From Actinomadura soli (GTDB lineage: Bacteria; Actinomycetota; Actinomycetes; Streptosporangiales; Streptosporangiaceae), in NCBI RefSeq assembly GCF_005889715.1, contig NZ_VCKW01000054.1, positions 1-38,343 on the forward strand: a DNA stretch of 38,343 bases, written 5' to 3'. Position 1 is the first letter of the stretch. Each line of letters opens with the position of its first letter. This document shows, in pieces, positions 1-38,343 of this stretch. The notes under the pieces are model-generated. The model ran no database searches. It saw only the letters and a list, made by a program, of their open reading frames with translations, and was not told the origin of the DNA. Made by a program: the position numbers and the translations under genes.

Positions 1-88
1 GGGAGGTCTTGCGACGGCGCACCCACCCGGTCAGCACCGACCGCTCCTCGTCGGACAACACCACCGGTTCCAGCTTCGGGCTCGGCAT
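1..88 (-). CDS. IS630-family transposase, N-terminal fragment cut by the window edge
   Basis: The minus strand from the ATG at 88 reads MPSPKLEPVVLSDEERSVLT and continues in frame (GWVRRRKTS) off the left edge. This is the familiar N-terminus of actinobacterial IS630-family DDE transposases, just ahead of their helix-turn-helix. Only 29 residues are visible, so catalytic residues cannot be checked and the state of the rest of the element is unknown. The gene points away from the DUF2637 remnant at 135, so it lies just inside one end of the element. Confidence 0.72.
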   Translation of the reverse strand, partial: MPSPKLEPVVLSDEERSVLTGWVRRRKTS

Positions 89-134
89 CCCCACACCCTA
101 CCGACTAACGAAGAACTAATGACTCAGGACACTA
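89..134. mobile_element. Terminal region of the IS630-type element, ending at a TA target
   Basis: The 46 bases between the transposase start and the DUF2637 remnant are lower in GC than the neighbours and contain two related TTAGT motifs. IS630 elements insert at TA dinucleotides. The TA at 133-134 lies exactly where the DUF2637 homology begins, so it is the likely insertion point. The other end of the element is outside the window, so the inverted repeat and target duplication cannot be confirmed. Confidence 0.5.
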
Positions 135-914
135 GTGCTGCGGTACGGAGAAACATCCTGGACGGCGGCGCTGCTGCCGGTGAGCGTGGACGGGATGATC
201 GCGGTGGCCTCGATGTCACTACTGGTCGACTCCCGACAAGGCCGCCGCAGCGGCATGTTGCCGTGGGCGCTGCTGGTGCTGGGCAGCGCCGCCAGCCTGG
301 CGGCCAATGTCGCCGTCGCTGAACCATCGGTGGTCGGCCGCGTCATCGCCGCATGGCCTAGCTGCGCCCTGATCGGCGCCTATGAACTGCTGATGCGGCA
401 AATCAGGCACACCTCCGTCAGAAGAACAGAGCGCGACAACGCTGACGTCGGTGTTATCTCTGAAGCGGCACATATGACCTCTGAGAACGGTCAGGAGATC
501 TTTGCGGCGCGACGTGGCCCCGCTGAGAAAACTCATAGAGGACCACGCCTGGCTCCGGTGACTTCAGAGGAAACTCTGAGGGGTCCAGCCTCTCGGGCCG
601 CGACCTCCGGGAAGTCTCATACCGATCAGATCTTCAACCTCAGACATTCTTCAGCGCGGCTTCACCAGCGTGACGCAGCCGTTGAGTCGCGGGCACAGCG
701 GTCCTCGTCTCGCAGGGACAAGGCCGGAATGGAGAGGGTCGGAGATGTGGACATCCAGCGGCGAGCGTGGCAGTGGGCGGTGGCCCGCCGTACGCCTGTG
801 GGGGACCTGCCGCCGGGGAAGGCGATCGGTGGCCAGTTTGGGCGCAGTGAGCGCTGGGGACGGCTGGTCAAACAGGCCCGCCGTGCCGGGCGACTCGACG
901 CCGTCGCGTCATAG
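135..914 (+). pseudogene. DUF2637 (SpdB2-like) protein, 5'-truncated by IS630 insertion
   Basis: The first ~95 residues show the second half of a DUF2637 membrane domain, with LLPVSVDGMIAVASMSLL, a further hydrophobic stretch (LPWALLVLGSAASLAANVAV) and ALIGAYELLMRQIRH. DUF2637 proteins occur in actinomycete integrative and conjugative elements and are related to Spd transfer/spread proteins. A low-complexity linker follows. A C-terminal HTH-like segment (IQRRAWQWA to FGRSERWGRLVKQARRAG) ends the protein, as is usual for the family. The family normally has one or two more membrane helices before this point. They are missing, and the GTG at 135 abuts the IS630 end, so the gene was probably cut by the insertion. 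It is likely a remnant of an integrated conjugative element. Confidence 0.72.
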
Positions 915-1520
915 ACAATTTTGGACTCCCATCAACAGACCGACGGCCGCGTGAAAGGGGCGGATGCGAGGCACAGCGGGCACGGCTATCAGCTGCCACT
1001 CGTACCGTGCGGGCTCCGCCCGCGGGCAACTGCGCACGTTTGAGGGGTCCACCGACGCGAGACCTACCAGGGCAAGACTTTCGTCGGCCTGCCCCCGGAG
1101 AAGCGGGACGAGATGCTGACTGCGCTGGAGGGCGGCAAGGTCGAGTGGGGGGCTCGTCGTCAGCCGGTCAGTTTTGCGTCCGCATCGTTCGTCGCAATGT
1201 TCAGGCAGAGGTCCGTGAGGGTCCGTTGTCCGGCCCGAAGCACGGCCGCAAAAGCCGCATGGTCGGTTGAAAGTGAACCAGTTGGTGTCGAACGCCGCAG
1301 GGGCCAGGGGGATGGGCGTAGCGGTCGGGTACCGCCACGGGATTCTTGACGAGAAACCTACCCTGCAAGTAGTGGATTGGCTGGCTGACCGCGCTTGGCC
1401 CTCGCCGGTGATCACATTGGGGCCGACTGGCGGGTTCGTTCGATCGAGTGCAAGCGCGGACTGGCGGCCGCTACGCCAGGGTCGGCGTGCGCCGGTTCTC
1501 GTGATCGGGGCCAGACTGGA
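915..1520. other. Gene-poor stretch, probably decayed coding sequence
   Basis: No convincing gene. The plus strand near 1066-1145 can be read as a plausible protein piece (TYQGKTFVGLPPEKRDEMLT), but the frame is closed on both sides. A second piece follows at 1267-1480 (GMGVAVGYRHGILDEK). Neither piece is recognised. They look like frame-broken remnants on the DUF2637 side of the element scar. Confidence 0.4.
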
Positions 1521-1553
1521 CGATGCCGCCGCCCGGGCCGGGCGGCGGCATCG
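1521..1553 (-). terminator. Strong GC hairpin downstream of the AGCS symporter gene
   Basis: A near-perfect palindrome: CGATGCCGCCGCCCGG and its reverse complement are separated by one base, so about 14 pairs can form around a 3-5 nt loop. It begins 13 bases after the TAA stop of the symporter gene. There is no U-tract, which is common for actinobacterial terminators. The position makes transcription termination the simplest reading. Confidence 0.7.
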
Positions 1554-1565
1554 TGCGTTTCCCGT

Positions 1566-2960
1566 TTACTTCGTCGTGGACTCGGCGGGCTTGTCCTCCG
1601 CGGGACGGTTCCGGAAGTAGTCCCGGGTCTCCCGGTAGACGAGCGGAGACAGGATCAGCAGGCCGATCAGGTTGGGCAGTGCCATGAGCCCGTTCATGAC
1701 GTCGGAGAAGGTCCACACCGTGGTGAGGGTGGTGACGGAGCCGACGTACACGACGACGAGGAAGAGCAGGCGGTAGGGCAGTACGGCTCTGCGGCCGAAC
1801 AGGTACTCCACGCAGCGGTCGCCGTAGTAGGACCAGCCCAGGATGGTGGAGAACGCGAAGAGGATCACGCTGACCGTGACGATGACGCTGGCCCAGTCGC
1901 CGGGCAGTCCCTCGTCGAAGGCGCGGGCGGTGAACTGTGCGGCCTCGTCCTCTCCGGCGTCCTTCCACACGCCGGTGACGACGATGGTCAGGGCGGTGAA
2001 GCTGACTACGACGAGGGTGTCGATGAAGGTCTGGGTCATCGACACCAATGCCTGCCGGACCGGGTGGTCGGTCTTGGCCGCGGCGGCGGCGATGCCGCCG
2101 GTGCCGAGCCCGGACTCGTTGGAGAAGATCCCGCGCGCGACCCCGTACCGGATCGCGGCGGCCACCCCGGCGCCGACGAAGCCGCCGGTGGCGGAGGTGC
2201 CGGAGAAGGCGTCGGAGAAGATCACGCCGAACGCGGCGGGGACCTCCTCGATGTTGAAGGCCAGCACGGCGGCCGCGCCGACGACATAGAGGATGATCAT
2301 CACGGGGACGAAGGCGCTGGTGACGCGGCCGATGTTCTTGATGCCGCCGAGGATGACGGCGGCGGCGAACGCGGTGGCGATCAGGCCGGTGATCCAGGGG
2401 TCGAGTCCCCATTCCTCTTCGACGTTGGCGGCGACGGTGTTGGCCTGGACCCCGTTCCCGATGCCGAAGGCGGCGATGGCGCCGGCCACGGCGAAGAACC
2501 CGCCGAGGAAGACGCCGAGTGGTCCCTTGATGCCGTTCCTGAGGTAGTGCATCGGCCCGCCGCCCTGCTCACCGGCGGCGTCGGGGCGGCGGAAGCGCAC
2601 GCCGAGGAAGGCCTCGCTGTATTTAGTGGCCATGCCGAGCATGCCGGTGACCCACATCCAGAAGACGGCGCCGGGACCGCCGAGCGCGATCGCGGTCGCG
2701 ACGCCGGCGATGTTGCCGACGCCGACGGTGGCGGCGAGGGCGGTGGCGAGCGCCTGGTAGTGCGAGATGTCGCCTTCGGCAGCGTCGTCGTCCGTGCGGC
2801 GCACGAAACCGAGCCAGAACGCGAGCCGGAAATGGCGCACCTGCAGCCCGCGCAGCAGGATGGTCAGATAAAGGCCGGTGGACAGAAGTAGCGGGATCAG
2901 GAGCCAGGGGCCCCAGATGAAGCTGCTTGCATCGCTGAGAAAGTCGTTTAGGGAGTCCAT
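1566..2960 (-). CDS. AGCS-family alanine/glycine:cation symporter
   Basis: An inner-membrane carrier that imports alanine or glycine with Na+ or H+. The ~464-residue protein has the family length and about ten hydrophobic segments. The AGCS signature lies near residues 75-120: VGVGNIAGVATAIALGGPGA followed by FWMWVTGMLGMATKYSEAFL. Further conserved blocks are GPMHYLRNGI and SNESGLGTGGIAAAAAKTDHP. I chose the ATG at 2960; a GTG at 2963 directly in front is possible. The gene stands alone, with a hairpin 13 bases after the stop and more than 600 bases of unassigned DNA upstream. The substrate cannot be fixed from sequence. Confidence 0.93.
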   Translation of the reverse strand: MDSLNDFLSDASSFIWGPWLLIPLLLSTGLYLTILLRGLQVRHFRLAFWLGFVRRTDDDAAEGDISHYQALATALAATVGVGNIAGVATAIALGGPGAVFWMWVTGMLGMATKYSEAFLGVRFRRPDAAGEQGGGPMHYLRNGIKGPLGVFLGGFFAVAGAIAAFGIGNGVQANTVAANVEEEWGLDPWITGLIATAFAAAVILGGIKNIGRVTSAFVPVMIILYVVGAAAVLAFNIEEVPAAFGVIFSDAFSGTSATGGFVGAGVAAAIRYGVARGIFSNESGLGTGGIAAAAAKTDHPVRQALVSMTQTFIDTLVVVSFTALTIVVTGVWKDAGEDEAAQFTARAFDEGLPGDWASVIVTVSVILFAFSTILGWSYYGDRCVEYLFGRRAVLPYRLLFLVVVYVGSVTTLTTVWTFSDVMNGLMALPNLIGLLILSPLVYRETRDYFRNRPAEDKPAESTTK

Positions 2961-3152
2961 CACACCACCGATCAGGGGGAGCGGGTCGATCGTTCAACGA
3001 AACGTAGGCGAACGCGCGCTGTTTGTGAAGACCCACCGCATGAAACGGCATCGCGATTCATTCGCCCACCGCCTTTCGGCCACGGCGATGTTTCCGTAGT
3101 GAAGTGGAATTGAGATCGATTGGTGATCGCTTTGCGGTCCGTTCCCGCTGTG

Positions 3153-3259
3153 CGGGACTAAAAGGGCACCGTGCGGGGTCCGAACGGGCAGCATGGTGGC
3201 GTACAAATGGGCACCGCTCGGCATACAAAAGGGCACTGAGCAAGATTTCCAGGGGCACT
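3153..3259. repeat. Array of five imperfect ~18-bp direct repeats with 22-bp period
   Basis: Copies start at 3153, 3175, 3198, 3220 and 3242. Their shared GGGCAC/GGGCAG cores begin at 3164, 3186, 3209, 3231 and 3253, so spacing is 22, 23, 22 and 22 bases, about two helical turns. The best copies are GGCGTACAAATGGGCACC (3198) and GGCATACAAAAGGGCACT (3220). Copy 1 (CGGGACTAAAAGGGCACC) is close; copy 2 keeps GGG-TCC-GAACGGGCAGC; copy 5 keeps mainly the core. Such helically phased repeats bind proteins cooperatively. They could be an IS21-type transposase-binding end, iterons or an operator array. No transposase gene lies next to them. Confidence 0.65.
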
Positions 3260-3278
3260 ACGGCAGGGGGTGCGGCGG

Positions 3279-3310
3279 GGCACCGCGGCAGGGTGCGGTC
3301 GCGCGGTGCC
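3279..3310. repeat. 9-bp inverted repeat with 14-nt spacer
   Basis: GGCACCGCG at 3279-3287 is matched by CGCGGTGCC at 3302-3310. It lies about 280 bases past the stop of the ArsB/NhaD-type gene and just beyond the 22-bp repeat array. It could be a weak terminator or part of the array's protein-binding region. Confidence 0.35.
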
Positions 3311-3590
3311 CGGCGGGGCGGGCGGTAAATGGGATCCCGATGCCGTTGCTGACCGCGAGTAGCGGCCGGACCCGTCCGGCACGTGCCAGGTCTCCGCCGA
3401 GGGGCAGCCGCCACGGCAGTGTGGCCGAGGCATCACACCGCGAGTCCCCATCGCAGGGCTCGGGTCCTTCGCATCGATCAGGGCGGCGTAGTCGATGGGC
3501 GAGCGGACCGTGCGAGGCAATGCGCGGAGTTGCTCAGCGGTCCTGCCGGGACCTGTCGCGCAACTGGAGTCGATGGGTGGTCGAGCCGGG

Positions 3591-4871
3591 TCACAAATAC
3601 CGGAGCCAGAGGTAGGGGGTGGCGAGTGCGACCGTGACGAAGGTGACGACGAGGCCGTACTTGGTGAAATGCCAGAAGCTGATGGGAGTGCCGTTGCGGG
3701 CGGCGATGCCCAGGACGACGACATTGGCGCTGGCGCCGATGGCGGTGGCGTTGCCGCCCAGGTCGGCGCCGAGGGCTAGCGCCCACCACAGGACAGTGCC
3801 TTCTCCGCTGGGCTGCTGCTGGACCAGGTCGTCCACGATCGGGCTCATGGTGGCGACGTAGGGAATGTTGTCGATGATCGCCGACAGTCCGGCCGAGGCC
3901 CACAGCAGAAGCATGGTCGCCAAGCCGAGGCGGCCGTCGGTGGCGTCGGTGGCGGCGCGGGAGATGTCGGCGACGACGCCGGTCTCGACCAGGCCGCCGA
4001 CCATGATGAACAGGCCGGCGAAGAAGACCAGGGTGAGCCATTCGACTTCTTCCAGCGCCTGTTGGGTGGTGACCTTGGTGGCCGCTACCAGTACGCCCGC
4101 GCCCAGAAGCGCCACGACGGACGGTTCGTAGTGCAGAACGGGGTGCAGCACGAACGCGGCCATCACCAGGACGAGCACTGCCAGGCTCTGCCACAGCAAC
4201 CGCCGGTCGGTGATGGCCTCCTTTTCCTCCAGCGCCATGACTTCCGCGACGCGTTCGGGGTCGTAGACGAACGCACTGCGGAACAGCCAGCGGCACAGCA
4301 GGCAGAAGACCACCATCAGAATCACCACCAGCGGCGCCAGGTTGACCAGGAAGTCGTTGAACGACAGGTCTCCGCGGCTGGCGATGATGATGTTGGGCGG
4401 GTCACCGACGAGGGTCGCGGTTCCGCCGATGTTTGAGGCCATCACCTCGGCGATCAGGTACGGAGCGACCCTCAGCCCGAGCCGCTCGCAGACCAGGAAC
4501 GTCACCGGGGCGACCAGCAGCACGGTGGTGACATTGTCCAGCATCCCAGAGGCGACCGCGGTGATGACCGTGAGCATCACCATCAGCCGGTAGGGCCTGC
4601 CGCGGGCGCGTTTGGCGGCCCAGATCGCCACGTACTCGAACACACCGGTCTGCCGCAGTACCGAGACGATCACCATCATGCCCAGCAGCAGGAAGATGAC
4701 GTTCCAGTCGACGCCGGACTCGGTGGAGAAGAACGCCTTCTCGGCGTCGGTGATGTGGAACAGCAACATCAGACCGGCACCGCCGAGCGCTACAGCGGTG
4801 CGGTGCACCTTCTCTGATGCGATGAGGACGTACGCGGCGGCGAAGATGATGATGGCGGCTGCGGCGGCCAA
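3591..4871 (-). CDS. ArsB/NhaD-type (ion transporter superfamily) permease
   Basis: A polytopic membrane protein of 426 residues. Two related halves each carry a re-entrant motif typical of the ArsB/NhaD/SLC13 superfamily: near 105-160, [18 protein letters not shown] and [20 protein letters not shown]; near 330-395, [18 protein letters not shown] and [20 protein letters not shown]. This suggests an Na+/H+ antiporter or anion permease; the substrate is uncertain. The frame is closed just upstream by the stop of the preceding gene, so I use the TTG at 4871, which has GGAG a few bases ahead. It is the second gene of an operon, 12 bases after the CPA antiporter. Homologues are often found beside CPA antiporters and CBS proteins, as here. 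Confidence 0.88.
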
Positions 4872-4883
4872 TGCGGCTCCAGG

Positions 4884-6179
4884 TCAATGTGGTTTGTCGT
4901 GGACGGGGTCGTCGGGGTCCGCCGGTGGATCGGCGCCGTCCCGCGGCTCCCGCGACGAGGTGGTGGCGCCCGGCCGCCGGACGAGGGTGCGGGCCTGGCC
5001 GAACCAGGCCGGGACCTCGCGTTCGTCGTCGAAGCTGCGGGCGACGATGATGTCGGTGGAGGAGTGGGCCAGGATCGACAGCGCGATCGTGACGCCGACG
5101 AGGTGGAAGATGTGCTCGCCTTCCGTGATCCCCGCTTCAAGGACCAGCAGCCCGTAGACCACCGAGGCGAAACCCTTGGGCCCGAACCACATGACCGCGG
5201 CCTGCTCGCGAGCGGTCAGCCCCGACCGCAGGAATGACACCCAGATCGCCACCGGGCGGGCGATGACCAGGGCGAGGACGGCGAACGTCCAGCCCGTCCA
5301 GCCGACGTCGCCGAGGAACGCCGGGGACAGCAGCGCGCCGAACACCAGCAGCGCGGCGAGCTTGAGCAGCTCGGCCAGCAGTTCACCGAATTCCTCGAAC
5401 GCCTCACGATGCCGGCTGCCGAGGGTGGCGACGGTGACGCCGGCGGCGAACGCGGCCAGGAACAGGTTGCCGTGCGTGGCCTGCGCGGTGGCCAGCACCA
5501 GCAGCCCGATCGCGACGGCGTTCAGCGGCTCATACTTGGGTGCGATGGCGAACAGCCGGGTTCGCTCCAGCATGATCGCTGCCCAGGGGATCGCCACGCC
5601 GATGACCAGGCCGCCGGCCAGCTCAGCGACCAGTTCCCCCAGGTGCAGGTCATTCTCGCCTTGGGCGACCGCCAGGAACAGCACCACGAAGGGCAAGACC
5701 AGACCGTCGTTGACCCCGGACTCGACGTTGAGCAGATGCCGCAGCCGCGGCGGCACTTTGTCGTTGCCGACCAGCGCCGCGGCGAACACCGGGTCGGTGG
5801 GGGTGAGGATCGCCGCGATCAGCAGCGACTCCACCCATCCCAGGCCCACGACGGAGTGCGCGAAGACCGCCGTGATCAGCAGTGTCAGCGGCAGGCCCCA
5901 TCCCAGCGCACGTCCCGGCAGACGCCAGGCGCTGCGCAGGTCCTGCCAACCGGCGTGCATCCCGTCGGTGAACAGGACGGCGAACAGCGCCAGCTCGGCC
6001 AGCCCGGAGACGAGCTCGTCCCCGGGTTGCAGGGAGACCAGATCGGTGACGCCGTCGCCGAGCAGGAAGCCACCGACCAGGAACAAAGCCGCGGTCGACA
6101 GCACGGTGCGGTGCGCGAGGCTCGACACCAGCACCGCCAGCAACAACATGACGGCGAAAGCGAGCAGATGATGGCTCAT
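4884..6179 (-). CDS. CPA-family cation:proton antiporter
   Basis: A membrane antiporter exchanging Na+ or K+ for H+, with about twelve hydrophobic segments. It has the CPA1 core: TPTDPVFAAALVGND followed by RLRHLLNVESGVNDGLVLPF, containing the membrane aspartate of the ND motif, then a late MWFGPKGFASVVYGLLVL block. The hydrophilic C-terminal tail is short and proline/aspartate-rich. I use the ATG at 6179, where the membrane region starts; the frame is open to 6275 but that extension is arginine-rich and unlike the family. It is first in a two-gene operon with the ArsB/NhaD permease and divergent from a CBS-domain gene. Confidence 0.9.
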   Translation of the reverse strand: MSHHLLAFAVMLLLAVLVSSLAHRTVLSTAALFLVGGFLLGDGVTDLVSLQPGDELVSGLAELALFAVLFTDGMHAGWQDLRSAWRLPGRALGWGLPLTLLITAVFAHSVVGLGWVESLLIAAILTPTDPVFAAALVGNDKVPPRLRHLLNVESGVNDGLVLPFVVLFLAVAQGENDLHLGELVAELAGGLVIGVAIPWAAIMLERTRLFAIAPKYEPLNAVAIGLLVLATAQATHGNLFLAAFAAGVTVATLGSRHREAFEEFGELLAELLKLAALLVFGALLSPAFLGDVGWTGWTFAVLALVIARPVAIWVSFLRSGLTAREQAAVMWFGPKGFASVVYGLLVLEAGITEGEHIFHLVGVTIALSILAHSSTDIIVARSFDDEREVPAWFGQARTLVRRPGATTSSREPRDGADPPADPDDPVHDKPH

Positions 6180-6315
6180 ACCAGGCTTTCGGGGTCGGCG
6201 AACAACGATGCCGACCAGACTTCCCGGCTCACCCGACCACGACCTTAACGGGACTCGCGGACGTTTTCTACGCACGTGAGCGGCCGGTCCGTTCCCCCGG
6301 CCAGCGGTCCTCGGC

Positions 6316-6321
6316 TAGTTT
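6316..6321 (+). promoter_or_regulatory. Candidate -10 box for a leaderless CBS-protein transcript
   Basis: TAGTTT fits the actinobacterial TANNNT -10 consensus. Exactly six bases separate it from the GTG at 6328, so transcription could begin at the start codon. No clear Shine-Dalgarno sequence precedes that GTG. The same geometry is seen at 9417 and 30546. No good -35 box is evident. Confidence 0.4.
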
Positions 6322-6327
6322 CCAGGT

Positions 6328-6804
6328 GTGCGTGCACGAGAACTAGCCGTCGAATACCCCACCGTTACACCAGGCACCAGTGCGCTGGACGCGGCCCGGC
6401 TGCTGGCCGAGGAGCGGCTGCCGGGCCTGCTGGTCGTCGACTCCCGGCGGCACACGGTCGCCGTGATCACCGGCTCACAGCTGCTCCGGTACATCATTCC
6501 GCACCACGTCCAGGACGATCCCGCCCTCGCCCGTGTCTATGACGAACACCACGCCGACCGGCTCTGCGCCCGGCTCGATGAACGACGAGTCGCAGATCTT
6601 CTCAGCGAGAAGCGCAAGCCGCTGCCCGTCGTCGACGCCGACGCCACCGCCATGGAGATCGCCAGTGTCATGGCGGGCACTCGCAGCCCCATGGTGGCGG
6701 TCTCCGGGGAGGCTGATCGCGCCGACGCGCCCGTGATCGGCGTCGTCACGGCGGCGGAACTGCTCGAACGGCTCCTGCCCGGCCGGCCGGGCACCGCCAC
6801 ATAG
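6328..6804 (+). CDS. CBS-domain pair protein
   Basis: A 158-residue cytosolic protein made almost entirely of two CBS motifs. The first (about 8-55) has the pattern SALDAARLLAEERLPGLLVV and a following VITGSQLLRYI. The second (about 88-150) has PLPVVDADATAMEIASVM and a closing VIGVVTAAELLERLL. CBS pairs bind adenine nucleotides and often control transporters or enzymes in response to energy state. It is transcribed away from the CPA antiporter/ArsB-NhaD operon, so it probably senses or regulates those transporters (inference from context). The GTG at 6328 is the chosen start. Confidence 0.85.
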   Translation: MRARELAVEYPTVTPGTSALDAARLLAEERLPGLLVVDSRRHTVAVITGSQLLRYIIPHHVQDDPALARVYDEHHADRLCARLDERRVADLLSEKRKPLPVVDADATAMEIASVMAGTRSPMVAVSGEADRADAPVIGVVTAAELLERLLPGRPGTAT

Positions 6805-7114
6805 CCGCCTGCGCTGATCAGGTGGGGCGCCAGGATCAGCGAGATGTCGGCGTCGCCGTCCATGCGGATCCGCACCCATTCCTCGGTGTCCGCGCTCACA
6901 CCCACTTCAGCGCCGGCGGCGGACGGCTCGCCTGAGCTGGCGGCGGTCAACTCGACCGTTGACGGGGCGATGAGTCGGCCGGCCCCTTTCGGGGTCGCTG
7001 CCGGCTTGGCTGAAGGTTTTGGGAAAACGTTGCGGCCCAGCTGTCGATATACGGGGAGCCCGTTCGTTGTGGGATGAGGGCGGGAAGGGCCCGCTCGGCA
7101 CGAGGAGCACCGTC
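6805..7114. other. Intergenic region with no supported gene
   Basis: The minus strand can be read as a plausible short peptide around 6810-6950, but the frame runs on into the CBS gene in antisense and has no recognised homology. The last ~100 bases should carry the promoter of the DGPF-protein/sigma-factor pair. No strong hairpin was seen after the CBS gene. Confidence 0.45.
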
Positions 7115-7477
7115 ATGACCAAGTACATGCTGTCGGCCCACAGCGTCGAGGGTCAGTCCCCGCCGCCGATGAGCCCGGAGGACGTCCAGCAGGTCACCAA
7201 ACAGGTGCTCGCGTTGGAGGGGGAGATGAAGGAGGCGGGCGTCTGGGTGTTCGGCGGGCGTCTGCACGGCCCCGACACCGCCACGGTCGTGCGCGCGTTG
7301 GGGCAGCAAGTGATCACGACAGACGGACCGTTCGTTGAAGCACGTGAGCATCTCGGCGGCTTGTACATCCTTGAGGCCGCCGATCTCGACGCGGCGCTGT
7401 CCTGGGCCGCGAAGGTCACCTCCATCGTTGGCGCGCCGATCGAGGTCCGGCCCTTCGCCGGCCTGCCCGAGGGGTGA
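7115..7477 (+). CDS. DGPF-domain (YCII-related) protein
   Basis: A 120-residue protein of the YCII/DGPF family, small alpha-beta proteins with a ferredoxin-like fold. The defining block TDGPFVEAREHLGGLYILEA is at about residues 69-88. The ATG at 7115 has GAGGAG seven bases ahead and an in-frame open region upstream that looks non-coding. Its stop overlaps the GTG start of the following sigma factor (GTGA), so the two are translationally coupled. DGPF proteins are the standard genetic partners of ECF42 sigma factors. Their biochemical role is not established; control of the sigma factor or a shared stress function are the usual proposals. Confidence 0.88.
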   Translation: MTKYMLSAHSVEGQSPPPMSPEDVQQVTKQVLALEGEMKEAGVWVFGGRLHGPDTATVVRALGQQVITTDGPFVEAREHLGGLYILEAADLDAALSWAAKVTSIVGAPIEVRPFAGLPEG

Positions 7478-8688
7478 TCATCGATGCGGCCTTCGTCGGC
7501 CGGATCTTCCGTGCGGAGTCCGGCCGGTCGATCGCTGCGCTGATCAGTGCCATCGGCGACATCGACCTGGCCGAGGACGCGGTGCAGGAGGCGTTCGCCA
7601 TCGCCCTGCGCAGGTGGCCTGCCGCCGGGGTGCCGCCCAACCCGGGTGCCTGGATCACCACCACCGCCCGCAACCATGCGATCGACCGGCTTCGCCGCCA
7701 GGCCAGGGAACGGCGGTTGCTCGGCGACGCCGCACTCTTGACGTCGCCGGCAAAAGAGGCGGATCACGTGTTCGATGACCGGCTTCGGTTGATCTTCACC
7801 TGCTGCCATCCCGCTCTGCCGACCGAGGGCCAGGTGGCGCTCACGCTGCGGCTCCTCGGCGGCATGTCGACCGCGGAGGTCGCACGCTCGTTCCTTGTGG
7901 CCGAGTCGGCCATGGCCCAGCGCCTTGTGCGCGCAAAACGAAAGATCAAGGCGGCTCGGATCCCGTACCGCGTTCCGGACGAGCACGAGCTGCCCGACCG
8001 GCTTCCCCCGGTGCTGTCCGTCGTTTACCTCATCTACACCAGCGGCGTGTCCGGCGGAGACCCGAGCCTGTGCGGAGAGGCGATCCGCCTGGCGCGGACG
8101 CTGGCGACTCTCATGCCCGACGAGCCCGAGGTCGCCGGGCTGCTCGCCCTGGTGCTGCTCAGCGAGTCACGGCGAGCGACGCGCACCCGTCCCGACGGCT
8201 CCCCTGTCCTGCTCGCCGAGCAGGACCGAAGCCGGTGGGACCGTGCGCTGATCGAGGAAGGACACGCACTGGTCCGCTGGTGCCTACGCCGCGACCGGCC
8301 AGGCACCTTCCAGCTCCAGGCCGCCATCCAGGCCGTCCACACCGACGCTGCGACGGCCGAGCGGACCGACTGGGCGCAGATCGTCACGCTCTATGACCAG
8401 TTGCTGACCATCGCCGCGACCCCTGTCGTGGCTCTGAACCGCGCTGTGGCGGTCGCCGAGATCCACGGTCCCGCTGCCGCCTTGGTCCTGGTCGAGGACC
8501 TGGACTTGGACGGTTATCACCTTTTCCATGCCACCCGCGCCGACCTCCTGAGCAGACTCGGCCGCGACCGTGAGGCCGCGACTGCCTACCAGCGCGCCGC
8601 AGCCCTGGCCCCCACCCCCGCCGAACGCGAATTCCTTCATCGTGGTGGCCGCACAGCACGATCATGCAAACATCGCCAGCAGCGGTGA
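7474..8688 (+). CDS. ECF42-type RNA polymerase sigma factor with C-terminal DUF6596/TPR-like extension
   Basis: A 404-residue sigma factor. Region 2 lies at about 10-75 (IDLAEDAVQEAFAIALRRWP, then NPGAWITTTARNHAIDRLRR). Region 4 lies at about 105-155 (FTCCHPALPTEGQVALTLRL, then TAEVARSFLVAESAMAQRLV). A long C-terminal half contains VLSVVYLIYTSGVSGGD, ALNRAVAVAEIHGPAAAL and a TPR-like end (RLGRDREAATAYQRAAAL). This architecture and the overlapping DGPF gene identify group ECF42. These lack a classical anti-sigma factor, and the extension is thought to modulate activity. The last ~17 residues after EREFLH differ from the usual end, perhaps a small 3' frameshift. Confidence 0.92.
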   Translation: MIIDAAFVGRIFRAESGRSIAALISAIGDIDLAEDAVQEAFAIALRRWPAAGVPPNPGAWITTTARNHAIDRLRRQARERRLLGDAALLTSPAKEADHVFDDRLRLIFTCCHPALPTEGQVALTLRLLGGMSTAEVARSFLVAESAMAQRLVRAKRKIKAARIPYRVPDEHELPDRLPPVLSVVYLIYTSGVSGGDPSLCGEAIRLARTLATLMPDEPEVAGLLALVLLSESRRATRTRPDGSPVLLAEQDRSRWDRALIEEGHALVRWCLRRDRPGTFQLQAAIQAVHTDAATAERTDWAQIVTLYDQLLTIAATPVVALNRAVAVAEIHGPAAALVLVEDLDLDGYHLFHATRADLLSRLGRDREAATAYQRAAALAPTPAEREFLHRGGRTARSCKHRQQR

Positions 8689-9016
8689 TCCTCACGCCGC
8701 TCCCTCAGGCGCTCGCCGGCCGGCCTCATCGCTGACCTGCCCGGCCTGCCGCCGGTCCGGTACCGCCGCTCCTGGGACCATCTGCGGGTGCTGAGCCGGT
8801 TGGGAGCCGATGCGCCGGCCCCCATTCGCCGGATCATCGCGCATCGCACCCGATGACCCCGCAGCGAGCGCACGAACTGCTTCTACGTCGACGGCTCAAG
8901 TTCACAGAGCCCTGCATTCGCCCCTCGGCCCGTGTCCCGCGAGGAACCCTCCATCGCGGCGAAGCGGGGCTGTCACCGGGGCAGCTGGATCGAGCGGGCG
9001 GGCTGCGGGTGCGTTG
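8689..9016. other. Intergenic region, possible decayed coding piece
   Basis: A plus-strand stretch near 8718-8855 reads plausibly as protein (GLPPVRYRRSWDHLRVLSRL) but lacks a start in context and is not recognised. The region separates two convergent genes. I see no clear terminator hairpin. Confidence 0.35.
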
Positions 9017-9056
9017 CTAGCAGGTCGTCGGGGTGGCTAGCAGGTCGTCGGGGTGG
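9017..9056. repeat. Perfect 20-bp tandem duplication over a stop codon
   Basis: CTAGCAGGTCGTCGGGGTGG occurs twice, head to tail, at 9017-9036 and 9037-9056. The second copy encodes the last residues (ATTPTTC) and TAG stop of the minus-strand TfoX-like gene. The first copy lies just past that stop. Slipped-strand duplication is the simplest origin. Confidence 0.85.
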
Positions 9057-9360
9057 TGGCGAATGCTCGGGCTTCGTCCAGCAGTCTCTGCCAGAGCGGC
9101 TGGTCGGGGGCGGGCAGGGCGACCCATTCGCGGAAGGTCCGTCCCGCCGGGGCGAACGGTTCACCGACGCCTTGGGCGATGAGTTGCGCGACCTGTTCCT
9201 GCGGCAGCTTGACCACCAACGTCTGGTTGCGCGTATCCAGTGCGGCGAAGAGGCGTCCGTGGTGGCGGACGCATGGCAGGCCCATCATGGTCGACCGGGT
9301 GACGGCGGGATCGGTGAGCGTTGGCTCGACCAGGTCCCAGAACAGCTCTTCTGGTGTCAT
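9037..9360 (-). CDS. Small TfoX/YjbR-like protein
   Basis: A 107-residue soluble protein. The pattern TRSTMMGLPCVRHHGRLFAA, then DTRNQTLVVKLPQEQVAQLI and FAPAGRTFREWVALP, fits the small alpha-beta TfoX N-terminal/MmcQ-YjbR-like proteins common in actinomycetes. Their function is poorly known, and a role in competence should not be assumed. The ATG at 9360 has a weak GAGG well upstream. It is divergent from the ECF sigma factor gene at 9429 and shares a 68-base promoter region with it. Such proteins are often near SnoaL-type ECF genes, but that association is only suggested here. Confidence 0.7.
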   Translation of the reverse strand: MTPEELFWDLVEPTLTDPAVTRSTMMGLPCVRHHGRLFAALDTRNQTLVVKLPQEQVAQLIAQGVGEPFAPAGRTFREWVALPAPDQPLWQRLLDEARAFATTPTTC

Positions 9361-9416
9361 GTGTTGTTTGATCCTCGAAGGTCGGCTGATTCATCGGTCG
9401 TGTCGTAGCCGACGGC

Positions 9417-9422
9417 TAGTCT
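9417..9422 (+). promoter_or_regulatory. Candidate -10 box for a leaderless ECF sigma factor transcript
   Basis: TAGTCT, preceded by CGGC as at 6316, sits exactly six bases before the ATG at 9429. No Shine-Dalgarno sequence precedes that ATG, which supports a leaderless message starting at or next to the A of ATG. Confidence 0.42.
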
Positions 9423-9428
9423 GCCGAC

Positions 9429-10391
9429 ATGGATGCTGCTGAGACGGCGGACGCCGATGTCGCGGGGCTGCTGGCCGCCGCGCGCTCCGGTGACGAGGTG
9501 GCGTTCGAGGCGCTGCTGGCGCCGCATCGGCGGGCCCTGCATCTGCACTGTTATCGCATGCTCGGTTCGCTGACCGATGCCGAGGAGGCGATTCAGGACA
9601 CCATGCTGCGGGCGTGGCGCAGCCTGCACACCTATCAGGCGCGTGCTCCGCTGCGTCATTGGCTGTTCCGGATCGCCACCACGACGTGTCTGAAGAGCAT
9701 CGAACGGCGCAACCGTACGCCCGCCGTGCTGGCGGAGGTGGGGCATCTGCAGCCCTATCCCGACCGGCTGCTGGACGATCTCGACCCCGTCCGGGTGGTG
9801 GAGGAACGTGAGGCGGTGGCGCTGGCCTTCGTCGCGGCTCTGCAACTGCTGCCCGCCACGCAGCGTGCGGTGGTGTTGCTGCGCGAGGTGTTGTGCTGGA
9901 GCGCGGCCGAGGTGGCCGAGTACCTGGGCAGCACCGTCCCGGCGGTCAACAGTGCCCTGCAGCGTGGCCGTGCCACCCTGCGCTTCCACCACGAGCCGCG
10001 GGAGCGTGTCCTGAGCGCGTACGAGCGGGAGATCCTGCGGCGTTTCATCGAGTCCTGGCAGCGCCGCGACCTCGACGCGCTGGCCGCGGTGCTCCGGGAG
10101 GACGCCGTCCTGCGAATGCCGCCCGAAACCGTCGAGATCACCGGGCGCGCGGCGGTCGTCGGGTTCTTCGCCACCCAGCCCGCCGGTGGGCGCCTGGAGG
10201 AGATCCGGCTGGTGGAGACCAGGGCCAACGGGCAACCGGCACTGGCCGCCTACCTGCCCGACGTCACCGGCACCTGTCTCGGCTACGGCATCATGGTGCT
10301 GACCATCGGCCCGGCGGGCATCGCCGAGATCACCGGCTTCCCCAACGCCGAGATCTTCGCCTGGTTCGGCCTGCCGAGAACCGTCCGCTGA
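9429..10391 (+). CDS. ECF sigma factor with C-terminal SnoaL-like domain (SigG/SigX5 type, TIGR02960-like)
   Basis: A 320-residue sigma factor. Region 2 is at about 25-95 (LHCYRMLGSLTDAEEAIQDT, then APLRHWLFRIATTTCLKSIE). Region 4 is at about 135-185 (LLPATQRAVVLLREVLCWSA, then AEVAEYLGSTVPAVNSALQR). A SnoaL/NTF2-like fold occupies about 200-320, with IESWQRRDLDALAAVLREDA at its start and a terminal FAWFGLP. In this class the SnoaL domain replaces an anti-sigma factor and probably gates activity, perhaps through a small ligand. The neighbour 110 bases downstream is a SnoaL-DinB fusion on the same strand and is the likely target. A paralogue is at 32579. Confidence 0.92.
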   Translation: MDAAETADADVAGLLAAARSGDEVAFEALLAPHRRALHLHCYRMLGSLTDAEEAIQDTMLRAWRSLHTYQARAPLRHWLFRIATTTCLKSIERRNRTPAVLAEVGHLQPYPDRLLDDLDPVRVVEEREAVALAFVAALQLLPATQRAVVLLREVLCWSAAEVAEYLGSTVPAVNSALQRGRATLRFHHEPRERVLSAYEREILRRFIESWQRRDLDALAAVLREDAVLRMPPETVEITGRAAVVGFFATQPAGGRLEEIRLVETRANGQPALAAYLPDVTGTCLGYGIMVLTIGPAGIAEITGFPNAEIFAWFGLPRTVR

Positions 10392-10500
10392 GCGTCGGGG
10401 CGGCGGCCGATTCCGCCGACACCGATGAGTCGCCGCTTTTTCCGGGATCTATCAGGGGTGCATGGCCGCGCGCCGCGGCCCGACGCCTCTTGGAGAGATC

Positions 10501-11433
10501 ATGGACGCTCTTGCCATCGCCGGGCGGTACTACGACGCCTGGATCCACCACGCCGGTGACATGACCGGCGTCCCGCTGGCCGCCGACTTCACCTTCACCG
10601 GCCCCGTCGCCGGCTTCGACAGCGCGGCCGGCTACCGGGCCATGGCCGCGCAGGCGGGTGCGGCCGTGCGGAGCTTCCGCGTCCGTCACCAGTTCGCCAC
10701 CGACCGGATGGTCTGCTCGATCGTCGACTGGGAGATGGACCCGCTGCCCGGCACGCTCACCGCCGCCGAACTGCTGCACGTCCGGGACGGGCAGATCGTC
10801 CAGGGTGAACTGATCTACGACGCCGAGGACCTGCGCCGCGTCATGGCCGCCGCGACCGACCCGCTGCGGCTGCTGCGCCGCGGCTACGACGACACGGCCG
10901 AGCTGATCGAGCGGGTCACCGCGGACGGCTGGGCCGCCCCGGGCCCCTGCACCGGATGGACGGTGCGGCAGACCGCCAATCACCTGACCGGCGGGCTGCT
11001 GCTGATCACCCGGGTCGCCGAAGGGACTCCGCCCGACCCGGCCGAAATCGACGCCCAAGCCCAGGCCGACATCGACCACCTGGGCACCGACCCCGCCGGT
11101 GCGCTCCGCGCGGTGGCCGGGCGCTCACTGGTGGCCCTCGGGGAACCCGGGGTGCTGCAACGGGAGTTCCCCTTCCTCGGCGGACTGAGCAGCGGCGTGA
11201 CGCTCGCCTCCATCTGCCTGCTCGAAACGCTGGTCCACGGATGGGACATCGCCCAGGGCGCCGAGATCGATCATCCGGCCGACGAGGAGGTCGTGGACGC
11301 GGTCTGGGCCTACGCCCGGCACGCCATCGGTGACGACCAGCGCCGTGCCGGCATGTTCGCCGAACCGCTCCCCATCACCCCGGCCGCCGACACCTTCGTC
11401 GCACTCCTGGCCCACCTGGGCCGACGCGCCTAG
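10501..11433 (+). CDS. Fusion of SnoaL-like domain and mycothiol-dependent maleylpyruvate isomerase-like (DinB fold) domain
   Basis: A 310-residue cytosolic protein with two parts. Residues 1-120 are a SnoaL/NTF2-like domain (IAGRYYDAWIHHAGDMTG, then VCSIVDWEMDPLPG and ELLHVRDGQIVQGELIYDAE). Residues ~125-310 are a TIGR03086-type DinB/MDMPI domain (WAAPGPCTGWTVRQTANHL, then ETLVHGWDIAQG). The histidines of NHL and VHGWD are the usual metal ligands. Such proteins are linked to mycothiol-dependent transfer or isomerisation. The ATG at 10501 has GGAGA four bases ahead; the upstream in-frame extension is unlikely. It follows the SnoaL-type sigma factor and ends on a CTAG shared with the convergent gene. 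Confidence 0.87.
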   Translation: MDALAIAGRYYDAWIHHAGDMTGVPLAADFTFTGPVAGFDSAAGYRAMAAQAGAAVRSFRVRHQFATDRMVCSIVDWEMDPLPGTLTAAELLHVRDGQIVQGELIYDAEDLRRVMAAATDPLRLLRRGYDDTAELIERVTADGWAAPGPCTGWTVRQTANHLTGGLLLITRVAEGTPPDPAEIDAQAQADIDHLGTDPAGALRAVAGRSLVALGEPGVLQREFPFLGGLSSGVTLASICLLETLVHGWDIAQGAEIDHPADEEVVDAVWAYARHAIGDDQRRAGMFAEPLPITPAADTFVALLAHLGRRA

Positions 11434-11933
11434 GCGGACTGTGCGCGGCTGAGCGAGTCGCCTGTCGGTGAGTGGTGGATGTTGCAGGAATTACACAGCG
11501 GCGCGCGGACGAATCCATGCTGTGGACGAGCCGGTCGGGGGCTCGGGAAGCAGCCGATGTCGAGGAAGAAGTCGAACGTTCCCAGATCGGCCGATCGCAG
11601 ATCCGTCACGTCGCCCGCGAGATAGGTGACCCCTTCGGTGTCGCGGCTCTTGGCGGCCTCGATCGCGGTCGGCACGTAGTCGATGCCCACTGCCTCCCAG
11701 CCGCGCCGCGCGAGGTCCGGGGTGAACTGCCCCCGTCCGCAACCGAGGTCGAACGCGCGGCCGAGGGGGCGCGACCGGTCGGCCTCCTCACGGTCCAGCA
11801 CGGCCGCGATGCTCGTGGCGGCCGCTTTTTCGTAGCGCTCCCAAGGGGTGAGCCCCAGGCGGTACAGGCGGGCGTAGTCGTCATCCAGGCTCCTCGAGCT
11901 CGGGGCCGCTCGGCGGTCACCTGTCGCCATCAA
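11430..11933 (-). pseudogene. Class I SAM-dependent methyltransferase, C-terminally truncated
   Basis: The first ~130 residues are a clear Rossmann methyltransferase: motif I FDLGCGRGQFTPDLARRGW, the acidic residue of VGIDYVPTAIEAAK, then TYLAGDVTDL and FDFFLDIGCF. In homologues that last block is followed by about 60 more residues with the end of the beta-sheet. Here the sequence turns into unrelated SPRPARPQHGFVRAPLCNSC and stops after 167 residues. The gene was probably shortened by a frameshift or by a rearrangement joining it to the end of the DinB fusion gene. The two convergent stop codons use the same CTAG palindrome. Activity is doubtful. Confidence 0.72.
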
Positions 11934-11942
11934 CTACCAGCC

Positions 11943-11963
11943 ATAGTACTACGCATTGTAGTA
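11943..11963 (-). promoter_or_regulatory. Palindromic operator overlapping a candidate -10 box
   Basis: TACTAC-N5-GTAGTA (11947-11963) is a perfect 6-bp dyad in an AT-rich island just upstream of the methyltransferase gene. On the minus strand it overlaps TACTAT (11948-11943), a fair -10 box. A dyad over the -10 is the typical layout of a repressor site. The TACTAC/GTAGTA half-sites resemble operators described for BlaI/MecI-type repressors; that attribution is inference. No such repressor gene is in the window. Confidence 0.55.
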
Positions 11964-12355
11964 AATGGCCGGGCGGGAGCTTCGGTAGCGGCATGAGACG
12001 TCCGGACTTTGTCCTGTTGCCGCTCTGGAAGACCGTGCGCAGGGATTCGAGACCGGGACCCGGCCGACGCGACCCCTGGCGGGGGCAAGGCGGCTTCGAC
12101 GCATCGCCTCCTGCCTCAAGGCCGGTGGTAGCGACCACCCCTGGGGTCATGAAGCGGCACGCAGTCAACCATTCGAACGGAAAGACCGATGAGGATCGGA
12201 CGTAAAGCAGCCGCCGCAGGATGTGGTCCTCACGGACGTAGAGGTTCTTGGGCCGGTCCGGGTCAGAGCGCGAGGCACTGCTGTGGCCGTGCCGGCACCG
12301 GTACGCCGCCCGGTTGTTGACCCGGCACAGCTCCAGCCGCCGCCTGCAGATTCCG
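11964..12355. other. Gene-poor stretch at the start of the scar region
   Basis: No supported gene. Frames here have mixed composition and no recognisable motif on either strand. It joins the truncated methyltransferase promoter to the DinB and DUF2637 fragments and is probably decayed or rearranged DNA. Confidence 0.45.
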
Positions 12356-12470
12356 CAGGCAGATGGAGGCGAGCGCCGCGCCGCCGCTCAGTCCGCCGAG
12401 GAAGGGGAACTTCCGTTGCAGCGCACCGGGTTCGCCGAGGGCGGCCAGTGAGCGCTCGGCCACCGCGCGG
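12356..12470 (-). pseudogene. Fragment of a second SnoaL-DinB/MDMPI-like gene
   Basis: The minus strand reads RAVAERSLAALGEPGALQRK then FPFLGGLSGGAALASICLR. This matches residues ~200-240 of the fusion protein at 10501 (SLVALGEPGVLQREFPFLGG, SSGVTLASICL) at protein level and closely at DNA level. Similarity begins abruptly at 12470 and ends abruptly near 12356, just before the metal-binding VHGWD block. It is a ~38-codon relic of a paralogue. Confidence 0.8.
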
Positions 12471-12530
12471 AACGCGCTGATCGGTGCTTACAAGCTGCTA
12501 AGAAGCAGATCAGGCATACCGCTGTGGAAG
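12471..12530 (+). pseudogene. Fragment of a DUF2637 gene, frame-shifted
   Basis: The plus strand reads ALIGAYKLL, then after a one-base frame change KQIRHTAVEEL. This corresponds to ALIGAYELLMRQIRHTSVRR of the DUF2637 remnant at 135-914. It starts at 12471-12473, immediately after the DinB fragment ends at 12470, so the junction between two unrelated relics is resolved almost to the base. Confidence 0.7.
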
Positions 12531-12612
12531 AACTCGCCCCCGGGACGAACACGGGAACGCGCTGTCCACCACCACACATGAGCGCAACATTGACGCCCGA
12601 CGCTAGCCTCCA

Positions 12613-13431
12613 TTACTTCGGCGGACGCGCCCGCATCGATGATTGGGCGGAAGGCCACCTGTCCTGGCGGACGGCGGAGTGGACCTGGTGGGTGAGTTCC
12701 CGGGCGACGACCTCGACACCGGGCGGCGTCCGTCCCGCTCGCGGGGTGCACAGGACGACCGAGCGCCAGACTTCGGGATCGCACAGGGGAGCGGCGCTGA
12801 GCGTGCCGTTCGCGACGTCGGTGGCGATCCCCACACCCGGCAGGATCGTCCAGCCGTGACCGGCGAGGACGAGCCTCTTTTGCACCTGCATGGAGTTGGT
12901 TTGGACGACCACGTCCATCTGGGTCTCGTCGACCCTCGCCCGTGCCGCGGCGGCGTCGATCAGGGCGCGCAGCCCGTGCCCGCTCGCGGTCATGATGAGC
13001 GGATGTTCCGCGACCCGCGCGAACGGGACGGGACGGTCGGCGCGCAGGCACGCGGAGGGCGGTGCCACGGCCCACAGCCGCTCGCGGACGAGGGGCTGGG
13101 CGTTGAGTGACGGGGTGCTGTCCATGTCGTAGAGGAGAGTGAGGTCCAGGTCTCCCCTATCGAGCCACTGTTGCAGGTGGCCGGAGTAGGCGGTGAGCAG
13201 GCGCAGGTCGATGCCGGGCTGGTCACGGGCGAGGGCCGCCACCAGCGGCCCGGGGAGCAGGTCGGCCGTGCTCTCCAGCAGGCCTACGGTCACGATCCCG
13301 GTCACGATGCCGGGGGAGGGCCGGACCTCCGCGCGGGCCCGATCCAGTTCGCCCAGGGCACGACGGGCGTGCTCGATCACGACGACCCCCGCCTGCGTGG
13401 GGCGCATCCCCTGCCGGCACCAGCAACGCAC
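12613..13431 (-). pseudogene. LysR-family regulator lacking its DNA-binding domain
   Basis: The readable part contains the linker helix (TQAGVVVIEHARRALGELDR) and an almost complete LysR substrate-binding domain: TVGLLESTADLLPGPLVAAL, PGIDLRLLTAYSGHLQQWLD, DLDLTLLYDM and LAGHGWTILPGVGIATD. The ~60-residue N-terminal winged helix-turn-helix is absent. The frame upstream of TQAG does not resemble a LysR N-terminus and abuts the IS21 remnant within ~60 bases. The gene was probably cut by the arrival or deletion of that element. Without the DNA-binding domain it cannot act as a normal regulator. Confidence 0.8.
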
Positions 13432-13484
13432 CGAACCCTTGAGTTCGGCCGCCCGATCCTTCAGAAATCGCGAACTCGCGGAGG

Positions 13485-14392
13485 TTCGGTTTCACCCCGT
13501 TCTACTGCCAGCCGGGCGAGCGCGGAGCACACGAGAAGGCCGGGGTGGAGGGACAGGTCGGCTACTTCCGCCGCAACTACCTCACGCCCGTCCCCGAGGT
13601 CAGGTCGCTGACGGATCTGAACGCCCAACTCCCGGCCTTCGAGCACCAGGAGGACCAGCGCCGCATCGGGCATCGGATCCGCACCATCGACCAGGACTTC
13701 GAGTTGGAGGCGGCGGTGTTGCTGCCGCTGCCTGCCGAGCCGTTCGGAACAGGCCTGACCTTCACGCCCCGGGTGGACCGCTACTCACTGATCACGGTGA
13801 AAATGTGCCGATACTCGGTACCGGTCCACCTGATCGGCCGCAAGGTCCACGTCGTGCTGCACCCCGAAGAACTGCTGGTCTATGACGGCCGCCGCCAGGT
13901 CGCCCAGCATCCGCGGCTGAGCGGCCGCGGCGCCGAACGCATCGTGCTGGACCATTACCTGGAGGTGCTGCTGACCAAGCCCGGAGCACTGGCCGGATCC
14001 GAAGCACTGGACCAAGCCCGCCGCCAGGGCGTCTTCACCGCAGTGCACGAGGCGTTGTGGGCCCAGGCCACCGGGCGGCTGGGCGAGACCGAGGGCACCA
14101 AGACTCTGGTCCAAGTCCTGCTGCTGCACCGCCACCTGCACGGCGACGACGTGCTGACCGGCATCAGCCGCTGCCTGCAGACCGGCACCGTCTCGATCGA
14201 CGCGATCTCATTAGAGGCCCGCAAATCCGCCGAGACCCACGGCCGTTCCCCCACAGTCACCAGCGACCTGGAGCCACCTCCACCAGCAGCGCAGGCCGAC
14301 CAGCCCGCAGTGACCAGCCTGGACGAGCATCGCCGCGCCCTACTGCACGACACCCGGCCGCCGCCACGGCTGGAGAACTGGGACCAACCTGA
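13485..14392 (+). pseudogene. istA: istA transposase, 3' part
   Basis: About 300 of the usual ~500 residues of an IS21 IstA transposase. It starts within the end of the DDE domain (FGFTPFYCQPGERGAHEKAG, then VEGQVGYFRRNYL with the last acidic catalytic residue). It continues through the C-terminal Mu-like beta-barrel region (RYSVPVHLIGRKVHVVLHPE, then LLVYDGRRQVAQHPRL). The HTH and the first two catalytic aspartates are gone, so it cannot transpose. At the 3' end the reading frame runs past the expected stop into istB in the wrong frame after LENWDQ. Confidence 0.85.
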
Positions 14393-15459
14393 CCGACCCG
14401 GCCGTCGACGCCGCGATCGACACCGCCTGCCGGTCCCTTCGCCTGCCGACCATCCGCGCCCAGTTCACCGACCTGGCCGACCGCGCCGAACGCGACCAGC
14501 TCACCTACCGCGGGTTCCTGGCCGAATTGCTGATGGCCGAATGCGAAGACCGCGACCGCCGCCGCTCCGAACGCCGGATCAGAGCCGCCCGATTCCCCCG
14601 CGAAAAGTCGCTGCGCGACTTCGACTACGACGCCAACCCCAACATCCCACCCGCCGTCATCAACACCCTGTCCACCGGCGACTGGGTCCGCCGCGGCGAA
14701 CCGCTCTGCCTGATCGGCGACAGCGGCACCGGCAAGTCCCACCTGCTCATCGCACTCGGCACCACGGCAGCCATGGCCGGATACCGGGTCAAATACACCC
14801 TGGCCGCCAAGCTCGTCAACGAACTGGTCGAGGCGGCCGACGAGAAACAGCTCACCAAGACAATCGCCCGCTACGGACGCGTCGACCTGCTCTGCATCGA
14901 TGAGCTGGGCTGTGCGCCACGAGGCGCTGAGGAATCTTGCGGAAGGAGGAGTCCGCCGCCGGTCGTCGCGGTGACCGGTTGAAGCTGGAGGCAGGCCGAA
15001 CCCCGGGTCGGGGGCGAGGCCGGGAGCAGCCTCGACAACGTAGGGACGGACCGGCACCACCAGACGGCTCCGTGCCCGCAAGCGAAGACGGAATGGGTGC
15101 AAGGAAACTGAACCAGTGGTTGACGTCCCGTGAGTCGTCAGCGGCCTGCCGAATCTGGTGGATGGGCCGCTTGCAGTGCTGGAGAGCCGGAACCGATGGC
15201 TCCTCCTCTTCCGCCGCCTGGAACCCATGGGCGACGGGAGGCCCGGACCAAGACTGCGATGTGCGGTCCGTGGCGATGCTGCCGGGGTATAGCTGGGCAC
15301 CGACGCCGTCACAAAGATCCTCGGCGAACGTGGGAAGCGATCCGGCATCGCCCTTCCCGTCCGGCAGCCGGCCGGACGACGGGCAGGCGCGACGTCCGCT
15401 GATGAGGCCGGATCGTGGCGGAGTCGCCGTAGTACTCCGAGGCCGGGAAAGCCGGTCAC

Positions 15460-17031
15460 ATGGGGAAGGGCGACAGCGTGAAAGCGCAGGACTGCTGTCG
15501 GGAAGAGGCGTTGTTGAACAACGACGCGCCGTCGTGGCCGGGGTTGCACTCGGCCGAACGACGGGTACTCGATCATCAACTCAAGCTGCACCGATGGGCA
15601 AGAAGCGAACCGGGGCGCCGGTTCGACGACGTGTTCAACTTGGTCTATGACCGGGCCACCTTGGTGGTGGCCTGGGAAAGGGTGTCGGGCAACCGGGGCG
15701 CCAGGACGGCCGGAGTGGACGCGGTCACCCGCTACCACATCCAGGAACGCCATGGAGTGATCCCGTTCCTGGAGGAGCTGCGCTCCTCGCTCAAGGACGG
15801 ATCGTTCACCGCGCTGCCGGTCAAGCAGGCCGTGATCCCCAAGAAGAACGGCAAGGTCCGTTATCTGGGCATCACGACTCTGCGCGACCGGGTCGCGCAG
15901 ATGGCGCTCAAGCTGATCCTGGAACCGATCTTCGAGGCCGACTTCTACCCTTCCAGTTACGGGTATCGGCACGGACGTCGGGCTCAGGACGCCATCGCCG
16001 AGATCCACCGCTTCACCCGCAAGCCGTCGACCTACGACTGGGTCATCGAGGGCGACATCAAGGCTTGCTTCGACAACGTCGACCATCACGTCCTGATGGA
16101 GCTGGTGGCCGAACGCATCAAGGACCGCAAGGTTCTGCGGCTGGTGTCCGCGTTCCTGCGGGCCGGGGTTGTCGAGTTGCATGGTGGATTCGCGGAGACC
16201 CTCACCGGCACTCCGCAAGGAGGGATCGTCTCCCCGCTGCTGGCCAACATCTATCTTTCTGTCCTAGATCGGCACTTCGCCCGGATCTGGGACACCGAGA
16301 TGACCCCCGGATGGCGGCGGCAGCAACGCCGCCGCCGAGGGCTGCCGAACTTCCGTCTGGTGCGCTACGCCGACGACTTTGTCGTGCTGGTGCACGGCAC
16401 CCGGGCCGAGGCCCAGGCGCTGAAGACGCAGATCGGTGAGCTGCTGGCCCGCAGGCTGAAGATGACCCTCTCGGACGAGAAGACCCACATCACCCACATC
16501 GACGACGGCTTTGTCTTCCTGGGCTTCCACATCCAGCGCAGGCCCTTCGGTGACGGCCGTCGCGTCGTGCTCACCATCCCGGCCAAGCAGGCACTGGCCT
16601 CGGTGATGCACAAGATCAAGAAACTGACGGGGCGGGGCGCGACCTCGTGCTCGTTGGAGGAGGTGTTGCGGACGGTCAACCCGGTCCTGCGGGGCTGGGC
16701 GGCCTATTTCCGCTACGGCGTTTCCAAGCGAACGTTCTCCTACCTGGGCTGGTTCGCCTGGTGGAGGCTGCTGCTCTGGATCCGCCGCAAGCACCCCCAC
16801 CTGACCTGGAAACAGTTGCGGCGGCGCTACTACGGCACCGACCGCATCACCGAGGGCGGCATCGTTCTCTACAACCCGGCGAGGATGCGGGTCGAGCGCT
16901 ACCGCTTCCGCGGAGCGCAGATCAGCACGCCCTACAACATCGACGAGGTCGACCCCGACGGAGCACGCTTCCGCCGGACCAGCCACGACGATCAGGGCTT
17001 CGTCGGCCAGGTCAGTGAATACCTCGCTTGA
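15460..17031 (+). CDS. ltrA: Group II intron reverse transcriptase/maturase
   Basis: A 523-residue LtrA-type protein needed for intron splicing and retrohoming. Reverse transcriptase blocks are clear: KKNGKVRYLGITTLRDRVAQ, YGYRHGRRAQDAIAEI, VIEGDIKACFDNVDHHVL, the GTPQGGIVSPLLANIYLS block and the catalytic RYADDFVVL near residue 305. The maturase (X) domain follows (LRGWAAYFRYGVSKRTFSYL, WKQLRRRYYG). The C-terminus ends soon after STPYNIDEVD with no HNH endonuclease motifs, so retrohoming would be endonuclease-independent. The ATG at 15460 is used; a GTG at 15478 preceded by GGGGAAGGG is an alternative. The frame is intact. Confidence 0.95.
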   Translation: MGKGDSVKAQDCCREEALLNNDAPSWPGLHSAERRVLDHQLKLHRWARSEPGRRFDDVFNLVYDRATLVVAWERVSGNRGARTAGVDAVTRYHIQERHGVIPFLEELRSSLKDGSFTALPVKQAVIPKKNGKVRYLGITTLRDRVAQMALKLILEPIFEADFYPSSYGYRHGRRAQDAIAEIHRFTRKPSTYDWVIEGDIKACFDNVDHHVLMELVAERIKDRKVLRLVSAFLRAGVVELHGGFAETLTGTPQGGIVSPLLANIYLSVLDRHFARIWDTEMTPGWRRQQRRRRGLPNFRLVRYADDFVVLVHGTRAEAQALKTQIGELLARRLKMTLSDEKTHITHIDDGFVFLGFHIQRRPFGDGRRVVLTIPAKQALASVMHKIKKLTGRGATSCSLEEVLRTVNPVLRGWAAYFRYGVSKRTFSYLGWFAWWRLLLWIRRKHPHLTWKQLRRRYYGTDRITEGGIVLYNPARMRVERYRFRGAQISTPYNIDEVDPDGARFRRTSHDDQGFVGQVSEYLA

Positions 17032-17049
17032 CCCATCGGATCACGTGGA

Positions 17050-17147
17050 GAGCCGGATGCTCGGCCAACGGGCACGTCCGGTTCGGCGGGCGGGGACGAG
17101 GAGACCGACGCTGGAAACAGCGCACGGCGTCTCGTCCCCGACCCAAC
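17050..17147 (+). ncRNA. Group II intron domains V and VI
   Basis: Domain V (17050-17084) starts GAGCCGGATGC and ends ACGTCCGGTTC, with outer-stem pairing and a variant loop; it is 35 nt against the usual 34. Domain VI is a long hairpin: GGG-CGGGGACGAG (17088-17100) pairs with CTCGTCCCCG (17131-17140) and CCC (17142-17144). The A at 17141 is left unpaired, seven bases from the 3' end, exactly where the lariat branch-point adenosine belongs. This strongly supports a splicing-competent end. Confidence 0.9.
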
Positions 17148-17434
17148 ACCTCGAACTCGACCGCCGCGGCGCCGAGATGCTCTTCCAGGTCCTGACCGAA
17201 CGCGAGGAGAAGAACAGCGTCGCGATCGCCTCCAACGCCTCCTTCAGCGAATGGGGCAACACCTTCTCCGATCCCCGGCTCTGCGCCGCCATCATCGACC
17301 GGCTCACCTTCAACGGCACCATCATCGAGACCGGAAGCGAATCCTACCGCCTCGCCCACTCCAAAGCCCGCCAGAACCTTGCCTCCACCCACTGACCCCA
17401 CGACATTACGGCCTGATCCACAAGCCCGGAGCCA

Positions 17435-17450
17435 ACTGTCCTTTGACAGT
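17435..17450. terminator. Small hairpin between istB and the SUKH gene
   Basis: ACTGTC, a CTTT loop and GACAGT form a perfect 6-bp stem, 40 bases after istB and between convergent genes. There is no T-run. It may be a terminator or belong to the IS21 right end. Confidence 0.35.
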
Positions 17451-17613
17451 GGATCTGAGGCATAGATGAGGCCCGACCTGGGGTGCCTCGGATTCGCTGG
17501 CTATCCGGTGGCCTCTGTTCGCCACCGAACCTGAGGCAGGCGATCTGGTCGGCGGGGCCCCGGTGCAGCCGCGTTCGCGGGGCCAGGATGCAGCGGCGTG
17601 TGAGGACTTCCTG

Positions 17614-18177
17614 TCAGACGTCCCAGTCGAGCACGCCATCGATGACGACAGGGTGATAATGGCCGATGGCGGTCTGCGTCTCCAGGGCCACGGCCAGGTC
17701 GGCGAGCAACCTGCCGAGCGACGCCTGGCCCCTAAATGCGAAGTCGACTCCGTCGTACTTGAGATACTCGCCGACCCGGCCCTGCGTGGCGCCCGGCCGC
17801 TGGTCGATGATCACGCCGTCGCCGGTGATGCCCCACGCCACCGGAACCCAATGCAAGTGGAACCACATGGGCTCATCCTCGTCGTCGGCGGCGGGGGCCA
17901 GCCGCCGATAGGTATCCACGATGCCCGCGACGGACAGCAGCGCGTGCCCGCCGGGCAAGAAGCCGGCGCTCCGCCAGTGGTCTTCCGACGTTCCGTCGTT
18001 GTGTGACAACAGTTCCGCCAGCTCAGGCAGGAACGGCATGCCGAGCTCCCGCTCTGCGGCCAGTACATCTGAGGGATCGGCCGGAGGGTTCAACGAGGCG
18101 TGGCTCAGTGGAGCGTGTGCTGCCAACCATCGGACAACCTGCGCCCATGACTCATCGAGCGGGGGAGGGATGTTCAT
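17614..18177 (-). CDS. SMI1/KNR4 (SUKH) family protein
   Basis: A 187-residue soluble protein. The SUKH pattern is visible: a helix-rich start, DVLAAERELGMPFLPELAEL with LLSHNDGTSE (the family's loop acidic/glycine region), then GHALLSVAGIVDTYRRL, and a C-terminal GVIIDQRPGATQGRVGEYL block. Many bacterial SUKH proteins are immunity proteins against contact-dependent or secreted toxins; others have household roles. No toxin gene is recognised next to it. The ATG at 18177 overlaps the stop of a short upstream frame (ATGA). Orphan immunity protein is my best guess. Confidence 0.82.
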   Translation of the reverse strand: MNIPPPLDESWAQVVRWLAAHAPLSHASLNPPADPSDVLAAERELGMPFLPELAELLSHNDGTSEDHWRSAGFLPGGHALLSVAGIVDTYRRLAPAADDEDEPMWFHLHWVPVAWGITGDGVIIDQRPGATQGRVGEYLKYDGVDFAFRGQASLGRLLADLAVALETQTAIGHYHPVVIDGVLDWDV

Positions 18178-18446
18178 CTAGAAGCAATACCATCGACTAT
18201 CACGACCCGCGCCACCATAGACAGACATCTCACCTGTCGCCGACCCGTCAATGAGCAGCGGGGGAGCGGTCGAGCTGACCGAACCCACCTCGGACGGATC
18301 CCTAGCGGTTCGACGGCTGCCGCCAGCGGCAGCAGCACCCGGTGCCCCTCAGGTTCGCTGATAACGACCCACGAATGCCTCACCATCGATGGCAGTGCCT
18401 CGTACTCAGCGGCAGGGGACACAACCAAGCCGTCCCACGGGGCCAC
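18174..18446 (-). CDS. Possible small gene coupled to the SUKH gene, unrecognised
   Basis: A 90-residue open frame whose TGA overlaps the ATG of the SUKH gene (ATGA), the layout of a coupled gene pair. The first half is protein-like (SPAAEYEALPSMVRHSWVVI, then SEPEGHRVLLPLAAAVEPLG). The second half is arginine-rich and looks non-coding. It overlaps the longest possible start of the divergent pentapeptide gene but not the shorter one at 18554. It could be a real short partner, a 3'-frameshifted gene or chance. Confidence 0.28.
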   Translation of the reverse strand: MAPWDGLVVSPAAEYEALPSMVRHSWVVISEPEGHRVLLPLAAAVEPLGIRPRWVRSARPLPRCSLTGRRQVRCLSMVARVVIVDGIASR

Positions 18447-19630
18447 TTCAAACCGTCATGACGTTCCGAACCGGCCCCACCAATGGTCCCAGTTCAAGAC
18501 GTCCAGCCGGGGCCATTTACGAACGTCATAGCCACGGTGAGCGTCTGAGAGGTGTGAGCGAATCGATCGGTCGTCCCCCGGATGGTCCAGCGCCTGCCCA
18601 AGAACCCGCTTCCGAACCTGGCGGGGGCGAGCGGTCTCGGTCCGGCGGCGGGGAGCCTGACGTCCTGATGCCCAGCCGGGCAGAGTTGGACGCGCTGCCC
18701 GCTGAGAAACGCTTAGAACTGCTGGAGCTGAGACGCCAGCGTGAGGCCGCCGAACGCGACCACCGGGCGCAGGAACGAGAGCGTCGGCGTCAGAGTCTTC
18801 ACCAGTGGTTCAACAGCCTCGGCATCCTGGTCGGTGTCATCGTCGCTGGCAGCGGGCTGGTCGCGACAGCTCTGACCTTGCGCGCCGGGCAACAAGATCT
18901 GCGCACAGCACGCGACAGCCTGCGCACCGCCCAGGAAGGCCAGGTCACCGACCGCTACATCAGAGCCACCGAGCAACTGGGCTCCGGCAAGCCCGAGGTA
19001 AGGCTGAGCGCCATCTACGCCCTCGAACGCGTCGCATCGGATTCTCCCCGCGACACCGGCACCATCCTCGATGTGCTCGCCAGTTATGCCCGGATTCACG
19101 ATCCCGCCCCCGGGGCCCACGACGCCGACCTGCCGGCTCAGTGTCCTCCCGACCTCTCGGCCGCCCTCACTGTGATAAGCCGATTACCGCGGACGGCCGG
19201 GGCGCTGCACCCGCTGAATCTGCGAGAGGTCCGATGTCCTGGCATCAGCTTGCTCAAGGCCGATCTTCGCGGCAGCGACTTGTACGGAGCCAACCTCACC
19301 GCCGCCACGCTCAACCAGGCGGATCTGCGCAAGGCCAACCTGACCGCGGCGAATCTGGCCGCCGCCGAACTGAAAGGCGCGACCTTCACCGGCGCTGACC
19401 TAGGCGCTGCGGAACTGTCCAGCACCTACCTCGACGGCGCCGACTTGGCGGGGGTGGACATGACCGGAGCATCCCTGGCCGGGGCGACCCTCGCCGGCAC
19501 GAACCTGACCGGCGCCAACCTCTCCAGAGCCAACCTGACCGGCATCGAAGGCATGACCGCCCAGCAAATACGCAAGATCGCCAAAACAGACCGCCACACC
19601 AAATTCGGACCACTGCCGACCGGCGACTAA
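18389..19630 (+). CDS. Pentapeptide-repeat protein with a membrane helix
   Basis: A protein of up to 413 residues. After a disordered N-terminus comes a charged, probably coiled-coil region (KRLELLELRRQREAAERDHR). One membrane helix follows (NSLGILVGVIVAGSGLVATA, near 142-165). The conserved block QVTDRYIRATEQLGSGKPEV and LSAIYALERVASDSPRD is typical of actinobacterial members. A right-handed pentapeptide helix (A-N/D-L-X-X repeats, residues ~290-395) completes it, starting LLKADLRGSDLYGANLTAA. The role is unknown; DNA-mimic activity is known only for other members. The start is uncertain: 18389 is the longest, 18458 and GTG 18554 are alternatives, and the first ~55 residues look non-coding. 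Confidence 0.8.
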   Translation: MAVPRTQRQGTQPSRPTGPLQTVMTFRTGPTNGPSSRRPAGAIYERHSHGERLRGVSESIGRPPDGPAPAQEPASEPGGGERSRSGGGEPDVLMPSRAELDALPAEKRLELLELRRQREAAERDHRAQERERRRQSLHQWFNSLGILVGVIVAGSGLVATALTLRAGQQDLRTARDSLRTAQEGQVTDRYIRATEQLGSGKPEVRLSAIYALERVASDSPRDTGTILDVLASYARIHDPAPGAHDADLPAQCPPDLSAALTVISRLPRTAGALHPLNLREVRCPGISLLKADLRGSDLYGANLTAATLNQADLRKANLTAANLAAAELKGATFTGADLGAAELSSTYLDGADLAGVDMTGASLAGATLAGTNLTGANLSRANLTGIEGMTAQQIRKIAKTDRHTKFGPLPTGD

Positions 19631-19891
19631 CACGCCACCAAGGTCCCAGCACCACCGCACCGCCCACACCGGCGAATACGACTCAGTCGAATACGACAGG
19701 CCACCAGTCCCGAACCTTTCCGTTTCCGGACTTAGGTTTCCGGCGGCAGCGTCACGTTCGGATGAGCTCTTCCGCCCAGCTGGTTCGGTTCCTGAAGGAT
19801 GACCGGCCGTGGATGAGCCGGGCAGACAAACCAGCCCTGAACGATCAGCGTCATAAACCGCCCGGTTCGCGCAGGGGCAATCCGGCGATAG

Positions 19892-20365
19892 GAGCGCCTG
19901 GCCGCTGTCACCTCCGCCGGCCTGGTGCGCCGGGACGGGGCCTTCACCTGGGTCTCCGGGGCCGAGGCGGAGGTGGGTGTGCCCAGCATCGACGGTGTCG
20001 CGCTGCCCGGCCAGCGGATCGCCATCCTCGACCTCCCGAGTCTCGCCCTGGCCACCGGGGCGGGCGAGGTCCATTTCGACTTCGCCGTCGGCGCTTCGGC
20101 TGGCCGCCGACGCGGCGAGCCGGCCTCCACCGAGGTCCTCATCGACCTTAAGGGAAACGGCCCGTCCGGCGACCCTCTCCGCATCCGCCGCCACCTCTTC
20201 CACCCCGCCGGCCAGCGCCCCCTCACGGCCCTCGGCGTCGAGCGGCCCCTCGGCCTGCGCGGCGAACCTGCCTGCCCGGGCCTGCACACCCCCGAAGCCC
20301 TGCTCGACCCGGCCCTCACCGTCGAGCGGATGACGGCCATCGGAACCACCTTCGCCACCGTGTGA
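19892..20365 (+). pseudogene. C-terminal remnant, possibly a saccharopine dehydrogenase-like oxidoreductase
   Basis: An open frame of ~157 codons (GTG start at 19925 possible) with protein-like composition: PSIDGVALPGQRIAILDLPS, ATGAGEVHFDFAVG, then GLHTPEALLDPALTVERMTA. The last block resembles the C-terminal end of actinobacterial saccharopine dehydrogenase-like NAD(P)-binding proteins. The N-terminal Rossmann domain is absent, and a stop codon at 19889 ends the homology region upstream. I read it as a 5'-truncated relic, but the family assignment is weak. Confidence 0.4.
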
Positions 20366-20530
20366 CGGGGTCGACCAAGGACGACGACGGAGGGCAGGAC
20401 TCACCGCCAGAACCCGACCAGGGCGCTGATCAGCGTCAGGTCGCCCCGGGGGGCGCATCGGAGCGGCCAACGGCGATAGGGCGCCACGCATGCCCCCCGG
20501 TACCGCCGCCGGCCGGTCCGATGTTGCTGC

Positions 20531-20809
20531 TCAGGCGGGGGCGAGGCAGGCGTACCAGGAGGACGGACCATACACCGAGCGGGCCCATTCGTCGCGGTCC
20601 CAGCCGGTGACGGCCCGGCCGGTGAGTGCGGTGATGACGGCGGCCGCCGCGGCTTGCGCGCCCGTGGTGTCCCCAGCGCGCTGGCTGTTGCCGAACAGCC
20701 CGAACTCGGGCACCTCGATAGCGCCGTCCGGGCCGGTCAGCTCCCACCGGCCCTCATCGCGCCACAGGCACAGGTCCCCGTCGTCCCAGCCGCGGCCGGT
20801 CTCGAACAT
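20531..20809 (-). CDS. Small hypothetical protein
   Basis: A 92-residue open frame with convincing protein composition: CLWRDEGRWELTGPDGAIEV, PEFGLFGNSQ, then AAAAVITALTGRAVTGWDRD. There is no membrane segment, signal peptide or known motif. It lies 110 bases downstream of the response regulator on the same strand, so it may be the last gene of that transcript. Function unknown. Confidence 0.55.
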   Translation of the reverse strand: MFETGRGWDDGDLCLWRDEGRWELTGPDGAIEVPEFGLFGNSQRAGDTTGAQAAAAAVITALTGRAVTGWDRDEWARSVYGPSSWYACLAPA

Positions 20810-20919
20810 CGGCGGGGGGCCGGGGTCGTGACAGGTGGGCTGGTCGAAACGCGGTGCAGATCACGACCTGGGCGAACTCGATCACCGATCCGCGTGACAG
20901 CGCGCCGCTTGGACACGGG

Positions 20920-21567
20920 TCATTCGCGGAGGTAGGCGAGGACGGCGCGGACCCGGCGGTGGTCCTCAGTGCTGTCGGCGGGCAGGTCGAGTTTGGTGAA
21001 GATGGCGTTGATGTGCTTGCCGACCACCTTCTCGCTGACCATCAGCCGTTTGGTGATCGCCGCGTTGGAGCGTCCCTCGGCCATGAGGGCGAGGACCTCC
21101 CGTTCGCGGGGGGTGAGGCGGCCGAGGGGGTCGTTGCGGCGCGTGATCAGCTGGCGAACCACCTCCGGCTCGATGACGCAGCCCCCGGCGGCGACCCGTT
21201 CGACTCCCTCCACGAAGTCGCCGACGTCGAGCACGCGATCCTTGAGCAGGTAGCCGACGCCGCCCGAGTCGGTCGACTCAAGCAGCTTGGCGGCGTACGC
21301 GGTCGCCACGTACTGGCTGAGGACGAGCACCGGCAGCCCCGGCTGCTCGGCGCGCAGGGCGATGGCGGTGCGCAGTCCCTCGTCGGTGAAGGTCGGCGGC
21401 ATCCGCACGTCGGTGATCACGACATCGGGCCGGTGTTCGGCGACGGCGGTGGCCAGCGTCGCCGAATCGCCCACCGACGCGACGACCCGGTGGCCGAAGC
21501 GGTCGAGCAGGGCGACCAGGCCCTCGCGGGGAAGGACCGCGTCGTCGGCGAGCACTATTCGGAGCAT
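20920..21567 (-). CDS. LuxR/NarL-type response regulator
   Basis: A 215-residue regulator. The receiver domain (about 1-120) has the acidic pair of LRIVLADDAVLPREGL, the phosphoacceptor Asp of DVVITDVRMPP (near 53) and the conserved Lys of GYLLKDRV. The C-terminal NarL-type HTH (about 148-205) begins LGRLTPREREVLALMAEGRS and continues NAAITKRLMVSEKVVGKHIN. Its start overlaps the 3' end of the histidine kinase gene by 13 bases, so they form one two-component operon. The divergent ABC transporter is the likely target (inference from position). Confidence 0.93.
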   Translation of the reverse strand: MLRIVLADDAVLPREGLVALLDRFGHRVVASVGDSATLATAVAEHRPDVVITDVRMPPTFTDEGLRTAIALRAEQPGLPVLVLSQYVATAYAAKLLESTDSGGVGYLLKDRVLDVGDFVEGVERVAAGGCVIEPEVVRQLITRRNDPLGRLTPREREVLALMAEGRSNAAITKRLMVSEKVVGKHINAIFTKLDLPADSTEDHRRVRAVLAYLRE

Positions 21568-22793
21568 GGCAGCTCCAGCCGGACGGTGGTCGGCCCTCCC
21601 CGGGGGCTGGTCAGGGTCAGGGTGCCGTCGAGGGCGTCGACGCGGTCGGCGAGCCCGGTCAGGCCGCTGCCCTTGGCGGGGTCCGCGCCGCCGGACCCGT
21701 CGTCGTGGATCTCGATGCGCAGGAGCCGGCCGGTCAGCGTTGCGGTGATCTCGACGCGGGACGCACGGGCGTGCTTGGCCGCGTTCGTGAGGGCCTCGGC
21801 GACGACGAAGTAGGCCGCCGACTCGACGGCGGCGGGTTGTCGGCCGGGCAGGTCCAGCTCGACGGTCACCGGCAGCGGCGACCGGTCGGCCAGCTCGGCG
21901 ACCGCCGCCGGGAGGCCGAAGTCCGTGAGCACCCGCGGATGGATGCCGCGTACCAGCTCACGCAGCTCGGTGAGGGCGGATCTGGCCTCGCCGGTGGCCT
22001 CGGCGATCAGGGACCTGGCCGCCTCGGGGTGGGTTTCGAGCTCCATCTGGGCCCTGACGAGGATCATGCCGAGCTGGAGCAGGCGTTGCTGGGCGCCGTC
22101 GTGGAGGTCGCGTTCGATCCGCCGGCGCTCGACCTCGAAGGCGTCGATGAGCCGAGCCCGGGATCGGGTCAGCGTGCGGATCCTCCCGTCGTCGGCGGAC
22201 AACAGCAGCCGGGCCAGCTCTGCCTGGAGCATCGCGGCCGCGGCCGTGGCGTAGCCGAGCAGTATCACGGTGGCCGCGATGGCGAGGGCCGCTCCCCCCG
22301 CGATGAAGGGCGACCCGGCGCTCGCGCCGGGTCCCGCCGACGCCGACCCGTCGCCTGCTCCCGACTCGACGAAACTGGCCGCGCCGCTGGCGAAGATCAG
22401 CGCCGGGGCGAGCCCGACCACCAGCGCCATCAGGTTGATGAACAGCAGGACGCTGCCGTTCAGCACCAGGAAGGCCAGTTCCCTCCAGGTGACGGCCTCG
22501 GTGTAGCGGCCGCGCAGCCACCGGGCGAAGCCGGGCCGCTCCGGCGGGCGGTGCGGGTCCGGCAAGGCCGGGCCGCCCAGCAACATCACCCGGCGTCTCT
22601 CGACGGCCACCAGCGGCCGGACGAGCTCAGGCGTGAGGATCACTCCTCCGGCCAGCAGCGCGGGCGGCAGCCAGACCACGGTGGCCAGGCCGGTCAGGAC
22701 ACCGGAGACGGCATAGCCGAACGTCCGCAGCGGCCACGCCGACAGGACGAACCGAAACGGCCGATGGCGGATCGCCTCTGCCGCGGTCGTCAT
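21555..22793 (-). CDS. DesK/NarX-type sensor histidine kinase
   Basis: A kinase of ~412 residues. The N-terminal half has four to five hydrophobic segments of the actinobacterial putative-sensor type (RHRPFRFVLSAWPLRTFGYA, then LLFINLMALVVGLAPALIFA). The HisKA_3 dimerisation motif has the phosphorylated histidine in ERDLHDGAQQRLLQLGMILV. The ATPase domain has AEALTNAAKHARAS and a late GSGLTGLADRVDALDG. The ATG at 22793 has AGGACG ahead; ATGs at 22817 and 22826 are alternatives. It is transcribed with the response regulator and diverges from the ABC operon, a layout often seen for envelope-stress or antimicrobial-peptide responses. Confidence 0.92.
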   Translation of the reverse strand: MTTAAEAIRHRPFRFVLSAWPLRTFGYAVSGVLTGLATVVWLPPALLAGGVILTPELVRPLVAVERRRVMLLGGPALPDPHRPPERPGFARWLRGRYTEAVTWRELAFLVLNGSVLLFINLMALVVGLAPALIFASGAASFVESGAGDGSASAGPGASAGSPFIAGGAALAIAATVILLGYATAAAAMLQAELARLLLSADDGRIRTLTRSRARLIDAFEVERRRIERDLHDGAQQRLLQLGMILVRAQMELETHPEAARSLIAEATGEARSALTELRELVRGIHPRVLTDFGLPAAVAELADRSPLPVTVELDLPGRQPAAVESAAYFVVAEALTNAAKHARASRVEITATLTGRLLRIEIHDDGSGGADPAKGSGLTGLADRVDALDGTLTLTSPRGGPTTVRLELPCSE

Positions 22794-22918
22794 CTTCGTC
22801 CTGCCGGAGGCCGCCATGCCCGCCATGGTAAAGGGGCAGCCGCCGCTGTTCGGTAGGGCTGGCCCTCCCGTCAAGATGGAGCCACGGCCTCCTGCGCGGC
22901 GTTCCGGCGCTGGCTTTG

Positions 22919-23875
22919 ATGGTTGCCGTGAACGCGAATCGACGAGACGCCGCGCCCACGATCGAGGTCCGTGGCGTGCGCAAGCAGTACGGGCGTGTCC
23001 TCGCGGTGGACGGCCTGTCCTTCACCGTCCCGCCCGGGCGGGTGACCGGGTTCGCCGGCCCCAACGGAGCCGGCAAATCGACGACGCTGCGATTGATCCT
23101 CGGCCTGGACGCGCCCGATGAGGGCAGTGCCCTCATCGGCGGCCGTCCCTACCGCGGCCTGCGTACGCCCCTGCGCGAGGTGGGGGCGCTGCTGGACGCG
23201 GGCGCGATCCATCCGGGCCGGCGCGCCGACGATCACCTGCTGTGGTTGGCGCACAGCAACGGGCTGCCCGTGCGGCGGGTCCGGGAGGTCCTTGAGCAGG
23301 TCGGCTTGGCGCAGGTGGCGCGGCGCCGGGCCGGCGGCTTCTCCCTGGGGATGAGGCAACGCCTCGGCATCGCCGCAGCGCTTCTCGGGGACCCGCCGGC
23401 ACTGATGTTCGACGAGCCGGTGAACGGCCTTGATCCTGAGGGCGTGCACTGGATCCGCGGGCTGCTGCGCGGCTTGGCGGCCCAGGGCCGGACCGTGCTG
23501 GTCTCCAGTCATCTGATGAGCGAGCTCGAGGACACCGCCGATCACTTCGTCGTCGTCGGCCGGGGACGGCTCCTGGCCGACGCCGCCGTGCGCGATGTGC
23601 GCGACGCCGCTTCGGAGGGGCGCTACGTGCTGCGGACCCCGCGGCCGCCCGAGGCGGCCGGCCCGCTGCGGTCCGCCGGTGCCGCCGTGACCGTCTCCGG
23701 CCCGGACTCGCTGATCGTCGGCGGCCTGGCCGCCGACCGGATCGCGGCGCTGGTCACCGCGGCCGGGGTGACGTTCTCGGAGCTCACCGCGCACCGGGCG
23801 TCACTGGAGGAGGCGTATCTCCGCCTCACCCGCGCGGTCACCGACTACACCGCGTCGGCGGAGGAGCGGCGGTGA
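22919..23875 (+). CDS. ABC transporter ATP-binding protein
   Basis: A 318-residue ABC ATPase of the drug-exporter/bacitracin class. It has Walker A GPNGAGKST, a Q-loop-like region (REVGALLDAGAIHPGRRADD), signature FSLGMRQRLGIAAALLGDPP and Walker B ALMFDEPVNGLDP, then the H-loop SSHLMSELE. About 90 C-terminal residues form the accessory region usual in this class. The ATG at 22919 is used; GTG at 22928 is possible. Its TGA overlaps the GTG start of the first permease, so the three genes form a coupled operon, divergent from the kinase/regulator pair. Confidence 0.94.
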   Translation: MVAVNANRRDAAPTIEVRGVRKQYGRVLAVDGLSFTVPPGRVTGFAGPNGAGKSTTLRLILGLDAPDEGSALIGGRPYRGLRTPLREVGALLDAGAIHPGRRADDHLLWLAHSNGLPVRRVREVLEQVGLAQVARRRAGGFSLGMRQRLGIAAALLGDPPALMFDEPVNGLDPEGVHWIRGLLRGLAAQGRTVLVSSHLMSELEDTADHFVVVGRGRLLADAAVRDVRDAASEGRYVLRTPRPPEAAGPLRSAGAAVTVSGPDSLIVGGLAADRIAALVTAAGVTFSELTAHRASLEEAYLRLTRAVTDYTASAEERR

Positions 23876-25281
23876 GGGCCGGACGGCGGACGGCGGGGAC
23901 CGGCTTCGGCGGCCTGATGCGCGCCGAGTGGACGAAGCTCCGGTCGGTGCCGTCCAACCTCTGGTCGCTGCTCGCCGCGATGGGGCTGATCGTCCTGTTC
24001 GCCGTCATGATCTCGTCGGGGAACCCGGGCACCTACGCCGAGACGCCCTACGTCGACCGGTTCCGGTTCGCGCACCAGACGCTCACCGGCGACGGCTCGA
24101 TCGTCACCCGCGTCCGCGAACAGCAGTCCGACCATCCCTGGGCCATGGCCGGTGTGATGATCAAGCAGAGCGCCACGGCCGGGGCGCCGTATGCGGCTGT
24201 TGCGATCACCCCCGGCCACGGCGTCCGGATGCAGGCGCGCTTCACCACCGACATCGCCGGCGGCGCGCACCGCGCACCGCACTGGCTCAAGCTCATTCGG
24301 GCGGGCGCCACCATCAGCGGATACGAGTCCGCCGACGGGCGCACGTGGCGCCGCGTCGGCGCGGTCAGCCTGCCCGGGCTGCCGCCGAGCGCCGAGATCG
24401 GCCTGTTCGCGACCGCGCCGGGCGGGGAGCGCACCGTCCCCATGCGGCCGGCGCTGATGAAGACCGGGCCCGCGAAGGCAACCTTCGACAAAATCAGCGT
24501 GACGGCTCCCGCCCTTCGGCCGCCGTGGCGCGTGGACGACGTGGGCCGCGAGGATTCACCGGAACCCCCGGCCACCGCTCTGCCACCGGACGACGGCGGC
24601 GCCTTCACCCTGGCCGGCCTGTCCGGAGACATCCTCGGGCAGACCGACGACGGGAGCCGGGTCATCGCGGCGGTCGCGGGCAGCGTCGCGGGACTGGTTC
24701 CGCTGCTGGCGCTGGGCGTGTCCTTCATCGCCTCCGAATACCAGCACGGTCTGATCCGCACGACCTTCACCGCCAGCCCACGGCGCGGCCGGGTGCTGGC
24801 CGCGAAGGCGGTCGTGCTCGGCGGCGTCACCTTCGCCGCCACCTTGGTGGCCGTCGTCGCCGCGTTCCTGGCGAGCCAGCCGCTGCTGCGCCGGCAGGGC
24901 ATCGGCCCACCGGCCTACCCGGACCCCTCGCTCACCGACCCGACCGTGTTTCGAGTGCTCGTCGGCACCGCCGCGTTCCTGTCGCTGATGACAGTGTTCG
25001 CCCTGGGCCTCGGAGCGGTGCTGCGTCGCGTCGCGGCGGCCGTGCCCGCCGCCGTCGCCATGGCCCTCGCGCCGATACTGGTCACACCGTTGTCCGGCAG
25101 TCCCTGGCCGCAGCGGCTGGCGCCCCTGGCCGCGCTGTCGATCCAGCAGGTCAAAGAGACCGACGACGCTTTCCTGCTGCCGTGGGCGGGCCGTCCCTGG
25201 ACCGGGCCGGCGCTCTTGACGGCCTATGCGGCGGCCACGCTCGCCATGGGCTGGCTGCTGATGCGCCGGAGGGACGCATGA
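23872..25281 (+). CDS. ABC transporter permease with a large extracytoplasmic DUF1349-like domain
   Basis: A 469-residue membrane protein. After the usual start (LMRAEWTKLRSVPSNLWSLL) and the first helix, an extracytoplasmic domain of about 200 residues is inserted. It resembles DUF1349/concanavalin-like folds: WAMAGVMIKQSATAGAPYAA, VAITPGHGVRMQARF, then PHWLKLIRAGATISGYESAD and PPSAEIGLFATAPG. About five more helices follow (SVAGLVPLLALGVSFIASEY onward). Ordinary permeases of this class are ~250 residues, so the insert is the unusual part. It may recognise a sugar or lipid outside the membrane. Both ends overlap neighbours by GTGA and ATGA. Confidence 0.9.
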   Translation: MRAGRRTAGTGFGGLMRAEWTKLRSVPSNLWSLLAAMGLIVLFAVMISSGNPGTYAETPYVDRFRFAHQTLTGDGSIVTRVREQQSDHPWAMAGVMIKQSATAGAPYAAVAITPGHGVRMQARFTTDIAGGAHRAPHWLKLIRAGATISGYESADGRTWRRVGAVSLPGLPPSAEIGLFATAPGGERTVPMRPALMKTGPAKATFDKISVTAPALRPPWRVDDVGREDSPEPPATALPPDDGGAFTLAGLSGDILGQTDDGSRVIAAVAGSVAGLVPLLALGVSFIASEYQHGLIRTTFTASPRRGRVLAAKAVVLGGVTFAATLVAVVAAFLASQPLLRRQGIGPPAYPDPSLTDPTVFRVLVGTAAFLSLMTVFALGLGAVLRRVAAAVPAAVAMALAPILVTPLSGSPWPQRLAPLAALSIQQVKETDDAFLLPWAGRPWTGPALLTAYAAATLAMGWLLMRRRDA

Positions 25282-26057
25282 ACCGCGCATTGCTCGCCGA
25301 ATGGACCAAGATGCGCACCGTGCCGAGCACGGCCTGGACCCCGTGGACGGCCGCCGGCCTGACGATGGCGCTGAGCCTTCCGATCGTCGCAACCGCAGGG
25401 CCGGACACCACCGCCTGCGGCGCCGCAACGGGATGCGATCCCGTCCGGCTCAGCCTCACCGGCGTCCAACTGGGCCAGCTCGCCGTCATCGTGACGGCCG
25501 TCCTGACCATGAGCGCCGAGTACGGCACCGGACTGATCGTCCAAACGCTCACCGCCGAGCCACGCCGTCTACGCGTCCTGACCGCCAAGGCGATCACCGT
25601 GACGGCGGCGGCGCTGGGCGCCGGTCTGGTGAGCGTGGCCGGCTGCCTGATCGCCGGTCATGTACTGCTGCCCCGCGGCGACCTGTCCTCACCACTGACC
25701 CCGATCACCGGGCCGGCGATGCGGGCGGCCGGCGGAACCCTCCTCTACTTCGGCCTCATCGCGCTGTTCAGCCTCGGTCTAGCCGCCGCCCTACGCGACA
25801 CCGCCACAGCCCTTTCGACCGTCTTGGGGCTGCTCTACATGCCCGGGATCCTCACCCGGTTCATCGCCGACGAACGCTGGAACACCCTGGTGGACAGGTA
25901 CGCGCCCATGTCCGCCGGACTCGCCGTCCAGAGCACCGACAACCCGTCCGCCCAGTCCATCGGCCCATGGGCCGGCCTGGGCGTCCTCGCCGCGTATGCC
26001 ACCGGCACGATGGCCGCCGGCGCCGTTCTGTTCCATCGCCGCGACGCGCGTACATGA
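25278..26057 (+). CDS. ABC transporter permease, second subunit
   Basis: A 259-residue permease with about six hydrophobic segments. It starts MNRALLAEWTKMRTVPSTAW, like the first permease, and includes TMSAEYGTGLIVQTLTAEPR, the helix-loop typical of this class. The ATG at 25278 overlaps the previous stop. It lacks the extracytoplasmic insert of its partner, so the exporter is probably an asymmetric heterodimer. The gene ends in front of a hairpin terminator at 26153. Confidence 0.9.
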   Translation: MNRALLAEWTKMRTVPSTAWTPWTAAGLTMALSLPIVATAGPDTTACGAATGCDPVRLSLTGVQLGQLAVIVTAVLTMSAEYGTGLIVQTLTAEPRRLRVLTAKAITVTAAALGAGLVSVAGCLIAGHVLLPRGDLSSPLTPITGPAMRAAGGTLLYFGLIALFSLGLAAALRDTATALSTVLGLLYMPGILTRFIADERWNTLVDRYAPMSAGLAVQSTDNPSAQSIGPWAGLGVLAAYATGTMAAGAVLFHRRDART

Positions 26058-26152
26058 CCGCGCCGCCGCTTCCCCTGTTGACGCCGAAGCGCTTCCGTAC
26101 CGGCCGACTTCGCCGGTGGTAAGGGCCCCAGAGTTCGACGTCACGTACGCGT

Positions 26153-26192
26153 GAGAAGGCCGGGACTGTAACGCTGAGGCCCCGGCCTTCTC
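26153..26192. terminator. Bidirectional terminator hairpin
   Basis: GAGAAGGCCGGG (26153-26164) and its exact complement CCCGGCCTTCTC (26181-26192) form a 12-bp stem with a 16-nt loop. It lies between the convergent ABC operon and fgd operon and can serve both. Confidence 0.75.
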
Positions 26193-26266
26193 CAATCTTC
26201 CGGTGGCGTAGGCAAGGACCTTCGGGCAGAGCACTTCTGCGCCCCGCAATCGTTCCACCGTCAGGT

Positions 26267-27271
26267 TCAGAACTCTTCGCGCAGCCTGGGCAGGATCTCC
26301 CGTCCGTAGAGCTCGAAGAACCGGTCCTGGTCGGGGCCGGGGGAGTGGAAGACGAGGTGGTCGAAGCCGAGATCCACGTAGGCCCTGATCCGCTCGACGT
26401 GCTCGTCCGGGTCGGTCGAGACGATGAAACGTCGAGCGGCCTGCTCCAGCGGAAGTTCGTCGGCGAGCCGCTGGAGCTCGACCGGGTCGTCGATCCCTGC
26501 CTTCTGCTCGGCGCTGAGACCGAGTGCCGCCCAGAACCGCGTGGCCAGCGTCGCGGTCTCCAAGTCGGAATCGAAGGACACCTTCACTTCGATCATCTTC
26601 TCCAAATCGTCAGGCGATCGGCCGGCCGACTCCGCGCCGGTGTGGATCGCGGGCAGGAGGGTGTCGGTGTAGAGCGCCGGGTCCTTGCCCGAAGTGGTGA
26701 TCCATCCGTCACCGGCCCTTCCGGCGAAGCGGGTCGCGGCCGGGCCGGACGAGGCGAGCCAGATCGGGATCTCCTTCTCCGGCCGGTCGTAGATCGTGGC
26801 GTTGGCCGTGCGGTAGTACTCGCCCTCGAACGTCACGCGTTCGTCGCGCCACACCGCGCGGATCAGCTCGACCGCCTCGCGCAATCGGGCGAGCCGTTCC
26901 TTGCCGCTCGGCCACTCGATGCCCAAGGGCGCCTCGTTCATCGCCTCGCCGCTGCCGAGGCCTAGGACGACCCGCCCGGGATACAGGCTCCCCAGGGTGG
27001 CGAAGGCTTGGGCGATGACCGCCGGGTGGTAGCGGAACGTCGGAGTTAGCACGGAGGTCCCGAGCACGATCCGTTCCGTACACGCGCCTAGGGCTCCCAG
27101 CAGCGGCAGCACGGCCGGAGCGTGCCCGCCGTCGTGCCGCCACGGCTGGAGATGGTCGGACAGGAATACCGAGTCGAAGCCGTGCTGTTCGGCCAGTGCC
27201 CCGTACTCGAGAAGCTCCGTGGGCCCGAACTGCTCGCTGGACGCCTTGTAACCCAGCTTCAACGTCCGCAT
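26267..27271 (-). CDS. fgd: F420-dependent glucose-6-phosphate dehydrogenase
   Basis: Oxidises glucose-6-phosphate to 6-phosphogluconolactone while reducing cofactor F420, supplying F420H2. The 334-residue protein begins MRTLKLGYKASSEQFGPTEL, the hallmark N-terminus of Fgd. The residues known in M. tuberculosis FGD1 fall at the same numbers: Asp39, His40 and Trp44 in FLSDHLQPWRHDGG, and Glu109 in GLGSGEAMNEAPLG. The luciferase-like TIM barrel is complete. It is the second gene of a pair: its ATG is five bases after the stop of an F420-type reductase that could use the F420H2 it makes. Confidence 0.95.
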   Translation of the reverse strand: MRTLKLGYKASSEQFGPTELLEYGALAEQHGFDSVFLSDHLQPWRHDGGHAPAVLPLLGALGACTERIVLGTSVLTPTFRYHPAVIAQAFATLGSLYPGRVVLGLGSGEAMNEAPLGIEWPSGKERLARLREAVELIRAVWRDERVTFEGEYYRTANATIYDRPEKEIPIWLASSGPAATRFAGRAGDGWITTSGKDPALYTDTLLPAIHTGAESAGRSPDDLEKMIEVKVSFDSDLETATLATRFWAALGLSAEQKAGIDDPVELQRLADELPLEQAARRFIVSTDPDEHVERIRAYVDLGFDHLVFHSPGPDQDRFFELYGREILPRLREEF

Positions 27272-27276
27272 GCCGC

Positions 27277-28248
27277 TTACCGCCTGAATTCGTGGGCGCC
27301 GTCGGCGGTCGGGTAGAGGAACTCGGACGCGAAACGACGCACCGTGTTGGGGTCGCGCGCATCGAGGAAGCCGACCAGCAACTCCTGCACGCCTGCGTCC
27401 TCGTAGGCCGCCAGACGCTTGCGGATCGTATCGACGGTCCCGATGAGGCCGTACGACGCCACGTCATCAGGGAAGACCTGGGGAGCCCACGGGGGCACCG
27501 CCGCGCGTGCCTCCTCATCGCTGTCGGCGATGATGCAGAGTCCGGTGGACGTACGCGTGATCTCTTCGCTGGGCCGTTCGACATCCTCGCAATGGGCGCG
27601 CAGGATGGCGTCCTTGCGCCGGAACTCGTCCGGCGAGGTCTGAATGTTGCAGGCGTCTCCGAACTCGGCCACCGTCCGCAGCGTGACCTTCTCCCCACTT
27701 CCGGCGATCATCATCGGCACGTGGGGCGACTGCACTCCCTTCGGCTCGTTGATAGCCCCGTGGACCTGGTAGTACTCGCCCTCGAACGTCGTCTCCGGCT
27801 CGGTCCACATCGACCGGATGATCTGGACGGCCTCACGCAACCTGGCCAGGCGTTCACGCACGCCGGGGAACTCGTAGCCGTACGAGACGTACTCGGCCTC
27901 GTACCATCCGGCTCCGATGCCGAACGTGAAGCGCCCCTGTGACAGCACGTCCAGTGTGGAGGCCATCTTCGCCTGAAGCGCGGGACTGCGGTAGCTGACC
28001 CCGGTGACCATCTGGCCGATGCGCACCCGACGCGTCTCCCGCGCCAGCGCGGCCAGCGTCGTCCAGACCTCGAACGTAGGTGCCGGGGCGGGCGGGAGCG
28101 TCACGAAGTGATCGGGCGCCCACACCGTCTCGTAGCCGCTCTCGTCCGCCGCGTGCGCCAGCTCGATGATGGTGTCGAACGCGTCAACGGGATCGTGCTC
28201 GGCGAATTCGTGCCCGAACCCGGTGGGCAGGTAGAGGCTGATCTTCAT
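27277..28248 (-). CDS. LLM-class F420-dependent oxidoreductase
   Basis: A 323-residue luciferase-like TIM-barrel enzyme. Typical blocks are ELAHAADESGYETVWAPDHF, RRVRIGQMVTGVSYRSPALQ, LSQGRFTFGIGAGWYEAEY and HVPMMIAGSGEKVTLRTVAE. These enzymes use F420H2 (sometimes FMN) to reduce or oxidise varied substrates, which cannot be predicted here. The ATG at 28248 has GGAAAGGGA ahead. It is co-transcribed with fgd, so F420 is the likely cofactor. Part of the leader (13 bp) is repeated in tandem just upstream of the start. Confidence 0.9.
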   Translation of the reverse strand: MKISLYLPTGFGHEFAEHDPVDAFDTIIELAHAADESGYETVWAPDHFVTLPPAPAPTFEVWTTLAALARETRRVRIGQMVTGVSYRSPALQAKMASTLDVLSQGRFTFGIGAGWYEAEYVSYGYEFPGVRERLARLREAVQIIRSMWTEPETTFEGEYYQVHGAINEPKGVQSPHVPMMIAGSGEKVTLRTVAEFGDACNIQTSPDEFRRKDAILRAHCEDVERPSEEITRTSTGLCIIADSDEEARAAVPPWAPQVFPDDVASYGLIGTVDTIRKRLAAYEDAGVQELLVGFLDARDPNTVRRFASEFLYPTADGAHEFRR

Positions 28249-28279
28249 GGTCGCAGATCCCTTTCCTGGTCGCAGATCC
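28248..28279. repeat. 13-bp direct repeat in the leader of the F420 operon
   Basis: TGGTCGCAGATCC occurs at 28248-28260 and 28267-28279, a 19-base period, covering the ribosome-binding region and running up to the start codon of the reductase gene. Confidence 0.7.
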
Positions 28280-28479
28280 GATGTAGGAGGGAGAACAACC
28301 CCATCCGCCAATGAAGACTCGCGACCTCATGCAAAGGAATCGGACGACGCAGGCGGTCTCGCGGGCATAGAACCGTGGCAGGGCTCCATGGCCGCCGATT
28401 CCTCAGAGATAACCGTGGCCCGGCAGGTTTCTCCCGTTCAGTGGCGGCTGCGCGTCCGATGCCCGTCGAACGCGTCCAA

Positions 28480-29077
28480 TGAGGTGAACACTGCGAAGCA
28501 ATCCACATGCCGGGCGGCGGCGGGCTGATGCCGGCACCGACACCATGAGCCCGCAGTTCACCGCGGACGAGCTGTGGGTAGCGGTGACGGAGGCGCACCG
28601 GGCAGGACTGCCGATCACCGCGCCGTCCGCGCGGGAGTCCGCGTGGATGGCGCGGATCTGCTCGGTCAGCCAGGCGTGCCGCAGTGCCCGGGCCGAGGGC
28701 GGACGACGGCGCCACAGGTGGAAGCGGATTCGGAGACATCCATTATCTTGCAGCAGTCGCGATCGGCAGCCCCTCTTTGGCCATTACCTCGATGGCTTCG
28801 CACTTCCTTTTGGGGCACCGTCTCTCTCAGCAGTTCGATCGCTCGCGGGGTGATGGTCGGCTCGGTCTCCAACTCAGTGATCCTGCGCCGCGCTGCGACC
28901 GGTTCGGCCCGGTCCGTCGAGGTCAGGCCCGGCTCCAAAACGGAGTCGATACCGCCCTGCCGCAGCCACACATAGATGGTCTGGCTGGGCGTGACCAAGT
29001 CCGCGGCCACCTGGCGGACCGGCCGTCACCAGATCGAGCACCTTGCGGCGAAGCTCCGGGGGATAACTACGTGGAAT
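28480..29077 (-). pseudogene. IS3-family transposase remnant (orfA and start of orfB)
   Basis: From 29074 downward the minus strand reads PRSYPPELRRKVLDLVTAGP, an IS3-type OrfA N-terminus whose start codon is now ATT. After a frameshift it continues VTPSQTIYVWLRQGGIDSVL, EPGLTSTDRAEPVAARRRIT and AIELLRETVPQK. OrfB pieces follow in other frames (AIEVMAKEGLPIATAA, then LWRRRPPSARALRHAWLTEQ and IRAIHADSRA) down to about 28590 and fade out. The DDE catalytic domain is gone. At least two frameshifts show it is dead. It adjoins the broken SDR gene. Confidence 0.75.
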
Positions 29078-29166
29078 CGGCTGCCTCTCCTCGTGATCAA
29101 CAGCACGAGGATTCCAGCAACCCGACACCACCCGAGCCGGGGCACATCACGGGCGTCACGAAAGCC

Positions 29167-29760
29167 GGGGCAGCTCATTGCGGTCCGCTCCGAGTTCGGT
29201 ACCGACAGCGACGTGGACGTTCTGTTCGCCGGGCTCGAAGCCGGGCTAGGCGGACGGCCGCTGGACGTCCTCGTGAATAACGCCGCGATCCAGGACTATG
29301 ACGCCACCACCGAAAACGCGACGACCGCGGCCTTCGAGCGGGTGTTCGCGGTCAACGTGCGGGCCCCGCTTTTCATCACCCAGCGCGCGCTGCCGATGAT
29401 GCGGGACGGCGGGCGGGTCATCAACATCTCCTCGGCGTCACATGGTTCGCCATCCCCGAGATCGTGTACTCCATGAGCAAGGGCGCGATCAACGTCTTCA
29501 GCCGCTCGCTGGCCCGCACGCAGGGCGCACGGGGAATCACGGTCACCACGGTGTCTCCGGGGATCGCCGAGACGGACATGAACGCTTGGCTGCGGGGTGA
29601 CCCCGACTCCGTTCAATTCGTGGCCGGCATAACCGCGCTCGGCAGACACGGCCAGCCCAGCGACATCGGTGACGCGGTGGCGTTCTTCGCCTCGGACGAC
29701 GCACGGTGGATCACGGGCCAGACCATCGAGGTCAACGGTGGCCTGTTCCTCGGGCCGGCA
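29167..29760 (+). pseudogene. SDR-family oxidoreductase, truncated and frameshifted
   Basis: The first frame reads IAVRSEFGTDSDVDVLFAGL, then PLDVLVNNAAIQDYD (the NNAG-like motif) and MMRDGGRVINISS. A one-base deletion near 29442-29450 breaks the frame before the catalytic Tyr-Lys motif. The second frame continues with YSMSKGAINVFSRSLART, PGIAETDMN and ITGQTIEVNGGLFLGP. The N-terminal glycine-rich Rossmann segment is missing, next to the IS3 remnant, and the normal stop is lost: the second frame runs on over the antisense of the HxlR gene. Clearly non-functional. Confidence 0.85.
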
Positions 29761-29864
29761 GGCGAAAATAGAGCTGAGGCCCTAACGGACGAACGGCAGG
29801 CTGGGCGCCCGCTATTTGGTCGCGCTGCCCGAACTCCCGGTGCCCTCCGCGCCGGGCTTTGTCA

Positions 29865-30539
29865 TCAGTCTCTGTTCGGGATCTGGGCAGTGGGCGGCAG
29901 CGGGAACAGCGAGAGAAAACGCTCGGCGATTGCCACGGGACCGTCGATGGTCAGATCGCCGGCGTTCAGTGCCGAAGTGAGCGAGTGGTCGCCCCAGATG
30001 AGGGCGCTCAGCGTGGCGGAGTCGGTCTTGATGGCGAGGTCAGGCGAGTCGGCTTGGCCACGGGCCGCTTCCAGCCCGCCGCTGGTGATCTGAACTCCGT
30101 AGACGTCGGTGCCGAGATGCAGTGTCAGCCGGGCGGTGAGGCCTTCGGCTGCCTGCGGGTCGAACAACGTTGTGAGGGCCAGGATCAGGGAGTCGGCGCT
30201 CATCTCGGCATCGATCGGCAGGAAGGGCGAGCGGGAGCCCCAGCGGGCGAGCCCCTTGATCACGGGTTCGAGTTCGCTGCCCCACTCGGTGAGCTCATAG
30301 ACGCGGGACGCCGCCGGCGGAGGCAGGGTCCGCCGCTGCACGACGCCCGCGTCCTCCAGCTCACGCAGCCGCTGAGCAAGAACGTTCGGACTCGCGCTAG
30401 GCAGGCTTGAACGCAGGTCAGTAAAACGTTTGGCGCCAAGGAGGAGCTCACGGGCGATCGGCAGCGCCCAGCGCTCACCCACCAGATCCAGTGCGTGCGA
30501 CGTGGCACAGCCGTCGGCGTACTTGCGCTTACCCGTCAT
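29865..30539 (-). CDS. HxlR-family regulator with C-terminal SCP2-like domain
   Basis: A 224-residue regulator. The HxlR winged helix (about 8-105) has CATSHALDLVGERWALPIAR, RFTDLRSSLPSASPNVLAQR and LRELEDAGVVQRRTL, with YELTEWG at the wing. The C-terminal ~100 residues resemble an SCP2/sterol-binding-like domain (LTLHLGTDVYGVQITSGGLE, then SALIWGDHSLTSALNAGDLT), which may bind a hydrophobic ligand. It diverges from an MFS exporter across a 117-base AT-rich region with inverted repeats, and probably controls that exporter (inference from layout). Confidence 0.9.
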   Translation of the reverse strand: MTGKRKYADGCATSHALDLVGERWALPIARELLLGAKRFTDLRSSLPSASPNVLAQRLRELEDAGVVQRRTLPPPAASRVYELTEWGSELEPVIKGLARWGSRSPFLPIDAEMSADSLILALTTLFDPQAAEGLTARLTLHLGTDVYGVQITSGGLEAARGQADSPDLAIKTDSATLSALIWGDHSLTSALNAGDLTIDGPVAIAERFLSLFPLPPTAQIPNRD

Positions 30540-30545
30540 GAGCCC

Positions 30546-30551
30546 ATGCTA
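30546..30551 (-). promoter_or_regulatory. Candidate -10 box for a leaderless HxlR transcript
   Basis: On the minus strand TAGCAT is followed by exactly six bases (GGGCTC) and then the ATG at 30539. This is the same geometry as at 6316 and 9417. No Shine-Dalgarno sequence is present. Confidence 0.42.
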
Positions 30552-30565
30552 GCGCGCCTGATGCA

Positions 30566-30611
30566 AAAAACGTTCTCTATGATTGTTTTTAAGGACTATC
30601 TGGTAGTAGTC
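30566..30611. promoter_or_regulatory. AT-rich operator region between hxlR-type and MFS genes
   Basis: Two dyads occur in an AT-rich island: AAAAAC (30566-30571) with GTTTTT (30585-30590), 13 bases apart, and GACTA (30594-30598) with TAGTC (30607-30611). They are likely binding sites for the divergent HxlR regulator, and the MFS promoter should overlap them. Confidence 0.45.
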
Positions 30612-30656
30612 TAGGACTGTCGAAATGGAGCATGACTACCAGCGAGGGGTGTCGTG

Positions 30657-32126
30657 ATGGCTCATGACCAGTCGGTAGAAGCTCGGCCCGATCCACGGCG
30701 GTGGAAGGCCTTGGCGCTCCTGGGCACGGCGTTCTTCATGGTGATCCTCGATTCGACGATCGTTCTCACCGCCGTCCCGTCGATGCAGGAGGATCTGCGC
30801 CTGTCGGTGTCGGGTGTCCAGTGGGTGCTCATCGGCTACGCGCTGGCCTTCGGCGGGCTGATGTTGCTGGGCGGCCGGGTCGCGGACCTGCTGGGACGCC
30901 GCCGCGTGTTCATGGCGGGCGTCGCGCTCTTCGCGGTCTCGTCACTGCTGTGCGGACTCGCCTGGACTGGGGGCGTGCTGATCGTGTCCCGCGCCGTTCA
31001 GGGAGTGTCGGCGGCGTTGATGGCCCCGACGGCGTTGTCCATCGTGATGTCCATGTTCGGCGAGGGCGCTGACCGTAACAAGGCCCTGGGTATCTGGGGC
31101 GGGCTCGGCGGCGTCGGTGCGACGGCCGGGCTGCTGGTGGGCGGAGTCGTCACCGCAGGCCTCGGCTGGGAGTGGATCTTCTACATCAACGTGCCTGTCG
31201 CGATCGCGCTACTGGCGTTGAGCCCGCTCCTGCTGCAGAAGGGCCAGGCCAGCGCCGCGATCCGTACCTTCGACGCCGCGGGGGCGACAACGATCACCGC
31301 AGCGCTGCTGCTGCTCGTCTACGCCGTCTTCAAACTGCCTGAATCTGGGTGGGCCAGCGTCCAGACGACCGGCCTGCTGATGGCGGCGTCGGTCCTCGTC
31401 GCCGTCTTCGTCGTGGTCGAGTCACGCTCGGCGGCGCCTCTGGTGCCGCTGCGCGTCTTCCGGATGCGCACGCTCGTCAGCGGCAACCTCACTATCTTCA
31501 CCGTCGGGCTGGCCGTGGACGGGATGTTGTTCCCGCTGACCTTGTACGCCCAGGAGGTGCTCGGATACTCGGCGCTGCAGTTCGGCCTGTTGAGTGCCGT
31601 CATGACGGTCATGTCGATCGCCGGCGCCATGGCCGGGCAGAGCCTTGTCACCAGACTGGGGGTGCGGGCGACCGCGGTGCCCAGCATGCTCCTGATGGGC
31701 CTGGGCTCCCTCCTCCTGGTCCGAGTGCCCGCCGACGGCAGCTTCGTCAACGACCTGCTGCTCGGTCTGCTGATCTTTGGCCCCGGTCTCGGCGGAGCCT
31801 TCGTCGCCTCGCAGATCGCCGCACTCACCGGGGTCTCCGAAGAGGAGTCCGGGTTGGCCTCGGGGCTCGTGGACACCTCGTTCAACATCGGCAGCGCGGT
31901 CGGGATCTCGATCGTCACCATGGTCGCCGTCTCCCGCACCGACCAGCTCCTCGCCACCGGGCGCCCCGCGCCCGTCGCCCTGGCTGAGGGCTATCAGTCG
32001 GCATTCTGGGCGACCGTGGTGTTCGCCGGTGTCGGTCTGCTCGCCGCCCTGCTCCTGCGCGGAACTCCCGACACAAGCCGGCCCGCTGAGCAGGTGGACG
32101 CCGAACCTGTCGCCACCCCCAAATGA
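30657..32126 (+). CDS. MFS drug-resistance transporter, DHA2 (EmrB/QacA) family
   Basis: A 489-residue proton-driven exporter with 14 predicted membrane segments. DHA2 hallmarks are LALLGTAFFMVILDSTIVLT in helix 1, GGRVADLLGRRRVFMAGVAL between helices 2 and 3, SRAVQGVSAALMAPTALSIV, and WEWIFYINVPVAI. The ATG at 30657 has GAGGGG seven bases ahead. It diverges from the HxlR regulator and is followed 29 bases later by a small monooxygenase-like gene, probably co-transcribed. The substrate is unknown. Confidence 0.93.
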   Translation: MAHDQSVEARPDPRRWKALALLGTAFFMVILDSTIVLTAVPSMQEDLRLSVSGVQWVLIGYALAFGGLMLLGGRVADLLGRRRVFMAGVALFAVSSLLCGLAWTGGVLIVSRAVQGVSAALMAPTALSIVMSMFGEGADRNKALGIWGGLGGVGATAGLLVGGVVTAGLGWEWIFYINVPVAIALLALSPLLLQKGQASAAIRTFDAAGATTITAALLLLVYAVFKLPESGWASVQTTGLLMAASVLVAVFVVVESRSAAPLVPLRVFRMRTLVSGNLTIFTVGLAVDGMLFPLTLYAQEVLGYSALQFGLLSAVMTVMSIAGAMAGQSLVTRLGVRATAVPSMLLMGLGSLLLVRVPADGSFVNDLLLGLLIFGPGLGGAFVASQIAALTGVSEEESGLASGLVDTSFNIGSAVGISIVTMVAVSRTDQLLATGRPAPVALAEGYQSAFWATVVFAGVGLLAALLLRGTPDTSRPAEQVDAEPVATPK

Positions 32127-32155
32127 GCACAAGATCCAAAACCAAGGGAGATCGC

Positions 32156-32461
32156 ATGAGTCAGACCATCGCCGTCCAATACCACACGCGCCCGGACTCA
32201 GCCGATGAGAACCAGCGGCTGATCGAGCAGGTCTTCGCCGAGTTGCGCGCGACCGCCCCCGACGGTCTGCGCTACGCGGTGTTCCGGCTCGCCGACGGTG
32301 TCAGCTTTCTGCACATCGCGGTGACCGATACCGAGAACAACCCTCTCCTGGGGACACCGGCTTTCAACCAGTTCACCAAGGCCATCGGCGACCGGCTGGC
32401 TGGACAGCCGATCCAGCAGGACGCCACCTTGATCGACTCCTACCGCTTCATGGCGACCTAG
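32156..32461 (+). CDS. Small protein, possible antibiotic-biosynthesis-monooxygenase-like fold
   Basis: A 101-residue soluble protein: TIAVQYHTRPDSADENQRLI, VFAELRATAPDGLRYAVFRL and ADGVSFLHIAVTDTENNPLL. The beta-alpha-beta rhythm and length suit the dimeric ferredoxin-like ABM fold. No catalytic motif is evident, so enzyme activity is not claimed. The ATG at 32156 has GGGAG ahead. It follows the MFS exporter closely and is followed by a hairpin, so the operon probably ends here. Confidence 0.7.
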   Translation: MSQTIAVQYHTRPDSADENQRLIEQVFAELRATAPDGLRYAVFRLADGVSFLHIAVTDTENNPLLGTPAFNQFTKAIGDRLAGQPIQQDATLIDSYRFMAT

Positions 32462-32496
32462 GGCTCCCCGCCGCTCCCTTCGGCAGGGAGCAGCCC
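32461..32496 (+). terminator. Terminator hairpin after the MFS operon
   Basis: GCTCCC (32473-32478), a 7-nt loop and GGGAGC (32486-32491) form the inner stem. GGGCT (32461-32465) and AGCCC (32492-32496) extend it. It starts at the stop codon of the preceding gene. Confidence 0.6.
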
Positions 32497-32578
32497 TCAT
32501 GGACGGCGGAACGATTCCTTTGCCGATCGGCGGTGGTCTCTATGGGGGGACACGCTGAAAGCTGGTCAAGGAGCGCAA

Positions 32579-33547
32579 ATGGAGAATGCCGAAGAATTCG
32601 CCGATCTGGTGGAGCCGTTCCGCCGTGAGCTTCTGGCGCACTGCTATCGCATGATGGGAACCCTGGACGAGGCCGAGGACCTCGTCCAGGAGACCTTTCT
32701 GCGCGCCTGGCGGTCCTACGAGGCGTTCGAGGGACGCTCCTCGCTGCGTGTTTGGCTGTACAAGATCGCCACTAACACCTGCCTGTCCGCGAGGGAGAGA
32801 CGCGCCAGGCGTCCATTGCCCAGTGGTCTGGGGCCACCGAGCGATGATCCATTCCAAGCGCCGGAGGCCCCCGGCAGCACGGTGGTGTGGTTGCAGCCGA
32901 TTCCCGACGCAATAGTGACCTCTGGCGGCCCCGCCGACCCCGCCGACATCGTGTCCTCACGAGAGAAGCTGCGGCTCGCGTTGACGGCCAGCCTGCAACA
33001 TCTGGCACCACGGCAGCGAGCGGTCTTCATCCTGCGCGAGGTGCTGGACTTTCCGGCGGCCGAGGTGGCCCGGATGCTGGACATCTCCGTGGCCGCGGTC
33101 AAGAGCCTGCTCCAGCGTGCACGCGCGGGCATGGCACTGGCAGCCCCGGAAGTCGCCGCGGAGCCCACCGAACCGCAGGGCCGTGCGCTGCTGGAGCAGT
33201 ACATGACCGCCTTCGAGAACTCCGACCTGGACGCCCTGGAACGCGCGCTGCGCAAGGACGCCGCGCTGGAGATGGTCGGCTACACGACATGGTTCTCCGG
33301 CTTGGAGACCTGCCTGCGCTACATCGACCAGGTGATCGGCCCACCGGGCACTTGGCGGATGATGCCCACCCGAGCCAACGGGCAGCCCGCCGCCGGCGCC
33401 TTTCTACGCAGAGCCGACGGCGCCTACGACGCGTTCGGCATCGCCGTCCTGACAGTGACCTCCGACGGCATCAGCCGCATCGTCCTGTTCGCGGAGCCCG
33501 GTCTGCTCCCCAGGTTCGGCCTGCCCTCCAGCTTGCCGTCGAGCTGA
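32579..33547 (+). CDS. ECF sigma factor with C-terminal SnoaL-like domain (SigG/SigX5 type), second copy
   Basis: A 322-residue sigma factor. Region 2 has LLAHCYRMMGTLDEAEDLVQ then SSLRVWLYKIATNTCLSARE. Region 4 has LAPRQRAVFILREVLDFPAA then EVARMLDISVAAVKSLLQRA. The SnoaL-like part (about 200-320) has LLEQYMTAFENSDLDALERA and ends RFGLPSSLPSS. It is a diverged paralogue of the gene at 9429: both share TRANGQPA and a final FGLP. The ATG at 32579 has AAGGAG seven bases ahead. It converges with a DinB-type gene, whose stop is two bases away; a SnoaL-family gene follows. Confidence 0.92.
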   Translation: MENAEEFADLVEPFRRELLAHCYRMMGTLDEAEDLVQETFLRAWRSYEAFEGRSSLRVWLYKIATNTCLSARERRARRPLPSGLGPPSDDPFQAPEAPGSTVVWLQPIPDAIVTSGGPADPADIVSSREKLRLALTASLQHLAPRQRAVFILREVLDFPAAEVARMLDISVAAVKSLLQRARAGMALAAPEVAAEPTEPQGRALLEQYMTAFENSDLDALERALRKDAALEMVGYTTWFSGLETCLRYIDQVIGPPGTWRMMPTRANGQPAAGAFLRRADGAYDAFGIAVLTVTSDGISRIVLFAEPGLLPRFGLPSSLPSS

Positions 33548-33549
33548 CC

Positions 33550-34134
33550 TCAGGCCTTACGAACCGTCCCTCCCAGCAGGGCGATCAGCCGCTCTCCGGG
33601 AGCAGCCCTCGCTCTCGTCGACACCCTTGGTCCGTACCGCAAGTGATCGACCCCCTCACCCGTGGAGAGCAGCGGGAGGACCTCCAGGAGATGCCTGCCG
33701 AGCACCGGCGGTATGGGTTCTTCCCGACGACAAGCCCACCCGATCTCCCACCCATGGACGGTCAACTCCAGAGCGGCGGCGGTCACCAGGACCCCACGCA
33801 GTAGGCGCCGGTCGTCGATCACCACGCGGCTGTCGGGGCCCGCGTTCGTTCCGGCCGCGGCGAGCAGGCGGCGGGCACGGTCGTGGAAGGACGCGACCAA
33901 GCCCTCGGGAGGCTCAGGATGGCCGCGTTCCGGGTGGCCGATGACCGCTTCGGTGAGGCCCTCCAGGAAAACGTCGATGGACTCGTTCAGATGACGCAAT
34001 AGGGCCTCCACATCCCAGCCCTGGCGCGGTGTCGGTTTAGCGAGGTCCTGTGGTCGTACCTGGCGAAGGCAGTCGCCCGTGTAATCGACGGCTGCCTCCG
34101 CAAGGCCGAGGGGGTTGTTGATCCGCATGAACAT
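33550..34134 (-). CDS. TIGR03086-like mycothiol/DinB-fold protein
   Basis: A 194-residue protein of the MDMPI/DinB-like superfamily. The N-terminal block AEAAVDYTGDCLRQVRPQDL with PTPRQGWDVEALLRHLNESI carries the first metal-ligand histidine. ELTVHGWEIGWACRR carries the second conserved His block. It corresponds to the C-terminal half of the fusion protein at 10501. Members use mycothiol or act as metal-binding thiol transferases; the exact reaction is unknown. It converges with the second SnoaL-type sigma factor and diverges from a free SnoaL gene. Confidence 0.8.
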   Translation of the reverse strand: MFMRINNPLGLAEAAVDYTGDCLRQVRPQDLAKPTPRQGWDVEALLRHLNESIDVFLEGLTEAVIGHPERGHPEPPEGLVASFHDRARRLLAAAGTNAGPDSRVVIDDRRLLRGVLVTAAALELTVHGWEIGWACRREEPIPPVLGRHLLEVLPLLSTGEGVDHLRYGPRVSTRARAAPGERLIALLGGTVRKA

Positions 34135-34368
34135 GAAGACCCCACCGACACCCGGAAGGAACCGGAACCGGGATCAAGATCAGACGACCTGAACCATGCC
34201 GATTCGCCCTCCACCTCGCACAACTACGCACCAGAGCGGCTTGTCAGAACATTCGCCCAGCCCGGTTAACGATTCCTTTCTGGCTTTCGGCGGTCTCCAT
34301 GTATAGGAGGCTCCGCGGCGCGGCGCCGCAGCAGCAGCGCCAGGAAACATGACGCCAAGAGGAATGTG

Positions 34369-34782
34369 ATGACCGGCCACAACACGACACATGTCGATGC
34401 CGAACGCGCCGTACGCGCTGTGCTCGATGAGGTGTATGCCGCCTGGGCCCAGGGCGACGCGGACGCCTTCGTCGTGCCGTACGCAGAGACCGCCACCGCG
34501 ACTCTGCCCGGCACCTATCTGCCCAGCAAAGAAGCAATCCGCGACACCATGGCCCGCCTCTTCACCGGCGCGTTCGAGGGCTCCAAAGGCATCCACAAGG
34601 TGCGGAACATTCGATTCGTTTGCTCCGACCTGGCCATCGTGAGCAGCCAAGGGGCGGTGGTCTTCGCCGGCCAGACCGAGCCGGGCAGCTCGAGCCTGGC
34701 GCTAGAGACATGGGTGCTGTCCGAAGAGGACGGTGCCTGGCGAGTTCAAGCCTTCCACAGCACCCCAGAACACACGGGCTGA
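34369..34782 (+). CDS. SnoaL/SgcJ-EcaC-like NTF2-fold protein
   Basis: A 137-residue NTF2-fold protein: RAVRAVLDEVYAAWAQGDAD, AFVVPYAETATATLPGTYLP and a closing LETWVLSEEDGAWRVQAFHS. Such proteins bind or convert small hydrophobic ligands. Some are tied to antibiotic pathways, but no pathway is present here. The ATG at 34369 (GTG at 34366 also possible) has AAGAGG six bases ahead. It diverges from the DinB-type gene across ~234 bases. Together they mirror the two halves of the fusion protein at 10501. Confidence 0.85.
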   Translation: MTGHNTTHVDAERAVRAVLDEVYAAWAQGDADAFVVPYAETATATLPGTYLPSKEAIRDTMARLFTGAFEGSKGIHKVRNIRFVCSDLAIVSSQGAVVFAGQTEPGSSSLALETWVLSEEDGAWRVQAFHSTPEHTG

Positions 34783-35340
34783 GTGAGAACAGAGAAAGAA
34801 ACAACGCCGAGCAATGAGTCAGAGGCAGTCAAGAAGCACTGGTCCACGGTCCGCGCGGCCTTTGGGTGGCCAGACGCCAAGCATCCGCCGACCGATGAAG
34901 CCTTGGGGCAACCTGACAGCCGAACCCCGGCCAGCCGACTTTATCGAAACTACTGCGGCCGGCCTGCCCGCGCGCTGGGCACTCCCCAAGTCAATCACCT
35001 AGGCCCCCCGAGCGTCGCCTGCAGCCCCTCGTTTGCGGCTGGTGACACGTCCGTTAACGGCACGTCCGCCGTGAGTTCAGCGCTGCTGAAGGCTCCTCAA
35101 CAGGAATTCGCGGCGTTTCGAACGCTCAAGCCCGCGAACTGGGCGGGTTCAAAGAGGGTAGCGCCTCCTGGAGGGGGTGTTCCTAGAGCGGTGTCATCAC
35201 AGGGAAACGAGGATGTGAGCCGATGCTGGCGGTGGCCGATGTCGGCCGTGGGGTCAGTCGTTGGTGCGGTCGGGTGGGGGGTCGGATCGCTGTTCGTAGG
35301 GTCGCAGGATGGAGGTCCCTGCCCCTTCATTTCAGCCTGA
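34783..35340. other. Unassigned stretch left of the IS3 element
   Basis: A plus-strand frame stays open through most of it (34783-35340), but its composition is mixed and no motif or good ribosome-binding site is present. It stops at the IS3 end. I do not support a gene. Some of it may be flanking sequence cut by the insertion. Confidence 0.4.
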
Positions 35341-35369
35341 GGTGAAGCCCACCGGGTTCGGTGAAGTCC
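35341..35369 (+). repeat. Left inverted repeat of the IS3 element
   Basis: 29 bp, starts GGTGAAGCCCACCGGGTTC and ends GGTGAAGTCC. It contains an internal near-repeat of GGTGAAG. Confidence 0.85.
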
Positions 35370-35414
35370 TTCAAGCCAGTCATGATCTTGGCTGGTAGGA
35401 GGAGAATCGCCGCG

Positions 35415-36410
35415 ATGTCAGCACCACGCAAGTACCCCCAGGAGCTCCGTGACCGGGCCGTCCGGCTGGCCATGGAGTCCGACCGTCCCATCGCTCAGAT
35501 CGCGGCCGATCTGGGCATCCACCGCGAAGCCCTGCGTATCTGGGTGCGCCAGGCCCAGGCCGACGCCGGCCAGCGGTCCGAGCAGCTGACCACCGTCGAG
35601 CGGGAGGAGCTCAAGCGGCTGCGCAAGGAGAACAACGAGCTCAAGCGCGCCAACGAGATCCTCAAAGCGGCCTCAGCGCTTTTCGCCGCCGAGCTCGGCC
35701 AGCCCCGGACGAAGTGGTCATGGTGGTCGATCACCTGCGTGACCGCTTCGGGGCCCGTGCCGGTGTGCCGCGTCCTGGACCTGTGCCCGGGCACCTACTA
35801 CGACCGCAAACGCCGGCCACCGTCCGCCCGCGCCCAGCGCGATGCGGTACTGATCGAGCAGATCAGCGACGTTCATCAGGCCAGTTACGGCACCTATGGC
35901 GCCTACCGCGTGCCCAAGCAGCTGCGCCGCCAGGGCGTTCAGGTCGCGCGGTGCACGGTGGAACGGCTGATGCGCGCCCACGGCCTGCAGGGCGTGCACC
36001 GCCGGGACCGGCAGCGCACCACCACACCCGGCGAGACAGCATCACGGCCGCCGGACCTGGTCAACCGGCGGTTCACCGCGGACCGGCCCGACCAGCTATG
36101 GCCAGCGGACATCACCAGCCTCCGCTACACCACCCGGCTGACCGACCTGGGCGTCGTCGCCTCGGTCGGGTCGGTCGCCGACTCCCACGACAACGCGATG
36201 GCCGAGTCGCTGAACGCCACGTTCAAGACCGAGCTGATCCACCGCCGCTCCTGGCGCACCCGCGACCAGGTCGAGTACGCCATCGTCGAATGGGTCGGCT
36301 GGTACAACCACCGCCGTCTGCACACCGCCATCGGCGACGTCCCACCCGTCGAGTACGAGATGGCGTACTACCGTTCGATCAACACACCAGCGCCGACCGG
36401 CGCCAGGTAA
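35415..36410 (+). pseudogene. IS3-family transposase, OrfA fused to an internally deleted OrfB
   Basis: OrfA is intact: PRKYPQELRDRAVRLAMESD, the HTH block IAQIAADLGIHREALRIWVR and a leucine-zipper-like KRLRKENNELKRANEILKAA. The OrfB start frame (MVVDHLRDRFG) is in +1 phase at 35729, but a small indel near 35750 puts the rest of OrfB in the OrfA frame. OrfB keeps YGTYGAYRVPKQLRRQGVQV and the first Asp (WPADIT). It then jumps straight to SLRYTTRLTDLGVVASVGSV: about 60 codons with the second catalytic Asp are missing. The Glu region (DNAMAESLNATFKTELI) remains. It cannot catalyse transposition. The ATG at 35415 has AGGAGGAG ahead. Confidence 0.88.
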
Positions 36411-36413
36411 ACC

Positions 36414-36442
36414 GGACTTCACCAAACCCGGTGGGCTTCACC
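36414..36442 (-). repeat. Right inverted repeat of the IS3 element
   Basis: 29 bp, the reverse complement of the left repeat with one mismatch (T for C in GGGTTTGG). It begins three bases after the transposase stop codon. Confidence 0.85.
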
Positions 36443-36812
36443 GCCGTGCGGCGGCGCCGTCGCTGCCCAGTGGGCTGGTCACCGTGCGGCTGCGCGTCGG
36501 GTCGCTGGACTCTGCCCTCGAAGGCGGCTGAACGATCGGTCCCGACGGCCACCGCCGTGACCTGTGCGCGGGTTCCGCGTACCAATGGATTGCGCGAAGC
36601 CCCGCGCCGGATCGACCGCCCAGCCGGCCTTGGTGCACATCACCGCTGTGGACGGCCGCGGAGTTCGGCTCCACCGAGCCTGCCGTCAGCGCGGCGCTCG
36701 CGTACACCGGCCGGTCCGCCGCCTGTAATCGAAACGCGCCACTCCTGCGCCTGTTACACGACGGTACGGCACCGTGCGATCAGCGCCTGCGGGCGAGTGC
36801 GGGCGAGCCGGA
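36443..36812. other. Unassigned stretch right of the IS3 element
   Basis: No gene supported on either strand; frames are short, arginine-rich and without motifs. It is also the downstream region of the large repeat protein (minus strand). No clear hairpin was found near that gene's stop. Confidence 0.45.
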
Positions 36813-38343
36813 TCAGGTCGGGTCCCCTTCCAGATCGGTTCGCTTCTGCAGCTCTCCGCGTGCCCACATCTGGCGGGCGGCGTCGAAGCACTGGTACGGC
36901 GCGTTCACCTGGTCGGCGAGTTGCTGGCCCTTGGCGTTGTTGATTTCGTCGGCCTTGTTGTCCGCTTCGGTGCCCGGCCTCGCCACTTCGTGTGCGTTGC
37001 CGAGCTGTGTGGCGAAGTCCGCGCCGAACGCCTTCTTCAGGTAGCACTGCCACAGCGCGTGGCGGACCGCGTTCTGCTCCTCGGCGTCCGTCATATGCCT
37101 GACTTCGAAATAGACGAGAGCGTAGACGAACAGCACCCGGTCCGCGGGGATGTTCGTGTCTCGCACGACGTTGTACTCCTCCTCGGAGAAGTTCTTCCCG
37201 AACCATTCCACATATTCCGCGAGTTGGGTGAAAGGATAACCTATGGTTTGCAGGCGGTTCGCCAGGTCGACCAGCCTCTGCGCCAGTCTCGTGATGAATT
37301 CATGGTAGATCCGCGTTACCATCGAAGGCGGAGCCGACGGGGACGAGTCCCACATGAACCTCGAAACCCAGGCTGCGTCCTCGGGTTTCAACCCCCCGTA
37401 CATCGCCGCCGTCAACCCCGCCACGGTCACCGGCTGTGGAGAGCTGCGCAGCCTGTACCACACTGCCGCCAGGAGACCTATTCCGGCGGCGAACAGTAGA
37501 GTGGTGGTGGCGATGAACCGACGGTTCAGTTGTGCCGTCGAATCCATTGTGGGGTACACGTCCTGGGACGGAACGGTGTTACACACACACCAGAATCCCA
37601 CGCCGGCGGGTACCTCCATGGTCATGGTCCAGTCGCCTGGCGTGGGGTTCCTGATGACGAGACACTGAATCGATGAACCCGACATGATCACCAGTTGGTT
37701 GTCGTCCTGGATGTCGTGGTCGTATACGGTTCCGTCAGGGCCGGTGGTCGTCATCACCGCGCCGTCCGGGAATTCGGCGTTGTCGACACTCCTGGTGAGG
37801 ACAACATAGAGATACGGTGCCCCCTCCTCGACGTTCAACGTGTGGCTCGAAGTGTGCCTCTGGTCGGGGCCGTCCGTGTTGCTGCATTGACAGTAGGCGT
37901 ATGAATTCGTACCGTGCAGGTCGAACCAGGTGGAACGGATGGCCGGCAGCGTCAGAGTCGAACAGAAGAGCCCGTTGGATGTCGACTGGTGGGTCTCCAC
38001 TGCCGACTGCGCGTTGCACGTGACCTTCGGAACCAGGCCATCGCCGTAATGCTGACTCTGCTCGTCATTCCATGTAATCATGTCTGCGTCGATTTGACCG
38101 GTGCCGCGATACCAGAGCGTGTTGGCGCCTTGTGACTGGTGTACTTCCACGACCAGCCCGTCGTTGGTGATGGCGACGGAGGGGGTAATTCCTTGGTCGT
38201 ACTCGATGCTTCCGCCCCAGTCGATCGTGTCGCCGTTGACCCTGCCGACGTGATACCAGAGGGTGCTGGCGCCTTGTGACTGGTGTACTTCCACGACCAG
38301 CCCGTCGTTGGTGATGGCGACGGAGGGGGTGACTCCTTGGTCG
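36813..38343 (-). CDS. Repeat-containing membrane-anchored protein with a DUF6973-like C-terminal domain, N-terminus beyond the window
   Basis: About 509 residues are visible; the frame runs off the right edge. It starts with 48-residue repeats (TPSVAITNDGLVVEVHQSQG, then ANTLWYRG), with a third degenerate copy (VETHQS). Such VEVHQS/LWYR repeats resemble lectin-like beta-propeller blades. A Cys-containing beta-rich region follows, then one membrane helix (ATTTLLFAAGIGLLAAVWYR). The ~200-residue C-terminal domain ends with AVRHALWQCYLKKAFG, LGNAHEVARPGTEADNKADE and INNAKGQQLADQ. This RHA-W, HE, D, NN-G pattern resembles DUF6973, found in some secreted or polymorphic-toxin proteins. Function unknown; a surface receptor or toxin-like protein is possible. 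Confidence 0.78.
   Translation of the reverse strand, partial: DQGVTPSVAITNDGLVVEVHQSQGASTLWYHVGRVNGDTIDWGGSIEYDQGITPSVAITNDGLVVEVHQSQGANTLWYRGTGQIDADMITWNDEQSQHYGDGLVPKVTCNAQSAVETHQSTSNGLFCSTLTLPAIRSTWFDLHGTNSYAYCQCSNTDGPDQRHTSSHTLNVEEGAPYLYVVLTRSVDNAEFPDGAVMTTTGPDGTVYDHDIQDDNQLVIMSGSSIQCLVIRNPTPGDWTMTMEVPAGVGFWCVCNTVPSQDVYPTMDSTAQLNRRFIATTTLLFAAGIGLLAAVWYRLRSSPQPVTVAGLTAAMYGGLKPEDAAWVSRFMWDSSPSAPPSMVTRIYHEFITRLAQRLVDLANRLQTIGYPFTQLAEYVEWFGKNFSEEEYNVVRDTNIPADRVLFVYALVYFEVRHMTDAEEQNAVRHALWQCYLKKAFGADFATQLGNAHEVARPGTEADNKADEINNAKGQQLADQVNAPYQCFDAARQMWARGELQKRTDLEGDPT
38056..38343 (-). repeat. Two tandem ~144-bp repeats in the large membrane protein gene
   Basis: The segment GGCGCCTTGTGACTGGTGTA recurs at exactly 144-base spacing (48 codons), near 38124 and 38268. 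About 65 bases around each are nearly identical. The second copy runs into the right edge, so more copies probably follow. Such near-identity at DNA level suggests recent duplication or gene conversion. Confidence 0.8.

Follow-up and report, generated by a model that had tools for sequence, protein, structure and literature searches.

The window analysed here, a 38,343-nucleotide stretch of the Actinomadura soli genome, contains three neighbouring genes at 32579-34782, designated sig33, din33 and sno34 (Table 1). Profile matches agree with the first-pass annotation that a sigma factor gene, a DinB-type gene and a gene for a free SnoaL protein lie here, with the correction that din33 is on the minus strand, stop-to-stop with sig33 and back-to-back (divergent) with sno34. 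Because din33 is thus convergent with sig33, the three genes do not constitute one operon, and a sigma-DinB-SnoaL operon was rejected on the ground that the strands differ.

Table 1 Genes, remnants and promoter-like sites of the window. Scores are given for the cleaned and the first matrix.
Feature	Position	Strand	Description
sig9	9429..10391	+	Second TIGR02960 sigma factor of the window
Site before fus10	10423..10454	+	CGATGAGTCG-N13-GATCTATCA; 9.4 cleaned, 10.4 first; weak singly
fus10	10462..11433	+	SnoaL_2 + TIGR03086 fusion, downstream of sig9
fus10 fragment	12355..12475	-	121 bp, inverted, 91% identity
Second luciferase-like monooxygenase	26267..27271	-	PF00296, 228 bits; 5 bp behind the first
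First luciferase-like monooxygenase	27277..28311	-	PF00296, 187.7 bits
Site before the monooxygenase pair	28311..28342	-	CGATTCCTTT-N13-AGTCTTCAT; 14.4 cleaned, 18.0 first
Site before sig33	32512..32543	+	CGATTCCTTT-N13-GGTCTCTAT; 23.4 cleaned, 24.2 first
sig33	32579..33547	+	TIGR02960/PRK08241 (ECF56/SigG-type) sigma factor with SnoaL-like tail
din33	33550..34134	-	MDMPI_N/TIGR03086-like DinB-superfamily protein, convergent with sig33
Site before din33	34133..34164	-	CGGTTCCTTC-N13-GGTCTTCAT, overlapping the din33 start; 8.7 cleaned, 12.6 first; weak singly
Site before sno34	34270..34300	+	CGATTCCTTT-N12-GGTCTCCAT; 15.5 cleaned, 16.9 first
sno34	34366..34782	+	Free SnoaL-fold protein, SgcJ/EcaC family
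Alpha/beta hydrolase remnant	34810..34990	+	Two frames, residues 3-61 of 297; intact relative is Abhydrolase_3
IS3-like element	35341-36442		After the hydrolase remnant

Profile searches of sig33 show sigma regions 2 and 4 followed by a SnoaL-like C-terminus, with scores of 398 bits against PRK08241 (cut-off 240) and 341.9 bits against TIGR02960 (cut-off 264.75). The SnoaL_2 match in the tail, at 22.3 bits and an E value of 2.1e-4, is below the Pfam cut-off of 27. The linker between the sigma domains is long, region 2 ending at residue 78 and region 4 starting at residue 133 by Pfam. The best solved-structure chain is 7qh5_A (E 1.6e-58, residues 5-313). The ECF56 label, for sig33 as for sig9, presumes the equivalence of TIGR02960 with ECF56. 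The linker motif YVGPWLPEP and the tail motif NPDKL of ECF41, as quoted in PMC7730460, are absent from the sig33 translation.

The din33 protein scores 46.1 bits with MDMPI_N (cut-off 24.2), 50.8 bits with TIGR03083 (cut-off 50) and 74.3 bits with TIGR03086, the last being below the cut-off of 83; there is no Pfam match to MDMPI_C at an E value of 0.001. Against the sequences of solved structures, din33 gave three matches with E values from 0.036 to 0.22, all to unrelated molecules, and the profile of a protein alignment (A1) gave no match. Since these searches were weak or empty, a predicted model was used to look for the fold; its best Foldseek match has an E value of 1.5e-3, with none at 0.001. 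As modelled, din33 has a DinB-type helical-bundle fold with a conserved His-Glu-His set. Its identity with the mycothiol-dependent maleylpyruvate isomerase (PDB 2nsf) is 13%, and with the DinB-family thiol S-transferases described in PMC4360819 it is 9%. The sno34 product matches TIGR02246 at 92.5 bits (cut-off 33.95) and the SgcJ chains 4i4k and 4ovm with E values of 4e-20 and 3e-18.

Linkage of sigma and DinB/MDMPI genes

A census of this genome and 39 relatives listed 132 TIGR02960-type sigma genes. An MDMPI-type gene lies within 1.5 kb of 19 of them, against about 0.9 expected by chance (calculated from the 20 TIGR03086 matches of the 9.04-Mb genome); linkage is therefore a minority trait among the listed sigmas. 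Fifteen of the 19 linked MDMPI genes are directly downstream of the sigma gene, at distances of up to 118 bp. Four of the 13 TIGR02960 genes of the present genome directly adjoin an MDMPI-type gene.

Named genomes were scanned with an alignment of din33-clade proteins as query, and the best 80 of 338 loci were evaluated. The sigma gene is directly upstream of the MDMPI gene on the same strand in 47 of these 80, two (in Qaidamihabitans albus and Prauserella muralis) have the convergent layout seen in the window, and 31 have no sigma gene within 1.5 kb. The 49 linked loci among the best 80 of 338 do not represent an unbiased rate because seven of the eight sequences of the query alignment are themselves sigma-linked. 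Genes were called in the scans by a crude GC3 rule, so that starts are rough and the motif windows used below reach into reading frames; the present genome is in 622 contigs. The sigma-DinB linkage is real. Its recurrence in many genomes, together with a common promoter-like motif that is weak before din33 and fus10, upholds the earlier proposal that the sigma and DinB-type genes belong together.

Relation of the locus to sig9 and fus10

The window encodes a second sigma factor of the same type, sig9 (344.5 bits with PRK08241, 291.5 bits with TIGR02960), whose tail matches SnoaL_2 at 39.1 bits (cut-off 27), and behind it the SnoaL-DinB fusion protein fus10, which had been correctly recognised as a fusion near 10501. 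The first-pass annotation took sig33, din33 and sno34 for a second copy of this module, that is, a duplicated functional unit. By BLAST, sig33 and sig9 are 39% identical (34% in an alignment of their SnoaL-type tails), din33 and the DinB part of fus10 are 25% identical (E 5e-4), and sno34 shows no similarity to the SnoaL half of fus10. The two SnoaL domains are thus unrelated by BLAST, a result that speaks against the duplicated unit, and sno34 was rejected as a split form of that half. A supposed third copy at 12356 is only the inverted fus10 fragment listed in Table 1, with neither a sigma nor a SnoaL part.

The trees separate the two places as well. The sigma tree comprises 130 of the 132 listed TIGR02960-type sigmas of the 40 genomes, two short ones being left out; in what follows, G000 denotes the genome of this window and the other G numbers denote genomes of relatives. 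Within it, sig33 forms a group (95*) with the sigmas of G007, G012 and G013, which is part of a branch of 68 rows (100*); sig9 falls outside that branch, grouped with a gene on contig C183 of G000 and one of G034 (100*). A 52-row tree of DinB domains (MDMPI matches scoring at least 25 bits whose envelope spans about 110 residues; L001-L033 and L054-L056 are not included) places din33 in an eight-row clade (99/79), of which seven members are sigma-linked, and pairs the fus10 domain with the C183 protein (99/96), which is also sigma-linked. A 129-row tree puts din33, with its long branch, in a clade of 85 rows (96*) that also holds relatives from the named genomes. As the sigmas and the DinB domains of the two places belong to different subclades, their pairing is not congruent and there was no joint duplication.

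The related proposal that SnoaL and DinB parts occur both fused and split fails between the two window loci and holds among the relatives of sig9, through genes outside the window. Of 296 genomes of the class, 3 encode a sig9-type sigma (E 1e-75 or better). In G034 and G161 the gene for this sigma has a divergent neighbour that encodes a SnoaL protein on its own, with 61-69% identity to the first half of fus10; on C183 of G000 the sigma gene is convergent with an MDMPI gene that stands alone and shares 46-47% identity with the second half. In alignment, fus10 is an end-to-end fusion of these SnoaL and MDMPI parts. G020 carries a decayed copy of the YCII-ECF42-sig9-fus10 stretch of the window.

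A promoter-like motif and its placement

The motif CGATGAGTTT-N13-GGTCTGTAC precedes pairs of sigma and DinB genes in the named actinobacteria. The 49 linked loci among the best 80 of 338 provided 44 usable regions, L211 being dropped because it runs off the contig end, and L217, L236, L275 and L276 as lacking the anchor motif. Of the 44 regions, 31 agree with the motif at no fewer than 15 of its 19 positions, as opposed to 1 of 880 shuffled ones, and 35 at no fewer than 13, as opposed to 33 of 880; the spacing is identical in 33 of those 35. The reduced form CGAT-N19-GGTC occurs in 28 of the 44 sigma upstream regions and 0.36 times in shuffles.

Two matrices were built, the first from 47 sigma upstream regions (45 same-strand and 2 convergent loci) and a cleaned one from 29 same-strand regions from which the window sequence was excluded, and both strands of the window were scanned. 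With either matrix the five best matches in the window are those before sig33, sno34, the monooxygenase pair, fus10 and din33; the sixth, scoring 7.2 with the cleaned matrix, lies inside the transposase region. Sixty shuffled windows contained on average 0.25 matches scoring at least 12, with a maximum of 18.8, and by this measure the sites before sig33, sno34 and the monooxygenases stand out in number and position, those before fus10 and din33 being weak singly. The chance that four of the five best matches fall in the 150 bp before sig33, din33, sno34 or fus10 is about 2e-8 (first matrix). The generic motif CGATGASTTYN{12,13}GGTCNGTA has no exact match in this genome. No motif was found upstream of sig9, where the first matrix gives -5.3, and only 22 of the 132 listed census sigmas score above 8 with that matrix.

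A DinB/MDMPI target gene should be carried on a transcript that has the motif ahead of it, and this is the distribution observed among the best 80 of 338 loci. Of the 47 loci in which a sigma gene and the MDMPI gene follow each other in this order on one strand, just 2 have the motif immediately ahead of the MDMPI gene. Both convergent relatives have it ahead of the MDMPI gene (scores of 22.2 and 33.6) as well as ahead of the sigma gene. Where no sigma gene is near, it precedes the MDMPI gene in 28 of 31 loci, compared with 2 of 245 other genes there; none of these 31 loci had entered the matrix. When the first matrix was run on called genes only, over the narrower span from -200 to +60, the motif was counted at 21 of the 29 MDMPI genes without a sigma neighbour and, over all 80 loci, at 27 of the 689 genes of other kinds. 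Scores of at least 12 were reached by 26 of the 377 other genes at the linked loci. The motif-bearing genes include those for MFS, glyoxalase-like, DoxX, RibD_C and DUF899 proteins, which may be true targets.

The form of the -35 box follows the sigma subclade. The variant CGATTCCTTT is common to the sites before sig33, sno34 and the monooxygenases, and the din33 site has CGGTTCCTTC, which also matches the sig33-type variant. The narrow patterns that describe this variant were written after the sites had been seen, so that only the absence of other matches counts: CGRTTCCTTY-N12/13-RGTCTYYA is matched at four places in the 9.04 Mb of the genome, none of them outside the window, and CGATTCCTTT-N12/13-GGTCTVYA at six places in the set of 40 genomes (G012 and the present genome with two each, G013 and G016 with one each), every one close to a sigma gene of the six-row clade that holds sig33. 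Such a site precedes a hydrolase-sigma gene pair on C31 of G012 and in G013; in G016 it precedes a zinc-dependent dehydrogenase frame (Pfam) and then the sigma gene, and G007 has a one-base variant of it before a SnoaL-hydrolase-sigma row. The relatives of sig9 have the form CGATGARTYG-N13-GATC, found ahead of three genes: fus10, the unfused MDMPI gene on C183 and the unfused SnoaL gene in G034. One further match in G161 is away from the sig9 locus, there is no clear site before the SnoaL gene of G161, and G020 has no match to this pattern.

A candidate regulon and its alternatives

The reading that we favour, at a probability of about two-thirds, is that the locus is a small, local, self-activating regulon of an ECF56/SigG-type sigma factor with the DinB/MDMPI gene as its conserved target, since standalone DinB/MDMPI genes carry the promoter-like motif themselves. 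Sig33, probably controlled by its own SnoaL-like tail, would recognise CGRTTCCTTY-N12/13-RGTCTYYAT and activate its own gene, din33 (from a promoter of its own on the other strand), sno34 and the luciferase-like monooxygenase pair 4 kb off. In other actinobacteria, sigma and DinB/MDMPI genes of these kinds are often arranged as a single operon with one such predicted promoter ahead of it. The gene families, their linkage, the common motif, its placement and the variant that accompanies the sigma subclade are computed results; besides the reading of the motif by sig33, we infer that the tail senses a ligand and that din33 is an enzyme, the DinB/MDMPI protein being probably of a thiol- or metal-dependent detoxification type.

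Several features of this arrangement are familiar from ECF41, as described in PMC3426412, where the regulatory domain is likewise fused to the C-terminus of the sigma factor (ECF41 and the COE genes), an enzyme gene adjoins in no fixed order or orientation, the transcripts have a bipartite promoter and the targets are few. The ECF41 motif given there is TGTCACA..CGTC, whereas here it is CGATGAGTTT or CGATTCCTTT..GGTC, and the ECF41 partners are a carboxymuconolactone decarboxylase, an oxidoreductase or an epimerase instead of a DinB/MDMPI protein. SigG1-RsfG of Streptomyces tsukubaensis (ECF56; PMC7730460) resembles sig33 in the long linker between regions 2 and 4 (53 aa in SigG1) and the adjacent downstream gene; it has a SnoaL_2 tail, to which the tail of sig33 corresponds with a match below the Pfam cut-off. 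The motif reported for SigG1, CCG-N17-CCCTCC, is that of one member and not a definition of the group, and differs from the CGATGAGTTT/CGATTCCTTT and GGTC-type boxes found here; the same paper describes no clear ChIP peak of SigG1 at its own promoter. SiwR of Mycobacterium smegmatis (PMC10693628) is a stress regulator encoded beside DinB-superfamily genes, with a glyoxalase-like gene in some genomes, but it is a WYL transcription factor and not a sigma factor, and its neighbours are described as DinB_2 and DUF664 rather than MDMPI_N proteins. Our literature search, with the ECF re-classification (10.1093/nar/gkaa1229) outside its reach, returned no link of ECF56 or SnoaL-tailed sigmas with DinB/MDMPI proteins; for CGATGAGTTT together with sigma, the matches were unrelated, as judged by title only.

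A wider extension of the favoured reading is tentative and less likely than not. ECF56-type sigmas might be a widespread one-protein chemical-stress switch of actinobacteria, in which the SnoaL tail would bind a reactive metabolite or xenobiotic, the sigma factor would activate its own operon, and the DinB/MDMPI enzyme produced along with it would remove the compound by means of mycothiol or a metal, which would end the activation. SnoaL proteins of the regulon, whether free or fused, could bind or pass on the same ligand, and fus10 would then combine binding and removal in one chain.

The alternative that survives best, although we consider it rather unlikely, is that the DinB/MDMPI protein has a regulatory role, as an anti-sigma-like protein or co-sensor that is made together with the sigma factor and binds it, and is not an enzyme that is switched on. 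The tight operon coupling is consistent with such a role, 6 of the 47 same-strand gaps being 4-bp overlaps of the sigma and MDMPI genes (best 80 of 338 loci), as is RsfG, the product downstream of SigG1, which binds SigG1 according to PMC7730460. A cysteine at position 135 points the same way, being present in 46 of 46 sigma-linked but 7 of 31 unlinked relatives among the best 80 of 338 loci (the cysteine and triad counts leave out three of the 49 linked named loci, L204, L247 and L256, whose contigs were already in the set). However, the His-Glu-His positions are kept in linked and unlinked MDMPI relatives alike, the motif before 28 of the 31 sigma-less MDMPI genes suits a target, and RsfG is described in PMC7730460 as having no Pfam domain, whereas din33 has one.

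Somewhat less probable still is that the motif is read by another sigma factor or regulator, the ECF56 genes being merely among its targets. The different motif published for SigG1 and the lack of the motif at most of the listed census sigma genes would fit this, but the -35 variant tracks the sigma subclade and most linked loci have the motif next to the sigma gene. That the genes are chance neighbours in a gene-rich, rearranged contig is very improbable: the convergent layout, the adjoining IS3-like element and hydrolase remnant and the minority status of the linkage could be cited for it, but the linkage far exceeds the number expected, and the convergent layout recurs with both sites in two other genera. 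Least probable is a unit of SnoaL, DinB and sigma genes duplicated into two or three copies, since the same kinds of domain at both window places and the recognition of both kinds of site by a single matrix are outweighed by separate sigma and DinB subclades, dissimilar SnoaL parts and a third copy that amounts to a fragment.

The regulatory roles of SnoaL-type tails in ECF56 and related groups are, according to a review (PMC8999054), still to be elucidated. For the candidate regulon, a predicted promoter, a conserved target and a narrow set of genes make the function of the tail testable, and they give a regulatory context to the numerous, mostly uncharacterised TIGR03086-type proteins of actinobacteria.

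As its surroundings show, the sno34 locus is a rearranged and partly eroded form of a gene set that is tidier elsewhere. A sno34-like gene (66%) precedes the sigma gene in G007, and a hydrolase gene does so in G007, G012 and G013; sno34 would formerly have been followed by a hydrolase gene as well. For the first luciferase-like monooxygenase gene, the TTG listed as start is less likely than the ATG in the same frame at 28248.

A cysteine of din33 and its relatives

The cysteine at residue 135 of din33, the MDMPI_N/TIGR03086-like DinB-superfamily protein, lies eight residues past the conserved H127 and was present in 46 of the 46 sigma-linked relatives examined, as against 7 of 31 unlinked ones. 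This residue may have a redox role or a metal role, or its distribution may reflect ancestry only.

Sigma loci and their neighbours

The sig9-fus10 stretch comprises a YCII gene, an ECF42-type sigma factor gene (DUF6596), a YjbR-like gene on the minus strand, and the genes of the TIGR02960 sigma factor sig9 and of the SnoaL_2 + TIGR03086 fusion fus10. Two kinds of tail-bearing sigma factors adjoin here. The components of the stretch were found together again in the related genome G161, in which the YCII- and YjbR-like frames were assigned by eye, and a decayed version occurs in another relative, G020.

Among the sigma loci of the genus, one neighbour cluster adjoins 17 sigma factors in 17 genomes (for example at locus L102). 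Judged by its sequence, this cluster is a putative protocatechuate dioxygenase, and on the basis of this likeness aromatic-acid genes may adjoin one large ECF56 subclade.

Elsewhere in the A. soli genome, a stretch of 4.2 kb holds a pair of TIGR02960 sigma factors, separated by an MDMPI-type gene as well as others. The promoter-like motif that precedes sigma-DinB/MDMPI pairs also stands at the 5' end of two more MDMPI-type genes of this genome, both without a sigma neighbour.

Mobile element and repeats

An IS3-like element lies directly behind the two-frame alpha/beta hydrolase gene remnant. The window also contains a group II intron match and a direct repeat, the second copy of which forms its extreme end.

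Coordinates of features in the window and on other contigs of the genome (G000)
Feature	Location	Details
sig9-fus10 stretch	7019-11433	
Group II intron match	17048-17147	43.4 bits; gathering score 40
IS3-like element	35341-36442	
Transposase	35361-36410	HTH_Tnp_1, HTH_21, rve
Inverted ends	35341-35369; 36414-36442	29 bp each
Direct repeat	38105-38199; 38249-38343	95 bp; 95% identical
TIGR02960 sigma pair (L037)	C378, 81-4199	
MDMPI-type gene with motif (L196)	C45, near 3934	score 21.2, first-pass matrix
MDMPI-type gene with motif (L199)	C592, near 3926	score 14.8, first-pass matrix
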